Of a stretch of 64,000 nt of DNA, positions 1 to 64,000 are shown piece after piece. The translations under genes and the position numbers were made by a program. The notes under the pieces were generated by a model. It saw only the letters and a program-made list of their open reading frames with translations. It searched no databases and was not told the origin of the DNA. Positions within the stretch are counted from its first letter, which is position 1, and the number at the start of each line of letters is the position of its first letter. Origin of the DNA: Rubellimicrobium arenae (GTDB taxonomy: Bacteria; Pseudomonadota; Alphaproteobacteria; Rhodobacterales; Rhodobacteraceae); contig NZ_JAFMST010000007.1 in assembly GCF_017916275.1 (NCBI RefSeq), positions 1 to 64,000 on the forward strand, in the 5' to 3' direction.

Positions 1-82
1 TCAGCCCCACCATGATGAGCTTCACCGCAAAGGTCGCGTGGGCAAACAGCCCCCACATCGTGTAGTCGGTCGCCTGGTCCAT
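1..82 (-). CDS. MotA/TolQ/ExbB-type proton channel, N-terminal fragment
   Basis: Only the first 27 codons lie in the window, read leftwards from an ATG at 82-80; the rest is beyond position 1. The N-terminus (MDQATDYTMWGLFAHA, then a hydrophobic stretch with KLIMVGL) resembles the first cytoplasmic/membrane segment of TolQ and ExbB proteins, which drive TonB or TolA with the proton gradient at the inner membrane. It follows the small secreted protein at 108-563 on the same strand by 25 nt, so the two are probably co-transcribed. The siderophore receptor nearby favours an ExbB role over TolQ. The call rests on a short fragment plus context. Confidence 0.6.
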   Translation of the reverse strand, partial: MDQATDYTMWGLFAHATFAVKLIMVGL

Positions 83-107
83 GTGCCTGATCCTTTGGGG
101 TCGGGGG

Positions 108-563
108 TCAGCCGATCAGCTCGATCCGGTTGCGGCTCGACAGGGCGAGCCCCGAGATGCAGGTGGCCGGGTCCGCCCCGGCGCCGTCGCAGGTCGTCAC
201 CCCGTTGATGAGCACCTGCCCGATGGCGTCGCAGGCCAGCCCCGCGAGATCGAACTGGCGCACCCGGGGGCGTCCGGCCGGCAGGTCTCCGAAGTCGAAC
301 AGCGTGACCTGCTCCACCTGCCCCGCCGTCGACAGCACCACCGTCTCGAGCGACAGGCTCGCAAGGTCCGTCCCGAGCCCGTTCTCGGCCAGGAAGGTCA
401 ACCGGCAGCCCCCTTCGGTCGGGGCGGCGTCGTTCAGCTCGACCGAAAGCGACGGGGCCGCCGCCGAAGGCGCCGCGTCCTGCGCCTGAAGGGTCATCGG
501 CGCCAGAGCCACAAGGGCAAGCACTCCGGCGGGCCAGCGGATCGGGAGGGAGGGTCTGGTCAT
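108..563 (-). CDS. Small secreted protein of unknown function beside exbB
   Basis: The 151-residue product has a cleavable signal peptide (basic start, hydrophobic core to about residue 26, cleavage near LQAQ-DAAP) and then a compact domain of about 120 residues. Four cysteines are visible (EGGCR, LACDA, TTCDG, ATCIS), so disulfides in the periplasm are likely. I do not recognise a named domain. It lies directly upstream of the exbB/tolQ start on the same strand and is divergent from the AraC regulator and siderophore receptor, so it may belong to the TonB energising system. That role is inferred from position only. The coding pattern, signal peptide and gene spacing make it a convincing real gene. 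Confidence 0.75.
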   Translation of the reverse strand: MTRPSLPIRWPAGVLALVALAPMTLQAQDAAPSAAAPSLSVELNDAAPTEGGCRLTFLAENGLGTDLASLSLETVVLSTAGQVEQVTLFDFGDLPAGRPRVRQFDLAGLACDAIGQVLINGVTTCDGAGADPATCISGLALSSRNRIELIG

Positions 564-833
564 CGGAGCCTTTCCGTCAGTGGTTCTAGGACCGGATGTC
601 GCGGGGGGCCGCCAGGACGGCCCGGCCCGCAGGTCCGGGGTCGAGGGTCCGGTCAGGCCGGCAGGACTCGACGTCCCTGATCCGCTATGCTACCCGACTA
701 AAACCGTCAAGTATTGAGTTGGCGCGTTCCCTTCCGCCCTGGAGGGACGCGGACCAGGCGGATCGATCGCATCCGGCACGCCCCGGCCTTTCGGCATCGG
801 GGGAGGGCCGACCTCAACCCGGCCGGAGGTGCC

Positions 834-1709
834 ATGGCGTTTCGCCCCAACATGACCGCCTTCACCGATGGGATCCGCCTGCTGGGTGGCCTGCGATGGC
901 GCAGTTGGGACGGCACCGTCGCGGACCTTTGGGAGGCGACCGGCGACAATGGCGGCTGCGGGCAATACGAGTCGCCCGACCCACGGATCGTGGTCTTCCT
1001 GGGCGACGGCCCCGCCCCCATCCGCCTTTCCGCCCGGCCCGGCGGCTCGACCGCCGGGAAGGTCGCCTTCGTTCCGGCGGGCCAGCCCATCTGGAGCCAG
1101 GTCGTCGAGGCCCGCCCGTTCCGTCACCTGGACCTGCATTTCGATCGCGCCCATCTGACCCGACGCCTGCGGGACCGGCAGGACACCCGGCGGCGCGCCA
1201 CGCTGGACCGGCCCGTGCTGCTCGACGGCCATCCGCAAGTCGAGCACTTGGCCGGCCTCCTGGCGGCCGAAGTGACGGAGCCACGGCACGACGACCTCGT
1301 GCCCGAGGCCCTGGCGACGGCGATGCTGGGCATGATCCTGGCCCTGCCGCCCGAGGCGGACCCGGACGCGTCGCGCGGGGGGCTCACGCCGGCTCAGCTC
1401 CGCCGCGTGGTCGACCTGATGCAATCGGAGCTGCATCGGAAGCTGAGCGTGGCCGAGATGGCCGATGCCGCCGGGTTGTCGGAAAGCTGGTTCGCCCATG
1501 CCTTCCGGCAAAGCATGGGGATCTCGCCGGTTCGCCACCTGACCCGGCTCCGGATCGATGCCGCGCGGCGGCTCCTGCTCGGGGGCGGCCCCACGATCGG
1601 GGAGATCGCGGTCGCCACGGGCTTTGCCGATCAGGCGCACTTCACCCGCGTCTTCCGCGAGGCGACCGGCACCACGCCGGCGGCCTGGCGGCGGCATCAT
1701 GGCATCTGA
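834..1709 (+). CDS. AraC-family transcriptional regulator
   Basis: The chosen start is an ATG preceded by GGAGG at 825-829, giving 291 residues; the reading frame stays open upstream without a better start. The first 180 or so residues form an AraC-type N-terminal (cupin-like) region. The last 100 carry the double helix-turn-helix: a first HTH around KLSVAEMADAAGLSESWF and a second around PTIGEIAVATGFADQAHFTR, followed by the usual FREATGTTPAAWR tail. It sits 149 nt upstream of a TonB siderophore receptor on the same strand, and that gap contains three 20-bp-spaced repeats suited to an AraC protein. It is probably a siderophore-responsive activator of the receptor (inference). Confidence 0.92.
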   Translation: MAFRPNMTAFTDGIRLLGGLRWRSWDGTVADLWEATGDNGGCGQYESPDPRIVVFLGDGPAPIRLSARPGGSTAGKVAFVPAGQPIWSQVVEARPFRHLDLHFDRAHLTRRLRDRQDTRRRATLDRPVLLDGHPQVEHLAGLLAAEVTEPRHDDLVPEALATAMLGMILALPPEADPDASRGGLTPAQLRRVVDLMQSELHRKLSVAEMADAAGLSESWFAHAFRQSMGISPVRHLTRLRIDAARRLLLGGGPTIGEIAVATGFADQAHFTRVFREATGTTPAAWRRHHGI

Positions 1710-1724
1710 CGGCATTTTGCCAAC

Positions 1725-1771
1725 GGATCCGTCAACTCACGACAGGATCCGGCAAGACGCGGCCGGATACC
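1725..1771 (+). promoter_or_regulatory. Three 20-bp-phased direct repeats, putative AraC-protein operator
   Basis: GGATCCG occurs at 1725-1731 and 1745-1751, and the related GGATACC at 1765-1771, exactly 20 bp apart each time. The first two copies also share CAA two bases further on. Direct repeats spaced by about two helical turns on one DNA face are typical of AraC-family binding sites. They lie between the AraC gene and the receptor it probably controls, ending 88 nt before the receptor start. A CATAAA at 1775-1780 could serve as a -10 element. Confidence 0.55.
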
Positions 1772-1858
1772 CGACATAAATGCTCGGAAAACAGATTGGC
1801 CGCGGCGCAGGGCTTGCCCCGTGCTGCGCGGCCAAGACCACTCAAGGAAGGATCATCG

Positions 1859-4009
1859 ATGCCCCGCCCACCCCGTCTGGCCTCGCTCCTGGGCCAGACC
1901 GCCCTTGTGACCGTCCTGCCGGTCCTTGCCGCCGCGCAGCAGGCCGCCCCCGCGCCGTCCGACGTCGTCGACCTGGGCCAGATCACGTTCAGCGTGCTCG
2001 GCGCGGATCCGGTGGGCGACCGGGCCAATCCCTTCACCCTGACGGGGGTCAAGACCGCCACGCCCATCACCGAGGTGCCCCAGTCGGTCAGCGTGGTCAG
2101 CGCCGAGCAGGTCGCCGCGACCAACGCCGCCAAGGTGGACGAGGTGCTGGCCTACTCGGCCGGGGTGCAGGCCGCGCCCTACGGCTATGACAGCGACACC
2201 AACTGGTTCTTCACGCGCGGCTTCGACGCCACGCAGACGGGCGTGTTCCTGGACGGCCTGCAACTCCTGTCCTACGGCTTCGGCGCGGTCTACGTCGATC
2301 CCTTCCTCGTGGAGCGCGTCGAGGTGCTGCGCGGCCCGTCCTCCATGCTGTATGGCGCGTCCAACCCGGGCGGCGTGGTCAACTATGTCAGCCGCCTGCC
2401 GGGCGGCGAGCCCGGCGCCCTGGCCGAGGCCGGGGTCGACAGCGAAGGGCGGGCCTGGACCAGCTACGACCAGGGCGGGACCACGAACGGCGGACTGGCC
2501 TACCGCTTCGGGGCCAAGCTCCAGCGCGTGGACGGCCACGGCGCCTTCGACGACGGGCTGGAAGGCGTCCTGACGGGGGGCGTCGCCAAGACCTTCGGGA
2601 ACGGCGGCACGCTAACCGTCACCACGAGCTACACCCGCATGGACGAGGATCACGTCGGCGGGGCCTGGCTGCCCTACTACGGCACCGTGGAGCCCACCTC
2701 CTTCGGCACCTTCGACCGTTACTTCAACACCGGCGAGCCCGGCTACGACTCCTATGAGCGCGAGCAGTGGCTGGCCACGGCGATCTACCGGCAGGACATC
2801 GGCGCCTGGCGGCTCACCAACACCACCCGATACAGCTGGGTGGACCTGTCCGAGCGCGCGGTCCTGGGCCTGGGCTACACGACCGGGGCGCAGCCCCTGA
2901 ACGGGGACGACAGCCTGTTCCGCCTGGGCTTCATCCTCGACTCCGAGGCGACCAGCCTGAACAACGACCTGCGGATCGAGCGGACCTTCACGACCGGGGC
3001 CGTCGAGCACCAGCTCCTGTTCGGACTGGATGCCAAGCACTACGAGCTGGACGAGGTGCAGTCCTATCCCGCGGCGGGCCCGCTCTCGGCCTCGGACCCG
3101 GACTACGGCACGATCCCGACCGACGGCGGCTTCCCGACCTCGGTGGACCTGCGGATGAACCAGCTCGGCCTTTACGCCCAGGATCAGCTGCGCTGGGGCG
3201 ACGGCTGGATCGCGACCCTGAACGGCCGTTACGATCTCGTGGACATCGACGTGACGCGGGGCGGCGTCGAAGGCGCCTCGCGCGAGGATGGCGAGTTCTC
3301 CTGGCGGATGAGCCTCGCCCGGGAGATCGGCAACGCGGTGCCCTATGTGACCGCCGGCACCTACTTCAACCCGAACGTGGTGGAGCTGCCGCTGTCCGGC
3401 GACGTGTCGCCCGAGTCCGGCCGTCAGGTCGAGGCGGGCGTGAAATGGTCCCCGAACGAGCGGACGCTGCTGACCTTCGCGGCGTTCCAGATCGACCGGG
3501 AGGACATCGTCGACACCCGCTGGACGGGCTCGACCACGCCCTACGAGCCGGTCCTGATCGGCGATGTCCGGTCGCGCGGGTTCGAGATCGAGGCCCAGGG
3601 CGAGCTCGTGGACGGCCTGACCTACCGGGCCAGCCTCACCTCGCTCGATGTCGAGGTGACGGAGAACGAGGCCACCCCGGCGCTGGAGGGCACGACCCCC
3701 TGGCGGGTCATCGAGGACCAGGCCGCCTTTGCGGTCGCCTGGCAGCCGGCGGCGGCCGAAGGGCTGACCGTCTCGGCAGGGGTGCGCGTCATGGGCCCGT
3801 CCTGGGCCGACAACGAGAACACGCTGCGCGTGCCTTTGACGGTGCTGTACGACGCCGGGATGTCCTATGACTTCGAGGGGGGCTGGACCGCCAACGTCGA
3901 CGTCTCGAACCTCACGGATGAGGATTACGTCGCCGCCTGCCAGGGGGCCACGACCTGCTACCAGGGCGAAGGCCGCAACGTCAGCCTCGCCGTCCGCAAG
4001 AGCTTCTGA
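1859..4009 (+). CDS. TonB-dependent siderophore receptor
   Basis: The outer-membrane receptor takes up a ferric siderophore using TonB energy. The 716-residue protein starts at an ATG with AAGGA at 1844-1848. A signal peptide ends near the VLAAAQQ stretch. The plug domain (about residues 60-170) shows the hallmarks TPITEVPQSVSVVS, FFTRGFDA, RVEVLRGPSSMLYG and NPGGVVNYVSRLP. The rest is a beta barrel ending in a terminal phenylalanine (AVRKSF) for BAM recognition. The plug motifs match the ferrichrome/catecholate receptor family, but the ligand cannot be read from sequence. The upstream AraC regulator and its repeats suggest ligand-responsive expression. Confidence 0.93.
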   Translation: MPRPPRLASLLGQTALVTVLPVLAAAQQAAPAPSDVVDLGQITFSVLGADPVGDRANPFTLTGVKTATPITEVPQSVSVVSAEQVAATNAAKVDEVLAYSAGVQAAPYGYDSDTNWFFTRGFDATQTGVFLDGLQLLSYGFGAVYVDPFLVERVEVLRGPSSMLYGASNPGGVVNYVSRLPGGEPGALAEAGVDSEGRAWTSYDQGGTTNGGLAYRFGAKLQRVDGHGAFDDGLEGVLTGGVAKTFGNGGTLTVTTSYTRMDEDHVGGAWLPYYGTVEPTSFGTFDRYFNTGEPGYDSYEREQWLATAIYRQDIGAWRLTNTTRYSWVDLSERAVLGLGYTTGAQPLNGDDSLFRLGFILDSEATSLNNDLRIERTFTTGAVEHQLLFGLDAKHYELDEVQSYPAAGPLSASDPDYGTIPTDGGFPTSVDLRMNQLGLYAQDQLRWGDGWIATLNGRYDLVDIDVTRGGVEGASREDGEFSWRMSLAREIGNAVPYVTAGTYFNPNVVELPLSGDVSPESGRQVEAGVKWSPNERTLLTFAAFQIDREDIVDTRWTGSTTPYEPVLIGDVRSRGFEIEAQGELVDGLTYRASLTSLDVEVTENEATPALEGTTPWRVIEDQAAFAVAWQPAAAEGLTVSAGVRVMGPSWADNENTLRVPLTVLYDAGMSYDFEGGWTANVDVSNLTDEDYVAACQGATTCYQGEGRNVSLAVRKSF

Positions 4010-4044
4010 GCCAACGCCGGCTTCGACGGGCCGGGATCATCACG

Positions 4045-4079
4045 GGGGGGAGGGCACGTTCCCGTGCCCTTCCCCCTTT
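4045..4079 (+). terminator. Intrinsic terminator after the siderophore receptor
   Basis: GGGCACG (4052-4058) pairs with CGTGCCC (4063-4069) over a 4-nt loop. The stem extends through A-T and G-C pairs into a G-run/C-run and is followed by TTT. It lies 36 nt after the receptor stop. Confidence 0.75.
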
Positions 4080-4450
4080 GCCATTCGCATGACGCCTGTG
4101 AGGTGAGGGCGACGGAAACCCTCGCCCGATCCGTTCAAGGGCCGGTCGGGCAGAACCCTCCCGCCCTCCTCGACGCCGTTCCCGCGGGACCTGACGGGTC
4201 CGGCGGACCTCACTCAGGCAAGGATGGACATGGATTCAGAGGCGCTCTCCCGGCCAGGGCTGGCCCGCCAGCCTGCGGTGGTGGCATTCGTGCCCCGGAG
4301 CCCGAGGGCCTGGCGCGGGCGCGGGCGCGTGCGCCACGGTCCGACACGGAGGGAACTTCGGCGTGACCGGGCGGAACGGTTCGCTGCCAGCATTATGTTG
4401 ATCAGGGGAACGACGGCGGCGATGCCCCGGCAAGAGGAAGAGGACAGGCC

Positions 4451-5797
4451 ATGCAGATCGGACCGATGATCAGCCGCGCGGGGTTCGGGCGGGCCGTCGC
4501 CGGGCTTGGCGCGATCGGGCTGGCCGTCTCGCTCGGGCTGGGCCCGATGGCGGCGCTGGCGCAGTCGGCGGGCGGACCGCCGGGCGGCGGCCCCGGGGGG
4601 GCGCCCTCGGGGCCCACCCAGGTCGGCGTCATCGAGCTCGCCACCGAGGAGATCCCCTACACGCTGACCCTGCCGGGCCGGGCCGTGGCCTATGAGGAGG
4701 CCGCGATCCGGCCCCGGGTCGCCGGAGCCATCGAGGAGGTGGCCTACCAGCCGGGCCAGCCGGTGGCCGCGGGCGATCTCCTGTTCCGGATCGAGGACGA
4801 CACCTATGCCGCCGACGTCGCCGCCGCCGAGGCGAACGTCGCAGGCGCCCAGGCCAGCGTCGCCACCGCGCAGGCCACGGTGGAGCGCTACCGCACCCTG
4901 CAGGGGAGCGCCGTCACCCGCGCCGACCTGGAAACCGCCGAGGCCGCCCTGTCGCAGTCGCAGGCCACGCTCGCTTCGGCGGAGGCCGCGCTCCAGTCCG
5001 CGCGCCTTGATCTCCAGCGGACCGAGATCCGCAGTCCGATCGACGGCATCCCCAGCGTCTCGGAGGTGTCCCTGGGCGAGATCGTCACCGCCAACCAGGC
5101 CGAGGCGCTGGCCACGGTGACGCGCCTTGATCCCATCTACGTGGACCTGACCGAATCCAGCGCCCGCATGATGCGGATCCGGGAGCGCATCGACGCCGGA
5201 ACCCTGGCGGCCGGCGACACGCTTGGCCTCAAGCTGGTGCTGGAGACGGGGGAAACCTACGGGAACGAGGGCACCCTGGTCACCCCCGGCACCACCGTCT
5301 CCGAAACCACCGGCACGGTCGATTTCCGGGTGCGCTTCCCCAATCCCGACCGCCGCATCCTTCCAGGGCAGTTCCTCCGGGTGGAGGTCACGCTGGGCAC
5401 CAGCGCGGGGATCATCGTCCCGCAGCGCGCCACCAGCCGCGCGCCGGACGGCTCGCTCACCGCCTTCGTGGCGCAGGAGGGTCTCGCGCGTCAGGTCACG
5501 CTGACGACCACCGGGACGCATGACAACGGCTGGATCGTGACCGAGGGCGTGCAGCCGGGCGAGATGCTGATCGTGGACGGCCTGAACAACCTTCGCGACG
5601 GAGCCGAGGTCGAGACCGTTCCGGTCGAGATCGACGACCAGGGCGTGGTGCGCGACCTGGCCCCGGCCGGGGCGGAGCCCACGGCCGGGCAGGACGGCGC
5701 GGCGCAGCAGGGAGAAACCGCCCAGCAGGCCAACGCCGCCCCGTCTGCCACGGGCGCATCGGCCCCCGGCACCCCCGCCCCCGCCCGACAGGAGTGA
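4451..5797 (+). CDS. RND efflux periplasmic adaptor (MexA/AcrA family)
   Basis: This is the membrane-fusion subunit that links an inner-membrane RND pump to an outer-membrane channel. The 448-residue product has an N-terminal signal/anchor (hydrophobic to about residue 38, ending MAALAQS). The biotinyl-lipoyl half-motif (IRPRVAGAIEEVAYQPGQPV, about residues 84-103) is followed by an alanine/glutamine-rich coiled hairpin at about 115-190, the second lipoyl half (QRTEIRSPIDGI) and beta-barrel domains. A low-complexity Pro/Ala/Gln tail follows residue 415. An RBS (GAGGA) precedes the ATG, and the permease begins 6 nt after the stop. No TolC homologue or regulator is adjacent. Confidence 0.93.
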   Translation: MQIGPMISRAGFGRAVAGLGAIGLAVSLGLGPMAALAQSAGGPPGGGPGGAPSGPTQVGVIELATEEIPYTLTLPGRAVAYEEAAIRPRVAGAIEEVAYQPGQPVAAGDLLFRIEDDTYAADVAAAEANVAGAQASVATAQATVERYRTLQGSAVTRADLETAEAALSQSQATLASAEAALQSARLDLQRTEIRSPIDGIPSVSEVSLGEIVTANQAEALATVTRLDPIYVDLTESSARMMRIRERIDAGTLAAGDTLGLKLVLETGETYGNEGTLVTPGTTVSETTGTVDFRVRFPNPDRRILPGQFLRVEVTLGTSAGIIVPQRATSRAPDGSLTAFVAQEGLARQVTLTTTGTHDNGWIVTEGVQPGEMLIVDGLNNLRDGAEVETVPVEIDDQGVVRDLAPAGAEPTAGQDGAAQQGETAQQANAAPSATGASAPGTPAPARQE

Positions 5798-5803
5798 GCC
5801 GAC

Positions 5804-8800
5804 ATGCCCCGCTTCTTCATCCACCGCCCGGTCTTCGCCTGGGTGCTCGCCATCGTCACCATGCTGGCCGGGGCGTTTGCCCTCACCACGCTGTCGGTGT
5901 CGCAGTACCCTGACATCGCGCCCACCACCGTCCGCATCTCCGGCTCCTATCCCGGCGCGACGGCCGAGGCGGTGCAGGGTTCCGTGACCCAGGTGATCGA
6001 GGACGGCCTCACGGGGCTCGACGGCCTGCTTTACATGGTCTCCTCCTCGCGCGAGGGGTCGGCCAGCATCACCCTGACCTTCGACGAAAGCATCGAGGGC
6101 GCCGACGCGCAGAACGAGGTCCAGAGCCGCGTCCAGCAGGTCGAGGGACGGCTCCCGGACGCCGTGCAGCGCAGCGGCGTGACAGTCTCGCGATCCTCAT
6201 CCTCCATCCTCCTGGTGGGCTCGCTGGTGTCGACGGACGGGCGCTACACCACGCTCCAGCTGGGCGACATCCTGTCCACCACCATCGAGGGGCCGGTCCA
6301 GCGGACCGAGGGCGTCGGCGGCATCAACGCCTTCGGATCGGGTTACGCCATGCGGATCTGGCTCGACCCGCTCAGGCTCGCCCAGTACCAGCTCACGCCG
6401 TCCGACATCGTTTCGGCGGTCGAGGCGCAGAACACGACCGTCTCGGTGGGCGCGCTGGGCACGCAGCCGGTGATCCCCGGCCAGCAGTTCACCGCCACGA
6501 TCACCGCCCAAAGCCAGCTCTCCACCGTCGAGGAGTTCGAGGGCATCCAGGTCAAGACCGGCGGCACCGGCACCGTCTACCTGGGCGACGTGGCCCGGGT
6601 CGAGATCGGGCAGGAGCGCTATGGCGGCGACTCCCGGTTCAACGGCCTGCCGGCCTCGGGCTTCGGCGTGAACCTGGCCACGGGCGCCAACGCCGTGGAC
6701 ACCGCCGCCGCCGTGCGGGCGACGCTGGCCGACCTCGAGGGCGCCCTGCCCGAGGGCGTCGAGATCCGCTACGCCTACGACACCTCCCCCTTCGTGGAGC
6801 TCTCCATCGAGCAGGTGGAGCACACCTTGATCGAGGCGGTCGCGCTCGTGTTCCTGGTGATCCTCGTGTTCCTCCAGAACTGGCGCGCGACGCTGATCCC
6901 GGTGATCGCCGTGCCCGTGGTCCTGCTCGGCACCTTCGCGGTGCTGGCCATCCTGGGGTATTCGATCAACACGCTGACCATGTTCGCCATGGTGCTGGCC
7001 ATCGGCCTGCTGGTGGACGACGCCATCGTGGTGGTCGAGAACGTCGAGCGGGTGATGGAGGACGAGCACCTGCCCCCCGTCGAAGCCACCGAGAAGAGCA
7101 TGTCCCAGATCACCGGGGCGCTCATCGGCATCGCGCTGGTGCTGTCGGCGGTGTTCCTGCCCATGGCCTTCTTCCCGGGCTCCACGGGCGTGATCTACCG
7201 GCAGTTCTCGGCCACGATCATCTCGGCCATGGTGCTGTCGGCGCTGGTGGCGCTGATCCTGACGCCCGCCCTTTGCGCCTCCTTCCTCAAGGCGCGACGG
7301 CCCGGCGGCGGCTTCTGGCCCGCCCGCGTCTTCAACAGGGGCTTCGACGCGACCACGCGGGGCTATGCGGCGACCGTCCGGCGCATCGTCGCCTGGCCGC
7401 TCCTGGCCCTCCTGGTGCTTTGCGGGATCGGCTTGGCGGCGTGGCAGATCTACGGGCGGCTCGACAGCTCCTTCCTGCCCTCCGAGGACCAGGGCGTGCT
7501 GATGACGCAGATCAACCTGTCCGAGGGGGCCACCTCCGCCCAGACCGCGGCCGTCGTCGAGGAGGTCGAGAACTACATGCTGAACGAGGAGTCCGCGGCC
7601 GTGGAGTCGACCTTCGCCGCGCTCAGCTTCGGCTTCCAGGGCACCGGCCAGAACCGGGCCATGCTCTTCATCAAGCTCAAGGACTTCGAGGAGCGGTCGG
7701 ACCCCGAGCTGTCCGCCGCCTCGGTGGCCCAGCGCGCCAACGCCCGCTTCTCGGGCCACCGCGCCGGCCGGATCTTCATCATCCAGCCGCCGGCCATCCA
7801 GGGGCTCGGCAACGCGTCGGGCTTTTCGATGTATCTCGTGGACCAGACCAGCGCCGGCACCGACGCCCTCCGCACCGCCGCCGAGCGTCTGGTGGAGATG
7901 GCCGAGACCGATGGCCGGGTCCAAAGCGTCCGCGCCACCGGGACCGAGGACGAGAGCGCGCTCCGCATCAACATCGACCAGCAGAAGGCCGAAAGCTTCG
8001 GCCTGTCGGTGCCGCAGGTGAATGCGATGCTGTCGATCATCTTCGCGGGCGAGAACGTCAACGACTTCGTGCTCGGCTCGACCCTCCGTCCCGTCATGGT
8101 CCAGGGCGAGGCCGCCTCGCGCATGCAGCCCGAGGACATCGAGAGCTGGTACGCCCGCAACGCGGACGGCGAGATGGTGCCCTTCTCGTCCTTCATCACG
8201 ACCGACTGGTCGCCCGTCGCGCCGACGCTGTCGCGCATCGACGGCCAGCCCGCGCTGTCCATCGACGGCTCCGAGGCGCCGGGCACCAGCTCGGGCGAGG
8301 CCATGGACGCCATGGAGGAGATGGTCTCGCAGATCCCCGGCGGCTGGGGCGTCGCCTGGACCGGCCTCAGCTATCAGGAACGGCAGTCGGGCAACCAGGC
8401 ACCCTACCTTTACGCCCTCTCGATCCTGGTGGTCTTCCTGTGCCTCGCCGCCCTCTACGAGAGCTGGGCGATCCCGTTCTCGGTCATGCTCTCGGTGCCC
8501 GTGGGCGTCCTTGGCGCGCTGGCGGCCGCCTGGATCTTCGGGCAGTCGAACGACGTGTATTTCAAGGTGGGCCTGCTCACGACGATCGGCCTCGCGGCCA
8601 AGAACGCCATCCTGATCGTGGAGTTCGCCCGCGAGCTGGAGGCGCAGGGCCGAACCGCCGCGCAGGCCGCGTCCGAGGCCGCCCGGCTCCGGCTCCGGCC
8701 CATCCTGATGACCTCGATCGCCTTCGCGCTGGGCGTCGTGCCGCTGGCCACCGCCACCGGAGCCGGCGCGGGCGCGCAGAACGCCATCGGCATCGGCGTC

Positions 8801-8929
8801 CTGGGGGGCACCCTGGCCGCCACCTTCATCGGCATCTTCCTGGTCCCCGCGCTTTACGTCCTCGTCACCCGCCTGACTGGCTGGCGGCGGAGGGCACCGG
8901 CCCCGGACCCCGTGGCGCGGACCTCGTGA
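5804..8929 (+). CDS. RND multidrug efflux permease (AcrB/MexB, HAE1 family)
   Basis: This proton-driven inner-membrane pump exports hydrophobic or amphiphilic compounds as a trimer. Its 1041 residues match the usual AcrB length. The N-terminus MPRFFIHRPVFAWVLAIV is characteristic, and two periplasmic loops flank the expected 12 membrane segments. The proton-relay aspartates lie in TM4 (LLVDDAIVVVEN, D405 and D406), and the partner lysine is in the later AAKNAILIVEF segment. It is translationally close to the adaptor gene (6 nt gap), so the two form a pump operon. Substrates cannot be inferred. Confidence 0.95.
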   Translation: MPRFFIHRPVFAWVLAIVTMLAGAFALTTLSVSQYPDIAPTTVRISGSYPGATAEAVQGSVTQVIEDGLTGLDGLLYMVSSSREGSASITLTFDESIEGADAQNEVQSRVQQVEGRLPDAVQRSGVTVSRSSSSILLVGSLVSTDGRYTTLQLGDILSTTIEGPVQRTEGVGGINAFGSGYAMRIWLDPLRLAQYQLTPSDIVSAVEAQNTTVSVGALGTQPVIPGQQFTATITAQSQLSTVEEFEGIQVKTGGTGTVYLGDVARVEIGQERYGGDSRFNGLPASGFGVNLATGANAVDTAAAVRATLADLEGALPEGVEIRYAYDTSPFVELSIEQVEHTLIEAVALVFLVILVFLQNWRATLIPVIAVPVVLLGTFAVLAILGYSINTLTMFAMVLAIGLLVDDAIVVVENVERVMEDEHLPPVEATEKSMSQITGALIGIALVLSAVFLPMAFFPGSTGVIYRQFSATIISAMVLSALVALILTPALCASFLKARRPGGGFWPARVFNRGFDATTRGYAATVRRIVAWPLLALLVLCGIGLAAWQIYGRLDSSFLPSEDQGVLMTQINLSEGATSAQTAAVVEEVENYMLNEESAAVESTFAALSFGFQGTGQNRAMLFIKLKDFEERSDPELSAASVAQRANARFSGHRAGRIFIIQPPAIQGLGNASGFSMYLVDQTSAGTDALRTAAERLVEMAETDGRVQSVRATGTEDESALRINIDQQKAESFGLSVPQVNAMLSIIFAGENVNDFVLGSTLRPVMVQGEAASRMQPEDIESWYARNADGEMVPFSSFITTDWSPVAPTLSRIDGQPALSIDGSEAPGTSSGEAMDAMEEMVSQIPGGWGVAWTGLSYQERQSGNQAPYLYALSILVVFLCLAALYESWAIPFSVMLSVPVGVLGALAAAWIFGQSNDVYFKVGLLTTIGLAAKNAILIVEFARELEAQGRTAAQAASEAARLRLRPILMTSIAFALGVVPLATATGAGAGAQNAIGIGVLGGTLAATFIGIFLVPALYVLVTRLTGWRRRAPAPDPVARTS

Positions 8930-8942
8930 AGGCGACCCTGCC

Positions 8943-8986
8943 CCGCAGGAGCCGGGAAGGCGGCCGCACCGGGCCCTTCCCTGCGG
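8943..8986 (+). terminator. GC-rich hairpin after the RND operon
   Basis: CCGCAG (8943-8948) pairs with CTGCGG (8981-8986), and inside it GGAAGG (8955-8960) pairs with CCTTCC (8975-8980). There is no U-run, so it may be a weak or factor-assisted terminator. It lies 14 nt after the permease stop. Confidence 0.5.
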
Positions 8987-9115
8987 CGCGCTCTCTCCGC
9001 TAGATGCGCGCCCAGGGCTTCTGGCCCGACGACGACCAGCCCGACCCGGGCCACGACCCCTTCACCCCTGGCCAAGGGGGTGATCCTGAACCCCGACCGC
9101 CCCAAGGACCCTCGA

Positions 9116-10819
9116 ATGCTCCGCCAGTTCTTCGCCTATTACCGCCCCTGGATGGGCCTGTTCTGGCTCGACTTCGGCTGCGCGGTGGCGTCGGGCGTGC
9201 TCGAGCTCGCGTTCCCGGTGGCCGTGCGGTCCTTCATCGACCACCTCCTGCCCACGGGGGACCTGGGGCTCACGCTCCTGGCCGCAGGGGCGCTGCTGCT
9301 GATCTACGTCGTCAACACGGGCCTCATGGCGGTGGTGACCTACTGGGGCCACAAGCTCGGGATCAACATCGAGACCGAGATGCGCGCCCGCGCCTTCGAC
9401 CACCTGCAGAAGCTGTCCTGGCGGTGGTACGACACCCAGCGCACCGGCCGGCTGGTGGCCCGGGTGACGCGCGATCTCGAGGAGATCGGCGAGGTCGCCC
9501 ATCACGGGCCCGAAGATCTGTTCATCGCCATCATGACCTTTGCCGGGGCCTTCGCCCTGATGGTGACGATCCATCCGACGCTCGCCCTCATCACGCTGGC
9601 CATCGTGCCCGCGGCCGTCGCCGTCGTGGCCGTCTATGGCGGACGCATGACCGACACCTGGCAGGCGATCTTCTCGCGGCTCGGCGACTTCAACGTCCGG
9701 CTGGAGGAAAGCGTGGGCGGCATCCGGGTCGTGCAGTCCTTCGCCAACGAACACCACGAAAAGGCTCTCTTCGCCCGCGACAACGACCGCTACCGGGGGG
9801 CGAAGCTGGACGCCTACCGGATCATGGCCGCTTCGATCGCCTTCAACTACATGGCCATGCGGGGCATCCAGGTGATCGTCATGGTCGCCGGGGCCTGGTT
9901 CGTGCTCAACGGCGGACTGACCACCGGGGGCTTCGTGGCCTTCCTCCTTCTGGCCGGCATCTTCGTCCAGCCGCTCGAGAAGATCGCCGCCGTCATCGAA
10001 ACCTATCCCAAGGGCATCGCGGGCTTCCGGCGCTACCTCGACCTCCTGGCCACCGAGCCGGACATCGCGGACGCCCCGCAGGCCCGCCCGGCCCCCGCCC
10101 TCACCGGGGCGGTGCGCTACGAGGGCGTGAGCTTCGGGTACGACCCGGCCCGGCCCGTCCTCCACGATCTGAGCTTCGAGGTCCGCCCGGGCGAGACTCT
10201 GGCCTTCGTGGGTCCGTCGGGGGCGGGCAAGACCACGGCGCTGGCTCTGCTGCCCCGCTTCTACGAGCCCGCATCCGGCCGCATCACCGTGGACGGCATC
10301 CCCGTCACGGACCTCACGCTCGAATCGCTCCGGCGGCAGATCGGGATCGTGAGCCAGGACGTGTTCCTCTTCGGCGGCACGCTGCGAGAGAACATCGCCT
10401 ATGGCCGCCTCGACGCCTCCGAGGACGAGATCCGCCGCGCCGCCGACCTGGCCCGGCTCGGGCCCATGATCGACGCCCTGCCCCAGGGGCTCGACACCAT
10501 CGTGGGCGAGCGCGGCGTGACCCTCTCGGGCGGGCAGAAACAGCGGGTGGCCATCGCGCGGGTCTTCCTCAAGAACCCCCCCATCCTGATCCTGGACGAA
10601 GCCACCTCGGCGCTCGACACCGCGACCGAGCGGGAGATCCAGCTGGCCCTGGACCGGCTGGCCGAGGGACGGACGACCCTCATCATCGCGCACCGTCTGG
10701 CCACCATCCGCCATGCGGATCGGATCGCCGTGCTGCAGGACGGCGCCATCGCCGAGATCGGCAGCCATGCCGAACTGTCGGCGCGCGGCGGCCTTTATGC
10801 CCGGCTGGCCGCGGCCTGA
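9116..10819 (+). CDS. ABC exporter half-transporter (fused permease-ATPase)
   Basis: The type IV ABC exporter has one membrane domain (about residues 1-310, six predicted helices) and one ATPase domain. The nucleotide-binding domain shows Walker A GPSGAGKTT, signature LSGGQKQRVAIAR, Walker B ILILDEATSALD and the H-loop IIAHRLATI. At 567 residues it is a normal half-transporter that would work as a homodimer. An ATG at 9116 has AAGGA at 9104-9108; a GTG 36 nt upstream is in frame but has poorer signals. The family covers lipid and multidrug exporters. Its position after an RND pump hints at export or detoxification, but the substrate is unknown. Confidence 0.9.
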   Translation: MLRQFFAYYRPWMGLFWLDFGCAVASGVLELAFPVAVRSFIDHLLPTGDLGLTLLAAGALLLIYVVNTGLMAVVTYWGHKLGINIETEMRARAFDHLQKLSWRWYDTQRTGRLVARVTRDLEEIGEVAHHGPEDLFIAIMTFAGAFALMVTIHPTLALITLAIVPAAVAVVAVYGGRMTDTWQAIFSRLGDFNVRLEESVGGIRVVQSFANEHHEKALFARDNDRYRGAKLDAYRIMAASIAFNYMAMRGIQVIVMVAGAWFVLNGGLTTGGFVAFLLLAGIFVQPLEKIAAVIETYPKGIAGFRRYLDLLATEPDIADAPQARPAPALTGAVRYEGVSFGYDPARPVLHDLSFEVRPGETLAFVGPSGAGKTTALALLPRFYEPASGRITVDGIPVTDLTLESLRRQIGIVSQDVFLFGGTLRENIAYGRLDASEDEIRRAADLARLGPMIDALPQGLDTIVGERGVTLSGGQKQRVAIARVFLKNPPILILDEATSALDTATEREIQLALDRLAEGRTTLIIAHRLATIRHADRIAVLQDGAIAEIGSHAELSARGGLYARLAAA

Positions 10820-10844
10820 GCCGCCGCGACTCCGTGGGATGCCA

Positions 10845-10865
10845 GCAACATCAAGCACATGTTGC
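10845..10865 (+). other. Inverted repeat upstream of the DUF882 gene
   Basis: GCAACAT (10845-10851) and ATGTTGC (10859-10865) form a perfect 7-bp inverted repeat with a 7-nt spacer. It lies 26 nt past the ABC exporter stop and 90 nt before the next start. It could be a hairpin closing the upstream transcript or an operator for the downstream gene; no U-run follows. Confidence 0.4.
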
Positions 10866-10954
10866 GCATCCCGTCCGGCGAGTCCCGTTCCGGGACCCCC
10901 TTGCGCAGGGTAATCTTTCGCGGGGCGGAGCGAGTCGCCCCGTGGAGGCGCAAG

Positions 10955-11578
10955 ATGATGACAGGCATGGCGGGAGCGGACCGCCTCGGACGGCGCAAGG
11001 TTCTTGGCGCGTTGGGCGCGGGACTGGCCCTGCCCCTTCTGGCCGGGTGTGGCGGCGGCTACGAGAAGCTGCCCGACCCCTGGCGCCCCGGCAGCCGCCT
11101 GGACGGTCTCGTGACGTCGATCGACCCTTACCTCGACATCACCAACTCCAACACGGGCGAACGCGTCGCCCTGCGCTTTGCCCAGGGTTCCGATTATGAC
11201 GACCGGGCCATCCGGCGGCTGAACTGGCTGTTCCGCGACTGGCGCGAGAACAAGGACCCCAAGATCGACCCGCGGATCTACTGGGCGCTGGCGGCCATCT
11301 CGGACGCCGCGCGCTACGACGGCTATTCGGGGCAGATCACGCTCCTGTCAGGGTTCCGCACCAAGCGGACCAACGCGATGCTCCAGCGCCAGGGCCTGGG
11401 CGCCGCGTCCAACAGCTACCACACGCGCCGCCGCGCCGCCGACATCCGGCTGGACGGCGTGGAGATGGAGCAGGTCGCCGACTACGCGGAATGGCTGCAG
11501 GTGGGGGGCGTCGGTCGATACCACCGCCAGAACTTCACGCATATCGATTCGGGGGACACCCGCACCTGGAGCGCCTGA
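10955..11578 (+). CDS. Tat-exported lipoprotein peptidase, DUF882 (YcbK-like, M15 fold)
   Basis: The start at 10955 has GGAGG at 10944-10948 and gives 207 residues. The N-terminus combines a twin-arginine motif (GRRKVLGALG) with a lipobox (LLAGC, Cys near residue 31), so the protein is probably exported folded and lipidated. The C-terminal domain shows the zinc-peptidase pattern of DUF882/YcbK proteins: SGFRT, then H-x6-D in the segment YHTRRRAADI, and a final H-x-D in THIDSG. Such proteins are related to D,D-carboxypeptidases and likely act on peptidoglycan in the envelope. It appears to be a single gene between the ABC exporter and the convergent ribitol operon. Confidence 0.85.
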   Translation: MMTGMAGADRLGRRKVLGALGAGLALPLLAGCGGGYEKLPDPWRPGSRLDGLVTSIDPYLDITNSNTGERVALRFAQGSDYDDRAIRRLNWLFRDWRENKDPKIDPRIYWALAAISDAARYDGYSGQITLLSGFRTKRTNAMLQRQGLGAASNSYHTRRRAADIRLDGVEMEQVADYAEWLQVGGVGRYHRQNFTHIDSGDTRTWSA

Positions 11579-11671
11579 GCGCCCCAGGCGCAGGCCGCAT
11601 CGGACCCGATCCCGTCCCACGCGTCCAGACGCGGCCCGCCCGACCGGCCGGGTCCGACGCCTGGGCCGCGG

Positions 11672-12400
11672 TCAGAGATCCAGGCTGACCGGAAGGATGG
11701 TCAGGTCGCGGATCACGATGTTGCGGGGCCGGCTCAGCATGAAGAGCACCGCGTCGGCCACCTCCTGCGGCTGCATGAGGGCGCCCGCCGCCAGCGCCTC
11801 GTCCATCTTGGCCTTGGGCCAGTCGTCGAGGAGCGCCGTCACCACCGGACCGGGGAGCACCGCGCCGACGCGGACCCCATGGCGCAGGACCTGACGCCGG
11901 ACCGTGTGGACGAAGGCCTGCACGGCGTGCTTGGAGGCGGTGTAGATCGGCTCCCACAGCACGGGAATGACCCCGGCCACGGAACTGGTGACGATGACGT
12001 CGCCGGTCTTGCGCTCGACCATGTGCGGCAGGACCGCGTGGACGCTTCGGAACACCGCATTGACGTTCAGGTTCAGCATCTGGTCCCAGGCGTCCGGGTC
12101 CCCCTCGAGGATGTCGCCGCCGATGTAGGAGCCCGCATTGGCGTGGAAGATGTCGAGATGCCCGGCCTTTTCCAGGATCTGCGGCATCATGCGCGACACG
12201 CTCTCCGGGTCGAGCAGGTCTACCACCACCGGGATCGCGCGCGGCCCCATCTCGGCGCAGAGCTGGTTCAGCCGCTCCTCGGCCCGGTCCACGAGGACCA
12301 CGGTCGCCCCCGCCCCGATCAGGGCCTGCGCGCAGGCGAGGCCGATGCCGGAGGCCGCGCCCGTGATGGCGGCGACCTTGCCGCTGAATTGTTCCGTCAT
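11672..12400 (-). CDS. rbtD: Ribitol 2-dehydrogenase (SDR family)
   Basis: It oxidises ribitol to D-ribulose with NAD+. The 242-residue protein matches my memory of Klebsiella ribitol dehydrogenase unusually well: [18 protein letters not shown] at the nucleotide-binding turn, [24 protein letters not shown] with the catalytic Tyr and Lys (YTASK), [20 protein letters not shown], and a C-terminus ending LPVSLDL. It is the last gene of a leftward operon behind a sugar-type ABC importer, which fits uptake and oxidation of a pentitol. A xylitol- or galactitol-oxidising relative is the main alternative. No ribulose kinase is present in the window. Confidence 0.88.
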
Positions 12401-12426
12401 GCCGATGTTCCTTCCATTCGTCCTGG

Positions 12427-13680
12427 TCAGGCCCGCCCGTGCGAGACCCGCGACCGGCGGGCCAGCGAATCCACGATCACGGCGATGGCAAGGACGCCCC
12501 CCGTGATCATGTAGCGCAGCGAGGAGCTGAGGTTGAGGAGCGTGAGGCCGCTCGCGATGGCCTGGATCACGATGATCCCGAGAAGCGCCGAATAGGCGCT
12601 GCCGCGTCCGCCGAACAGGCTGGTGCCGCCGATGACCGCCGCGGCGATGGCGTTCAGGTTCACGTCCCCGGTCCCGGCCTGCTGGCTGGCCGAGGCGAGG
12701 CGGGCGGCCGACAGGATGCCGCCCAGCGCGGCGAACATGGAGCACAGGACGAAGGCGCTCGTGTAGATGAAGCGGACGTTGATGCCGGCACGGCGCGCGG
12801 CCTCGCGGTTGCCGCCCACGGCGATCATCGAGCGGCCCCATTTCGTGCGCGTGAAGGCGTAGTTCATCACCAGCACCAGCGCCACGAACAGCCCGAACAT
12901 CCAGGGCACGCCCCGCCCCAGATTGAGGTAGTAGACCACCGCCTCCAGGGCCAGGGTGAGCACGACGGCCCTGACGATCAGCCCGCCCATCGAGCCGGGG
13001 CTCAGGTTCGCCGCCCGGCGGCGGTTCATGTTCCCCAGGCCGATCACCACGAGGACGATCCCGGGGAGCAGGGCCAGGGCGTGCGACAGCCAGGCGGGCA
13101 TGAGGAGGACCTGCCCGAACTTCACCAGCGGGGACTGGTACGGCAGGTTGATGGAGCCCGAGGTTCCCAGGATGTAGAGTTGCAGCCCCAGGATGGCGAG
13201 AAGGCCGGCCAGGGTGGCCACGAAGCTCGGCATCCCGAGCCGGTTGAAGAGAAAGGCATAAAGGGTGCCGACCAGGGCGCCCACGGCCAGCGCCGCGAGG
13301 ATGGCGACGGCCACCGGCCAACCGTTGTTCACCCAGAGCATCCCCACCATCGCCGAGGCGAAGCCGCTCATCGAGCCGACGGACAGGTCGATCTCCCCCA
13401 CCATCAGCACGCACACGATGCCGAGCGAGATCACCCCCACCGTGGCGCAGTCGAAGAGCAGGTTCACCAGGTTGTTGGGCGCGAGGAAGACGGGGTTCAG
13501 CGCCGAGAAGACAAGCGAGATGATCACGAGTCCCACGGCCACCGGCAGCATGCCCAGGTCGCCGGACCGGATCCGGTCGAGGAAGGCGCGGATCGCGCCG
13601 CCCAGCCCTTCGTCGTGGCGCAGGCGGACATCGCTTCGGTCGAGCGCCCTCGCGCCCGGATCGGGTGCGTTCTGGCTCAT
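12427..13680 (-). CDS. Sugar/polyol ABC transporter permease (RbsC/XylH type)
   Basis: This inner-membrane channel subunit belongs to a CUT2-class importer. The 417-residue protein is longer than RbsC, with roughly ten hydrophobic segments and the family pattern [10 protein letters not shown], followed by [13 protein letters not shown] in the cytoplasmic coupling region. Its start overlaps the ATPase stop by 4 nt, indicating translational coupling. Together with the ATPase, the binding protein and ribitol dehydrogenase it forms a probable ribitol (or xylitol) uptake and oxidation operon. Substrate assignment comes from the dehydrogenase neighbour. Confidence 0.92.
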
Positions 13681-14498
13681 CGGGGCTCCTCCTGGGCGGT
13701 CATGCGCGGCGCCTCGCGGCGGCTGGCGCGGCGGGAGACGGCGTTCTCGGTCGCGCCGGTGATCGCGGCGACGAGTTCATGGTTGGAGGCGTCGGGCAGG
13801 AAGACGCCGTTGTTGCGCCCCAGGCGCAGCACGACGATACGGTCGGCGACGGCGCGCACGTCCTCCATGTTGTGGCTGATCATGATCACGCCAAGGCCGC
13901 GGTCGCGCACCCGCTCGATCAGGTTCAGGACCTCGGCCGTCTGCGCGACGCCCAGCGCGGCGGTCGGCTCGTCCAGCATGATGAGCTTGGGCTCGAGAAG
14001 GAGCGAGCGGGCGATGGCCACCGTCTGCCGCTGCCCGCCCGAGAGCGAGGCCACCGGCTCGCGCACGGACGGGATGCGGGCGGACAACTCGTTGAGGAGC
14101 GTCCAGGCGCGGACCTCCATCGCCACCTCGTCCAGCCGCCAGGGGACCGCCTCGCGCCCAAGGAAGATGTTGGCCACGACGTCGAGGTTCTCGCAGAGCG
14201 CGAGGTCCTGGAACACCGTGGCGATGCCGAGGTCGAGCGCGGCGCCGGGGTCGGTGAGCTGGACCTCCTGGCCCATGAAGCGGATCGTCCCCGAGCTGGG
14301 CTGGTGCACGCCAGCCAGGATCTTGACCAGGGTGGACTTGCCCGCGCCGTTGTCGCCCACGAGGGCCACGACCTCGCCGGCATGGACGTCGAGCTCGATG
14401 TCGGTCAGCGCCGAGACGGCGCCGAAGTTCTTGGACACGTTGCGGAGCGAGAGCACCGGCTCCGTCCGCCGCGCGTCTGCGCCTGCGATGTCGGTCAT
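13677..14498 (-). CDS. Sugar/polyol ABC transporter ATP-binding protein
   Basis: The 273-residue protein contains one nucleotide-binding domain: Walker [10 protein letters not shown], signature SLSGGQRQT and Walker [16 protein letters not shown]2 ATPases such as RbsA and XylG carry two such domains in about 500 residues; this is the single-domain form that would function as a homodimer. It lies 66 nt after the binding-protein gene, with a strong hairpin between them, and overlaps the permease start by 4 nt. Confidence 0.92.
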
Positions 14499-14517
14499 AG
14501 TCCGCCTTTCGGTCAGG

Positions 14518-14548
14518 GCGCCCGGCCGGCCCAGTGGCGGCCGGGCGC
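14518..14548 (-). other. Intercistronic hairpin between binding-protein and ATPase genes
   Basis: GCGCCCGGCCG (14518-14528) pairs perfectly with CGGCCGGGCGC (14538-14548) around a 9-nt loop. It lies just after the stop of the periplasmic binding protein and just before the ATPase start. Such hairpins commonly protect upstream mRNA or reduce read-through, giving more binding protein than membrane components. There is no U-run. Confidence 0.7.
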
Positions 14549-14564
14549 AGGGATCATCCGGCCG

Positions 14565-15623
14565 TCACTGGGTGATGCCGAGTTCCTGGCAGCCGGCAGC
14601 ATATTCGCCGGTGCAGACCTCCTCGGGCGTGGCGATGCCCTTGTCGAAGATCTCGGCCTTGATGTTCTCGCGGGTGATGACCGCCGGGACGAAGAGCTGC
14701 GAGGGCGTGTCATAGAGCGTCGTCGTCGGGCCGGGGTCGGTGCCGTTGAGGAGCGCCACGGCCACGTCCGCCGCCGCGCCGCCCACGATCTCGGACGGTT
14801 TCGAGATCGTGTTGTACTGGTCGCCCGAGATCACCAGCTGGAGCGCGGCGGTGGTCGCGTCGTTGCCGGTCACCGGGGGCACGGGGTCCACCCCCGCGGC
14901 CTTGAAGGCGGCGATGGCCGCACCGCCGGTGCCGTCGTTGGCCGCGACCACGCCCTTGATCTGGTCGCCGAAGCGGGTGATCTGCCCCGCCGTCCATTGC
15001 TGCGCCTCGGGCGGGGCCCAGTTGGGCGTGTCGAACTCCGCCAGCGTCGTGAAGCCCGAGCTTTCGAGCGCCGAATGCGCCCCGTCGCGGATCAGGCCGG
15101 CCGCCGCGTCGGTGGGCGAGCCGTTGATCTGCAGGAGGCCCGAGCCCTCGGGCACGCCCTGCGCCTTGAGGTGGTCGACCAGGGACTGGGCGATCGCCGC
15201 GCCGATCGCCTCGTTGTCGAAGGACACGTAGAAGTCGGCGGGCGTGTCCGGGATCGGGCGGTCGTAGGCGATGACCTTGACGCCCTGCGAATGCGCGAGC
15301 TGCACCAGCGAGGCCGCCGCCGCCGAGTCCACGGGGTCGAGCACGACGACCTTGGCGCCCTGGGCGATGACCGAGTTGAACTGCTGCTGCTGCAGGGACG
15401 CGTCGGCGGTCGCGTTCTGGTAGATGACGGTGCAGGTCGGGCAGAGCTCGTTCATCCTGGCCTGGAAGCCGGGAAAGTCATGCTCTTCGTAGCGGGTCGA
15501 GCCCTGGTCGGGCATCAGGAACGCGACGGTCGAACCATCGGCCTGCGCCAGGGCGGCCGTGCCACCCAGCATCGCGCCGAGCAGGGTGGCGGCCCCCGCG
15601 AGCCTCATCGTGAATTCTCTCAT
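14565..15623 (-). CDS. Periplasmic sugar/polyol-binding protein of ABC importer
   Basis: This is the substrate-capture subunit and first gene of the ribitol operon. The ATG at 15623 has a GAGAGGA ribosome-binding site and gives 352 residues; an in-frame upstream extension lacks a signal peptide at its start and was not used. A signal peptide runs to about residue 26 (GTAALAQA). The mature part has the RbsB/XylF-like type I periplasmic fold with patterns such as VAFLMPDQGSTRYEE and VVVLDPVDSAAAASLV. The first open position of the operon and the hairpin behind it fit high expression. The exact ligand (ribitol, xylitol or another polyol) is inferred from the linked dehydrogenase. Confidence 0.9.
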   Translation of the reverse strand: MREFTMRLAGAATLLGAMLGGTAALAQADGSTVAFLMPDQGSTRYEEHDFPGFQARMNELCPTCTVIYQNATADASLQQQQFNSVIAQGAKVVVLDPVDSAAAASLVQLAHSQGVKVIAYDRPIPDTPADFYVSFDNEAIGAAIAQSLVDHLKAQGVPEGSGLLQINGSPTDAAAGLIRDGAHSALESSGFTTLAEFDTPNWAPPEAQQWTAGQITRFGDQIKGVVAANDGTGGAAIAAFKAAGVDPVPPVTGNDATTAALQLVISGDQYNTISKPSEIVGGAAADVAVALLNGTDPGPTTTLYDTPSQLFVPAVITRENIKAEIFDKGIATPEEVCTGEYAAGCQELGITQ

Positions 15624-16409
15624 ATGTCCTCTCCCTTTCAGTTGGTCTTGTCGTTTCTGGCCTCCGGGCTCCTGTCCCCTGTCCCGGAGGGCTGTCATCG
15701 GTCCCGGACGACGACGTCGCCGGTCCCGCGGGTCGCGGCTCGTGCAGGCCGTGTGCCGGCTGGATGCGCCCGTCTCCTCCCCCTATCCGACCCGAGCTAG
15801 GCCGCCCGGACGTGTTCGGCCAGCAGGGCCCGGAACCGCGGCGGGGGCCTCCCCGTCCGCGCGGGGCCCTGCCGGGTGCCGAGCTGGATGACCTCTGGAT
15901 CCGACGTCACGCCCATCTCCTCCCACGGGGCCCGAACCGGGGCCCGGCCCCACTCCCTTGGCCGGACAGGTTTCTCCCGTCTCGGCGTGGCCCGAGGATG
16001 GGGCATGGGGCCCCTTCAAGGCTACCAGGATTTGCACGGTCCAACGATAATTCTTGACGAACCGGCCTCCCCCCCGTGCCCGGAGTTCTGGGACAGGGCG
16101 CGCGGGGCTGCGGTGCCTTGCCGGATCCCTTCGCCGGATGCGCTGGGACCCCTGGGTGTAGGCCAGGGGTTCGGAACCCTTGGATGCGGACGGGGTTGCG
16201 AGACGAGCGGGCCCAGGCGGCTACCCTGCCCCGCGTGCGAGCTGACAGGAGGCGAACCATGCTCCAGGCCGAGATCGGCATTCCCCCCCGGGGCCCTGCC
16301 CCGTCCCGGAGCACCGGTCTCGTGGTCCAGACGACCGCATGTCCCGCGGCATCGCGCCTCAGGACGTTCCGGTCCAGGGTTCGGCCCCAGCGGTTCCGGT
16401 GGGGTCGAC
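15624..16409. other. 786-nt intergenic region between divergent ribitol operon and MFS gene
   Basis: I see no convincing gene here; the open frames are arginine/proline-rich artefacts of high GC. The left end holds CCTCCGGG (15661-15668) paired with CCCGGAGG (15683-15690), 38 nt upstream of the binding-protein start, a possible leader hairpin or operator. The right part holds two overlapping inverted repeats: ACCCCTGG (16148-16155) with CCAGGGGT (16163-16170), and GGGTTC-G-GAACCC (16167-16179). They cannot both fold at once. An AT-richer patch near 16025-16060 may contain promoter sequence. No regulator gene for the ribitol operon is present. Confidence 0.5.
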
Positions 16410-18086
16410 ATGGCTGACGCGCAGGCTCCGGCCGAGCGGCCCTCGGCCCTCGCCCCGCTCCGGCACCCGATCTTCCGGTCGGTGTGGATCGCCAGCATGG
16501 CATCCAACTTCGGCGGCCTGATCCAGTCGGTCGGCGCGTCCTGGATGATGACCAGCATCGCGCCGTCGGCGGACATGGTGGCCCTCGTGCAGGCGTCGGT
16601 GACGCTGCCGATCATGCTGCTGTCCCTGGTGTCGGGGGCCATCGCCGACAGCCTGGACCGCCGGAAGGTCATGCTGGTCGCCCAGGTCTTCATGCTGGCC
16701 GCGTCCGTGCTCCTGTCCGCGGCGGCCTGGGCGGGCGTCATCACGCCCTGGCTGCTCCTGCTCTTCACCTTCCTGATCGGATGCGGCGCGGCGCTGAACA
16801 GCCCCGCCTGGCAGGCCTCGGTCGGGGACATGGTTCCCCGCCAGGATCTTCCGGCCGCCGTGGCGCTCAACAGCATGGGCTTCAACATCGCGCGGAGCCT
16901 TGGCCCGGCGATCGGTGGCGCCATCGTCGCCGCCGCCGGGGCCGCCGCCGCCTTTGCCGTGAACGCCCTGAGCTACATCGCCCTGATCGTCGTGCTGGCC
17001 CGCTGGAGGCCCGAAAGGCCCCCCTCCCCCCTGCCTCCGGAAACCCTTGGGGCCGCGATGCTGTCGGGCGTCCGCTATGTCGTGATGTCCCCCAAGGTGC
17101 TGGTGGTCCTGATCCGAAGCCTTGCCTTCGGCACCGGGGCGAGCGCGATCTCCGCCCTGATGCCCCTGATCGCGCGGGTGCTCGTGGGAGGCGGGCCGCT
17201 GATCTACGGGCTGCTGCTCGGCGCCTTCGGCGTGGGCGCGGTGGGCGGCGCGATGGCGAGCACCGCGCTCCGGTCGCGCCTCACCACCGAAAGCCTGGTG
17301 CGCGCCGCCTCGCTTGCCTTCGCGGCGGCCGCGGCCATCACGGCGCTGAGCGGGACGATCCTGCTGACCGTGCCCGCGCTCCTGGTGGCCGGGGCCGGCT
17401 GGGTGCTGGCCCTGTCCAGCTTCAACGTCTCGGTGCAGATGTCGACGCCCCGCTGGGTCGTGGCGCGGGCGCTGTCGCTTTACCAGATGACGGCCTTCGG
17501 CGGGATGGCGCTGGGGGCCTGGCTCTGGGGAACCATCGCCGAGCATGGCGGCATCGCCGAAGCCCTGCTGGCCGCGGCGGGCGTCCTGGTCGCCTGCGCG
17601 CTGATCGGGCTGCTGCTGCCGCTGGCCGACATCAAGGGCCGGGACCTCGCCCCGCTTCGCCGCTGGGACGCGCCCGACACCGCCGTTCCGGTGGACGGCC
17701 GCACCGGACCCGTGGTGGTGGCGGTCGAATGGCGTGTCGCGGAATCCGATGTGCCGGCCTTTCTCGACACGATGTCCGAACGCCGTCGCATCCGTCGGCG
17801 GGACGGGGCGCACAACTGGGTGCTGATGCGCGACCTCGCCGACCCCGAGCTCTGGGTCGAGCGCTACCACGCCCCGACCTGGCTGGACTATGTGCGGCTC
17901 AACAATCGGCTCACCAAGGACGACGCCGAACTCTTCGACCGGCTTCGGAGGCTCCATCGCGGCAGTTGGCCCCCGCATGTTCACCGCATGATCGAGCGCG
18001 AGGCCCGAAGCTCGGCTTCGGATGGCGCTCGCCTTGCACGCGACATGGCGGCCGCCCAGACCACCGACCCGCTGCGCCTGTCCTGA
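16410..18086 (+). CDS. MFS exporter of the EntS-like MFS_3 family with C-terminal cytoplasmic domain
   Basis: The 558-residue protein starts at MADAQAP, the residue from which family similarity begins; the open frame upstream has no membrane character. The first 400 or so residues hold about 12 membrane helices with the MFS loop signature SLDRRKVMLVAQ and a GPAIGG segment. Residues about 435-535 form a soluble extension (VAVEWRVAESDVPAF, ERRRIRRRDGAHNW, ELWVERYHAPTWLDY) resembling the small ferredoxin-like monooxygenase fold attached to this MFS group. Relatives include the enterobactin exporter EntS, so siderophore or small-molecule export is possible. The real substrate is unknown, and it appears monocistronic. 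Confidence 0.82.
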   Translation: MADAQAPAERPSALAPLRHPIFRSVWIASMASNFGGLIQSVGASWMMTSIAPSADMVALVQASVTLPIMLLSLVSGAIADSLDRRKVMLVAQVFMLAASVLLSAAAWAGVITPWLLLLFTFLIGCGAALNSPAWQASVGDMVPRQDLPAAVALNSMGFNIARSLGPAIGGAIVAAAGAAAAFAVNALSYIALIVVLARWRPERPPSPLPPETLGAAMLSGVRYVVMSPKVLVVLIRSLAFGTGASAISALMPLIARVLVGGGPLIYGLLLGAFGVGAVGGAMASTALRSRLTTESLVRAASLAFAAAAAITALSGTILLTVPALLVAGAGWVLALSSFNVSVQMSTPRWVVARALSLYQMTAFGGMALGAWLWGTIAEHGGIAEALLAAAGVLVACALIGLLLPLADIKGRDLAPLRRWDAPDTAVPVDGRTGPVVVAVEWRVAESDVPAFLDTMSERRRIRRRDGAHNWVLMRDLADPELWVERYHAPTWLDYVRLNNRLTKDDAELFDRLRRLHRGSWPPHVHRMIEREARSSASDGARLARDMAAAQTTDPLRLS

Positions 18087-18324
18087 CGACGCGGCAGCCG
18101 CGCGGGACCGGCCAAGTCCCGGCCTGCGACGGAACGTCCCCGCCACCGCGTTGAGGGAAGGATGAGGCGTCGGCGGGGCGATGCTGTCGCGGTCAGCCGG
18201 ACAAGCCCCGCCACCGATCCGGACGGCAGATGTTAAATATGTTCACATCATCTCTTGAAGCTGCGCCCCGGTGACGTCATCTATGAAGTGAAGGCAGTTA
18301 ACATCCATCTGGAGACCACGACGC

Positions 18325-18810
18325 ATGAGCATGCTGGACCTCTCACCTCCTACCGGCGGATGGCGCTGGGCCGATCGGGTCCGTCGTGTCCGCGACTGGC
18401 TGGACGCGCGCGGCACCCTCGCCTGGGCCGCGGCGGTCGCGGTCTCGTTTGTCCTGGCTTGGCCGGTCGGCCTCGCCCTTCTCGTCTACACCATCTGGAG
18501 CAATCGCATGTTCGGCCGTCAGAAGAATGAACTCGTGTCCCGCGCCGCCGGTTGGGGCCGCTCCCAGCTTCGGGACGGATGGGAGGACCGCATGCGCTCG
18601 ATCCGGACGGCCGCGCGCCCGTCCGGCAACGCCGCCTTCGACGCCTACAAGCTCGAGACGCTCCGCCGGCTCGAGGAGGAGCAGCATAGCTTCGAGGACT
18701 TCCTGGCCCGCCTGCGCGACGCCAAGGACAAGGCCGAGTTCGACCAGTTCATGGATGACCGGTCCCGCCGCGCCGCCGACCGCACCCCGCAGGACGGCGA
18801 CCCGGCCTGA
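18325..18810 (+). CDS. DUF2852 membrane protein
   Basis: The 161-residue protein has one or two hydrophobic segments (about residues 30-58, AWAAAVAVSFVLAWPVGLAL) and a charged cytoplasmic tail. The tail contains the DUF2852 signature AFDAYKLETLRRLEEEQ followed by FLARLRDAKDKAEFDQFM. This family is common in Alphaproteobacteria and has no established function. The ATG has GGAG 11-14 nt upstream. The preceding 90 nt are unusually AT-rich for the region (TTAAATAT near 18233-18240), probably its promoter, with a GATGT/ACATC inverted repeat at 18229-18249. A terminator follows, so it is a single-gene unit. Confidence 0.85.
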   Translation: MSMLDLSPPTGGWRWADRVRRVRDWLDARGTLAWAAAVAVSFVLAWPVGLALLVYTIWSNRMFGRQKNELVSRAAGWGRSQLRDGWEDRMRSIRTAARPSGNAAFDAYKLETLRRLEEEQHSFEDFLARLRDAKDKAEFDQFMDDRSRRAADRTPQDGDPA

Positions 18811-18814
18811 GCCC

Positions 18815-18844
18815 AAGGGGCGGCCCGACCAGGGGCCGCCCTTT
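18815..18844 (+). terminator. Intrinsic terminator after the DUF2852 gene
   Basis: GGGCGGCCC (18818-18826) pairs perfectly with GGGCCGCCC (18833-18841) over a 6-nt loop. AAG on the left and TTT on the right extend the stem, giving the A-rich/U-rich flanks of a bidirectional terminator. It starts 4 nt after the stop codon. Confidence 0.85.
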
Positions 18845-19038
18845 CCACTCCAAGGGCGGGGATGCAGAGCGGGGTAAGCGGTGAACCGGAGATCAGGATG
18901 GCGCGGCCCGACGCAGGATCTCCCGGGTCAGGGTGCGACCCGGCGGCCATGCGCCCCGGTCCTGCCTCCGGACGGAGCGTTTGGGCGTCCCGCCCAGGCA
19001 TGGAGTTCGCGCAACCCTGCTGCCGGCGGGCCGCGACC

Positions 19039-19338
19039 TCAGGCCGCATCCTCCCAGACGAGAGGCTGCGGCTCCTCCCGGAATGCGAAGCGAAGCAGAT
19101 GGCTTTCGATGACCTGCTTCGCCCGGTTCAGGCTCTCGGCGTCGGGACCGACGGCCCGGATGAGCAACCCATCCGGCTCGGCCTGAAGTTCGGCGCGACC
19201 CGGGGGCAAGGTGACGACGCCCGCGTTATCATCTTGGGAAACCTCGACCTTATGGGCGAAGTGCTTGCAAAGCTGCGCCAGGTAGCGCCCGCTGTTCGGG
19301 GTGGGGAAGGTCGTGGTGGACGTCGGCATGATGAGCAT
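19039..19338 (-). CDS. DUF2218 domain protein
   Basis: The 99-residue protein is probably cytoplasmic. I chose the ATG at 19338 because AAGGA lies 4-5 nt upstream; a second ATG three codons later is possible, and the frame opens further upstream without a good RBS. The sequence shows the DUF2218 pattern: RYLAQLCKHFAHKVEV, GVVTLPPGRAELQAEPDGL and a helix LNRAKQVIESHLLRFAFRE. DUF2218 proteins often sit near iron-metabolism genes, and here the divergent neighbours are a Bfd-type ferredoxin and bacterioferritin. A link to iron handling is inferred; no biochemical role is known to me. Confidence 0.85.
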   Translation of the reverse strand: MLIMPTSTTTFPTPNSGRYLAQLCKHFAHKVEVSQDDNAGVVTLPPGRAELQAEPDGLLIRAVGPDAESLNRAKQVIESHLLRFAFREEPQPLVWEDAA

Positions 19339-19438
19339 TCTTTCCTTAGTGTTTTTGTAAGAATATGCCCCTGCGATCCGGGCCACAAGCCGTCCTCCGC
19401 TCTCACGTTCGCGTGTCGCGGGCCTGCCAAGCATTTCA

Positions 19439-19450
19439 GTCAGGATTGAC
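19439..19450. promoter_or_regulatory. Short dyad in divergent DUF2218/bfd promoter region
   Basis: GTCA-GGAT-TGAC forms a 4+4 inverted repeat. The octamer CAGTCAGG at 19438-19445 recurs at 19465-19472. Both lie in the 168-nt gap between divergent genes of iron metabolism, where an iron regulator (Fur/Mur, Irr or RirA type) would be expected. The dyad is short, and I cannot match it confidently to a named iron box. Confidence 0.25.
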
Positions 19451-19506
19451 GGAGCAGACGAAAACAGTCAGGCATTCCCGGACGCATCGCCAGGGGGTCC
19501 CGCACC

Positions 19507-19746
19507 ATGATGGTCTGCCACTGCAACGGCATCTCGGACCGCGATATCCACGCCGCCATCGACTGGATGCGCGCCGCGGACAACGAGACGATCATCACGC
19601 CGGGAAAGGTCTATCGTGCCCTGGGCAAGCGGCCGGATTGCGGGGGATGCCTGCCGCTTTTCCTTGCGACCATGCAGCGCAACGCTAACCTTGAGGTACC
19701 GAACCAACCCCCGCTCCTTCGCGGGCAGAAACAGGAGACCGCCTGA
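19507..19746 (+). CDS. bfd: Bacterioferritin-associated ferredoxin-like protein (Bfd family)
   Basis: The 79-residue [2Fe-2S] protein has the Bfd cysteine pattern: CHC at residues 4-6 and CGGC at 45-48. Bfd proteins donate electrons to bacterioferritin to reduce and release stored iron. The stop codon overlaps the bacterioferritin start by one nucleotide, so the two genes are translationally coupled, which strongly supports the pairing. A 25-residue tail after the second cysteine pair is longer than in E. coli Bfd and lacks recognisable features. Confidence 0.9.
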
Positions 19747-20249
19747 TGAAGGGCGACCCCCAGGTCATCGAGTATCTCAACCGTGCGATCCGCAGCGAGC
19801 TGACGGCCGTCAACCAGTACTGGCTGCACTACCGGCTCCAGGAGGACTGGGGCCTGGGGCACATGGCCAAGAAGAGCCGCGAGGAGAGCATCGAGGAGAT
19901 GCGTCACGCCGACCGGCTGATCGCCCGGGTGATCTTTCTCGAAGGGCACCCGAACCTGCAGAAGCTCGATCCCCTTCGCATCGGCCAGAACGCCCGCGAG
20001 ACCCTCGAAGCCGACCTCGCCGCCGAGCTCGAGGCCGTGGCGCTCTACCGTGAGGCCTACACCTACTGCGACAAGGTCGCCGACTACGTGACCAAGAAGC
20101 TTTTCGAGGATCTGCTGCGGGACGAGGAAGGTCACGTGGACTTCCTGGAAACCCAGCTCGACCTCCTGGACCGCATCGGGCACGAACGCTACCAGCACCT
20201 CAACGCCGAGCCGATGGACGACGCGGACGAGCCGCACAAGGACGATTGA
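19746..20249 (+). CDS. bfr: Bacterioferritin
   Basis: This heme-containing iron-storage protein assembles as a 24-mer in the cytoplasm and oxidises Fe(II) at a di-iron centre. All canonical residues are at standard numbering: E18, E51, H54, E94, E127 and H130 for the ferroxidase site and M52 for heme. At 167 residues it is slightly longer than the usual 155-160, with an acidic tail ([10 protein letters not shown]). It is coupled to the Bfd gene by a TGATG overlap, giving a storage-plus-release unit. Confidence 0.96.
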
Positions 20250-20336
20250 TGTCAGGGGCCGTTCTGGCCCGACCGTCATCGCCAAACGGCTATGGCGCGC
20301 TATGTTCCGGCAGGGCGCATCGTCCGGTAGGGCACC

Positions 20337-23006
20337 ATGGGTGCGGCAAGCCATAGATCGGCGGAAGAGCCAGGCGGCAGCCACATGGCGCGGCGGGTCG
20401 GGGCCGTCGATTGGGGTTCCACGCCGCTGGGGCCACGCGCCGCCTGGCCACCCCCGCTGACCCAGGCCGTGGGGCTGATGCTCGTGATGCGTCAGCCCGC
20501 CTTCGTCGGCTGGGGGCCCGAGGTCGCCCTTGTCTACAACGACGACTTCGCCTCCCTCTTGGGACCAAGGCATCCGGAGGCGCTGGGCCGTCCCTTGGCG
20601 GAGGTCTGGCCCGCCCTGGCGCTGGCCGGCCGCTCGGCCCTCCGGGGGGCGCCCCAGGCGCTGTCCGATCAGCCGCTGGGCCGGGACTGGGCCGATCCGG
20701 TAGCCCTGACGGGCAGCCTCAGCCCACTCCGGGACGGAACGGACCGGGTGGCCGGGCTGTTCGGCGTGCTCGCGGATTCGACGCGTCAGGCCATGGCCCT
20801 GCACGCCCCTCGGGCCGATCAGGCCCAAAGTCGCGCCGAAGCCGAGAACCTCGCCCGGATCCTGGAAGCCTTCGAGGCCGCGGACTACGACACCGACCTG
20901 CTGACGGGAGAGATCCGGCCCTCCCCCCGGCTCAATGCGCTCTACGGCTACCCGCCCGACCATCCGCTCAGCATGGCGGACTGCCGCGCCCGCTACCATC
21001 CGGACGATCTCGAGTCCGTGCGATCCATCTCGGCCGAGGCCAAGCCCGGCGAACCCAGGTTCCAGCGCGAATTCCGCATCCATCTCCCGGACGGGACCGT
21101 GCGCTGGGTCCTGAGCCGGGGCGAGATCCTGTTCGACGACGCGGGCCGGCCCGTCCGCGCCCGTGGCGCGGCCATCGACATCACCGAGCGCAAGCGGCTC
21201 GACGCGGCGCTCCGCGACAGCGAAGCCCGCCTGCGCCGGAACCAGGAGGATCTGCGAACGATCGCCGACGCGGTTCCCGTCCAGATCATCACGCTCGACC
21301 GGGACCAGCGGTACCGCTTCGTCAACGCCGAGGTGGGGCGCTCCTTCGGTCTCCCCAAGGAGGCGCTTCACGGCCGGACCCTGCGCGAGCAGGTGGGCGA
21401 GCGGACCTACGCCCGGCTCCGTCCCTGGATCGAGCGCGCCCTGTCCGGCCAGACGGTCCGCTTCGAGGACATGGAGCCTGACAGGCACGGCCCCGGCCGG
21501 CACGGCTGGACCGAGGAGACCTACATCCCCCGCCTGTCGGCCAACGGCCGGGTCGAGGAGATCGTCCTCGTCGATCACGACATCACCGAGCGCAAGGAAA
21601 CCGAGAACGCCCTGCGGGACAGCGAGGAACGGCTCGCGAGCATCTTCGCCTCGGCGACCGTGGGCCTGTCCGAGGTGAGCCTGGACGGCCGCTTCCTGCA
21701 GGTGAACGAGGAGTTGTGCCGCATCCTGGGCCGCCCGCGCGAACAGGTGCTGGAGCTTGGCATCGCCGATGTCACGCATCCGGACGACCTTCCTCCCAGC
21801 CTGGAAGCGGTCGCGCGGGCGTTGGAAGAGAGCGGTCCGGCAGCGCTCGACAAAAGGTACCTGCAGCCGGACGGGCGGATCACCTGGGCCAACAGCCGCA
21901 TCACGCGCCTGCGGCATGGCGCCGGACGGCCCGATACGCTGCTCGTCGTGACGGTGGACCTGACGGCCCGCCGGGCCGCCGAATCCGCCCTGCGGCGCAG
22001 CGAACGGCGGCTCCGGACGCTGATCGACGGCATCCCGCAGATCGTCTGGAGGGCTGGCCAGGGCGGCCGCTGGACCTGGTCGAGCCCGCAATGGACCGCC
22101 TTCACCGGCCTGGCCGTCGAGGACAGCCTCGGACCCGGCTGGCTGGACGCCATCCATCCGGACGATCACGGCAACGTTCTCGAGGCCTGGGACCTGGCGC
22201 CCGAGCGGAGCGGCTTCGACGTGGAGCATCGCCTGAGGAACGCGGACGGCGACTACCGCTGGTTCGCCACCCGCGCCCGCCCCGTCCGGGAGGAGGCGAC
22301 CGGCGCCATCGCGGAATGGCTCGGCACCTCGACGGACATCGACGAGCTGCGCCGCCTTCAGGAGGAGACTCATGTGCTGGTCATGGAGCTCCAGCACCGG
22401 ACGCGGAACCTGATCGGAGTCGTCCGGTCCCTTGCCGAACGCACGATCCTGGGGAGCAGCGGCCTCGAGGAGTTCCGCAGCCGCTTCCGCGACCGGCTGG
22501 CCGCGCTGGCCCGCGTGAACGGCCTGCTGGCGCAGAAGGATGTCGGGCAGCGCGTGACCTTCGACGAGCTGATCCGGATCGAGCTCGCGGGGCTGGGCGC
22601 CGTCGATGGCGAAGGGCATGGCCCGCAGGTGCGGCTTACGGGGCCGACAGGCCTGCGCCTCCGCTCCTCGATGGTCCAGACCCTGGCGCTGGGGCTGCAC
22701 GAGCTGGCCACCAACGCGCTCAAGTACGGCGCGCTGTCCCGACCCGAGGGGCATCTCGAGGTGAGCTGGAGCCTGGTGAGCGTCGGCGGCGAGGATCGGA
22801 TCCGCGTCGAGTGGATCGAGCGGGGCGTGCCCCCGACGCTCACCGGCGAACCGCGGCGCGGCTACGGGCGCGAGCTGATCGAGCGCGCCCTGCCCTACCA
22901 GCTCAGGGCCGAGACGACCTACGAGATCGGTCCCGAAGGGGTCCGCTGCACGATCACGCTGCCCGTCTCCTCGACGATGGCCGCCGGGCCACGGGTGGGG
23001 GGCTGA
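20337..23006 (+). CDS. Multi-PAS HWE-family sensor histidine kinase
   Basis: The 889-residue protein is soluble, with no membrane segment. The N-terminus has the sensor region typical of HWE kinases (DWGSTPLGPRAAWPP, then PAFVGWGPEVALVYND). Four PAS modules follow at about 170-285, 300-420, 425-545 and 555-670, each ending in the usual DITERK/DLTARR linker. The kinase core starts at ELQHRTRNLIGVV, with phosphoacceptor H687; the ATPase part shows HELATNALKYGALS and VEWIER, the W-x-E element naming the family. No response regulator is fused or adjacent. Its 3' end lies 6 nt from the convergent urtE stop. A start at 20385 is possible. Light or redox sensing by PAS is plausible but unproven. Confidence 0.9.
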   Translation: MGAASHRSAEEPGGSHMARRVGAVDWGSTPLGPRAAWPPPLTQAVGLMLVMRQPAFVGWGPEVALVYNDDFASLLGPRHPEALGRPLAEVWPALALAGRSALRGAPQALSDQPLGRDWADPVALTGSLSPLRDGTDRVAGLFGVLADSTRQAMALHAPRADQAQSRAEAENLARILEAFEAADYDTDLLTGEIRPSPRLNALYGYPPDHPLSMADCRARYHPDDLESVRSISAEAKPGEPRFQREFRIHLPDGTVRWVLSRGEILFDDAGRPVRARGAAIDITERKRLDAALRDSEARLRRNQEDLRTIADAVPVQIITLDRDQRYRFVNAEVGRSFGLPKEALHGRTLREQVGERTYARLRPWIERALSGQTVRFEDMEPDRHGPGRHGWTEETYIPRLSANGRVEEIVLVDHDITERKETENALRDSEERLASIFASATVGLSEVSLDGRFLQVNEELCRILGRPREQVLELGIADVTHPDDLPPSLEAVARALEESGPAALDKRYLQPDGRITWANSRITRLRHGAGRPDTLLVVTVDLTARRAAESALRRSERRLRTLIDGIPQIVWRAGQGGRWTWSSPQWTAFTGLAVEDSLGPGWLDAIHPDDHGNVLEAWDLAPERSGFDVEHRLRNADGDYRWFATRARPVREEATGAIAEWLGTSTDIDELRRLQEETHVLVMELQHRTRNLIGVVRSLAERTILGSSGLEEFRSRFRDRLAALARVNGLLAQKDVGQRVTFDELIRIELAGLGAVDGEGHGPQVRLTGPTGLRLRSSMVQTLALGLHELATNALKYGALSRPEGHLEVSWSLVSVGGEDRIRVEWIERGVPPTLTGEPRRGYGRELIERALPYQLRAETTYEIGPEGVRCTITLPVSSTMAAGPRVGG

Positions 23007-23012
23007 CCCCGG

Positions 23013-23708
23013 TCAGATCGACACCGCCGCGAGAAGCCGCTCCCGCTCCACCTCGGGCTTGGGCGCGGACAGGGTGACGGACCCGCGGCTCAGGGCCACG
23101 AAGCGGTCGGCCAGCGCATGGGCAAAGTCGAAGTACTGCTCCACCAGGACGATCGCGATCCGGCCGCCGTCGCGCAGCGACTCGATCACCCGGCCGATGT
23201 CCTTGATGATGCTGGGCTGGATGCCCTCGGTCGGCTCATCGAGGAGGAGGACCCGGGGCCTCGTCACCAGCGCGCGGGCAATGGCGAGCTGCTGCTGCTG
23301 CCCCCCCGACAGGTCGCCGCCCCGGCGGTTCCGCATCGTGGCAAGGATCGGAAACAGGTCGTAGAGCTCGGCCGGCACGACCCGTTCGCTCCGGGGACGG
23401 CAGGCGAAGCCCGCCTCCAGGTTCTCCTGCACGGTCAGCAGCGGAAAGATCTCGCGGCCCTGGGGGACATAGGCGATCCCCGCCCGCGCAGCCTGCGCCG
23501 CCGTCGGACGCCCGAGATCCCGCCCTTCGAGCCGGATGGTCCCGCTCTCGAAGGGGTGACGCCCGGCGATGGCCTTGAGCAGGCTGGTCTTGCCGACGCC
23601 GTTCATCCCCATCACGGCGGTCACCTCGCCCGGCCGGGCCGTCAGGTCGATGCCATGGAGGATGCGGCTCTGCCCGTAGCGCAGCGTGAGTTTCTCGACA
23701 TCCAGCAT
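23013..23708 (-). CDS. urtE: Urea ABC transporter ATP-binding subunit UrtE
   Basis: Second ATPase of the high-affinity urea importer (branched-chain amino-acid transporter family, LivF-like). The 231-residue protein has Walker A GMNGVGKTS, the LivF-type AYVPQGREIFP, signature LSGGQQQQLAIAR, Walker B VLLLDEPTEGIQPSI and the urea-clade segment VEQYFDFAHALAD. It follows urtD by 1 nt and ends the operon. Urease genes are not in this window. Confidence 0.95.
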   Translation of the reverse strand: MLDVEKLTLRYGQSRILHGIDLTARPGEVTAVMGMNGVGKTSLLKAIAGRHPFESGTIRLEGRDLGRPTAAQAARAGIAYVPQGREIFPLLTVQENLEAGFACRPRSERVVPAELYDLFPILATMRNRRGGDLSGGQQQQLAIARALVTRPRVLLLDEPTEGIQPSIIKDIGRVIESLRDGGRIAIVLVEQYFDFAHALADRFVALSRGSVTLSAPKPEVERERLLAAVSI

Positions 23709-23709
23709 G

Positions 23710-24450
23710 TCAGCGCCCCAGATACACGTCGATGACGTCCTGATTTCCGGTCACGTGGTCGAGGCTTCCCTCGGCCAGGACCCGCCCCTCGTGGAGCACC
23801 GTGACCCGGCATTCCAGCCGGCGCACGAACTCCATGTCGTGCTCCACCACCACCACCGCCCGGGTCCGCGCCGCGCGCCGGAGGAGGTCGGTCGTGTGCT
23901 CCCGCTCGGCGACGGTCATGCCGGCGGCGGGCTCGTCCACCAGCATCAGGCGCGGGTCCTGCGCAAGGAGCATCCCGATCTCCAGCCACTGCTTCTGGCC
24001 ATGGCTGAGCTCTCCGGCGCGTCGGCCGAGGTGATGGAGCAGGCCGATCTCCTCAGCCAAGGCGGCGATCCTGGCGCGGTCGCCGTCCGTCCGCCGCGCC
24101 AGGAGGACCGCCAGCGGGTTGCGCGCGTTCCTCAGCGCCATGTCGAGGTTCTCGGCCACGGTCTGCGCCTCGAACACCGTGGGCCGCTGGAACTTGCGCC
24201 CCAGGCCCAGCCGGGCGATGCGCGACTCGCTCATCCCCACGAGATCCATGCCGCCCTGCCCCCAAAGGACGCGTCCGCTGTCGGGCCGGGTCTTGCCCGT
24301 GACGATGTCCATGAACGTCGTCTTGCCCGCGCCGTTCGGCCCGATGATCGCCCGCAGGCCCGTCTCGGGGATGGTCAGCGACAGGTTGTTGATGGCCTTG
24401 AAGCCGTCGAAGGACACCGAGATCGAGTCGACCTCGAGAAGCGTCGTCAT
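23710..24450 (-). CDS. urtD: Urea ABC transporter ATP-binding subunit UrtD
   Basis: First ATPase (LivG-like) of the urea importer, 246 residues from an ATG that overlaps the urtC stop by 4 nt. It has Walker A GPNGAGKTTFMD, the UrtD-specific GKTRPDSGRVLW region, signature ELSHGQKQWLEIGM and Walker B LMLVDEPAAGMT. The histidine in the signature (LSHGQ instead of LSGGQ) is usual for UrtD. The subunit pairs with UrtE under the UrtB/UrtC membrane dimer. Confidence 0.95.
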   Translation of the reverse strand: MTTLLEVDSISVSFDGFKAINNLSLTIPETGLRAIIGPNGAGKTTFMDIVTGKTRPDSGRVLWGQGGMDLVGMSESRIARLGLGRKFQRPTVFEAQTVAENLDMALRNARNPLAVLLARRTDGDRARIAALAEEIGLLHHLGRRAGELSHGQKQWLEIGMLLAQDPRLMLVDEPAAGMTVAEREHTTDLLRRAARTRAVVVVEHDMEFVRRLECRVTVLHEGRVLAEGSLDHVTGNQDVIDVYLGR

Positions 24451-25700
24451 GGCTCGCCCTCCTCGTTGCGCCACGCGCCGTCGTCGGGCCCCCAGTCCCC
24501 CTGCCGGCGGGACGGCGCGCGGGGCATCAGGTCGAAGAGCCCGCCCAGCCCCTTGGGGGCGAGAAGGGTCACCGCCACGAAGGCCAGCCCCAGGAGCACG
24601 GTCCACCAGTCGGTCCACTGGACCGTATAGATGCCGAGCGGGATGTCCGGGACGCCGCCGCCCGTGAACCACGAGGACATGAGCGAGACCAGCGCCGCCC
24701 CGAGCGCCGCGCCGTAAAGCCGACCGCGCCCGCCGATGGCGACCCAGACGGCAAGGTAGATCGACGCCAGCGGCGCGACCTCGCCCGGGTTGATGATGCC
24801 CGCCTGCGGGTAATAGAGCGCGCCCGCGATGGCCGCGACGACCGCGGTCAGCGTGAAGACGAGGAGCTTGGTCCCCTCGACGCCGTAGCCCAGGAAGCGC
24901 ACCCGCGCCTCGTCGTCGCGGATCGCCCGGATCACCGAGCCCCGCCGCCCCGAGGTGAGCCAGGCGAAGAGCAGGTAGCCCAGCCCGAGCGCCAGGGCCG
25001 AGGCCCAGAAAAAGGCGATGGAGATCCGGTCCTGGCCCCAGCCCTCGAGGCCGGGAATGTTCTGGAGGCCGGACAGCCCGTTGTTCCCGCGCAGCCCCGA
25101 GTCGTTCTGGAACAGCCAGAGCGACAGGGCCAGCGTCATGCCCTGGGTCAGGATCGACAGGTAGACCCCCGTCACGCGCGACCGGAAGGCCAGCCAGCCG
25201 AAGACCCCGGCCAGCAGCCCGGGCACCAGGACCACCATGAGAAGCTGGAGCGGGAGGCTGTGGGAGAACGCCCAGATCCAGGGAAAGTGGTCCGAGCCCA
25301 CCACCCCGAAGATCTGCGTCGCCACGGCCTGGTCGAGTTCGCGCGGGGTTGGCGGAAGCGGCTGCCCCGCCAGGCTCTGCGCGACGATGTCGTAGGTTCG
25401 GGCGGTCATCAGCCACTGGCCGACGGCGTAGCCCCCGATCCCGAAAAAGGCCATGTGGCCCAGGCTCAGGATCCCGCAGTAGCCCCAGACGACATCCATC
25501 GCGACGGCCGCGAGGCACAGGCAGAGCGTCTTGCCCAGGGTTTTCACGAAGGAGGTGGAGATCACCCCCGCCCCGGCTCCCTCGGCCAGGACCGTCACGC
25601 CCAGCGTGACGATGGCCAGCACGAGGAGGGCCCAGAGCACCGAAGGGTTGTCGGCCAGGATCGGGCGGCGGCGCAGGGCCGGGACGGGCGCTGTGGTCAT
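24447..25700 (-). CDS. urtC: Urea ABC transporter permease UrtC
   Basis: LivM-like membrane subunit, 417 residues with about ten hydrophobic helices. Recognisable family segments include GYCGILSLGHMAFFGIGGYA near residue 70, ALSLWLFQNDSGLRGNNGL, and GRGRLYGAALGAALV in the C-terminal half. The C-terminal 30 residues are hydrophilic (PRAPSRRQGDWGPDDG). The start lies 4 nt after urtB, and the stop overlaps the urtD start. Confidence 0.95.
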   Translation of the reverse strand: MTTAPVPALRRRPILADNPSVLWALLVLAIVTLGVTVLAEGAGAGVISTSFVKTLGKTLCLCLAAVAMDVVWGYCGILSLGHMAFFGIGGYAVGQWLMTARTYDIVAQSLAGQPLPPTPRELDQAVATQIFGVVGSDHFPWIWAFSHSLPLQLLMVVLVPGLLAGVFGWLAFRSRVTGVYLSILTQGMTLALSLWLFQNDSGLRGNNGLSGLQNIPGLEGWGQDRISIAFFWASALALGLGYLLFAWLTSGRRGSVIRAIRDDEARVRFLGYGVEGTKLLVFTLTAVVAAIAGALYYPQAGIINPGEVAPLASIYLAVWVAIGGRGRLYGAALGAALVSLMSSWFTGGGVPDIPLGIYTVQWTDWWTVLLGLAFVAVTLLAPKGLGGLFDLMPRAPSRRQGDWGPDDGAWRNEEGEP

Positions 25701-25704
25701 GGGG

Positions 25705-27642
25705 TCAGGCTCCTGCCGCGCGGCCCTTCATCGCGACGATGCCGCGGGGCCGGAACTGGATGAAGGCGATGATGAAGAGGATCATGTAGGTCTGGGCCGC
25801 GAGGGTGTTCGACGGGTTGAACCATTCGATCCCCTTCTGGAGGATCCCGATCAGCGAGGCTCCGGCCAGCGTCCCCCAGACGTTGCCCACGCCGCCGACG
25901 ACGACGGTCATGAAGCTCTGGACGATGTAGTCCGAGCCCATCTCGGACGTGACCTTGGCGTAGAGCCCGATGGCCACCCCGGCGATCCCCGCGATCCCCG
26001 ACCCCAGCCCGAAGGTCAGCATCGCGATGCGGTCGGGGTCGATTCCCATGGAGGCCGCCATGCCGGGGTTCTGCGTGACGGCGCGCACCTCGAGCCCCAG
26101 CCGCGTCCGGTTGAGGATGAAGAGCAGCAGCCCCAGGAACAGGAGCGCCAGCACGAAGATGGCGATCCGGATGTAGGCGATGCCCAGCACGTCGTTCACG
26201 ATCCAGGCTCCGTCGAGCCAGGACGGCGAGGTCAGCGGCCGCGCCTGCGTCCCGAAGATGTTCTTGGCGATCTGCTGGAGCGCGATCGAGATCCCGAAGG
26301 TGGCGAGCAGCGTTTCCAGCGGGCGATGCGCAAGGTGGCGGATCACGAGCCGTTCCATCGCGACCCCCGCCGCGAAGGTCACGGCAAAGGCCAGCGGCAG
26401 CGCGAGGATCAGCGACAGCGTGTAGTCGGGCACCAGCGTCTGCACGACATAGCCGGTGTAGGCGCCCATCATGATGAACTCGCCATGGGCCATGTTGATG
26501 ACGCCCATGACCCCGAAGGTAATGGCCAGCCCGATGGCCGCAAGGAAGTAGATCGAGGCCAGCGAGATCGCGTCCAAGGCGATGTCCGCGGCCTGGTAGA
26601 GGCTGACCCGGGTGACGGCCGACGCCAGCGCACGCTCGGCCGCGCCGGTGATCGCGGCGTCCTTCTCCGCATAATCCTGCCAGAAGGCATGGGACCCCAG
26701 CGCCGCGTCGACCTCCTCCTCGGAGATGCGGGGCGGCAGCCCGCGCGCAGGGGCGATGGCGTCATAGGCCGCGTGCCGCGCCTCGTCCGAACCCAGGGTG
26801 GCCACCGGCGCATCACCCACCTTTCCCCCGGCAAGGGCCGCGACGAGGGCGTCGCGGATCGCGTTCTCGGTCACCCGGGGCGGCGCGAGGCCGGCCTCCA
26901 CCAGCATGACATAGGCGGCCTCGCGCGGGAGCTCGTCGCTCCCCGGCGTCAGCTTCCAGGCGACGTTGGCCTCGGCGGGAATGGCGTCGGCGGCCCGGGG
27001 CTCGCTCGAAAGGATCTGGTTCAGGACGGCGCGGGCTTCGACCGTGATGTCGGAGCCCAGGGCCTCGATGGCGGCGATGCGGGCCTCCGGGTCCGCCTCG
27101 AAGCGGGCGGCCAGCAGGTTCTCCAGCCGCTCCTTGCGGGCCAGGACCCCCGGGTCGTCCTCGCCCTCCAGCGAGGCGCGCAGCGGCTCCAGCTGCTCGG
27201 GCGCGGGGTCCTTGGCGATGGCATCGAGAGCCGCCTGACGCCGCGCGATGTCGGGATCGGACAGCTGGAACTGGATCAGCGCCGACCCGATCACGCCCCG
27301 CACGCCCGCGTTGGGCCTGAGCTCGTCGACCTCGCGCGGGCCGCTGTGGCCGACCTCCTCGCCCGAGGAGACATCGAACAGGACATGCCCGCCGCCCTCC
27401 TTGGTCCCGTAGAAGAACAGGCCGTCGCTCTGGCGCTGGACGACCTCCTTGGCCTGCCAGCGTTCGAGGAAGGTGGGCACCTCGGGCAGGCCCGAGGCCA
27501 CGAGCCGGTCCAGCACTTCGCCCACCGTGCGGCGCGACGGGTCCGAGATCGCCTCGGGATCCGCCTGGAGCAGGTCCTGGAGGGTCTGCGCCGAGGCCAT
27601 GGAAGCCCAGAGCGCCGCGATGAGGGCAAGGACGATGCGCAT
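25705..27642 (-). CDS. urtB: Urea ABC transporter permease UrtB with long periplasmic N-terminal region
   Basis: The 645-residue protein has a signal peptide (MRIVLALIAALWASMASAQ), then roughly 320 soluble residues rich in short alpha-helical repeats (for example SDPDIARRQAALDAIAKD and ADPEARIAAIEALGSD), then a LivH-like permease with NMAHGEFIMMGAYTGYV near residue 385. The soluble N-terminal region is a known feature of UrtB, and here it is at the long end. The repeats look HEAT-like and could interact with UrtA in the periplasm (inference). It lies 39 nt after urtA, separated by a hairpin. Confidence 0.94.
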   Translation of the reverse strand: MRIVLALIAALWASMASAQTLQDLLQADPEAISDPSRRTVGEVLDRLVASGLPEVPTFLERWQAKEVVQRQSDGLFFYGTKEGGGHVLFDVSSGEEVGHSGPREVDELRPNAGVRGVIGSALIQFQLSDPDIARRQAALDAIAKDPAPEQLEPLRASLEGEDDPGVLARKERLENLLAARFEADPEARIAAIEALGSDITVEARAVLNQILSSEPRAADAIPAEANVAWKLTPGSDELPREAAYVMLVEAGLAPPRVTENAIRDALVAALAGGKVGDAPVATLGSDEARHAAYDAIAPARGLPPRISEEEVDAALGSHAFWQDYAEKDAAITGAAERALASAVTRVSLYQAADIALDAISLASIYFLAAIGLAITFGVMGVINMAHGEFIMMGAYTGYVVQTLVPDYTLSLILALPLAFAVTFAAGVAMERLVIRHLAHRPLETLLATFGISIALQQIAKNIFGTQARPLTSPSWLDGAWIVNDVLGIAYIRIAIFVLALLFLGLLLFILNRTRLGLEVRAVTQNPGMAASMGIDPDRIAMLTFGLGSGIAGIAGVAIGLYAKVTSEMGSDYIVQSFMTVVVGGVGNVWGTLAGASLIGILQKGIEWFNPSNTLAAQTYMILFIIAFIQFRPRGIVAMKGRAAGA

Positions 27643-27650
27643 CGTGATGT

Positions 27651-27674
27651 CCGGGGGACCCGGAGGCCCCCCGG
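27651..27674 (-). other. Intercistronic hairpin between urtA and urtB
   Basis: CCGGGGG (27651-27657) pairs with CCCCCGG (27668-27674) over a 10-nt loop in the 39-nt gap after urtA. The placement behind the binding-protein gene mirrors the ribitol operon hairpin and would favour surplus UrtA. There is no U-run. Confidence 0.65.
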
Positions 27675-27681
27675 CCCTTTC

Positions 27682-28968
27682 TCAGTAGTTGGAGGTGAGC
27701 TGCACGCAGGTCTGGGTCTGCGTGTTGTACATGCCGCAATGCAGCTTGGACCAATCGGACTCGAGCACGGCGGATTCGGGCAGGAAGTCCGTCCAGGCGT
27801 CGCCCGCCACCGGATCGGTCTGCGAGATGATGTCGAACTGGCCGTCGTCCCGGATCTCGCCGATCAGCACCGGCTTGGTCAGGTGGTGGTTCGGCAGCAT
27901 CTCGGCGGTGCCGCCCGTGAGGTTCGGGAACGTCTGGCCGACCATGGCGTCGATCACCGCGTCCACGTCGGTCGTGCCGGCCTGCGTGACGGCGTTCACC
28001 CACATGTTGAAGCCGATGTAGTGGGCCTCCATCGGGTCGTTGGTCACGCGGGCGTCGTCGCCGATGTAGTCGTGCCAGGCCTGGATGAAGGCCTCGTTCT
28101 CGGGCGTGTCGGCGGACATGAAGTAGTTCCAGGCCGCGAGGTGCCCCACGAGGTTCGAGGTGTCGAGGCCCGACAGCTCCTCCTCGCCGACCGAGAAGGC
28201 CACGACCGGCATGTCGTCCGCCGAGATGCCCTGCGCCGCCAGCTCCTTGTAGAAGCCGATGTTCGCGTCGCCGTTGATGGTCGAGATCACGCCCACCGGC
28301 TCGCCGTCGGCGGCCAGCGCCTTCACGTCCGACACGATCGTCGCCCAGTCCGACTGGCCGAAGGGCGTGTAGTTGACGAAGATGTCGCTCTCCGGGATGC
28401 CCTTCGACTCGAGGTAGGCGGTCAGGATGTTGTTCGTGGTGCGCGGGTAGACGTAGTCGGTGCCCAGCAGGGCGAACTTCTTGATGCCCAGCTCGTCTAG
28501 GTAATAGTCCACCGCCGGGATCGCCTGCTGGTTCGGGGCGGCGCCGGTGTAGAAGACGTTGCGCGACGATTCCTCGCCCTCGTACTGGACGGGGTAGAAC
28601 ATCAGGCCGTCGAGCTCTTCCAGCACCGGCAGCACCGACTTGCGGCTGACCGAGGTCCAGGCCCCGAAGATCACGTCCACATGGTCCACCGTGAGCAGCT
28701 CGCGCGCCTTCTCGGCGAAGAGCGGCCAGTCCGACGCGGGGTCGACGACCACCGGCTCGATCTGGCAACCCAGCAGACCACCCTTCTTGTTCTGCTGGTC
28801 GATCAGCATGAGCATGGTGTCCTTCAGCGTCGTCTCGGAGATCGCCATGGTCCCCGACAGCGAATGGAGGACGCCGACCTTGATGGGGCAGGCCTGCTGG
28901 GCGGTTGCGGCGCTGGCCCCCAGAGCGGCCGCGAGCGCCGCAACGGAAAGGCTGGTCTTGATGGTCAT
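27682..28968 (-). CDS. urtA: Urea ABC transporter substrate-binding protein UrtA
   Basis: Periplasmic urea-binding protein, 428 residues, first gene of urtABCDE. The signal peptide ends near GASAATAQQ. UrtA-specific segments are clear: IKVGVLHSLSGTMAISE, IFGAWTSVSRKSVLPV, FYPVQYEGEESSRNVFYTG and LGTDYVYPRTTN. The conserved order urtA-B-C-D-E, the tiny spacings and the neighbouring nitrate-assimilation operon all support a nitrogen-scavenging role, normally induced under nitrogen limitation. The upstream gap has a strong palindrome close to the start. Confidence 0.96.
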   Translation of the reverse strand: MTIKTSLSVAALAAALGASAATAQQACPIKVGVLHSLSGTMAISETTLKDTMLMLIDQQNKKGGLLGCQIEPVVVDPASDWPLFAEKARELLTVDHVDVIFGAWTSVSRKSVLPVLEELDGLMFYPVQYEGEESSRNVFYTGAAPNQQAIPAVDYYLDELGIKKFALLGTDYVYPRTTNNILTAYLESKGIPESDIFVNYTPFGQSDWATIVSDVKALAADGEPVGVISTINGDANIGFYKELAAQGISADDMPVVAFSVGEEELSGLDTSNLVGHLAAWNYFMSADTPENEAFIQAWHDYIGDDARVTNDPMEAHYIGFNMWVNAVTQAGTTDVDAVIDAMVGQTFPNLTGGTAEMLPNHHLTKPVLIGEIRDDGQFDIISQTDPVAGDAWTDFLPESAVLESDWSKLHCGMYNTQTQTCVQLTSNY

Positions 28969-28984
28969 TCCCGAAAATCCCTGT

Positions 28985-29001
28985 CCATGGCCGGGCCATG
29001 G
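28985..29001 (-). promoter_or_regulatory. Perfect palindrome in the urtA leader
   Basis: CCATGGCC-G-GGCCATGG is an 8+1+8 inverted repeat 17-33 nt upstream of the urtA ATG. It could fold as a 7-bp stem with a 3-nt loop in the mRNA or bind a dimeric regulator at DNA level. It lies immediately upstream of the presumed ribosome-binding region (GGGA). Confidence 0.45.
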
Positions 29002-29412
29002 CGCACGGGCACCGATCGCTTGCGCGCCGGAAACCCGCGGCTATCCTTGCGCCGCAGCCGTTGTTCTTGCTGCCGTCGCGCGGGGGCTCCTGTCTGGCCG
29101 ACCGGCCCTGCGCGACGCTCTGTCCAGGCCCCCTCGTTGGAGCCTTGGCCCAGCAAACACGGCGCCCGAGGCGGCTCGCAATGGCCGCTGCCGTCCCGAC
29201 CGGCAGGGTCCCGCGGATTGGTCAACGAACGGGCAGCGCGGGGCCAAGCGCCCATTTAACCGGCACCCGAGGGATCGAACGGATCTTCAGCAGGGTCGGA
29301 GATGAGGAAAACGGACCCCGCGGCGGCGTCGAACCACCCGCGCCCATGGCGGGGAAGGCCGTGCAGAGCCCCGGATCGTTCCACGCTGCCCGTCCGAAAG
29401 GCACTATGGCGC

Positions 29413-29467
29413 GGCGGGACGCCCGATCCCGCCGTCCGGCCCGGCTCGGGCTTGCGCCGGGCCGGGA
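29413..29467 (+). promoter_or_regulatory. Tandem leader hairpins before nasT
   Basis: The first hairpin pairs GGCGGGA (29413-29419) with TCCCGCC (29427-29433). The second pairs CCGGCCCGGC (29436-29445) with GCCGGGCCGG (29456-29465), a perfect 10-bp stem with a 10-nt loop ending about 20 nt before the nasT start. Neither has a hexaloop of the ANTAR-target type, and no U-run follows. They may control nasTS mRNA stability or translation, or simply separate a promoter from the gene. Confidence 0.45.
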
Positions 29468-29485
29468 CCGCAGGACAGATGAGGC

Positions 29486-30082
29486 ATGGCCGATCCCCTG
29501 CTCTCGATCCTCGTCATCGACGAGAACCGCGCCCGCGCCGCGATCATCGAGGCGGGCCTGCGCGAGGCCGGGCACGACCAGGTGACCCTTGTCCATTCGA
29601 TGGCCGGCATCGCCCGCCGCATCCAGGAGGCCGCGCCGGACGTCATCGTCATCGACCTCGAGAACCCGAATCGCGATATGCTCGAGGACATGTTCCAGCT
29701 TTCGCGCGCCGTCCGACGCCCCGTGGCGATGTTCGTGGACCGCTCCGACAGCGCTTCGATCGCCGCGGCGGTCGAGGCCGGGGTCTCGGCCTATGTCGTG
29801 GACGGGCTCCGGCAGGAACGGGTCAAGCCCATCCTCGACATGGCGGTGAGCCGCTTCAACGCCTTTGCCCGCCTGACGCGCGAACTCCAGGAAGCCCGGG
29901 AGGAGCTGGAGGGCCGAAAGGTCGTGGACACGGCCAAGCGCCTCCTCATGAAACGCAGAAACATCTCCGAGGACGAGGCCTATGCGCTGCTCCGCAGGAC
30001 GGCCATGAACAAGAACCGCAAGATCGCCGAGATCGCCCAAAGCCTCGTGACCGCCGCGGACCTGCTGGGAGACGAGCCGTGA
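29486..30082 (+). CDS. nasT: ANTAR-domain antitermination regulator NasT
   Basis: The 198-residue RNA-binding regulator of nitrate assimilation has a receiver-like domain (about residues 7-120, LLSILVIDENRARAAI, VIVIDLENPNRDM). A coiled linker (ELQEAREELEGRKVVDTAK) leads to a C-terminal ANTAR domain with AKRLLMKRRNISEDEAYALL and KNRKIAEIAQ. In the known system NasS holds NasT inactive until nitrate or nitrite binds NasS; free NasT then stabilises an antiterminator in the leader of the assimilation operon. The nasS gene overlaps its stop, and a matching leader RNA lies at 31492-31585. Confidence 0.95.
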   Translation: MADPLLSILVIDENRARAAIIEAGLREAGHDQVTLVHSMAGIARRIQEAAPDVIVIDLENPNRDMLEDMFQLSRAVRRPVAMFVDRSDSASIAAAVEAGVSAYVVDGLRQERVKPILDMAVSRFNAFARLTRELQEAREELEGRKVVDTAKRLLMKRRNISEDEAYALLRRTAMNKNRKIAEIAQSLVTAADLLGDEP

Positions 30083-31317
30083 CGCACCGGATCATCGCGG
30101 GATTCATGCCGCTCCTCGACAGCGCGCTCCTTGTCGCCGCCCGGACGAAGGGCTTCGCCGAGGCGGAAGGGATCGACCTCACGCTGCTTCGCGAAACCTC
30201 CTGGGCCAACATCCGGGACCGGATCGCGGTCGGCCATGTTCAGGTCGCGCACATGCTCGGCCCCATGCCCATCGCCTGCAACCTGGGCCTTACGCCGCTG
30301 GCGGCGCCGACCGTGGTCCCCATGGCGCTGGGACTCGGTGGCAACGCGGTCACGGTCTCGAACGCCCTTTGGTCCCTGATGGAGCGCGAGGGCGCCCGGC
30401 CCGACCTTTCGCCCGCCGGGACGGGTCACGCCCTGCGCGAGGTGGTCGCCTGCCGCGCGCGGGACGGCTGGGCGCGGCTGCGCTTCGCCGTCGTGCATCC
30501 GCATTCCAGCCACAACTACGAGCTGCGCTACTGGCTCTCTGCCTGCGGGATCGTGCCGGGGCAGGACATCGACATCCTCATCCTCCCGCCGTCGCTCATG
30601 CCCGACGCCCTGGCCTCCGGCGCCCTGGACGGCTTCTGCGCGGGCGAGCCCTGGAACACCGTGGCGGTCGCGCAGGGCTCGGGCCGGATCGCCACCGTCA
30701 AGGCCGCGATCTGGCGGCAAAGCCCGGAAAAGGTTCTGGGCGTCGATGCCGCCTGGGCCGGGACGCACCCCGAGGCGCTCGACGCCCTGCTCCGCGCCCT
30801 GCACCGCGCGGCGGTCTGGTGCGGAACCCCCGCGAACCGGGAGGAGCTTGCCGCCCTGCTCTCGGACCCGGCCCATGTGGGCTGCCCCGCGGATCGGCTC
30901 CTGCCGGCGCTGACCGGCCAGCTCCGCATCGCGCCGGACGAGGTGGCGGCCGTGCCGGACTTCTTCGTGCCCCAGGCTTCGGCCGCGACCTTCCCATGGA
31001 AAAGCCATGCGCTGTGGTTCTACAGCCAGATGGTCCGATGGGGCCAGGTCGCCCATGCACCCCGCGCCGCCCAGATCGCGCGGGACACCTATCGCCCCGA
31101 CCTTTACCGCCGCGCGCTGGGCCCGCTCGGGGTGGCGCTCCCCTCCGCGAACGCCAAGGTCGAGGGCGCCCTGACCCGTCCCACCCCGGTCGGATCGTCC
31201 GGGGCGAGCCTCGTGCTCGGCCCGGACGGCTTCTTCGACGGAGCCCGGTTCGACCCCGATTCGCTCGACGCCTATGTCGCCGCGCAGCAAGGTTCGCCGG
31301 ACGCCCAAAGGGCGTGA
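30079..31317 (+). CDS. nasS: Nitrate/nitrite sensor NasS (NrtA-like, cytoplasmic)
   Basis: The GTG start overlaps the nasT stop by 4 nt and gives 412 residues. The protein belongs to the NrtA/CmpA binding-protein family (GFMPLLDSALLVAARTKGF, HMLGPMPIACNLGL, VVHPHSSHNYELRYWL, FCAGEPWNTVAV) but begins directly with the mature domain and has no signal peptide. That is what separates the cytoplasmic sensor NasS from periplasmic NrtA. It would bind nitrate or nitrite and release NasT. The start at GTG is supported by coupling to nasT and by family alignment. Confidence 0.93.
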   Translation: MTHRIIAGFMPLLDSALLVAARTKGFAEAEGIDLTLLRETSWANIRDRIAVGHVQVAHMLGPMPIACNLGLTPLAAPTVVPMALGLGGNAVTVSNALWSLMEREGARPDLSPAGTGHALREVVACRARDGWARLRFAVVHPHSSHNYELRYWLSACGIVPGQDIDILILPPSLMPDALASGALDGFCAGEPWNTVAVAQGSGRIATVKAAIWRQSPEKVLGVDAAWAGTHPEALDALLRALHRAAVWCGTPANREELAALLSDPAHVGCPADRLLPALTGQLRIAPDEVAAVPDFFVPQASAATFPWKSHALWFYSQMVRWGQVAHAPRAAQIARDTYRPDLYRRALGPLGVALPSANAKVEGALTRPTPVGSSGASLVLGPDGFFDGARFDPDSLDAYVAAQQGSPDAQRA

Positions 31318-31491
31318 GATCGGCGCCCATATGCTGTGCAGTGCGCAAACCGCCTTCGCCGGCATCGCCCCGAGGCTGGCGATGCCTAACTGGCAGGCAG
31401 ATCATGTATCTGATTTTCTTCCGATATCCACGATTTTCCGGGTTGGCGGACCTGCGGTTCTGGGCTAGCCCTTAGGACATCCTCCCACTTC

Positions 31492-31526
31492 GGCGCCCAA
31501 CGGAGGGCGCCTGGCAAAGCCGCCGG
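31492..31526 (+). promoter_or_regulatory. ANTAR-type antiterminator: two tandem hexaloop hairpins, predicted NasT target
   Basis: Hairpin 1 pairs GGCGCCC (31492-31498) with GGGCGCC (31505-31511), leaving loop AACGGA. Hairpin 2 follows at once: (C)TGGC (31511-31515) pairs with GCCG(G) (31522-31526), leaving loop AAAGCC. Both loops have six bases with A at position 1 and G at position 4, the established recognition pattern of ANTAR proteins. The 3' half of hairpin 2 is also the 5' arm of the terminator at 31516-31585, so folding hairpin 2 prevents termination. The nasT gene encoding the expected binder is 1.4 kb upstream. Confidence 0.85.
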
Positions 31527-31585
31527 TCAGGAGTTCGGGCCACTCTCCCTCGGAGTGGGCCAGAACCATCTGACGGCGGCTTTTT
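31516..31585 (+). terminator. Regulated intrinsic terminator in the nitrate-operon leader
   Basis: The 5' arm at 31516-31530 (AAAGCCGCCGGTCAG) pairs with the 3' arm at 31570-31583 (CTGACGGCGGCTTT) over 14 pairs with one bulged G, followed by a U-run (31581-31585). The enclosed loop has its own hairpin (CCACTC/GAGTGG, with TTC/GAA at its base). The 5' arm overlaps the second ANTAR hairpin, making the two folds mutually exclusive. It ends 48 nt before the transporter start. Confidence 0.88.
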
Positions 31586-31633
31586 CATTTCCCTCACAGC
31601 GCGCGGACGTCCCTCCGCGCCCAGGAGAGTCTC

Positions 31634-32896
31634 ATGTCCGACGCCCTGTCTCCGCACGACCCCGGCTCGCCCTCGCGGGCGCTGGCCCTGTCCACCGTCG
31701 CCTTCACCGTCTGCTTTGCCGTCTGGACGATCTTCTCGATCATCGGCGTGAAGATCAAAGAGGAGCTGGGCCTGAGCGAGACCGCCTTCGGCCTCCTGAT
31801 CGGGATGCCGGTGCTGTCGGGATCGCTGGTGCGGCTGGTGCTGGGGATCTGGACGGACCGCTTCGGCGGGCGGCTGGTCTATACGGCGACGATGCTGCTG
31901 GCCTCCGCCTCCACGGTGCTGCTGTCCTTTGCGACCACCTACAACCAGATGCTGCTGGCCGCGCTGGGCGTGGGCCTCGCGGGCGGGTCCTTCGCGGTGG
32001 GCGTGGCCTATGTGTCGCGGTTCTACCCGGCCGGCCGGCAGGGGACGGCACTCGGCATCTTCGGGGTGGGCAACGTCGGCGCGGCGGTGACCAAGTTCGT
32101 CGCGCCCTTCGTCCTGGTGGCCTATGGCTGGGAGACGACCGCGCTGGTCTGGGCCGCCGCCCTCGCCGTCATGGCTGTAGTCTTCTGGTGTTCGACCGAG
32201 GACGACCCGGTGATCGTCGCCCGCCGCAAGGGCGCCGCCGCCCCGGCCCGCCCCTTCCTGGCGGAGTTCGAGCCGCTCAAGGACATCCGCGTCTGGCGCT
32301 TCGCCCTCTACTACTTCTTCTCGTTCGGGGCCTTCGTGGCGCTGGCGCTCTGGCTGCCGCGCTACCTGATCGGGGTCTACGGCTTCGACATCAAGACCGC
32401 GGGCATGATCGGCGCGGCCTACTCGATCCCGGCCTCGGTGGTGCGGGCCTGGGGCGGGCACCTGTCGGACCGGATCGGCGCGCGCCGGGTGCTGGTCTGG
32501 ACCTTCGCGGTCTCGGCGCTCTGCACGCTGATCCTGTCGGCCCCTTCCTCGGGCAACGCCGCCGACGGCACGGCGCGGGCCGCCCTCTCCGTCCCCGCCT
32601 TCATCGCGGTGATCTTCGTGCTGGGCTTCTTCATGGCCCTGGGCAAGGCCGCCGTCTACAAGCACATCCCGGCCTATTACCCGACCAACGTCGGCGCGGT
32701 CGGCGGCCTGGTCGGCATGATCGGCGGCCTGGGCGGCTTCGTCCTGCCCTTCGCCTTCGGGATGCTCAAGGACGCGACCGGCCTGTGGTCGAGCTGCTTC
32801 ATGCTGCTCTTCGTGCTGGTCGCGATCTGCTTCGCCTGGATGACCTCGGTGGTGCGCCGCCTGAACGCCGCCCCCGCCCCCCTTCCCGCCGAATGA
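31634..32896 (+). CDS. MFS nitrate/nitrite transporter (NarK/NasA type)
   Basis: This nitrate importer is the first structural gene of the assimilation operon. The 420-residue protein has 12 predicted helices and the nitrate-signature glycine-rich helices of NNP transporters: AGGSFAVGVAYVSRFYP near residue 115 and GIFGVGNVGAAVTKFVAP near 140, then GGLVGMIGGLGGFVLPFAFG in the second half. The ATG has AGGAGA 6 nt upstream. It lies behind the NasT-controlled terminator and 59 nt before nirB. Confidence 0.93.
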   Translation: MSDALSPHDPGSPSRALALSTVAFTVCFAVWTIFSIIGVKIKEELGLSETAFGLLIGMPVLSGSLVRLVLGIWTDRFGGRLVYTATMLLASASTVLLSFATTYNQMLLAALGVGLAGGSFAVGVAYVSRFYPAGRQGTALGIFGVGNVGAAVTKFVAPFVLVAYGWETTALVWAAALAVMAVVFWCSTEDDPVIVARRKGAAAPARPFLAEFEPLKDIRVWRFALYYFFSFGAFVALALWLPRYLIGVYGFDIKTAGMIGAAYSIPASVVRAWGGHLSDRIGARRVLVWTFAVSALCTLILSAPSSGNAADGTARAALSVPAFIAVIFVLGFFMALGKAAVYKHIPAYYPTNVGAVGGLVGMIGGLGGFVLPFAFGMLKDATGLWSSCFMLLFVLVAICFAWMTSVVRRLNAAPAPLPAE

Positions 32897-32955
32897 CCTC
32901 CACGCGGCGGACCGCCTCCGCCGCGTCCCCGTCCCGAACCCTGAGGACCCCGACA

Positions 32956-35415
32956 ATGACCGAGCGCCTCGTCATCATCGGCAACGGCATGGCCCCGGGC
33001 CGGATGCTGGAGCACCTTTTCGCGCAGGCCCCCGGCGCCTACCACGTGACCATCTTCAACGCCGAGCCCCGGGTGAACTACGACCGGATCATGCTGTCCC
33101 CGGTACTGTCAGGCGAAAAGACCTACGGCGACATCGTCATCCACGACGACGCTTGGTACGCCGCCCACGGTATCACGCTCCATCGCGGGCACCGCGTCAC
33201 GCAGATCGACCGGACGGCCCGGACCGTGACATCCGACCAGGGCATCACCGCCCCCTACGACCGCCTCGTCATCGCCACCGGCTCCAACCCGTTCATGATC
33301 CCCGTTCCGGGCCGCGACCTGCCCGGCGTCCTCGCCTACCGCGACCTCGACGACGTCCAGCAGATGCTGGAGGTCGCAGACAAGGGGGGCCGTGCCGTCG
33401 TCATCGGCGGCGGCCTCCTGGGCCTCGAGGCCGCCGCCGGCCTCAAGCAACGCGGAATGGAGGTCACCGTCCTCCATGTCATGCCGACGCTGATGGAGCG
33501 CCAGCTCGACCCCGCCGCCGGATACCTCCTCGAAAAGGAACTGAAGCGCCGGGGCATCCACGTCATCACGAAGGCCATCACCAAGGCCATCCTCGGCGAG
33601 GACCGGGTCAAGGCCGTGGAACTCGCCGATGGAACCCTGATCCCCGCGAGCCTCGTCGTCATGGCCGTGGGCATCCGACCGAACGTCCAGATCGCCAGGG
33701 AGGCGGGGCTGGAGGTCGCGCGCGGCATCGTCACCACCGACGCCATGCAGACCTCCGACCCGGCGATCTACTCTCTCGGTGAATGCGCCGAGGTCGGCGG
33801 GCAGGTCTACGGCCTCGTGGCCCCCCTCTACGAGCAGGCCCGTGTCCTGGCCGCGCATCTCGCGGACGACACCGCGCCCAGGTTCGTGCACCAGGACACG
33901 CCCACGAAGCTCAAGGTCACCGGCATCGATCTCTACTCTCTGGGCGATTTCGCCGAGGGCGACGACCGCGAGGAGATCGTGCTCCGCGACGCGAGCGCGG
34001 GCGTCTACAAGCGCATCGTCCTCAGGGACAACCGGATCATCGGCACCGTCCTCTACGGCGAGACCGCCGACGGCGCCTGGTTCAACGACCTCAAGAAGAA
34101 GGCCACCGACGTCTCCGATATGCGGGACACGCTGATCTTCGGGCAGATGTTCCAGTCGGGCCAAGGGGGCGCCTCCGCGGACCCTTTGGCGGCCGTTGCG
34201 GCCCTCTCGGATGATGCCGAGATCTGCGGCTGCAACGGCGTCTGCAAGGGCAGGATCACCGGCGCGATCCGCGCCAAGGGCCTGACCGACCTCGACGGCG
34301 TGCGCGCCCACACCAAGGCCTCCGCGTCCTGCGGCACCTGCACCGGCCTCGTGGAAAAGCTCCTCAGGCTGGAGCTGGGCGACACCTACAATCCCACCGC
34401 CGTGCCCCCGATGTGCCCCTGCACGACCCACGGCCACGACGAGGTCCGCCGCCTGATCCGCGCCAAGGCCCTCAAGACCATCCCCGCCGTGATGCAGGAG
34501 CTGGAGTGGAAGACCTCCTGCGGCTGCGCCAAGTGCCGGCCCGCGCTCAACTATTACCTCGTCTGCGACTGGCCGGACGAATACGCCGACGACTACCAGT
34601 CCCGCTTCGTCAACGAGCGTGTCCACGCCAACATCCAGAAGGACGGCACCTATTCGGTGGTCCCCCGGATGTGGGGCGGCATGACCTCGGCCAAGGAACT
34701 CCGCGCCATCGCCGACGTGGTGGACAAGTTCGATATCCCCGCCGTCAAGGTCACGGGCGGCCAGCGGATCGACATGCTGGGCATCCGCAAGGAGGATCTT
34801 CCGGCCGTCTGGGCCGACCTTGGCAAGGCCGGCTTCGTCTCGGGCCAGGCCTACGCCAAGGGCCTGCGGACGGTGAAGACCTGCGTGGGCAACACATGGT
34901 GCCGCTTCGGCACGCAGGACTCCACCGGCCTCGGCATCCGGCTCGAGAAGTTCATGTGGGGCTCCTGGACGCCCGCCAAGCTCAAGCTCGCCGTCTCGGG
35001 CTGCCCCCGCAACTGCGCCGAGGCGACCTGCAAGGACATCGGCGTCATCTGCGTGGACTCGGGCTACGAGATCCACTTCGCGGGCGCCGCCGGCCTCGAC
35101 ATTAAGGGGACTGAGGTCCTGGGTCACGCCGCGACCGAGGACGAGGCGCTGGAGATCGTCGTCGCCCTCACGCAGATGTACCGCGAGCAGGCCCGCTACC
35201 TCGAACGCATCTACAAATGGGCCAAACGGATCGGCGTCCCCGAGATCAAGCGGCAGATCATGGAGGACGCCGATCGCCGTCGCGCCTTCTTCGACCGCTT
35301 CGTCGTTTCCCAAAGGTTCGCCCAGGTGGACCCCTGGTCCGAGCGCGTCTCGGGCAAGGACAAGCACGAGTTCAAGCCGATGGCGGTCGTCGGCTATCAG
35401 GAGGCTGCGGAATGA
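32956..35415 (+). CDS. nirB: Assimilatory nitrite reductase, large subunit NirB
   Basis: It reduces nitrite to ammonium with NAD(P)H in the cytoplasm. The 819-residue protein starts with an FAD-binding module (MTERLVIIGNGMAPGRML; NAD-binding VIGGGLLGLEAAAGL near residue 150). Next comes a BFD-like [2Fe-2S] region (ICGCNGVCKG about 421-430, then CGTC) and the siroheme/[4Fe-4S] domain with TCVGNTWCRFG (about 641-651) and SGCPRNCAEATC (about 681-692), which supply the four cluster cysteines. GAGGA precedes the ATG, and nirD overlaps the stop by 4 nt. The siroheme synthase needed for its cofactor is encoded downstream in the same operon. Confidence 0.97.
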   Translation: MTERLVIIGNGMAPGRMLEHLFAQAPGAYHVTIFNAEPRVNYDRIMLSPVLSGEKTYGDIVIHDDAWYAAHGITLHRGHRVTQIDRTARTVTSDQGITAPYDRLVIATGSNPFMIPVPGRDLPGVLAYRDLDDVQQMLEVADKGGRAVVIGGGLLGLEAAAGLKQRGMEVTVLHVMPTLMERQLDPAAGYLLEKELKRRGIHVITKAITKAILGEDRVKAVELADGTLIPASLVVMAVGIRPNVQIAREAGLEVARGIVTTDAMQTSDPAIYSLGECAEVGGQVYGLVAPLYEQARVLAAHLADDTAPRFVHQDTPTKLKVTGIDLYSLGDFAEGDDREEIVLRDASAGVYKRIVLRDNRIIGTVLYGETADGAWFNDLKKKATDVSDMRDTLIFGQMFQSGQGGASADPLAAVAALSDDAEICGCNGVCKGRITGAIRAKGLTDLDGVRAHTKASASCGTCTGLVEKLLRLELGDTYNPTAVPPMCPCTTHGHDEVRRLIRAKALKTIPAVMQELEWKTSCGCAKCRPALNYYLVCDWPDEYADDYQSRFVNERVHANIQKDGTYSVVPRMWGGMTSAKELRAIADVVDKFDIPAVKVTGGQRIDMLGIRKEDLPAVWADLGKAGFVSGQAYAKGLRTVKTCVGNTWCRFGTQDSTGLGIRLEKFMWGSWTPAKLKLAVSGCPRNCAEATCKDIGVICVDSGYEIHFAGAAGLDIKGTEVLGHAATEDEALEIVVALTQMYREQARYLERIYKWAKRIGVPEIKRQIMEDADRRRAFFDRFVVSQRFAQVDPWSERVSGKDKHEFKPMAVVGYQEAAE

Positions 35416-35747
35416 GCATCTGGATCGACATCGGCAACCTCGACGACCTCCCCTTGCGCGGCTCGCGCTGCGTGCAGACTCCCACCGGCCGGATCGGCGT
35501 CTTCCGCACCGCCGACGACCGCGTCTTCGCGATCCGCAACGAATGCCCCCACAAGGGCGGCCCGCTGACCGAAGGCATCGTCCACGGCCATTCCGTCACC
35601 TGCCCGCTCCACAACTGGGTCATCTCGCTCGAAACCGGCCAGGCCCAGGGCGCCGACGAGGGCGCGGTCGAGACGATCCCCGTCCGCGTCGAGGGCAGCC
35701 GCATCCTCCTCCTGCGCGCGGCCATCGGGGCGAGGGTCGCGGCGTGA
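35412..35747 (+). CDS. nirD: Nitrite reductase small subunit NirD
   Basis: The 111-residue Rieske-like protein has the C-x-H and C-x2-H cluster ligands in ECPHKGGPL and CPLHNWVI, so the [2Fe-2S] ligand set is complete; some NirD proteins lack it. It partners NirB in NAD(P)H-dependent nitrite reduction. Overlaps of 4 nt at both ends (ATGA with nirB, GTGA with the nitrate reductase gene) show tight coupling. Confidence 0.95.
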   Translation: MSIWIDIGNLDDLPLRGSRCVQTPTGRIGVFRTADDRVFAIRNECPHKGGPLTEGIVHGHSVTCPLHNWVISLETGQAQGADEGAVETIPVRVEGSRILLLRAAIGARVAA

Positions 35748-38398
35748 GCGGAGAGGTCCGGACCACCTGCCCCTATTGCGGCGTGGGCTGCGGCGTCCTC
35801 GCGCGCGTCGAGGGCGACCGCGTCCATGTCCGGGGCGACCCGGACCACCCCTCCAACTTCGGCCGCCTTTGCTCCAAGGGCGCGGCGCTCGGCGAGACCA
35901 TGGCCCTCGACGGCCGCGTCCTGCACCCCGAGGTGAAAGGCCAGCGCACTACCTGGGACGCCGCCCTCGACCTCGTGGCGCACCGATTCACCGAGACCGT
36001 CGCCCGGCACGGCCCCGACTCCGTCGGCTTCTACGTCTCCGGCCAGCTCCTGACCGAGGACTACTACGTCGCCAACAAGCTCCTGAAGGGCTTCATCGGC
36101 ACCGCCAACATCGACACCAACTCGCGGCTCTGCATGGCGTCGTCCGTGGCGGGCCACAAGCGGGCCTTCGGCGAGGACATCGTGCCGGGCACCTACGAGG
36201 ACCTGGAACAGGCCGACCTCACCGTCCTCGTGGGCTCCAACCTCGCCTGGTGCCACCCGGTCCTGCACCAGCGCCTCCTCGCGGCGAGGGAGCGGCGCGG
36301 CACGAAGATCGTCGTCATCGACCCCCGCCGCACCGCCACCGCAGAGGACGCCGACCTCCACCTCGCCATCCGCCCGGGCAGCGACGTCCTCCTCTTCAAT
36401 GGCCTCCTCGCCCACGTGGCGGCCAGCGCCGCGACCGACCCCGCCTGGATCGCGGCGCACACCAATGGCTTCGAGGCCACCCTTGCACTCGCCCAGGCCG
36501 ACGCGCCCGACCGCGCCCGCGTCGCCAAGGGCTGCGACATCCACCCCGCCGACCTCGCCCACTTCTACGACTGGTTCACCACGACGCCCCGCACCGTCAC
36601 CGTCTACAGCCAGGGCGTGAACCAGTCCGCCCACGGCACCGACAAGGTGGGCGCGATCCTCAACGTCCACCTCGCGACGGGCCGCATCGGGCGCGAGGGC
36701 ATGGGCCCGTTCAGCGTCACCGGTCAGCCCAACGCCATGGGGGGCCGCGAGGTCGGAGGCCTGGCCAACCAGCTCGCCGCCCATATGGGGTTCAGCGCCC
36801 CCGAGATCGACCGCGTGTCGCGCTTCTGGACCGCCCCGAACCTCGCCCGCAGCCCCGGCCTCAAGGCCGTGGACCTGTTCGAGGCCGCCCGCACCGGCCC
36901 CCTCAAGGCGCTCTGGATCATGGGCACCAACCCCGCCGTCTCCATGCCCGACGCCAGCCGCGTGCGCGAGGCGCTCCGGACGGTCCCGTTCCTCGTGGTC
37001 TCCGACGTGAGCCGCACCGACACCACCCGCCAAGCCGACGTCCTCCTCCCCGCCGCGGCCTGGGGCGAGAAGGACGGGACCGTCACCAACAGCGAACGCC
37101 GCATCTCCCGCCAACGCGCCTTCCTTCCCCTTCCCGGAGAGGCCCGCCCCGACTGGCGGATCGTCACCGACGTCGCCCGCCGCATGGGATTCGCGGACGC
37201 CTTCCCCTACCAGTCCCGGGCCGAGATCTTCAGGGAACACGCCGCCCTGACCGCCTTCGAGAACGACGGCGAACGCCTCCTCGACCTCGGCGCCCTCGCG
37301 GACCTTCCCGACGACGCCTACGAGGCCCTCACCCCCGTCCAGTGGCCCGCCAGGCGCGGCACCCCGCCCGGCGGCCGCCTCCTCGCCACCCGCTGCCCCA
37401 CCCCCGATGGCCGCGCGAACCTTGTTCCCGTCCGGCAGGAGGGCCCCGCCAAGCCCACCGACCGCGACCACCCCATCGCGCTCACCACCGGACGGCTCCG
37501 CGACCAGTGGCACACGATGACGCGCACCGGGCTCGTGCCGCGCCTGATGACCCACGCGCCCGAGCCCGTGCTCGACCTCGCCCGCCACGCGGCGCAGGGC
37601 CTCGGCCTCCGCGACGGCGACCTCGTCCGCATCGAGAGTCCCCTGGGCCAGGCCCTCGCCCGGCTCCGCATCTCCGACGCCCTTCGCCCCGGCGAGGCGT
37701 TCCTGCCGATGCACTGGAGCGGCCTTTTCGCCGCCCGCGCCAGCACCGGCCCCCTCTCCAACCCGGCGACCGACGCGCTTTCCGGCCAGCCCGAGCTGAA
37801 GCATGTCCCCGTCCGGGTCACCAAGGCCGAGACGCGCTGGGTCGGGCTTCTGCTGACGCGCCGCGACCTGCGCCCGACGGGCCTCCTCCACTGGAGCCGC
37901 GCCCGCGTCCCGGGCGGCTGGGCCTACGAGTTGACCGGGGCCGAGCCGCCAGAAGAAGGCGTCCTCCTCGCCCGCGCCCTGCTGCCCGCGACCGCCCGCG
38001 AGGGCCTGATCGACTATGCGGACAAGCGGGCCGGGACGTGGCGGGCCGCCGCCCTCGCCCCGGACGGCACGCTGGCCGAGGCGCTGCTGGTCGCGCCGCC
38101 GGACCGGCTTCCCGACCGGGCGTGGCTGCTGTCGCTGCTGGAGAGCGCCCGGCCCCTGTCTGCGCTCGACCGCCGCGCGCTGCTCTCGGGACGCGCGCCC
38201 TCCCCGCAGCCCGACAAGGGACGCATCGTCTGCGCCTGCCTGGGCGTTGGGGTGAACGAGATCGCCGACGCCGTCCGCGCTGGCGCGACCAGCGTGGACG
38301 CGATAGGCAACGCCACCAGGGCAGGCACCAACTGCGGCTCCTGCCGCTCCGAGATCCGGGAGTTGATCCATGCGCAACGCCTCCTTGCCGCCGAGTGA
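35744..38398 (+). CDS. nasA: Assimilatory nitrate reductase catalytic subunit with C-terminal BFD-like domain
   Basis: This Mo-bisMGD enzyme reduces nitrate to nitrite. A GTG start overlapping the nirD stop gives 884 residues. N-terminal [4Fe-4S] ligands are C9, C12, C16 and C43 (TCPYCGVGCGV, GRLCSKG). C130 in SRLCMASS is the expected molybdenum ligand. Molybdopterin-dinucleotide segments run to about residue 690. The last 60 residues form a BFD-like [2Fe-2S] domain with C830, C832, C864 and C867 (VCACLGVG, NCGSCRSE), a usual electron entry module of NasA/NarB enzymes. No separate NADH-linked subunit (NasC) is adjacent, so the electron donor may be ferredoxin or an unlinked protein. Confidence 0.95.
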   Translation: MSGEVRTTCPYCGVGCGVLARVEGDRVHVRGDPDHPSNFGRLCSKGAALGETMALDGRVLHPEVKGQRTTWDAALDLVAHRFTETVARHGPDSVGFYVSGQLLTEDYYVANKLLKGFIGTANIDTNSRLCMASSVAGHKRAFGEDIVPGTYEDLEQADLTVLVGSNLAWCHPVLHQRLLAARERRGTKIVVIDPRRTATAEDADLHLAIRPGSDVLLFNGLLAHVAASAATDPAWIAAHTNGFEATLALAQADAPDRARVAKGCDIHPADLAHFYDWFTTTPRTVTVYSQGVNQSAHGTDKVGAILNVHLATGRIGREGMGPFSVTGQPNAMGGREVGGLANQLAAHMGFSAPEIDRVSRFWTAPNLARSPGLKAVDLFEAARTGPLKALWIMGTNPAVSMPDASRVREALRTVPFLVVSDVSRTDTTRQADVLLPAAAWGEKDGTVTNSERRISRQRAFLPLPGEARPDWRIVTDVARRMGFADAFPYQSRAEIFREHAALTAFENDGERLLDLGALADLPDDAYEALTPVQWPARRGTPPGGRLLATRCPTPDGRANLVPVRQEGPAKPTDRDHPIALTTGRLRDQWHTMTRTGLVPRLMTHAPEPVLDLARHAAQGLGLRDGDLVRIESPLGQALARLRISDALRPGEAFLPMHWSGLFAARASTGPLSNPATDALSGQPELKHVPVRVTKAETRWVGLLLTRRDLRPTGLLHWSRARVPGGWAYELTGAEPPEEGVLLARALLPATAREGLIDYADKRAGTWRAAALAPDGTLAEALLVAPPDRLPDRAWLLSLLESARPLSALDRRALLSGRAPSPQPDKGRIVCACLGVGVNEIADAVRAGATSVDAIGNATRAGTNCGSCRSEIRELIHAQRLLAAE

Positions 38399-39812
38399 CG
38401 CCGCCCCCGCGCGGGTCGAGCCGCTGTCGGTCCTCCCGGTCTTCTTCGACCTGCACGGCAAGCGCGCCCTCGTCGCCGGAGGCACCGATCCCGCCGCCTG
38501 GAAGGCCGAGCTTCTGGCCGCCGCCGGGGCGGAGGTCACCGTCGCCGCCCCGGAGCTGGAGGACGAGATGGCCCGCCTCGTGCAGGCCGGGACCGTCCGC
38601 CACCTGCCCTGCGACTGGACGCCCGACCTCCTCCAGGGCTGCGCCCTCGCCATCGCCGACGAGGAGGACCCGGAGCGCGCCCAGGCTTTCGTCGACGCGG
38701 CCCGCGCCGCCGCCGTGCCCGTCAACGTCATCGACAACCCGGCCTTCTGCCAGTTCCAGTTCGGGTCCGTCGTGAACCGTTCGCCGGTCGTGGTCGGCAT
38801 CTCCACCACCGGGGCGGCGCCGATCCTGGGCCAGGCCGTCCGCCGCCGGATCGAGACGCTGCTCCCCCGCTCGCTCAGCCAGTGGGGCGCGCTGGCGCAG
38901 ACGGTCCGCGACCGCGTGGTGGCCCGGCTGTCCCCCGGCCCGGCCCGCCGCGCCTTCTGGGAAGGCTTCGTGGACCGCGCCTTCGGTCCCGCGCCCGGCG
39001 ACGATGCCGAAGCCGACCTCCTCCGGCTGCTCGACGCACCCACCCGCAGCGGCGGCCACGTCACCTTTGTCGGCGCCGGTCCCGGCGACCCGGAGCACCT
39101 GACCCTCAAGGCCGTCCGGGCGCTGCAATCCGCCGACGTGATCCTGTTCGACGACCTCGTCTCCGACGGCGTGCTCGAACTCGCCCGCCGCGAGGCCAAG
39201 CGCATCCTTGTCGGCAAGCGCGCCGACCGGCCCTCCTGCAAGCAGCACGAGATCAACGACCTGATGGTGACGCTGGCCAAGGCCGGGCGGCGCGTCGTGC
39301 GGCTCAAGTCCGGCGACCCGATGATCTTCGGCCGCGCGGGCGAGGAGATCGCGGCGCTCAAGGCCGCGGGCCTCCCATACGACGTGGTGCCCGGCGTGTC
39401 GGCAGGGCTTGCGCTCGCGGCGACGCTCGGCACCTCGCTCACCCACCGCGACCATGCCAAGTCGGTGCGCTTCGTCACCGGCCACAGCAAGCACGGCGGC
39501 CTGCCCGAGGATCTGGACTGGGCCGCCATCGCCGACCCTTCGGCCACCACGGTCATCTACATGGGCGCGCGCATGGCGGGCTGTTTGTCCGAACGCCTCA
39601 TCGCCCTGGGGCTGTCGCCGGACACCCCGGCGGCGATCGGCCAGGCCCTGGGCCGCCCGGGTGAGCGGACCGCCCACGCCACCCTGGCGACCCTGCCCGA
39701 CGCCGTCGGACAAAGCGACCTGTCCCAGCCGATCGTCATCGGCATCGGCCATGTGTTCGGCGCAACGGCCAAGGAGGCCTCGGCCCAGGACGCCGCCCGC
39801 GCCATCGCCTGA
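38370..39812 (+). CDS. cysG: Trifunctional siroheme synthase CysG
   Basis: It makes siroheme, the NirB cofactor, from uroporphyrinogen III. The 480-residue protein combines an N-terminal precorrin-2 dehydrogenase/ferrochelatase (VFFDLHGKRALVAGGTDPAA, NVIDNPAFCQFQFGSVVNR) with a C-terminal uroporphyrinogen methyltransferase from about residue 228 (VTFVGAGPGDPEHLTLKAV, RLKSGDPMIFGRAGEE, VVPGVSAGLA, VIYMGAR). The start overlaps the nitrate reductase gene by 29 nt. As last gene of the operon it would be co-induced with nirBD through the NasT leader. Confidence 0.95.
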   Translation: MRNASLPPSDAAPARVEPLSVLPVFFDLHGKRALVAGGTDPAAWKAELLAAAGAEVTVAAPELEDEMARLVQAGTVRHLPCDWTPDLLQGCALAIADEEDPERAQAFVDAARAAAVPVNVIDNPAFCQFQFGSVVNRSPVVVGISTTGAAPILGQAVRRRIETLLPRSLSQWGALAQTVRDRVVARLSPGPARRAFWEGFVDRAFGPAPGDDAEADLLRLLDAPTRSGGHVTFVGAGPGDPEHLTLKAVRALQSADVILFDDLVSDGVLELARREAKRILVGKRADRPSCKQHEINDLMVTLAKAGRRVVRLKSGDPMIFGRAGEEIAALKAAGLPYDVVPGVSAGLALAATLGTSLTHRDHAKSVRFVTGHSKHGGLPEDLDWAAIADPSATTVIYMGARMAGCLSERLIALGLSPDTPAAIGQALGRPGERTAHATLATLPDAVGQSDLSQPIVIGIGHVFGATAKEASAQDAARAIA

Positions 39813-39996
39813 CCTCCCGGACCTCGACCGGCCGATCGCGGGAGCCAGCCCCCGGACCGGGCTCCGCCGTCCTCCGCCTGACCCCTGCGCCCGACCCTCG
39901 CCCAGCTCGGCCAGGGACGGCCCGCCCCTTGGGCGGCCCCTGGCGTTCACCGCAAAGCGAGCCGAACCGGGGTTGAAGGCCGTTCGGGGCTGTCTA

Positions 39997-40014
39997 GCTT
40001 AACATGTGTTAAGC
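39997..40014. promoter_or_regulatory. 18-bp perfect palindrome upstream of FAD/NAD(P)-binding gene
   Basis: GCTTAACA-TG-TGTTAAGC is an 8+2+8 perfect inverted repeat in an otherwise GC-rich gap, 82 nt before the ATG at 40096. Its length, symmetry and AT content suit the operator of a small dimeric repressor (for example MarR, TetR or GntR type). No regulator is adjacent. Confidence 0.55.
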
Positions 40015-40095
40015 CCACGCAACGACGGCCAAGGCCGGATGGCGCCCTCCTTGCGGTGGGATCCACCTTTCCCGCGCCCGTTTCCACAGGTCCGC

Positions 40096-41787
40096 ATGAC
40101 GCCACGCATCGCCATCATCGGGTCGGGCCCGACCGGCATCTACACGTTCCGGCATCTGCTGGACGGATCGCGGCCCCTGGACGTCACGATCTTCGAGGCG
40201 CACAGCGAGGCGGGCTGGGGCATGCCCTATGCGCCCGGCGTGAATGGCCGTTCCATGCTGTCCAACATCGCCGGCCTCGAGATCCCCGCAGTCACGGAGT
40301 CGCTGGTCGCCTGGCTGCATCGCCAGCCGGACGCCGAGCTCGCCCGGCTGAGCGTGCCGCGCGAACGGATCACCGACCGCGAGTTCTTCCCCCGCGTGGT
40401 CCTGGGCGAATACTTCCGCGCGCAACTGGCGCTCTTGGCCGACCGGTCCCGGGCGCGGGGCGACCGGGTCGAGATCCGCCCCTCGCACCGGGTCACCGAC
40501 ATCGAGCTGCGCGAGGCCGACATCCTCGTCACCGTCACGCGCCCCGACGGCGGGACCTCGAATCTTGCCTTCGATCACGTGGTCATGGCCACAGGCCACG
40601 CCTTCCCCGCAGGGTCCGAGCGCCATCCGGGCTGGTTCGCCTCGCCCTATCCCACCTCCTCCCTGCGGGCGATCCGCAACGTCCATGTCGGTATCCGCGG
40701 CACCTCGCTTTCGGCCATCGACGCGCTGGTCGAGGTGGCCGGAGGCCACGGCGCCTTCCTTCGCGACGCATCGGGCCTGCTGCATTACCACCCCGGGCCC
40801 GGCACCGACGGGTTCCGCGCGACGCTGATGTCCCGCAAGGGGCTCCTGCCCGAGGCCGACTTCCTTTATCCGATCCCGTTCGGGCCCAACGCCGTCTGCA
40901 CGCCCGAAGCCGTCGATGCCCTGGCCGCCTCGGGGCGGGCCGACCTCCTCGACGCGGTCTTCGACCTGTTCCGCGAAGAGCTCGTGCGGGCCGATCCCGA
41001 CTATGCCGCCCGGATCGGGCTGGCCACGCTCGATGCGGACAGCTTCGCGGACGCCTATTTCCGGGAGCGCGAGGCCCATGATCCCTTCGCCTGGGCCGCG
41101 CGGAACCTGGCCGAGGCGCAGGCCGATCACGCCCGCGGCCATGTCGTGCCCTGGCGCTACGCCATCCTGCGCACGCACGAGGTGGTGGCCCGCGTCCTGC
41201 CCCACCTTTCCGCCCGGGACCTGGAGCGTTTCCACGCGAGCTGGAAGGCCGCCTTCGTGGACGACTACGCCAGCGTCCCCCACGAGTCGATCGAACGGCT
41301 GCTGGCCCTGCACCGGGCGGGGCGGCTCGACGTGCTCAGGCTTGGGGCCGGCTACCGGCTCGACCCGGCCGAGACCGGAGCTCTCGTCACCTGCGAAGGG
41401 CGCCAGATCCATTTCCCCGCGTTCATCGACGCGACCGGCCAGCGCGCCATGGCCGCCCCGGACCTGCCGTTCCCGACCCTGGTGGCGCAGGACGCCGTCC
41501 GCCAGGCCCGGTCGGCGCGGGGCAGCTGGACCGAGGACAGCGACCCGGTCGAGACCGGCGGCGTCGAGCTGGACGAGGCGTTCCGTCCCGTGAACGACCT
41601 GCCCCTGCACCGCGAGCTCCACTGCCTGGCCCTGCCGTTCCTCCTGCATCGGCATCCGTTCAGCCAGGGCCTGACCAGCTCGAACGAGATGGGCGCCATT
41701 GTCGCGCAGGCCATCCTGGACCGCATGTCGCACCGGCTCCTCGCCCCCGCGGAGATGATGGCCGTGCCGGACGGGCGCGCGGCCTGA
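40096..41787 (+). CDS. FAD/NAD(P)-binding protein of the PF13454-like family
   Basis: The ATG at 40096 begins directly at the Rossmann motif (RIAIIGSGPTGIYTFRHLL), giving 563 residues; longer frames upstream are arginine/proline-rich and unlikely. Other dinucleotide-fold marks are VVMATGHAFP near residue 165 and a second glycine-poor nucleotide segment NVHVGIRGTSLSAIDALVEV near 200. The C-terminal part includes FPAFIDATGQRAM. Such proteins resemble HI0933/adrenodoxin-reductase-like flavoproteins found with siderophore, amino-acid or secondary-metabolite genes, but their reaction is generally not known. It stands alone between the nitrate operon and an RTX protease, behind a strong palindrome. 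Confidence 0.8.
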   Translation: MTPRIAIIGSGPTGIYTFRHLLDGSRPLDVTIFEAHSEAGWGMPYAPGVNGRSMLSNIAGLEIPAVTESLVAWLHRQPDAELARLSVPRERITDREFFPRVVLGEYFRAQLALLADRSRARGDRVEIRPSHRVTDIELREADILVTVTRPDGGTSNLAFDHVVMATGHAFPAGSERHPGWFASPYPTSSLRAIRNVHVGIRGTSLSAIDALVEVAGGHGAFLRDASGLLHYHPGPGTDGFRATLMSRKGLLPEADFLYPIPFGPNAVCTPEAVDALAASGRADLLDAVFDLFREELVRADPDYAARIGLATLDADSFADAYFREREAHDPFAWAARNLAEAQADHARGHVVPWRYAILRTHEVVARVLPHLSARDLERFHASWKAAFVDDYASVPHESIERLLALHRAGRLDVLRLGAGYRLDPAETGALVTCEGRQIHFPAFIDATGQRAMAAPDLPFPTLVAQDAVRQARSARGSWTEDSDPVETGGVELDEAFRPVNDLPLHRELHCLALPFLLHRHPFSQGLTSSNEMGAIVAQAILDRMSHRLLAPAEMMAVPDGRAA

Positions 41788-42083
41788 GCGACCGGAGGCC
41801 GCGTCCGGCGATCCCGACGTCGGAGATCCCGGCCGATCACGACGCGGTAGAAATTCCGAGAGATCGACCCGGAATGGCCGCCCTGCGGGATGACAGGCCG
41901 TGATCGATGGATTAACGGGCGCCCGACCAGAAGGGCGGGTCCGACGGGTTTGGTCGGACAGGCAGGAACTCGCGCAAGGCCCCGACTTGCCTTCCAATGG
42001 CCTCAAAACCGCCCTGCACGAGTGATCAGCTTGCCCCCGATCCGCTTGCCCGGATCAATCCGATCAGCAGTGAAGGACAGACC

Positions 42084-43505
42084 ATGGCTCCGAAGCCGGC
42101 TTCGACGCGCATCCTCGCGGACTACATCCGCTCCGGAATCTGGGACGAACAGGGCAAGCCTGACCACCAGTTCGACGACTCGACCATCACGGTGGACCTT
42201 TCCGGCATCGGCAGGGAATCCCAGGCGCTGGCCCGGCTGGCCCTCCGCGCCTGGGAGGCCGTGGCGAACGTCACCTTCAACGTCACCTTCGAGGAAACCG
42301 ACTCCGACGCGGACATCACGTTCGACGACGCGCGCCCGAGCAGGGCCACCGCCACGGTGCACATGACCACCGGCGGCGACATCACCTCGGTGCACCTGAA
42401 CGTCGGCGCCGAATGGATGAGCCGGTACAGCACCGATCCGGGCTCCTACGGCTTCCAGACCCTCGTGCACGAGATCGGCCACGCGCTCGGCCTCGGGCAC
42501 TCCGGCCCCTACGAGCCCGGGGCCGTCTTCGAGGATGCCAAGTACAGCACCGACAGCTGGCAGCAGACGATCATGTCCTACCTCGACCAGGACGAGAATC
42601 CGACCGTCAAGGCCGAGAAGGCTTATGTCGTCACCCCCATGATGGCCGACATCATGGCCATCCAGGCGATGTATGGCCGCCCGACCGAGGAAAACGACGC
42701 CACGGCCGGGAACACCCGCTATGGCGTGCGCTCCGACCTGGGCAACTACCTCGACAAGTTCTTCCGGGGGACGGCCGGCGATCTCGGCCAGAACGCCATG
42801 ACCATCTACGACCGGAACGGGACCGACACGATCGACTTCCGGGACGACACGCGCGCCCAGAACGTGAACCTGGGCGACGGCAAGTTCTCCAGCGTCTACG
42901 GGGTCCAGGGCAATCTCGGCATCGCCGTGGGCACCAAGATCGAGAATTTCGTGGCCGGCAGCGGCTCGGACCGGGTCGCGGGCAACGGGTCGAACAACCG
43001 GATCGCGCTGAATGGCGGCGACGACCGGGCGAATGGCCTGGGCGGGCGCGACGTGATCGCCGGCGGCACCGGAAGCGACCAGATCTGGGGCGGCGAGGGG
43101 CACGACCGGGTGTCCGGCGACAACGGCAAGGATCGGCTCTGGGGCGGGGACGGCGCCGACAGCCTTTACGGCGGGGACGGGGGCGACCGGCTTTGGGGCA
43201 ACTCGGGCAACGACACGCTGAACGGCGGCGCGGGCGACGACCTCCTGTTCGGGGGCAAGGGCCGCGACGTCTTCGTGTTCGGACAGGGCCACGACGTGGT
43301 CCGCGACTTCGAGGGGGCCGACACGCTGCGGCTCGACGACGCCCTTTGGAACGGCCGTGACCTGTCCGCGCGCGAGGTGATCAGGGAGTTCGCCCATGTG
43401 ACCGCGGGCGGCGACGTCCTGTTCGACTTCGACGGCGGCGAGACGCTCCGCGTCAAGGACGTGACGCGCGCCCTCGACCTCGCCGACGACCTGGTTTTCT
43501 TCTAG
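42084..43505 (+). CDS. Serralysin-like zinc metalloprotease with RTX repeats (peptidase M10)
   Basis: The ATG at 42084 has GAAGGA at 42072-42077 and gives 473 residues. The metzincin motif HEIGHALGLGH supplies ligands H129, H133 and H139 and catalytic E130; the Met-turn is IMSYLD. After the M10 C-terminal sheet, nonapeptide RTX calcium-binding repeats follow (GGDDRANGL, GGTGSDQIW, GGDGADSLY, GGAGDDLLF, about residues 305-405). The C-terminal tail ends in DLVFF, an RTX/type I secretion-like hydrophobic end. There is no N-terminal signal peptide, as expected for type I export, and no HlyB/HlyD genes are adjacent. Substrate is unknown; nutrient proteolysis outside the cell is likely. Confidence 0.93.
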   Translation: MAPKPASTRILADYIRSGIWDEQGKPDHQFDDSTITVDLSGIGRESQALARLALRAWEAVANVTFNVTFEETDSDADITFDDARPSRATATVHMTTGGDITSVHLNVGAEWMSRYSTDPGSYGFQTLVHEIGHALGLGHSGPYEPGAVFEDAKYSTDSWQQTIMSYLDQDENPTVKAEKAYVVTPMMADIMAIQAMYGRPTEENDATAGNTRYGVRSDLGNYLDKFFRGTAGDLGQNAMTIYDRNGTDTIDFRDDTRAQNVNLGDGKFSSVYGVQGNLGIAVGTKIENFVAGSGSDRVAGNGSNNRIALNGGDDRANGLGGRDVIAGGTGSDQIWGGEGHDRVSGDNGKDRLWGGDGADSLYGGDGGDRLWGNSGNDTLNGGAGDDLLFGGKGRDVFVFGQGHDVVRDFEGADTLRLDDALWNGRDLSAREVIREFAHVTAGGDVLFDFDGGETLRVKDVTRALDLADDLVFF

Positions 43506-43526
43506 GCCCCGGCCGCCGCGGCGTCC

Positions 43527-44342
43527 TCAGGCCTCGAGGATGTCGCGGTGGTACCGCCACAGGAAGAGCAGGCCCAGCACCCCGGTCACCAGCGCGACCC
43601 CGAACACATAGGCGGGGGACACGTAGTCGGGCTGGTAGCCATGGTAGAACCCGCTGCGCGTCTCGGCCACGACATGCACCAGCGGGTTCCACACGAGGTA
43701 GTCCCGCCAGTTCGGCGGCGTCGCATCCACGACCACGACGACGCCCGACAGCAGCATCAGCGGCCGCATGAGGACCGACCAGATGCTGCCCCAGAACTGG
43801 AACATCGACGTCAGGAAGCAGTTCAGCGTCCCCACGCCCGCCGCCAGCACGGCCGCCATCACGAACCCGAGGAGCACATGGCCCAGGATCAGGTCCGTGC
43901 CGGTGTCGAGGAAGACCTTGATCCAGGCCAGCACCAGATAGGCCACGAGCAGCTGCGTGAGCAGGTTGACGAAGTACCGCGCGATCAGCGCGTCCATCAC
44001 GGTCACCCGTGGATAGGCCAGCAGCTGCTTGGAGTAGCTCAGCGACTGGGCCAGCTTGCTGCTCACGTTCACGAAGACGTAATAGGGCAGCAGGCCCGTC
44101 GCGTAGAACATCGCGAAGTTGGTCCCGAGCCCCGGATGGCGCAGCCCCAGCGTCGTGAAGATCCAGGACATCAGCGCGATGCCCGCGATGGGCTCGAGGA
44201 TGCTCCACACATAGCCGCCCGGCTTGCGTCCGTAGGTGGTGGTCATCTCCCGCAGGATCAGCGCCATGATCACGCGCAGCGTGGCAAAGCGGATCTGCTT
44301 GTGGATGGACCTGAGCTGCGGAGCGTCGGGGCTGAGCGACAT
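43527..44342 (-). CDS. Capsule/polysaccharide ABC-2 export permease (KpsM/Wzm type)
   Basis: The inner-membrane subunit exports a surface polysaccharide. The 271-residue protein starts at MSLSPDAP; an ATG 48 nt upstream is in frame but neither has a clear RBS. Family marks include an N-terminal amphipathic part, then LILREMTTTYGRKPGGYVWSI, six hydrophobic helices and VVWNPLVHVVAE-like text (LVWNPLVHVVAETRSG) before the last helices. The matching ATPase is on the opposite strand at 47165-47821 rather than adjacent, so the transporter genes are split around a DUF2793 gene. Confidence 0.88.
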   Translation of the reverse strand: MSLSPDAPQLRSIHKQIRFATLRVIMALILREMTTTYGRKPGGYVWSILEPIAGIALMSWIFTTLGLRHPGLGTNFAMFYATGLLPYYVFVNVSSKLAQSLSYSKQLLAYPRVTVMDALIARYFVNLLTQLLVAYLVLAWIKVFLDTGTDLILGHVLLGFVMAAVLAAGVGTLNCFLTSMFQFWGSIWSVLMRPLMLLSGVVVVVDATPPNWRDYLVWNPLVHVVAETRSGFYHGYQPDYVSPAYVFGVALVTGVLGLLFLWRYHRDILEA

Positions 44343-44513
44343 CGGGGGGGCCGGAATCAGGACGGAGAGGCGCTCCGCGGGACGCGCCATAATCGGGCCG
44401 CGCGGCGCGGGATGCAAGCCGCACGCGCGGGGGCGCGCAACGCTCGGTGCTGTCAGGAACCGGAAAGGTCCGCCGCCTAGCCTTGGGGCATCACCGCACA
44501 CAAGGACCGCCCC

Positions 44514-45815
44514 ATGCCCGCGACCACCCCCCGCCTGTCCCTGCCCTATCTCCAGCCGTCCCAGGCCCAGAAGCACGTGACCCACAACGAGGCGCTGCAA
44601 CTCCTCGACGCCGTGGTGCAGCTGCGCGTCCTGGGCTTCGGAGCCACGACGCCGCCCGCTGCCCCCGCGGCGGGCGACGTGCATGCCCTGGGGCCCGGGG
44701 CGACCGGCGACTGGAGCGGCCAGGACGGCCGGCTCGCGCTCTGGGACGGGACGGGCTGGCAGTTCCTGTCGCCGCGCGACGGCTGGCGGGCCTGGGACCG
44801 GGGCGCGCAGCAGTTGCGGGTCTGGACCGAGGGCGCCTGGGCGCCGGTCGCGCCGCCGCTCCAGAACCTCGCGGGGGTCGGGATCGGCACGGCCTCGGAC
44901 GCCACCAACCGGCTCGCCGTCGCGGCGAACGCCACGCTGCTCAGCCACGCGGGCGCCGGCCATCAGGTCAAGGTCAACAAGGCCGCCGCCGCCGACACCG
45001 CGAGCCTCCTGTTCCAGTCGAACTGGACGGGCCATGCCGAGATGGGCCTGGCGGGCGGCCTCGACTTCTCGCTCAAGGTCAGCGACGGCTCGGCCTGGAG
45101 CACGGCGCTGACGGTGGCCCGGGCGACGGGGGTCGTCTCGCTCCCGCAGGGCGCGGCGATCAACGGGCCGGTCACCGGAGCCGCCGTGCAGTCGTCGGCC
45201 ATCGACGGCACGGCCGGCCGCCTCCTGACCACCGGCGCCTTCGGGCTCGGCGGCGCCCTGCCCGCCCTCGGCGACGCGGGCGTGACGGACGGAAGCCTCG
45301 TTCCGGGCCTTTACGCCTATGACACCGCCGCCGGGAGCACGGGCGGCCCGGCCTCGGTCACGCGCGGCACCCTGCTCCATTCCCGCCGCGGCGCGAGCCT
45401 GGGGGAAACCCAGCTCCTCGTGGTCGAGGCGGGATCGGCGTCGGGGGTCTATGCCGGGCTCGTCTTCGGGCGGTCGCGGTCGGGCGGCGCCTGGGGCGGC
45501 TGGACCTGCGGCTCGGTGCAGGACAGCACCGCGGGCACGAACGGCCGCTGCCTGCGCCAGCAGGACGGCACGCAGACCTGCTGGCACACCATCACCACAT
45601 CCGCCTCGGCCGAGACGGTCTGGACCTTCCCCCAGGCCTTCGCCTCCACCACGGGTCTTGTCGTCACCCTGGGGGTGAACGGCAGCGCCCTCACCGCCCT
45701 GTTCCCCCGGCACACCGCCAAGGGGACCGCCTCGGTCAGCCTGTCGGTCGTCAACGGCTCGGGCACCAGGGTCGCGGCCAGCCTCGACATGATCGCGGTG
45801 GGCCGCTGGTTCTAG
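44514..45815 (+). CDS. DUF2793 domain protein
   Basis: The 433-residue protein opens with the DUF2793 signature: TPRLSLPYLQPSQAQKHVTHNEALQLLDAVVQL, followed by LWDGTGWQFLSPRDGWRAW (given here in separate short parts of one 90-residue domain). The remainder is glycine/alanine/serine-rich beta structure, reminiscent of tail-fibre or surface-appendage proteins. DUF2793 genes often occur in phage tails or gene-transfer-agent-like loci of Rhodobacterales, but no other phage gene is near. Here it lies between the capsule permease (divergent) and the capsule outer-membrane lipoprotein (same strand), so a surface role linked to polysaccharide is possible. Its function is unknown. Confidence 0.82.
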   Translation: MPATTPRLSLPYLQPSQAQKHVTHNEALQLLDAVVQLRVLGFGATTPPAAPAAGDVHALGPGATGDWSGQDGRLALWDGTGWQFLSPRDGWRAWDRGAQQLRVWTEGAWAPVAPPLQNLAGVGIGTASDATNRLAVAANATLLSHAGAGHQVKVNKAAAADTASLLFQSNWTGHAEMGLAGGLDFSLKVSDGSAWSTALTVARATGVVSLPQGAAINGPVTGAAVQSSAIDGTAGRLLTTGAFGLGGALPALGDAGVTDGSLVPGLYAYDTAAGSTGGPASVTRGTLLHSRRGASLGETQLLVVEAGSASGVYAGLVFGRSRSGGAWGGWTCGSVQDSTAGTNGRCLRQQDGTQTCWHTITTSASAETVWTFPQAFASTTGLVVTLGVNGSALTALFPRHTAKGTASVSLSVVNGSGTRVAASLDMIAVGRWF

Positions 45816-45943
45816 AGCCCTCACGGCCCCGCGATTTTCCGCGCCGCAGCCAAGCGACGGGTTTCCCGACCGTTCCGGCTTGGTTATTGGAGAGGGGGCA
45901 GCCCGCGCCGCGCGCGGGCAGGATCACGGGGCCGAGGGACCGC

Positions 45944-47074
45944 ATGTCGACAACAATGTTCCGGCTGGGCGTAGGCGCAGTTCTGGGCCTCGCCCTGGCC
46001 GGCTGCAACCTGCCCCGCGGCGCCGCCTTCGAATCCGAGGTGCTGGGCGCCCGCGCCGGGGCGGACGGCGAGGCGACCAGGGACTTCGCGGTGGAGGAGG
46101 TCACGCGTGACGCCCTTCCCCGCTATTCGGGCTGGCCCCGGTCGGGCGAGCCGTCGATGAGCTGGATCAGCCACCAGGGCGGGCCCGCCAACCGCATCAT
46201 CGCGCCCGGCGACGTGCTGGCGGTGACGCTCTGGAACACCGAGGACAACTCGCTCCTGACCGCGCCGGGGCAGCGGGCGATCACCATGAACGCGGTGACG
46301 GTCTCGTCGACCGGGTCGATCTTCATGCCCTACATCGGCAACATCAAAGTGTCGGGCATGAGCCCCGACCACGCCCGCGAGACGGTCGAGGGCCGCTTTG
46401 CCGAGGTCACGCCCTCGGCCCAGGTCCAGCTCGAGATCGCCGAAAGCCGGGGAAGCATGGTCAGCCTCGTGGGGGGGGTGCAGAAGCCCGGCGCCTACCC
46501 GATGCGGGACCAGAGCTTCACGGTCCTGTCCCTCATCGCCGAGGGCGGGGGCGTGAACTCGAGCATGAACAACCCGCAGGTCCGGCTGATGCGCGGGGGG
46601 GAGATCTACGGCATCTCGCTCGACCGGCTCTTTTCCGAGCCGAGCCTCGACACCACGCTCCGGCCCGGCGACAAAGTGATCGTCGAACCCGACGAACGGT
46701 TCTTCATGTCGCTCGGCGCCGCAGGGAGCGAGGCGGTCCAGCAGTTCCCGCGCGACGACGTCAGCGCCCTGGAGGCGATCTCGATCATCGGGGGCGTGTC
46801 CGACGCCCGGGCCAACCCCAAGGGGATCCTGGTCCTGCGGCAGTATCCGGCCTCGGCGGTCCGCAGCGACGGGACCGGGCCCACGCACGAGCGGGTGGTC
46901 TTCACGCTGGACCTCACCACCGCGGACGGGCTTTTCAGCGCGGGGGAGTTCCCGATCCAGTCGGGCGACCTCGTCTACGCGACCGAAAGCCCCGTCACCT
47001 CGGCGCAGACGATCTTCTCGATCCTGGGCAACAGCCTCGGCATCGTCCGGCAGTCCCAGCGGCTGAGCGAATGA
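45944..47074 (+). CDS. Polysaccharide export outer-membrane lipoprotein (Wza/KpsD-like)
   Basis: The OPX-family protein would form the outer-membrane exit of a capsule exporter. The ATG at 45944 has GAGGGA upstream and gives 376 residues. The lipoprotein signal ends at LALAGC (Cys near 18). The Poly_export domain begins near residue 82 (RIIAPGDVLAVTLWN, FMPYIGNIKVSGMSPDHA), followed by two SLBB-like beta-grasp repeats (VSLVGGVQKPGAYPM; GGVSDARANPKGILVL). It lies 90 nt upstream of the export ATPase on the same strand. No polysaccharide co-polymerase (KpsE/Wzc) is present in the window. Confidence 0.9.
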   Translation: MSTTMFRLGVGAVLGLALAGCNLPRGAAFESEVLGARAGADGEATRDFAVEEVTRDALPRYSGWPRSGEPSMSWISHQGGPANRIIAPGDVLAVTLWNTEDNSLLTAPGQRAITMNAVTVSSTGSIFMPYIGNIKVSGMSPDHARETVEGRFAEVTPSAQVQLEIAESRGSMVSLVGGVQKPGAYPMRDQSFTVLSLIAEGGGVNSSMNNPQVRLMRGGEIYGISLDRLFSEPSLDTTLRPGDKVIVEPDERFFMSLGAAGSEAVQQFPRDDVSALEAISIIGGVSDARANPKGILVLRQYPASAVRSDGTGPTHERVVFTLDLTTADGLFSAGEFPIQSGDLVYATESPVTSAQTIFSILGNSLGIVRQSQRLSE

Positions 47075-47164
47075 CAGGCTCGGGGCTGCGGCCCCGGACC
47101 GCTTGACACCGGACCGTCCGGGCGATCAGAGCGGGGCCGCCCCACGGGCCGAACGGAGGCCGTC

Positions 47165-47821
47165 ATGATCGTGCTGCGCAACCTGACCAAGACCTTCGTG
47201 GTGGAAGGGCATCGCAAGACGGTGCTGAACAACGTCAACGCCGTCTTCCCGTCCAAGGTCGTCGTGGGCCTCCTGGGGCGCAACGGCGCCGGCAAGAGCA
47301 CGCTGCTGAAGATGATCGCGGGCTCCATGGACGCCACCTCGGGCGAGATCCTGACCGATGGGCAGATCTCCTTTCCCGTGGGCTACGCGGGCTCCTTCCA
47401 CCCGGAGCTGACGGGGGCGCAGAACACCCGCTTCACGGCCCGCATCTACGGCGTCGATACGGACAGCCTGATGGCCTATGTGGAGGACTTCGCCGAACTC
47501 GGGCCCAGCTTCCATCTCCCGGTCCGGACCTATTCGTCGGGGATGAAGTCGCGGCTCGCCTTCGGGGTGTCCATGGGGATCAACTTCGACACCTACCTGA
47601 TCGACGAGATCACCGCCGTGGGCGACGCGTCGTTCAAGAAGAAATCGCAGATCGTCTTCCGGGACCGCATGCAATCGGCCGGCGCGCTCTTCGTGAGCCA
47701 CTCGCTCCGTCAGGTGCAGGAGCTGTGCCAGGCCGGCGCCGTGCTGGAAGGGGGCCAGCTTCACTATTACGACAACGTGCAGGACGCCATCGACCATCAC
47801 CTCAGCCTGATGAACGTCTGA
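47165..47821 (+). CDS. Capsule/polysaccharide ABC export ATPase (KpsT/Wzt type)
   Basis: The 218-residue ATPase has Walker A GRNGAGKST and the KpsT-type region FHPELTGAQNTRFTARIYG. Its signature is YSSGMKSRLAFGV instead of LSGGQ, as in polysaccharide exporters, and Walker B is YLIDEITAVGD. It is short, without the C-terminal carbohydrate-binding domain of some Wzt proteins. GGAGG precedes the ATG. It should pair with the permease at 43527-44342. Confidence 0.93.
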   Translation: MIVLRNLTKTFVVEGHRKTVLNNVNAVFPSKVVVGLLGRNGAGKSTLLKMIAGSMDATSGEILTDGQISFPVGYAGSFHPELTGAQNTRFTARIYGVDTDSLMAYVEDFAELGPSFHLPVRTYSSGMKSRLAFGVSMGINFDTYLIDEITAVGDASFKKKSQIVFRDRMQSAGALFVSHSLRQVQELCQAGAVLEGGQLHYYDNVQDAIDHHLSLMNV

Positions 47822-47828
47822 GGCGGGT

Positions 47829-47858
47829 GGCTCCTCCCCGGTTGGCCGGACAGGAGCC
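47829..47858. terminator. Hairpin between convergent export ATPase and DUF4142 genes
   Basis: GGCTCCT (47829-47835) pairs with AGGAGCC (47852-47858), and CCGG (47838-47841) can pair with CCGG (47846-47849) inside. It lies in the 46-nt gap between convergent stops and could end both transcripts, though no clear U-run is present. Confidence 0.6.
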
Positions 47859-47867
47859 GGGAGCGCG

Positions 47868-48392
47868 TCAGCCCTGCATCTGCTGGCGGAAGCTGCGCAG
47901 CATCACGAGGTGGCTGTCGATGCCGGTGACGCCCACCATGGACGCGCCGCGCGCCATCGGATCCTGGCCGTTCTCGGCATACTGCTCGTGGATCGGCCGG
48001 GCTTCCTCGTGGCCGGCGATCTGGGCGTCCAGGTAGGCCATGTCGAAGGCATCGCCCTCGGCCTGCTGGAGCTGCTGCAGGAGCTGGGCGTGATCCTCGC
48101 GCAGCGGAAGCTGGGCGCCTTCGGCCCCGAACGCGCGCGAGATGGCCTGCTGTTCGGCCACTTCGAGGGCGGCGAAGGCCTTCACGTTGTCGCTCTGCCC
48201 CTTTTCGACGGCAAGCTGGCTCGTCTGCATCAGGAACATTCCGCCCTCGAGAGCCGGAACCTTGGCCTCCTCGACCGCTCCGGCGGCAGCACCGCCCTGC
48301 GCCGTGGAGGCTTCCTGCGCCGAAAGGGAACGGGCTGCGGGCAGAAAGCTCGCGATGGCGACGCCACCGGCGAGAAGTTGTCTGCGATCCAT
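47868..48392 (-). CDS. DUF4142 periplasmic protein with Tat-like signal
   Basis: The 174-residue protein starts with MDRRQLLAGGVAIASFLPA, a twin-arginine-like signal peptide ending near SLSAQEA. The mature part is a helical, ferritin-like DUF4142 domain (MQTSQLAVEKGQSDNVKAFA, LQQLQQAEGDAFDMAYLDAQ, HEEARPIHEQYAENG). DUF4142 proteins are common envelope proteins of unknown function, sometimes linked to stress. GGGAGA precedes the ATG. It is convergent with the capsule ATPase and lies 74 nt upstream of the patatin gene on the same strand. Confidence 0.88.
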   Translation of the reverse strand: MDRRQLLAGGVAIASFLPAARSLSAQEASTAQGGAAAGAVEEAKVPALEGGMFLMQTSQLAVEKGQSDNVKAFAALEVAEQQAISRAFGAEGAQLPLREDHAQLLQQLQQAEGDAFDMAYLDAQIAGHEEARPIHEQYAENGQDPMARGASMVGVTGIDSHLVMLRSFRQQMQG

Positions 48393-48466
48393 GGTGATCT
48401 CCCTGATCTGAGGTGGCGGCTCAACCGCATCGCCCGGCTATTGTTCCGCGGCGAATTGCAGCCGGG

Positions 48467-49507
48467 TCAGCCCTGGTCCGCCAGGGACAGCACGGCGAGG
48501 GGTTCGTCCCGGGGCGCCCGCGCCAGGCGCGGGAGCATGGATTCCATGTCCGCCCGGCCCTGGCCGGCGCGCTCGCCCAGGGTGGTCCCGGAATAGTCGA
48601 GCGTCTTGAGCGCGCGCTGATGGGCGGGGGGGCGGTGCACCAGATGGGCCAGGATCGTGGGCGGCGCCCCGGCGTCGGCCCTCCGGGCCAGCTCCCGCTC
48701 GCGGGAAAGTGTGCCGATGCGTGTCCGCGCCTGCAACGAGAAGCCCAGGTCCTGCGCCCGGGTGATCGTCCCGTCGAGGCTGCGCGGCCGGTCGCCCCCG
48801 GGCGCGTAGAGATCCGAGGCGACCACCAGCCAGGGGCCGTCAAGGTCGCCCGACAGGACACGGTCGATGGGAAGGTTGTTCCCCAGCCCCCCGTCCCAGA
48901 GCAGGCGCCCGTCCAGCTCCACCGGAGGAAAGAGCGGAGGCAGCGCGGTGGCGGCCAGGACATGCCGCGCGGTGATGCGGTCGCGGCGGTTGTCCCACCA
49001 GACCTCCTCGCCGCGCTCGAGGTCGATGGCCAGGAGGGAAAAGCGGACGGGGCTGTCGCCGAGCAGGTCCCAGTCCACCAGGCGATCGAGCGTGGCGCCA
49101 AGGGGCCGATGATCCTGGAGCGACAGGTCCGGCGGCATGAAGGGCAGGATCGACAGGAGCCCCGGGAACCGCGGCTGCGACAGCCCTGGCCGGCCGGCCA
49201 GGAGGGCGTTGAGGCCGAAGCCGTTGCTCCAGCGCGCCCGCACGGGACCTGGCATGAAGGCCATCCAGGGACCGTCGCCCTGCCGCGTCTCGGTCCAGAA
49301 CTCGCGCAGCCGGGAAAGGCGCACCTCGGGGGGGTTGCCCAGGAGGATGGCGGCGGTGACGGCCCCGATCGAGCAGCCGACGACCCAGTCCGGCTCGGTC
49401 CGGGCCAGGAGCGCCTCGCACACGCCCATGTGATAGGCCCCGAGCGCGTTGCCGCCGCCCAGCACCAGAGCCATCCTGAACCCATCCACCAGCGTCCGAT
49501 GTGTCAT
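48467..49507 (-). CDS. Patatin-like phospholipase
   Basis: This lipid acyl hydrolase has a Ser-Asp dyad. The ATG at 49507 gives 346 residues. It shows the oxyanion glycine motif LGGGNALGAY, the nucleophile elbow GCSIGAV with S46, and the catalytic aspartate D205 in the DGGLGNN motif. There is no signal peptide or transmembrane helix, so it is probably cytoplasmic or injected/peripheral. It is divergent from cyanophycin synthetase (133 nt apart). The substrate is unknown; membrane-lipid turnover is a fair guess. Confidence 0.9.
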   Translation of the reverse strand: MTHRTLVDGFRMALVLGGGNALGAYHMGVCEALLARTEPDWVVGCSIGAVTAAILLGNPPEVRLSRLREFWTETRQGDGPWMAFMPGPVRARWSNGFGLNALLAGRPGLSQPRFPGLLSILPFMPPDLSLQDHRPLGATLDRLVDWDLLGDSPVRFSLLAIDLERGEEVWWDNRRDRITARHVLAATALPPLFPPVELDGRLLWDGGLGNNLPIDRVLSGDLDGPWLVVASDLYAPGGDRPRSLDGTITRAQDLGFSLQARTRIGTLSRERELARRADAGAPPTILAHLVHRPPAHQRALKTLDYSGTTLGERAGQGRADMESMLPRLARAPRDEPLAVLSLADQG

Positions 49508-49640
49508 GCCGCCCCCTTGCACGTCCGGGTGCGAACGGGTGCGGGCCGGGCGGGTTCCGGGGGTCGGGAACAATCATCGGCGGCGCATGTTTGAAGGGCT
49601 GGCCGCAGGGGCGTGCGGCCACGAGGAGGAACCTTCCATC

Positions 49641-52367
49641 ATGACGACCACCCCCCATGTCTCGGCTCGGCCGATGCAGGTGCGTCGCATCCGCGTCTAC
49701 CGCGGACCGCACCTCCATAGCATGACGCCGATGGTGCAGGTCGAGCTGGACCTGGGTTGGCTCGAGCAGTGGCCGACCGACCGTTTGGGTGAGTTCTCGG
49801 CGCGGCTGGTCGCCCTGCTGCCGGGCCTGGCGGACCATGGCTGCAGCGACGGCGTGCCCGGCGGCTTTCTGCGACGCCTGGAGGAGGGCACCTGGCTGGG
49901 TCATGTGATCGAGCACGTCGCTCTCGAACTGCAGGCCCGGGCCGGCCATCGCATCACACGCGGCAAGACGCGGAGCGTGAAGGACCAGCCCGGCGTCTAC
50001 CACGTCATGTACGCCTACCAGGATCGCGAGATCGGACTGCTGGCGGGCCGGCTTGCCATCGAACTGGTCGAAAGCCTCCTGCCGCTGGAGTTCGGTGGCG
50101 TGCTGGGCCTTGGCGGCTTCGGCGTGGAGGTGCCCGGCCACCTCGCCGAGGGTCTGGAGCGGCTTCAGGACCTCGCGCGGGAGCGGGCCCTGGGACCAAC
50201 CACGGCGGCGCTGGTGCAGGAGGCCGAACGGCGGGGCATCCCCGTCGCCCGGCTGGACGGAGACAGCCTCATGCGGCTGGGACAGGGCCGGCACCAGAAG
50301 CGGATCCGGGCCAGTTGCACCGATCTCACCTCGCAGGTCGCGACGGACATCGCCGGGGACAAGGACCTGACCAAGGCGCTCCTGTCCGAAGCCGGCCTGC
50401 CGGTCCCGCGCGGCGCGACGGTGCGGAGCCGCGATGACGCGGTCGAGGCCGCGCGGCGGCTGGGGTTCCCGGTCGTGGCCAAGCCCCTGGACGGAAACCA
50501 TGGCCGGGGCGTGAACACGGGCTTGGCCTCCGATCACGACGTGCGCTGGGCCTTTGACCAGGCCGCCCCCGAGGGCGCGGCCGTCATCGTCGAGCAGATG
50601 ATGCCCGGCGACGACCACCGGATCCTCGTGGTCGGAGGCCGGGTCGTGGCGGCCGCCCGTCGCCTGCCCCCCATCGCCATCGGCGACGGGGCGAGCACGA
50701 TCCGCGAGATCGTGGCCGAGATGAACCGCGACCCCCGGCGCGGGGTGGGCCATGAGGCCGTGCTGACCCGCATCGAGATCGACGACTGCATGGAGCATTT
50801 CCTGGCCAGCCAGGGCCTGGGGCCTGACAGCGTGCTCCGGCCGGGCCAGGAGGTGCGGCTCCGTCCCACCGCCAACCTGTCCACGGGCGGCACCGCGACG
50901 GATGTCACGGACATCATGCACCCCGGCACGCGCCTGGCCGCCGAACGGGCCGCCCGCATCGTGGGGCTGGACATCGCGGGGATCGACCTCGTTTGCCCCG
51001 ACATCACGCGGCCTTTGTCCGAGACGGGCGGCGGGATCGTCGAGGTCAACGCCGGTCCCGGCTTCCGGATGCACGTCGCGCCCTCGGCCGGACGGCCGCG
51101 GGACGTGGCCGGCCCGGTCATGGACCTCCTGTTCCCGGAGGGGAGCCAGGGGCGCATCCCCATCTTCGCCGTCACCGGGACGAACGGAAAGTCCACCACG
51201 GGCCGGATGCTCGCGCATGTCCTCAGGGCGTCGGGCCAGCGCGTCGGGCTCACCTCGACCACCGGCATCCTGATCGACGGCCGCGAGGTCGAAACCGGCG
51301 ACTGCGCGGGGCCGGGCAGCGCACGGCTCGTGCTGGCAGAGCCCGGCGTTGACGCCGCCGTGCTGGAATGCGCCCGGGGCGGCATCCTGCGCGAGGGCCT
51401 GGGCTTCCAGGACTGCGACGTGGGCTGCGTGCTCAACGTCCGGCCCGACCACCTGGGCCAGGGCGGCGTGGCGACGCTGGAGGACATGGCCGCCGTGAAG
51501 TCGGTGGTGGTCGAGGCCGTCCGCCGGGACGGCTGGAGCGTGCTCAACGCCGACGATCCGCTGGTCGCCGGGATGGCGGACGACGCCGGGGGCCGGATCT
51601 GCTGGTTCTCCCTCCGGCCCGAGGCCGAGTGGCACGACAGCCTGCGCGAGGGCCTGGCCCGGCAGGACCGCGCCGTCAGTCAGGAAAATGAAACCATCAT
51701 CCTTCATCAGGACGGCAGGCGCCTGGCGCTCATGTCCGTCCGCGACATCCCTGCGACATTCGGAGGAGCAGCCCTGTTCAACATCGAGAATGCCCTCGCC
51801 GCCATCGCCATGGCGTGGTGCGGCGGCGTGGAGCCCGCCACCCTTCGCGACGCCATGTCGTCCTTCGCCACCTCCTACGAGACGACGCCGGGCCGGTTGA
51901 ACCTGCACCGGAACGGCGTCTTCGACACGATCCTCGACTATGCCCACTGCGCAGGCTCGCTGGAGGCGCTGGGCACCTTCGTCCGACGGCTCGACCCGGC
52001 TCCACGGCGCGTCATCGCCCTGGTGGGCGCGCCCGGCGACCGCAGGGACGAGGATATCCGCACGATGGGCGCGGTGGCGGGACGCCATTTCGACATCGTC
52101 GTCTTCAAGGAGGACCAGGACCTGCGCGGCCGCGCGCCGGGCGAGGCCGCCGCCCTGCTCATGGAGGGCGCCCTGGGCGCCGGTTGCCCGCGAAGCCGCC
52201 TCTTCACCGTACGGGACGAGGTCGAGGCCACACGACACGCCTTGCGCCTGGGCGGCCCGGGCGACCTGGTGGTCGTCACGGCGGACGACATCGCAGCCGT
52301 CTGGGACCAGATCCGCAGCTTCAGCCCCCGGACCCGCGAGGTCCCCGCCCTGGCGAGAGCGGGCTGA
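49641..52367 (+). CDS. cphA: Cyanophycin synthetase
   Basis: It polymerises aspartate and arginine into cyanophycin, a nitrogen/carbon storage polymer, without ribosomes. The 908-residue protein (GAGGAGGA before the ATG) has the three expected parts. The N-terminal domain (about 1-160) shows RIRVYRGPHLHSM, HVALELQARAG and YQDREIGLLAGRLA. The ATP-grasp domain (about 215-480) has PVVAKPLDGNHGRGVNTGL and GGGIVEVNAGPGFRMH. The Mur ligase-like domain has the intact ATP loop VTGTNGKSTTGR near residue 512. Intact motifs in both ATP sites mark the CphA1 type that uses free amino acids, not the dipeptide-using CphA2. Its stop overlaps an isoaspartyl peptidase gene. Confidence 0.95.
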   Translation: MTTTPHVSARPMQVRRIRVYRGPHLHSMTPMVQVELDLGWLEQWPTDRLGEFSARLVALLPGLADHGCSDGVPGGFLRRLEEGTWLGHVIEHVALELQARAGHRITRGKTRSVKDQPGVYHVMYAYQDREIGLLAGRLAIELVESLLPLEFGGVLGLGGFGVEVPGHLAEGLERLQDLARERALGPTTAALVQEAERRGIPVARLDGDSLMRLGQGRHQKRIRASCTDLTSQVATDIAGDKDLTKALLSEAGLPVPRGATVRSRDDAVEAARRLGFPVVAKPLDGNHGRGVNTGLASDHDVRWAFDQAAPEGAAVIVEQMMPGDDHRILVVGGRVVAAARRLPPIAIGDGASTIREIVAEMNRDPRRGVGHEAVLTRIEIDDCMEHFLASQGLGPDSVLRPGQEVRLRPTANLSTGGTATDVTDIMHPGTRLAAERAARIVGLDIAGIDLVCPDITRPLSETGGGIVEVNAGPGFRMHVAPSAGRPRDVAGPVMDLLFPEGSQGRIPIFAVTGTNGKSTTGRMLAHVLRASGQRVGLTSTTGILIDGREVETGDCAGPGSARLVLAEPGVDAAVLECARGGILREGLGFQDCDVGCVLNVRPDHLGQGGVATLEDMAAVKSVVVEAVRRDGWSVLNADDPLVAGMADDAGGRICWFSLRPEAEWHDSLREGLARQDRAVSQENETIILHQDGRRLALMSVRDIPATFGGAALFNIENALAAIAMAWCGGVEPATLRDAMSSFATSYETTPGRLNLHRNGVFDTILDYAHCAGSLEALGTFVRRLDPAPRRVIALVGAPGDRRDEDIRTMGAVAGRHFDIVVFKEDQDLRGRAPGEAAALLMEGALGAGCPRSRLFTVRDEVEATRHALRLGGPGDLVVVTADDIAAVWDQIRSFSPRTREVPALARAG

Positions 52368-53224
52368 TGTGGGCGATCGCGTTGCACGGGGGGGCGACCG
52401 AGGTCGCGCCCGACAAGGAGGCGGCCTACCGTGATGGTTGCCTTGCGGCGCTGGCGGCGGGCCGCGTCATCTTGGAGGGTGGCGGATCCGCCGTCGACGC
52501 CACCGCCGCCGCGGTCCAGGTGCTCGAGGACGACCCGACCTTCAACGCCGGCTGCGGATCGGCCCGGAACGAGGCCGGCGACATCGAGATGTGCGCGGCC
52601 CTCATGAACGGGCACAACCTCAAGATCGGGGCGGTGGGCGTGATCCGGGACGTCCGGCACCCGATCGGCGTCGCCATGGCCCTCATGGACGAGAACGAGG
52701 TTCTCCTGGCCGGGGACGGAGCGCGCCGCTTCGCCGAAGCCAAGGGCCTCACGCCGCCCGCGGTGCTCCCGCTCAGGGTGGCCCAGGAGAGCGGCGCGGC
52801 CGATCGCCAGCATGACACGGTCGGCTGCGTGGCGCGCGACAGTTCGGGCCGGCTGGCGGCGGCCACCTCGACCGGGGGCCTGGAAGGGGTCCGGGTCGGA
52901 CGCGTGGGCGACTCGGCCATGCCGGGCTGCGGCTTCTACGCCGACGACTCGCTCGGCGCGGTCGTGCTGTCGGGAGATGGAGAGATGATCGCCCGGGCGA
53001 TGGCGGCCGGGCGGATCCTTCTCGACGCCCGCAGCATGGCTCCGGACGAGGCGATCCGACGCGCCCTGGCCCAGGTCGCCGCGCTCGAGGGCGAGGCCGG
53101 GGCGGTCCTGGTGACCCCGACGGGCCTGATCGTCTGGGACCACACCAGCCGGGACTTCTGCGTGGCCTCGCAGTGCGAGGGGGAGGCGGGGCCGACCGTG
53201 TCCCTGGGCAAGGCGCAGGGCTGA
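52367..53224 (+). CDS. Isoaspartyl peptidase / L-asparaginase (Ntn-hydrolase)
   Basis: The 285-residue precursor self-cleaves before the nucleophile T151 (DRQHDTVGCVARD), producing alpha and beta chains. The N-terminus (WAIALHGGATE) and the segments DDPTFNAGCGSARN and STGGLEGVRVGRVGDS complete the family pattern. It hydrolyses beta-aspartyl dipeptides and asparagine. The ATG overlaps the cyanophycin synthetase stop by 1 nt. Because cyanophycin breaks down to beta-Asp-Arg dipeptides, splitting these is its probable job. No cyanophycinase (cphB) is next to it. Confidence 0.93.
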   Translation: MWAIALHGGATEVAPDKEAAYRDGCLAALAAGRVILEGGGSAVDATAAAVQVLEDDPTFNAGCGSARNEAGDIEMCAALMNGHNLKIGAVGVIRDVRHPIGVAMALMDENEVLLAGDGARRFAEAKGLTPPAVLPLRVAQESGAADRQHDTVGCVARDSSGRLAAATSTGGLEGVRVGRVGDSAMPGCGFYADDSLGAVVLSGDGEMIARAMAAGRILLDARSMAPDEAIRRALAQVAALEGEAGAVLVTPTGLIVWDHTSRDFCVASQCEGEAGPTVSLGKAQG

Positions 53225-53250
53225 CCCCTTGCCGGGCGCCGAAGCGGCCC

Positions 53251-54228
53251 TCAGCCCTTGCCGTAGGGCGCGGGCCGGGGCGGCAGGCTCAGGCGCACGG
53301 TCCCCTGCGCCATGCCCTGGGCGATCTGCTCGGCCAGGGCCGTGGCGCAATGGCCGTCCCAGGCCGAGGCTCCGACAGGCTCCCCGCTCGCGACCGAACG
53401 GACCCAGGCCTGCATCTGGTCCCGGTAGGCCTGCGCGAACCGCGGCACCCAGTTGTCCGGGAAGACGAATCCGTGCCGGTTGGCGTGGTTCAAAACGCTG
53501 GACGCCGGCGCGGCCATGGCGACCGTGCCTTCGCGCCCCACCAGTTCCGCATGGACGTGGTATCCGTAACGGGCGTTGATGAAGACCTCGGTCGAGACGA
53601 TCTGGCCGCTGTCCGTTTCCATGACGATCATCAAGGGCTCGCCCCCGGGGCCGGCATGGACGCGGGCCGACACCATCTCGGCGTCCAGGAGCCACCGGCT
53701 GATGTCGATCTCGTGGACGAAGGAGTTGGTGATGGGCATGGGCCCGGTGAACCAGTCGGGCGCGCTCGGGTTCCGGTGGATGTTGTGGAGAAGGACCGGC
53801 GCGCCGATCCGGCCCTCGTCCGCGGCCGCCTTCATGTCGAGATAGGCGGCGTCGAACCGGCGCATGTAGCCCATGGTGACGAGGCGGCGGCCCAGCGCGA
53901 CCTCGGCCTCCACCACCTGCCAGCCCTCCTCGGCCGTGGGCGCGATGGGCTTCTCGAGGAGAACGGGCTTGCCCGCCGCAAGGCAGGCCAGCGCCAGGGT
54001 GGCGTGAGTCGCGTCCGGAGAGGCGACGACCACCGCCTCGACCTCCGGATCGGAGATCAGGGCCAGGGGGTCGGACAAGGTCCGCGCCCCGCCCGCCGCT
54101 GCGGTCGCCCGTTCGGGATCGGCGTCGCAGACGGCGGCCAGATGCGCTCCGGCCGTGGCTTCGCGCAGCAGGCGGGCGTGGTAGGATCCCATCACCCCCG
54201 CCCCGATGACACCGACGCGCAGGCTCAT
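53251..54228 (-). CDS. Gfo/Idh/MocA oxidoreductase (inositol-dehydrogenase-like)
   Basis: The 325-residue NAD(P)-dependent sugar/cyclitol dehydrogenase has the Rossmann start LRVGVIGAGVMGSYHARLL, the EKPIAP lysine-proline motif near residue 94 and the DISRWLL helix whose Asp/His region holds catalytic residues (VHEIDISRW). The sequence resembles IolG-like inositol dehydrogenases, fitting iolD and iolE in the divergent operon. It is last in a five-gene leftward operon and overlaps the preceding gene by 4 nt. The precise substrate is not determinable. Confidence 0.87.
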   Translation of the reverse strand: MSLRVGVIGAGVMGSYHARLLREATAGAHLAAVCDADPERATAAAGGARTLSDPLALISDPEVEAVVVASPDATHATLALACLAAGKPVLLEKPIAPTAEEGWQVVEAEVALGRRLVTMGYMRRFDAAYLDMKAAADEGRIGAPVLLHNIHRNPSAPDWFTGPMPITNSFVHEIDISRWLLDAEMVSARVHAGPGGEPLMIVMETDSGQIVSTEVFINARYGYHVHAELVGREGTVAMAAPASSVLNHANRHGFVFPDNWVPRFAQAYRDQMQAWVRSVASGEPVGASAWDGHCATALAEQIAQGMAQGTVRLSLPPRPAPYGKG

Positions 54229-55343
54229 GCCACGTCGACCCAGGCCTGCGCCCTGGACGAGGCGTGCACGGCCTCGACAAGGCTCTGGATGCGCAGGCCC
54301 TTGCGGAAGTTGAAGGGCTCCGGGGCTTTGCCGGCCAGCGCGTCGAGATAGCCTGCGACCTCGATGGCCTTGAGATCGTTGAACCCGATCTGATGGCCGG
54401 GCGCCACGCAGAAGCGGCCATAGGGCGCATGGTCCGGCGCAGCCTCGATGCGGCGGAAGCCGCGACGGCCAGGCGCGTCCTCGGCGGAGTAGAAATGCAG
54501 CTCGTTGAACCGCTCCTGGGTGAAGAGGAGCGCGCCCTTGGTGCCGTAGACCTCGAAGTCGTGCTGCATCTTGCGGCCCATGGCGATCCAGGAGGCCTCG
54601 ATGGAGCCCGAGGCGCCGTTGGCGAAGCGCACGAAGGTCCGGCCGACGTCGTCCACCTCCACCGCGCGGCGACCGCCCTTCCCGTCCGGACGCTCGCCGA
54701 TGACGGTCACGGTGTCGCCCATCAGGCGCGTGATCGGGCCAAGCAGGAACTCGGCGGTGGCGAGCGCGTGGCTGCCGATGTCGGCAAAGGCCCCGCCGCC
54801 CGCCGGGTCGTGCCGGAAGCCCCAGGCGCCGTTCGCGTCGGCCATGTAGTCCTCGGCGTGGACGCCGCGATAGCTGCGGATCTCGCCCAGCTCGCCCGCG
54901 GCGATCATGTCGCGCGCCAGGATCAGCATGGGATTGCAGAGATAGTTGAAGCCCACCTGGGTCTTGCGGCCCGCTGCCTCGGCGGCCTCCGCCATCTCGC
55001 GGGCATCCTGCGCCAGCGGCGCGAGCGGCTTTTCACAGTAGACGTGCTTGCCTGCGGCGATCGCGGCCAGGGCCATCTCCTTGTGGAGCGCATTGGGCGC
55101 GGTGATGTTCACCACGTCGATCTCGGGGTCGGCCACCATGGCCTGCCAGTCGTCGGTCGCCGTGGCGAAGCCCAGCGCGTCCGCGGCGCTCTGCGCCAGT
55201 CCCATGTTCGCGTCGGCGAGCGTCCTCAGCTCCACCCGGAACGGCAGGTCGAACACCTTCTCGGCCGCGCCATAGCCGAAGGCGTGCGCCTTGCCCATGA
55301 AGCCCGAGCCGATCAGGCCCACGCGGAGGACGGGTTTGGTCAT
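54225..55343 (-). CDS. Gfo/Idh/MocA oxidoreductase (second paralogue)
   Basis: The 372-residue protein starts at MTKPVLRVGLIGSG. It has the motifs GFMGKAHAFGY, the HVYCEKPLAP lysine motif near residue 100, and GGGAFADIGSHALATAEFLLG with the catalytic-region Asp and His. It is longer than its neighbour and of the YhhX/sugar-dehydrogenase type. Its ATG overlaps the stop of the upstream 2-hydroxyacid dehydrogenase by 4 nt. Two different dehydrogenases of this family suggest stepwise oxidation or interconversion of cyclitol isomers (inference). Confidence 0.88.
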   Translation of the reverse strand: MTKPVLRVGLIGSGFMGKAHAFGYGAAEKVFDLPFRVELRTLADANMGLAQSAADALGFATATDDWQAMVADPEIDVVNITAPNALHKEMALAAIAAGKHVYCEKPLAPLAQDAREMAEAAEAAGRKTQVGFNYLCNPMLILARDMIAAGELGEIRSYRGVHAEDYMADANGAWGFRHDPAGGGAFADIGSHALATAEFLLGPITRLMGDTVTVIGERPDGKGGRRAVEVDDVGRTFVRFANGASGSIEASWIAMGRKMQHDFEVYGTKGALLFTQERFNELHFYSAEDAPGRRGFRRIEAAPDHAPYGRFCVAPGHQIGFNDLKAIEVAGYLDALAGKAPEPFNFRKGLRIQSLVEAVHASSRAQAWVDVA

Positions 55344-56299
55344 GTGAAGTCCCTGTTGACGATGAGGTCGGAGTCGATCCGTCCCTGGAAGAAGCTCAAG
55401 GCGTTGTCCACCGACATCACGGCCATCCGCTCGGCGCATTCGGCGGTCAGCGCCGCGATGTGGGGCGTGAGCACCACCTGGTCGAAGGCCAGGAGCGGGT
55501 GATCGGCCGCCGGGGGCTCGCCCTCGAAGACGTCGAGCCCGGCGGCCCCCACGACCCCGGAGGCCAGCGCCCCGGCGAGCGCGCCCTCGTCCACCACCCC
55601 GCCCCGGGCCGTGTTGACCAGGATCATCCCGGGCTTCATGACGGCGAACTCGGCGGCGCCGATCAGCGGCGCCCCGACCTTGGGCGCGTGGACCGAGACG
55701 GCATCGGCCCAGGCCAGCCCTTCGGCCAGGGTGTCCACCGGATGGACGGGCCCTTCGGGCCAGCCAGAGGACAGCAGGAAGGGGTCATGGGCCCGCACCT
55801 CCAGGCCAAAAGCCTGCGCCATGCGCCCCAATTGCCGGCCGATGCGGCCATAGCCCAGGATCAGCAGTCGCTTGCCGGAGATCTCGCCCGCCTCGAGCCG
55901 GTTGCGCCAGCCCCACAGGGCGGGGTCGCGCACGGCCCGGTCGGCCCGCACGAGTCGCTTGGCCGCGGCCAGCAGGAGCGTCATCGCATGTTCGGCCACC
56001 GACACGGAGTTCACGTCGCCCACGATGGCCAGGGGGATGCGCCGCGCGTTCAGCGCCGCCACGTCCACCGCGTCGTAGCCCACCCCGTGACGCGAGACGA
56101 TCTTGAGGTTCCGGGCCCGTTCCACCGTCGCGGCCGAAAGCGGCTGCGTGCGGATCACCAGGCCCTCCGCCTTGTCGATGAAGGGCAGGTAGGCGGGCTC
56201 GGACACCTCCTCGACATAGTCGAAGGTGACGCCCGGCGCGGAGGCCAGGCGGTCGAGACCGGCGGGATGGAGCTTACCGGCAATGAGGAGATGCGGCAT
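55340..56299 (-). CDS. D-2-hydroxyacid dehydrogenase (NAD-dependent)
   Basis: The 319-residue protein has the NAD-binding motif LLILGYGRIGRQLGRMA near residue 148, the arginine/glutamate catalytic block NTARGGVVDEGAL and a catalytic-histidine segment LTPHIAALT. The family includes glyoxylate/hydroxypyruvate reductase and phosphoglycerate dehydrogenase-like enzymes. It shares one nucleotide with the upstream aldolase gene and 4 nt with the downstream dehydrogenase. In this operon it could reduce a keto-acid made by the aldolase. Confidence 0.88.
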   Translation of the reverse strand: MPHLLIAGKLHPAGLDRLASAPGVTFDYVEEVSEPAYLPFIDKAEGLVIRTQPLSAATVERARNLKIVSRHGVGYDAVDVAALNARRIPLAIVGDVNSVSVAEHAMTLLLAAAKRLVRADRAVRDPALWGWRNRLEAGEISGKRLLILGYGRIGRQLGRMAQAFGLEVRAHDPFLLSSGWPEGPVHPVDTLAEGLAWADAVSVHAPKVGAPLIGAAEFAVMKPGMILVNTARGGVVDEGALAGALASGVVGAAGLDVFEGEPPAADHPLLAFDQVVLTPHIAALTAECAERMAVMSVDNALSFFQGRIDSDLIVNRDFT

Positions 56300-57129
56300 C
56301 AGTAGCCTCCCTGGGCAGCGCTCGGCACCGGGACGTCGGCGTCCTGCGCCGGTCCCTTGGAGGCCAGTTCGCGAAAGCGCGCGACCGATGCCGCCGCCGC
56401 CGCGGCGAGGAGCCGCGAGTCCCCCGACACCGTCACGAGATCGAAGCCCCAGCCAAGGGCGCGCGCGGCATAATCCGCCGTCCCGCAATGCAGGGCCGCC
56501 TTGATGCCGTTGCGGTGGGCGGCGTTGCGGATCGCCTGGATGGCGTCGATCATCTCGGGCTCCTCCCGGTCGAAACCGGGGGACAGGCGCCCTCCGCTCA
56601 GTCCGAGCGTGAGGTCGGCGGGGCCGATGTAGAGCCCATCCAGACCCGGCGTGGCCGCGATCGCGTCGAGGTTCCGCATCCCCTCGGCCGTTTCGATCAT
56701 CGCAAAGCCCAGGACCGTGTCGTTGGCGTTGCGGTAATAGTCGGCCAGGCCCTGCGCGACCCCCACCCGGGTCGGCCCGAAGCTGCGCAGCCCCCGCGGC
56801 GGATAGCGCAGGAAGCTTGCGAATTCGGCGGCGTCCCCAGCCGAGTTCACCATGGGGCAGATGATGCCCATCGCCCCGGCATCGAGCAGCTTCATGATCG
56901 CGCCCGGCTCGCGCCAGGGCGCACGCGCCATGGGCCAGACGCCCGAGGCCCGCATGGCCTGGAACATCGGCAGCGCGTCCGAATAGTCGAGCGCGCCGTG
57001 CTGCACGTCGATCGTGATGCTGTCGTAGCCCTGCGCGGCCATGATCTCGGCCGTGAACGGGTTGCCGATCGACAGCCAGCCGTTGAGGACGGCCTTGCCC
57101 TCGGCCCAGATGTCGCGGGGATCCTTCAT
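56299..57129 (-). CDS. HpcH/HpaI family aldolase (class II, pyruvate-type)
   Basis: The 276-residue metal-dependent aldolase has NGWLSIGNPFTAEIMAAQGY, TIDVQHGALDY and the metal-ligand segments FAMIETAEGM and GLYIGPADLTLGL. Such enzymes split 2-keto-3-deoxy acids to pyruvate plus an aldehyde. I use the ATG at 57129, which overlaps the upstream stop (ATGA); a GTG two codons earlier also fits. It lies between genes for an aldehyde dehydrogenase and a hydroxyacid dehydrogenase, whose substrates an aldolase would supply. Confidence 0.9.
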   Translation of the reverse strand: MKDPRDIWAEGKAVLNGWLSIGNPFTAEIMAAQGYDSITIDVQHGALDYSDALPMFQAMRASGVWPMARAPWREPGAIMKLLDAGAMGIICPMVNSAGDAAEFASFLRYPPRGLRSFGPTRVGVAQGLADYYRNANDTVLGFAMIETAEGMRNLDAIAATPGLDGLYIGPADLTLGLSGGRLSPGFDREEPEMIDAIQAIRNAAHRNGIKAALHCGTADYAARALGWGFDLVTVSGDSRLLAAAAAASVARFRELASKGPAQDADVPVPSAAQGGY

Positions 57130-58565
57130 AGCCACACCACCTGCGCCAGCTTGATGTCGAGGTAGTCGCGCAGGCCCTCGATTCCGCCCTCGCGCCCCAT
57201 GCCCGAGAAGTTCGTGCCGCCGAACGGCGCCTCGGACGCGGCCATGGCAAAGCTGTTGATCCCGACCATCCCGGCCTTCAGCTCTGCCACCGTCCGGCGC
57301 GCGCGCTGGGGCGATCGGGTGAAGGCGTAGGCCGACAGGCCCATGTCGCTCGCGTTCGCGCGGGTCAGCGCCTCGTCGTCCGATCCGAAGCGGGTGATGG
57401 CGGCGATGGGGCCGAAGTTCTCCTCGGCCATGACGCGCATGTCGTCGTTCACCTCCGTCAGGACGGTGGGCTCGTGGAAATGCCCGGCGTTGAAGCCGCT
57501 GGCCCGCCGCCCGCCGGACGCCAGCCGGGCGCCCGACTTCAGGGCGTCGGCCACGATCCCCTCGATCTCCTCGAGCCGCCGGCGCGAGATCAGGGGACCC
57601 ATCCCGACCTCGGGGTCGAGCCCGTCGCCCAGCCGGATCGCCTGCGCCCGCGCGACGAAGCCCTCGACGAAGGCGTCATGCAGCGACTCGTGGACATAGA
57701 AGCGGTCCGGGGTCACGCAGACCTGGCCGGCGTTGGCGAACTTGGTCGGGACCGAGACGTTGAGCGCCATCTCGAGGTCCGCGTCCTCGTAGACGATGAG
57801 AGGAGCGTTGCCGCCCAGCTCCATCGACACCTTCTTGAGGGTCGCCGCCGCGTCGCGGATCATCTGCTGCCCCACGCGGGTCGACCCGGTGAGGGATACC
57901 TTGCGGACGCGCTTGTCCGCCATGAGAGGAGCATAGGTCGCGTCGGTGGGTCCGACCACGAGGTTCACCACGCCGTTCGGCAGGTCCCCGGCGCGGCAGC
58001 AGTCGACGATGAGCATGGCCGTTCCCGGCGTCTGCGACGAGGGCCGCAGGACGACGCTGCACCCGGCCGCGAGCGCCGGCGCGACCTTGCGCGCCACAAG
58101 GGCCGCCGGAAAGTTCCAGGCCGTGAAGGCGGCGCAGATGCCGATGGGCTCGTGGCTGACCTCGAAGCGGCCCCCCGGAACGCGGCTCTCGATCACCCGG
58201 CCGTAGATGCGCCGCGCCTCTTCGGCATACCAGCGGAACTGGTCCGCGGCGAGCCCCCACTCCCGCCCGGCCTGGACGAGCGGCTTGCCGGTCTCCGAGG
58301 AGATCATCCGCGCCGCTTCGTCCTTGCGGCGAAGCATCTCGTCGGCGATCCTGTGAAGCGCGTCGGCACGGTCGAAGGCCGGCCTGGCCCGCCAGGCGGC
58401 CAGACCGGCCTCGGCGGCGTCGATGGCCTCGCGCGTGTCGGCGGCTGTCGCAACGGGCACCTCGCCCAGGGACCGTTCGGTCACCGGAGAGGCGATAGGG
58501 GCCGTGCCGCCGTCCGAAGCGCCCCGCCAGGCGCTGTCGATGAACAGTCCGAATGAATGATACAC
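57126..58565 (-). CDS. NAD(P)-dependent aldehyde dehydrogenase (succinate-semialdehyde type)
   Basis: The 479-residue protein starts at GTG (58565) behind GGGAGG. Catalytic features are the AFTAWNFP segment, the SLTGSTRVGQQM nucleotide loop, the general-base glutamate in SMELGGNAP and the nucleophilic cysteine in NAGQVCVTPDR. The sequence resembles GabD-type succinate-semialdehyde dehydrogenases rather than the CoA-dependent methylmalonate-semialdehyde dehydrogenase (IolA) of standard inositol catabolism. First gene of the leftward operon; its start is 20 nt from a strong palindrome shared with iolD. Confidence 0.9.
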   Translation of the reverse strand: MYHSFGLFIDSAWRGASDGGTAPIASPVTERSLGEVPVATAADTREAIDAAEAGLAAWRARPAFDRADALHRIADEMLRRKDEAARMISSETGKPLVQAGREWGLAADQFRWYAEEARRIYGRVIESRVPGGRFEVSHEPIGICAAFTAWNFPAALVARKVAPALAAGCSVVLRPSSQTPGTAMLIVDCCRAGDLPNGVVNLVVGPTDATYAPLMADKRVRKVSLTGSTRVGQQMIRDAAATLKKVSMELGGNAPLIVYEDADLEMALNVSVPTKFANAGQVCVTPDRFYVHESLHDAFVEGFVARAQAIRLGDGLDPEVGMGPLISRRRLEEIEGIVADALKSGARLASGGRRASGFNAGHFHEPTVLTEVNDDMRVMAEENFGPIAAITRFGSDDEALTRANASDMGLSAYAFTRSPQRARRTVAELKAGMVGINSFAMAASEAPFGGTNFSGMGREGGIEGLRDYLDIKLAQVVWL

Positions 58566-58584
58566 TGTGACGGCCTCCCTATCC

Positions 58585-58619
58585 GCAATGGATGTTGCGC
58601 ATCTATTGCATTGTCAATG
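58585..58619. promoter_or_regulatory. Divergent promoter operator: 25-bp palindrome plus adjoining palindrome
   Basis: GCAAT-n-GATG-n5-CATC-n-ATTGC spans 58585-58609 and is symmetric in all 9 positions of each arm. It runs into a second perfect palindrome, CATTG-T-CAATG, at 58609-58619. The 99-nt gap separates the leftward aldehyde-dehydrogenase operon (start 58565) from rightward iolD (start 58665). TTGCAT (58606-58611) and TAACGT (58629-58634), 17 nt apart, could be a weak promoter for iolD, so a bound protein would cover it. The site suits a LacI-, GntR- or RpiR-type repressor, but none is encoded nearby. Confidence 0.7.
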
Positions 58620-58664
58620 ACCGTTGTCTAACGTTCCGTGCAACCGCTCAGGGAGGAGACGAGC

Positions 58665-60515
58665 ATGGGACGGACGGTTCGCCTGACGATGGCGCAGGCG
58701 TTGGTGCGCTGGCTCTGCGCGCAGGAGACAGAGATCGACGGCCAGCGCGTGCCGCTCTTTGCCGGGGTGTTCGGCATCTTCGGGCACGGCAACGTGACCT
58801 GCCTTTCGGAAGCCCTGGAAGGCGTGCAGGACCGCCTGCCCACCTGGCGCGGGCAGAACGAGCAATCCATGGCCCTGGCCGCCGTCGGGTTCGCCAAGGC
58901 GCGGCTGCGCCGGCAGATCATGGTGGCCACCTCGTCCATCGGGCCCGGGGCCACGAACATGCTGACGGCCGCCGCCGCGGCGCACACCAACCGCCTGCCG
59001 GTGCTGCTCCTGTCGGGGGACACCTTCGCGAACCGGGCGCCGGACCCGGTCATGCAGCAGGTGGAGCATTTCGGGAACCCGAGCATCACCGTGAACGACG
59101 CCTTCCGGCCCGTCACGCGCTACTGGGACCGCATCTCCCTGCCCGAGCAGATCATCGGCTCGCTGCCCCAGGCGGTCGCCACCATGCTCGACCCGGCGGA
59201 TTGCGGGCCGGCCTTCCTGGGCCTGTGCCAGGACACCCAGGAAAAGGCCTACGATTACCCCATCGCCTTCTTCGAGCCCCGCGTCTGGGAGATCCCCCGC
59301 CCCCGCCCGGACCGCCGCGCCGTCGCCCGCGCCGTCGAGGTCCTGCGAGGGGCCAAGGCGCCGCTCCTCATCTCCGGCGGCGGGGTGCGCTATGCCGGAG
59401 CCAGCGAGGCCGTGGCCGAGTTCGCGCGGAAGCGCGGCATCCCGGTTGTGGAGACCATCGCCGGCAAGGGCACGCTCACGCATGACCATCCTGTCCATGC
59501 GGGGCCCCTCGGCATCGTCGGCTCCACCTCGGCCAACGCGCTGGCCGCCGAGGCGGACGTCATCCTGGCCGTGGGCACGCGGCTGATGGACTTCACCACC
59601 GGATCCTGGACGGCCTTCAGCCCGGACGCGCGCATCATCGGCATCAACGCCGCCCGCTGGGATGCGCTGAAGCATTCCACGCTGCCCGTCGTCGGCGACG
59701 CGCTCGAGACCATGCAGGAGCTCGACGCGGCCCTGGGCGACTGGTCCGCGGAGCCCTCGCACATAGAGCGGGCGCAAGGCCTCTTCGCCGACTGGAACGC
59801 CCTGGTGGACCGCCACCAAGCCCCCACCAACGCCGAGCGCCCGACCTACGCGCAGGTGGTCGCCTCGGTGAACCGCTGGGCCGCGCCACGCGATACGGTG
59901 GTGACCGCCGCCGGAGGCCTGCCGGGCGAGCTGATGAAGGGCTGGAAGGTCAAGGACCCGGGCACCTTCGACCTGGAGTTCGGCTACTCCACCATGGGCT
60001 ACGAGATCGCGGCGGGCTGGGGTCACGCCATGGCCAAGCAGGGCGACGGCACGCCGATCGTGATGATCGGGGACGGCACCTACATGATGATGAACTCGGA
60101 CATCTACTCGACGGTGCTATCGGGGCATAAGCTGGTCATCATCGTGTGCGACAACGGCGGCTACGCGGTGATCAACCGCTTGCAGAACGCCAAGGGCATC
60201 CCCGGCTTCAACAACCTGATCCAGGACTGCCGCATCACGCGGGACCCGTTCCCCGTCGACTTTGCCGCCCATTCCAGGGCCATGGGCGCCGAGTCCCGCC
60301 ATTGCGACAGCCTCGCGGACCTGGAGGCCGCGCTGGATTGGGCGCGGGGCACGGACCGGACCACGGTCCTCAGCATCGCGACGGACGCCTTCGCCTGGGT
60401 TCCGGGCGACGCCGACTGGGACGTGGGCGTACCCGAGGTCTCCGAGCGGCCCGCCGTCCAGGAGGCGCGCAAGGCGCAGGAGCTCATCCGCGAAAAGCAG
60501 CGCGTCGGCGTGTGA
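58665..60515 (+). CDS. iolD: 3D-(3,5/4)-trihydroxycyclohexane-1,2-dione hydrolase IolD
   Basis: This thiamine-diphosphate enzyme opens the cyclohexanedione ring in inositol catabolism to give 5-deoxy-glucuronate. The 616-residue protein has GGGAGGAG before the ATG. IolD marks are TMAQALVRWLCAQETEIDG, GVFGIFGHGNVTCLSEAL, the ATSSIGPGATNMLTAAA segment, and the ThDP motif region from MIGDGTYMMMNSD to VCDNGGYAVINRLQ. Its length is normal for IolD. It heads a three-gene rightward operon with iolE and an SDR. The usual next enzymes IolB and IolC are absent from the window. Confidence 0.93.
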   Translation: MGRTVRLTMAQALVRWLCAQETEIDGQRVPLFAGVFGIFGHGNVTCLSEALEGVQDRLPTWRGQNEQSMALAAVGFAKARLRRQIMVATSSIGPGATNMLTAAAAAHTNRLPVLLLSGDTFANRAPDPVMQQVEHFGNPSITVNDAFRPVTRYWDRISLPEQIIGSLPQAVATMLDPADCGPAFLGLCQDTQEKAYDYPIAFFEPRVWEIPRPRPDRRAVARAVEVLRGAKAPLLISGGGVRYAGASEAVAEFARKRGIPVVETIAGKGTLTHDHPVHAGPLGIVGSTSANALAAEADVILAVGTRLMDFTTGSWTAFSPDARIIGINAARWDALKHSTLPVVGDALETMQELDAALGDWSAEPSHIERAQGLFADWNALVDRHQAPTNAERPTYAQVVASVNRWAAPRDTVVTAAGGLPGELMKGWKVKDPGTFDLEFGYSTMGYEIAAGWGHAMAKQGDGTPIVMIGDGTYMMMNSDIYSTVLSGHKLVIIVCDNGGYAVINRLQNAKGIPGFNNLIQDCRITRDPFPVDFAAHSRAMGAESRHCDSLADLEAALDWARGTDRTTVLSIATDAFAWVPGDADWDVGVPEVSERPAVQEARKAQELIREKQRVGV

Positions 60516-60529
60516 CCCCGCGATGCGCC

Positions 60530-60553
60530 CCGCAGCCCCGCGCCGGGCTGCGG
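60530..60553 (+). other. Strong hairpin between iolD and iolE
   Basis: CCGCAGCCC (60530-60538) pairs perfectly with GGGCTGCGG (60545-60553) around a 6-nt loop, 15 nt after the iolD stop. A second, weaker hairpin (CCGCTG with CAGCGG) lies about 25-50 nt downstream. The 210-nt gap could therefore hold a processing/stability element or partial terminator, possibly with an extra iolE promoter. No U-run is seen. Confidence 0.6.
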
Positions 60554-60725
60554 AGAAACCCATCAGGCGCCGGCACCGCCGCTGAGGGATTCCCAGCAGC
60601 GGAACCCTGCCGTTCCTGAGGTTCCTCTGGCGTCCGGGGGGAAGGCAGGCCAAGGAATTCGCACGGATCCGGCCATTTTCGAATCGCCGGTTCCGCCACC
60701 GTTTGCAGAGAAGGATCACCCAGGA

Positions 60726-61625
60726 ATGAAGGCCAGGCTCGGAATCTCCCCCATCTGCTGGTGGAACGACGACCTTCCGGAACTGTCGGACGACGTGAGC
60801 CTGGAGGAGTGCCTCCGCCAGGCCTCCGAGGCCGGCTACACCGGCATGGAAACGGGGCGCCGCTTTCCGATGGACATCGACGAACTGGGCCCGATCCTTG
60901 ACCGCTACGGGATGAGCGTCTGCGGCGGCTGGTTCTCGGGCACGGTCCTCGAGGGCGACCTGGAGGAGAACAAGGACCGCATCCGCGCCCAGATGGACCT
61001 GTTCATCGCCGCCAAGGCGCCCTGCATCGTCTACGGCGAGGTCGCCCGCTCGATCCAGGGGGACCGGTCCAAGCCGCTGGCCACCAAGCCCAAGCTGTCC
61101 GAGGACGAGATCAGGACCTACGCCCGCAACATGACCGCCTTCGGCGAATGGTGCGCGGAACAGGGCATGCCCTTGTCCTACCACCACCACATGGCGGCGG
61201 TGATCGAGACGGAGCCCGAGCTCGACCTGTTCATGAAGCATTCGGGGGAGGGCATTCCGCTTCTCTTCGATGCGGGGCACATGGCCTTTGCCGGCGGCGA
61301 CGTGCTGCGGGTCATCGACAACCACCATGCCCGCATCACCCATGTCCACACCAAGGACGTGCGGATGGATGTCATCGACGCGCTGGACCGCAGCCGGGAG
61401 TCGTTCCTGGATGCCGTGGTGAAGGGCGCCTTCACCGTGCCGGGCGATGGCAGCCTCGACTTCGAGGCCATCGTGAAGCGCCTGGCGGATCACGGGTATG
61501 AGGGCTGGTTCGTGGTCGAGGCCGAGCAGGACCCGAAGAAGGCCCCGCCGCTTCCGATCTCGGCCAAGGGCAACCGGGAACTGCATCGCGTCCTCGGGCT
61601 GGCCGGCTACGAGGTCGTGCGGTGA
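60726..61625 (+). CDS. iolE: Myo-inosose-2 dehydratase IolE
   Basis: It dehydrates 2-keto-myo-inositol (scyllo-inosose) to the dione used by IolD. The 299-residue TIM-barrel protein has the IolE start LGISPICWWNDDLPEL, the GYTGMETGRRFPMD segment, HHHMAAVIETEPELDLFM with metal-binding residues, LLFDAGHMAFAGGD and a typical late HVHTKDVR segment. AAGGA lies about 10 nt upstream. It follows iolD on the same strand, and its stop overlaps the SDR start by 4 nt. Confidence 0.93.
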   Translation: MKARLGISPICWWNDDLPELSDDVSLEECLRQASEAGYTGMETGRRFPMDIDELGPILDRYGMSVCGGWFSGTVLEGDLEENKDRIRAQMDLFIAAKAPCIVYGEVARSIQGDRSKPLATKPKLSEDEIRTYARNMTAFGEWCAEQGMPLSYHHHMAAVIETEPELDLFMKHSGEGIPLLFDAGHMAFAGGDVLRVIDNHHARITHVHTKDVRMDVIDALDRSRESFLDAVVKGAFTVPGDGSLDFEAIVKRLADHGYEGWFVVEAEQDPKKAPPLPISAKGNRELHRVLGLAGYEVVR

Positions 61626-62443
61626 ACCGGCTCGACGGCAAGGTGTGCGTCGTCACCGGCGGCACCCAGGGTCTGGGCGCCGCCATCGCGCACCGTCTTG
61701 CCGAGGCGGGCGCGGCCGGCCTGGTGACCTGCGGTCGCAACGAGGCCAAGGGCGGCCGCGTGGCCGATGCGATCACCGGCAGGACCGGCGCGCCCGTCCG
61801 GTTCGTCCGCTGCGATCTGGAGTCGGTCGACGACTGCCGCGAGGTGATCGCCGCAGCCGACCGCCACTTCGGCCGCGTCGACGTGCTGGTCAACGCGGCG
61901 GGCCTGACCGACCGGGGCGACATCCTGTCCACGGACCCGGCGCTGTTCGACCGGATGTTCGCGGTCAACGTCCGCGCGCCGTTCTTCCTGATGCAGGACG
62001 CGATCCGGCTGATGATCCGCGACAGCCGCGAGGGCTCGATCGTCAACATCGGCTCGACATCGGAGCGGGCGGGGCAGCCGTTCATCGCTCCGTACTGCGC
62101 CTCGAAGGGGGCCCTGGCCACGCTGACCCGGAACACGGCCTTTGCGGTCATGCGGAACCGCATCCGGGTCAACCAGCTCGACATCGGCTGGATGTCCTCG
62201 GAGAACGAGGACCGCGTCCAGCGGGACCAGATGGGCGGGGGCGACGATTGGCTGGCCCGGGCCAGCGCGTCCCAGCCCTTTGGGCGCCTCGTCGAGCCGG
62301 AGGAAGTCGCGCGGGCCGTGGCCTTCCTTGCGTCGGACGATTCGGGCCTGATGACCGGGGCGGTCATCCAATTCGACCAGTCGGTCTGGGGCGCCTATGC
62401 CGCCTCGCCTCCCGTGCCGGACGCGCCGCTGCGGCTGGGCTGA
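61622..62443 (+). CDS. SDR-family oxidoreductase of the iol-type operon
   Basis: The 273-residue protein starts at a GTG that overlaps iolE. It has the SDR nucleotide motif VVTGGTQGLGAAIAHRLAE, the NAAG motif (VLVNAAGLTDRGD), the catalytic Ser (NIGSTSER) and YCASK, and a C-terminal GLMTGAVIQFDQS. Coupled translation with iolE implies a role in the same pathway, perhaps oxidising the starting cyclitol or an intermediate. The C-terminal region after residue 255 is proline-rich. The substrate cannot be assigned. Confidence 0.88.
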   Translation: MNRLDGKVCVVTGGTQGLGAAIAHRLAEAGAAGLVTCGRNEAKGGRVADAITGRTGAPVRFVRCDLESVDDCREVIAAADRHFGRVDVLVNAAGLTDRGDILSTDPALFDRMFAVNVRAPFFLMQDAIRLMIRDSREGSIVNIGSTSERAGQPFIAPYCASKGALATLTRNTAFAVMRNRIRVNQLDIGWMSSENEDRVQRDQMGGGDDWLARASASQPFGRLVEPEEVARAVAFLASDDSGLMTGAVIQFDQSVWGAYAASPPVPDAPLRLG

Positions 62444-62466
62444 CGCGGGATCCGATCGACGATCAA

Positions 62467-62492
62467 GGGCGGCCGCGGGATCGCGGCCGCCC
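62467..62492. terminator. Bidirectional terminator between convergent SDR and response-regulator genes
   Basis: GGGCGGCCGCG (62467-62477) pairs perfectly with CGCGGCCGCCC (62482-62492), an 11-bp GC stem with a 4-nt loop, in the 61-nt gap between two convergent genes. The upstream flank is ATCAA; there is no long U-run. Confidence 0.7.
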
Positions 62493-62504
62493 CGACCCTG
62501 ACGG

Positions 62505-62894
62505 TCATGGCGTCCCCCGGGTCCTGGCGAGGCCGAGACTGCGCAGGAGCTGGACCGCGTCCACCGGCTTGTCGCAGCAGGGCACATCCCGGAACTGGCC
62601 CGGCAAGGCCCAGGCGTCGTAGCCGGTCACGAAGACGAACGGGACCCCGCGGCCGCGCAGGGCCTCGGCCAGGGGGAAGACCATTTCGCCCCCGAGATTG
62701 ATGTCCAGCACCGCCGCATCGATCGTGATGCCATCGTTCAGCGCCGAGAAGGCCTGCTCCAGCGAGGCGACGGGACCCAGCACCCGCGCCCCTGCCTCCT
62801 CCAGGTCCCGGCGCAGATCGTCGGCGAGCATGTACTCGTCCTCGACCACAAGGACGTGCTTTCCTTCGGCGGGTCTCGGTCCGGCCATGGCCAT
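62505..62894 (-). CDS. Single-domain response regulator (CheY-like receiver)
   Basis: The 129-residue protein starts at an ATG behind GGGAGGGG; another ATG two codons later is possible. Receiver features are the acidic pair in VLVVEDEYMLADDL, phosphoacceptor Asp in AAVLDINLGGE, the Thr in FVTGYDAW and the Lys in CCDKPVD. There is no output domain. Such receivers in Alphaproteobacteria often serve HWE-type kinases, one of which is encoded at 20337-23006, though linkage over 40 kb is only suggestive. It may feed the sigma-factor-based stress response encoded beside it. Confidence 0.88.
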   Translation of the reverse strand: MAMAGPRPAEGKHVLVVEDEYMLADDLRRDLEEAGARVLGPVASLEQAFSALNDGITIDAAVLDINLGGEMVFPLAEALRGRGVPFVFVTGYDAWALPGQFRDVPCCDKPVDAVQLLRSLGLARTRGTP

Positions 62895-62998
62895 TCCCCT
62901 CCCGGCAGTCTGCCAAGGTGCGCTTGCACCCGGCTCAACGTCCGATGCCGTCGCCCGGTTCATCTCGTGCGGCCAGGCCGTCCCGCGCTCCTGCCCCC

Positions 62999-63286
62999 TC
63001 ATGCCGCCCCGCGGCGGGAACCGGCGGGCGCGATGGCGCGCTGACGGGCCTGCTCCAGGAGGCTGACGCAGACCCGGCGTTCGGCCAGGACCCGGTCAGG
63101 ATCGTTGGCCACCCGGGCGAACTGGAGGCGAAGCCAGGCATCGTTGAGCTCCGCCTCGACCCGGCGCGCCTGCGCAGGATCGGCGATGCGCGCCGCTAGG
63201 CCTCCGAACATGCTGCGGATGCGAAGGATGCGCCTCTTGCCCAAGATGCCCATGTGGTGCCGATTGTCGTACATGGACTGCCCCAT
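62999..63286 (-). CDS. Small hypothetical protein, charged and helical
   Basis: The 95-residue frame (alternative ATG at 63274) encodes a basic N-terminus (MGILGKRRILRIRSMFGG) followed by a long amphipathic helical region (ARIADPAQARRVEAELNDAWLR in two parts, then RVANDPDRVLAERRVCVSLLEQ). The composition looks protein-like rather than like a GC-rich shadow frame, and it sits between a response regulator (105 nt away, same strand) and a divergent ECF sigma factor. It does not resemble NepR. No clear ribosome-binding site precedes either start, so it may not be real. Confidence 0.5.
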   Translation of the reverse strand: MGQSMYDNRHHMGILGKRRILRIRSMFGGLAARIADPAQARRVEAELNDAWLRLQFARVANDPDRVLAERRVCVSLLEQARQRAIAPAGSRRGAA

Positions 63287-63382
63287 CCGTTGACGCGGCT
63301 GAGGCTAATGCGAACCAACCGCACGGCAAGGTTGCATAGGTTAACGCAGCGGATTTCCGATTGTGTCCTCTTTGGGACAACA

Positions 63383-63399
63383 GGACCCGTCACGGGTCC
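63383..63399 (+). promoter_or_regulatory. Perfect inverted repeat in the sigma-factor 5' region
   Basis: GGACCCGT-C-ACGGGTCC is an 8+1+8 palindrome ending 21 nt before the GTG start and 9 nt before the AAGGAG ribosome-binding site. As RNA it can form a 7-bp stem with a TCA triloop; as DNA it suits a dimeric repressor. Confidence 0.5.
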
Positions 63400-63419
63400 A
63401 GATCCCGAAGGAGTTGCTC

Positions 63420-63947
63420 GTGACGATCCACACCGAGTGCCCCATTGTTCCGCCCCAATTGTCCTCGTTCGACCGCGACGTGCTCGCGCTGCAGCCTGCG
63501 CTGTGTGCATTCGCGCGTCGACTCCTGCGTCAGGAGGCCGATGTCGAGGATCTCGTGCAGGAAACGATCCTCAAGGCGCTGGCCGCCCGCGACCGGTTCC
63601 ACGACGGGACCAACCTGAAGGCCTGGCTGTTCACCATCATGCGGAACTCGTTCAACACGCGCTGGCGCAAGGCCCGGCGCGAGACGACCCCCGGCGCCGA
63701 GGCCATCGAGCAGAGCGCCACAACGCCGGCGACGCAGGCCACGGACCTGTGGGCGCGCGAGGCGATCGGGCGGCTGCTCAACGACCTGTCGCCGGCGCAT
63801 CGCGAGATCCTAATCCTCATCCCCGTCCTGGGCCTGGGCTACGAGGACGCGGCCGAAGTCTGCAACTGCTCGGTCGGCACGATCAAGAGCCGGCTCAACC
63901 GGGCGCGGGCCGCCCTGGCCGGACTGGTGGACGGCGACCGGCCGTGA
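63420..63947 (+). CDS. ECF-family RNA polymerase sigma factor (EcfG-like)
   Basis: I place the start at the GTG (63420) because AAGGAG at 63408-63413 is ideally spaced, giving 175 residues; an earlier GTG at 63363 is in frame. Region 2 is clear (FARRLLRQEADVEDLVQETI, FHDGTNLKAWLFTIMRNSF) and region 4 follows (LNDLSPAHREILILIPVLGLGYEDAAEV, CSVGTIKSRLNRARAAL, quoted in parts). The FDRDVLALQPALCAFARRL start and the LIPVLGLGYEDAA region resemble EcfG-type (ECF15) general-stress sigma factors. PhyR and NepR, the usual partners, are not in the window. A perfect inverted repeat lies just upstream. Confidence 0.88.
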   Translation: MTIHTECPIVPPQLSSFDRDVLALQPALCAFARRLLRQEADVEDLVQETILKALAARDRFHDGTNLKAWLFTIMRNSFNTRWRKARRETTPGAEAIEQSATTPATQATDLWAREAIGRLLNDLSPAHREILILIPVLGLGYEDAAEVCNCSVGTIKSRLNRARAALAGLVDGDRP

Positions 63948-64000
63948 GCCCCGGGAAGGCCACCTTGGCGCAGAGCCGAGGCGGGCCGTCAGGCGGCGTT

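Follow-up and report, generated by a model that had tools for sequence, protein, structure and literature searches.

A NasT-type (ANTAR) attenuator very probably precedes the nitrate operon of Rubellimicrobium arenae and resembles the Hyphomicrobiales form

Attenuation by ANTAR proteins, including NasT, is already known from Paracoccus, Klebsiella and Enterococcus (PMC3795266, PMC5424462, PMC3369931). In Paracoccus denitrificans, nasT and nasS lie directly upstream of the nasABGHC operon, and the ANTAR protein NasT is bound at a non-coding leader of about 200 bp that contains hairpins. The NasS-NasT complex dissociates with nitrate or nitrite, NasT binds the nasA leader RNA in EMSA, the nasABGHC transcript is absent from a nasT mutant, and a hairpin-I mutant does not grow on nitrate (PMC3795266, PMC5424462). 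In Enterococcus faecalis, the eut targets of the ANTAR antiterminator EutV carry two hairpins with six-base loops, each with A at position 1 and G at position 4 (A1/G4), and the second hairpin overlaps a terminator; both the dual-hexaloop rule and the overlap come from this work, in which the signal is ethanolamine, acting via phosphorylation (PMC3369931, PMC8934654). In the Klebsiella nasF leader, nitrate-responsive antitermination of the nas operon is exerted by NasR, which fuses sensor and ANTAR domain. Among the matches listed in a search of openly licensed papers, none concerned this leader in Rubellimicrobium.

The window analysed here is a stretch of 64,000 nt from R. arenae (contig NZ_JAFMST010000007.1, positions 1 to 64,000). 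Its nitrate locus comprises the following genes.

29486 to 30082, + strand: nasT, with a receiver domain and an ANTAR RNA-binding domain (Pfam ANTAR 7e-20, Response_reg 1.5e-8)
30079 to 31317, + strand: nasS, nitrate-sensor-like, NMT1_2 family (Pfam NMT1_2 1.4e-66)
31634 to 32896, + strand: NarK-like nitrate/nitrite MFS transporter (TIGR00886 8.9e-66, under the curated cut-off)
32956 to 35415, + strand: nirB, nitrite reductase large subunit (TIGR02374 1.1e-262)
35412 to 35747, + strand: nirD, nitrite reductase small subunit (TIGR02378 6e-28)
35744 to 38398, + strand: assimilatory-type molybdopterin nitrate reductase (nasA) with a C-terminal BFD domain (Pfam Molybdopterin 6.5e-73, Fer2_BFD 9.7e-16)
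38370 to 39812, + strand: cysG, siroheme synthase (NF007922 3.8e-161)

The Pfam and NCBIfam profile matches bear out the arrangement proposed by an earlier sequence-only reading, with nasT and nasS directly upstream of the leader and NarK-nirBD-nasA-cysG downstream. nasT and nasS share 4 bases at their junction, and an ANTAR regulator with a receiver-like N-terminus adjoins a nitrate-sensor-like protein. As in P. denitrificans, the pair stands in front of the operon, whose composition differs from nasABGHC (PMC5424462); sensor and regulator are two proteins here, unlike Klebsiella NasR. The nitrate reductase gene matches the NCBIfam NasC, NasA and Fdh-alpha models, the last with the best E-value, all under their cut-offs, so its substrate is read from the context. 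The intergenic region from nasS to the transporter, the first gene 3' of the leader, is 316 nt long and contains, in order, a palindrome-like stretch, TTGGC and GCTA boxes, two hairpins and a terminator. The first hairpin begins 174 nt after nasS. On the other side of nasT, the divergent genes urtB and urtA of a urea ABC transporter (window 25705-28968, - strand; UrtA 1.4e-163, UrtB 1.7e-112) adjoin it, so that nitrate and urea uptake systems are neighbors. Beyond the nitrate operon, a serralysin-like metalloprotease with RTX calcium-binding repeats is encoded at 41997-43505 of the window (+ strand).

The leader consists of three elements, of which the last two overlap.

31492 to 31511, + strand: hairpin 1 (P1), 7 G-C pairs, loop AACGGA at 31499-31504 with A1 and G4
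31512 to 31525, + strand: hairpin 2 (P2), 4 pairs including one U-G, loop AAAGCC at 31516-31521 with A1 and G4
31516 to 31585, + strand: intrinsic terminator, AAAGCCGCCG paired with CGGCGGCTTT, an apical hairpin and a U-run (T5) at 31581-31585

Both consecutive hexaloop hairpins and the U-run lie where the sequence-only reading had placed them. That reading also described a 14-bp terminator stem. The terminator is indeed strong, and the length is only approximate, the fold having 10 + 5 pairs and a single bulged G; among these pairs are three A-U pairs that use the U-run. The two stems have at least 3 pairs each, their six-base loops both carry A1 and G4, and P2 overlaps the terminator in a mutually exclusive manner, as in the dual-hexaloop attenuators described for EutV. 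Folded alone, 31485-31530 gives exactly P1 and P2 at -21.3 kcal/mol, a mildly unusual value (z -1.90; 7/200 shuffles fold as well). The whole leader folds as P1 and the terminator at -62.5 kcal/mol (z -4.37), the terminator stretch alone having a z of -7.16. Forcing P2 in the full leader gives -51.0 kcal/mol, a cost of 11.5 kcal/mol. In folds of growing prefixes, P2 is formed at 31526-31530, still present at 31575 and gone at 31580, by which point the terminator 3' arm is complete. The mutual exclusion of P2 and terminator claimed earlier is thus supported by folding, and by the terminator covariation given below.

Among dinucleotide shuffles of the 316-nt region, 39/5000 had a pair of A1/G4 hexaloops whose stems both reached 4 pairs or more, and 3/5000 had one whose stems reached 7 and 4 pairs or more, no terminator being required. 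The two strands of the window together contain five A1/G4 hexaloop pairs with both stems of at least 4 pairs, and the leader pair alone is then followed by a run of four T. Support from Rfam, to which the sequence-only reading had looked, did not come: with the Rfam 15 covariance models, no family reached its gathering threshold anywhere in the window. The terminator went unflagged in a simple terminator scan, whose targets are short, unbroken stems with a loop of 3-8.

We compared 81 close loci, namely the window and the best 80 NasT matches; NasT is 90% identical to that of R. aerolatum and 88% to that of R. rubrum. The same leader follows nasTS in 78/81 loci, which establishes its conservation in relatives. 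These loci were found with anchors that name stem letters only and are blind to loop letters, and all loop-letter counts rest on them; an earlier finder that demanded A1/G4 missed the same three loci. L040 and L045 showed no such leader within 2.6 kb of the nasT start, and in L091 the locus is cut by the contig end. P1 carries A1 and G4 in 78/78 loci, while P2 carries G4 in 78/78 and A1 in 76/78. The sole exceptions are two Aminobacter loci (L051 and L063), whose P2 loop is GAAGCT, with G at position 1. The linker between P1 and P2 is 0-1 nt here and 3 nt in 63/78 loci. The P1 of R. aerolatum contains a C-A mismatch. R. rubrum has an extra A1/G4 hexaloop hairpin upstream of P1 (loop ACAGAT, 4 pairs); inspection by eye did not reveal it in the four remaining Rubellimicrobium leaders.

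Across 41 distinct dual hairpins from the close set, 98% of cells pair, against 37.8-63.9% with partners slid. Covariation in the hexaloop stems is modest: 2/10 pairs change on both sides, both of them in P1, a count reached in 55/500 shuffles, and the P1 and P2 covariation score is reached by 62/500. P2, with only 3-4 pairs, is invariant apart from one G-U, so that covariation in the close set says nothing for it. In the terminator, 8/13 pairs change on both sides in a selection of 27 of the 73 distinct full leaders. The covariation score of P1 and the terminator is 0.208, compared with 0.131 (sd 0.011) after shuffling, where 0/500 were as high, and at most 0.077 with partners slid.

The leaders of the family Rhodobacteraceae give the strongest support for the two hexaloop stems. 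NasT is present in 117/295 family genomes, its own genome included, the other 116 proteins being 44-58% identical to it. We examined 39 of these 116 loci (L153-L192 without L173), in which NasT is 48-57% identical to that of the window. A hexaloop hairpin followed by a T-run was assigned after nasS in 38/39; L183 is doubtful and L190 has none. The alignment comprises 36/39 leaders, all but L175, L183 and L190. In it, both loops carry A1 and G4 without exception, P2 having been located by these letters and P1 not. Both-side changes occur in 7/10 hexaloop pairs of these 36 diverged leaders (P1 5/6, P2 2/4), so the covariation that the sequence-only reading called for is modest in the close set and strong here. 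Six-base-loop hairpins with a stem of at least 5 pairs have A1 and G4 in 58/94 cases in the 39 leaders, against a shuffle mean of 1.8/31.4 (largest 6). With a stem-only anchor for P2, A1/G4 was found in 36/39 leaders, another loop in two, and no match in one locus.

The spacing of the hairpins differs between these systems. The Rhodobacteraceae hexaloops are 19-47 nt apart (31/38 measurable), as against 0-1 nt here; the P. denitrificans leader lies outside the compared set. EutV targets have linkers of 5-12 nt, and a 3-nt linker lowered induction (PMC3369931). The linker of the present leader is outside this range; linker length was not treated as defining, since the motif definition in that paper permits a variable linker. 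NasT leaders vary in spacing, from 0-1 nt here and mostly 3 nt in Hyphomicrobiales to about 30 nt in those of Rhodobacteraceae, and this spread challenges the EutV spacing rule. The Rhodobacteraceae gap often contains a third hairpin (CCC...GGG, the loop often with GA), which in some loci is itself an A1/G4 hexaloop (AAAGAT, AAAGTC). Its covariation is weak to moderate (65% of cells paired; 0.208 compared with 0.129 shuffled, one slid version reaching 0.240). These leaders are possibly a three-hairpin variant that breaks the EutV rule. We rejected the view that this middle hairpin forms a third canonical A1/G4 hexaloop in all loci, since it does so in a minority only.

We conclude that the leader is, very probably, a NasT-type (ANTAR) transcription attenuator, a switch of a kind already described. 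The direct basis of this reading is the sequence, anatomy, energetics, conservation and covariation of the leader and the adjacent sensor/regulator pair. By analogy with the described systems, we infer NasT binding, NasS release and nitrate dependence at this leader. NasS would hold NasT when nitrate and nitrite are absent. Without NasT, the nascent leader would refold from P1 and P2 to P1 and the terminator, and RNA polymerase would stop before the NarK-nirBD-nasA-cysG operon. When nitrate or nitrite is present, NasS would release NasT, and the freed NasT would bind the two A1/G4 hexaloops and keep P2 folded. As the P2 loop and 3' arm are also the 5' arm of the terminator, termination would then be blocked. 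The presumed signal, nitrate acting through NasS release, differs from that of EutV. The P. denitrificans transcript is reported to be made on glutamate as well (PMC5424462), so the nitrate response here could be partial. In B. diazoefficiens, most genes reported to be affected by loss of NasT are without such a hairpin, and narK rises without NasT (PMC6759348); the hairpin alone thus does not fix the sign of control. The locus is a clean contiguous example of the known mechanism, with sensor, regulator, RNA target and operon together, which makes the switch easy to test. What it adds is a switch apparently transferred and now behind a changed promoter, together with the varied hairpin spacing among NasT leaders.

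Upstream of P1, three further elements were located.

31334 to 31348, no strand assigned: imperfect palindrome CTGTGCAGTGCGCAA, counterpart of the relatives' TTGTGCATTGCACAA with 3 mismatches
31443 to 31447, + strand: TTGGC box, a candidate -35 element situated roughly where the relatives have their sigma-54-like -24 box
31464 to 31467, + strand: GCTA box, candidate start of a -10 region, forming a TTGGC-N16-GCTA dyad

The close relatives outside Rubellimicrobium have a sigma-54-like element in this region (TGGCAC-N6-TGC-like, at most 2 mismatches, GG and GC fixed). It occurs within 160 nt upstream of P1 in 74/75 loci, against a background of 315/3655 other 160-nt pieces of these loci; it lies 43-56 nt upstream of P1 in 72/75 and further upstream in 2, and L080 is without it. 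The element is found in 1/39 Rhodobacteraceae leaders. Of the Rubellimicrobium leaders, 0/5 have it in the 160 nt next to P1, even when 3 mismatches are allowed. All five Rubellimicrobium leaders instead contain TTGGC-N16-GCTA, starting 47-51 nt before P1, where the relatives have the -24-like box. Their spacers match at 4-8 of 16 positions per pair. No shared 5+4 dyad appeared in 2000 mononucleotide shuffles of the five leaders, a count that is not a probability because the leaders are related. Neither the 39 Rhodobacteraceae leaders nor the 160 nt preceding P1 in the other 75 loci contain the dyad.

The sigma factor itself appears to be missing from the genus. The Sigma54_DBD domain was not found in 8/8 genus genomes, of which 6 are at least 90% complete with at most 5% contamination. 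It is over the cut-off in 61/198 family genomes, so its absence is common in the family. In the own genome of the window, nine stretches match the sigma-54-activator family; no GAFTGA-like motif was present in the four activator loci translated, including NtrC (457 aa), the weaker four having been left out. NtrC of Rhodobacter capsulatus and other Rhodobacterales is likewise reported to be without the GAFTGA loop, and that of R. capsulatus to work with sigma-70 (PMC10274813). Relatives (L035-L112) carry a near-perfect palindrome TTGTGCATTGCACAA about 184 nt upstream of P1 and some 130 nt ahead of the sigma-54-like box; 66/78 loci have it with no more than 2 mismatches. We consider the palindrome a candidate activator site of NtrC type. 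The published P. denitrificans NtrC motif was also tried and set aside: its single match in the window is distant and has one mismatch, with 3.3 expected by chance.

With moderate confidence, we read TTGGC-N16-GCTA as a putative sigma-70-type promoter built on the old -24 box, replacing the sigma-54-type promoter of the relatives. The attenuator might also work with no separate promoter, polymerases continuing from nasTS and TTGGC-N16-GCTA being a protein site or a chance remnant. This is possible, if rather doubtful: a sigma-70 consensus scan found no promoter upstream of the leader, the -10-like box is a poor match without the usual final T, and the gap from nasS to P1 is only 174 nt, but the dyad spacing is exact in 5/5 genomes despite a diverged spacer, 74/75 relatives have a promoter-like element nearby, and nasTS and nasABGHC are described as separate transcription units in P. 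denitrificans (PMC5424462).

The leader and the neighboring genes resemble those of another order. In Mesorhizobium, Aminobacter, Nitratireductor, Chelatococcus and their kin (L035-L112), the P1, P2 and terminator sequence is nearly the same and NasT is 74-81% identical; these Hyphomicrobiales-type loci differ in having the sigma-54-like element upstream of P1, which is absent here. A NarK-type transporter was seen in 34/78 close-set loci within the DNA examined, and several others open with a different, binding-protein-like gene, as read by eye. The best identities in Hyphomicrobiales versus Rhodobacteraceae are 81/57 percent for NasT, 75/43 for NasS and 75/63 for the transporter; the comparison covered these three genes and left out nirB and the genes behind. 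In a midpoint-rooted tree of 66 NasT proteins (the window, 26 of the best 80 loci and 39 Rhodobacteraceae), whose bootstrap had not settled, a group with 100/100 support unites the three Rubellimicrobium rows with 24 Hyphomicrobiales-type rows and contains none of the 39 Rhodobacteraceae rows. The inner placement of the Rubellimicrobium rows is less certain (86/90). Within the genus, 5/8 genomes have this NasT (86-100% identity), one (G204) has a family-type copy (52%) and two have none. Judged by its sequence, the module is of Hyphomicrobiales type and not of the usual Rhodobacteraceae form, which corrects the sequence-only reading.

The simplest reading, which these comparisons suggest, is a transfer of the nasTS-leader-transporter block from Hyphomicrobiales into Rubellimicrobium. 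We consider it improbable that such a block was ancestral in Rhodobacterales and lost elsewhere. The leaders of both groups do share the same logic, the Hyphomicrobiales tree rows are best hits of the query, which biases the sampling, and the inner placement of Rubellimicrobium is at 86/90; against this stand the 100/100 grouping apart from the 39 Rhodobacteraceae, the lack of any other NasT above 58% identity in the family (117/295 genomes with NasT), and the family-type copy (52%) that G204 carries instead.

Transfer and promoter change can be joined in one reading, which we hold tentatively and at a little under an even chance. The acquired block would have kept its switch nearly unchanged; TTGGC would have been kept as a -35 element while the -12 element was lost, a new -10 element would have arisen 16-17 nt off, and housekeeping polymerase would start transcription, a sigma-70-type NtrC probably acting at the palindrome retained upstream. 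If true, an RNA attenuator moved from one order to another as a cassette, and the promoter preceding it was remodeled to suit another sigma factor. It would then be a natural test of the separability of two layers of nitrogen control, NtrC at initiation and NasT at elongation.

It is highly improbable that the leader is only a conserved intrinsic terminator ending the nasTS transcript, with the operon promoter further down and no antitermination, since a strong terminator 3' of nasTS would fit, but the U-run ends just 48 bases before the transporter start codon, P1, needless for a terminator, keeps loop letters 1 and 4 in 78/78 loci, a second ANTAR-type loop is retained within the stem, and promoter-like elements lie upstream of P1.

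We searched for further NasT targets with a model built from the leader. In the own genome, it returned 24 matches up to E 10, with one strong site, this leader (E 6.8e-7; next 0.1). None of the 9 weaker matches inspected among 23 (140-150 nt each) has a run of five T. With one strong site and no T-run at the inspected weaker ones, we claim no regulon beyond this operon. The short P2 pattern was rejected as a target finder, as it gave 74 matches against 45 in a reversed control. Across the class, 20/385 genomes have a match at E of at most 0.01, and three of them, the own genome included, have a strong one (E < 1e-6). The model, which is tuned to this leader type, missed G217, a family genome with NasT. 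The 6.5 kb examined around a second ANTAR protein of the own genome (G000:C6:46824-46976, L173) showed no dual hexaloop with a T-run behind it. This protein has an AmiR N-terminal domain, and its gene adjoins those of an AmiC-like binding protein and of ABC-transporter-like proteins, the latter read by eye.
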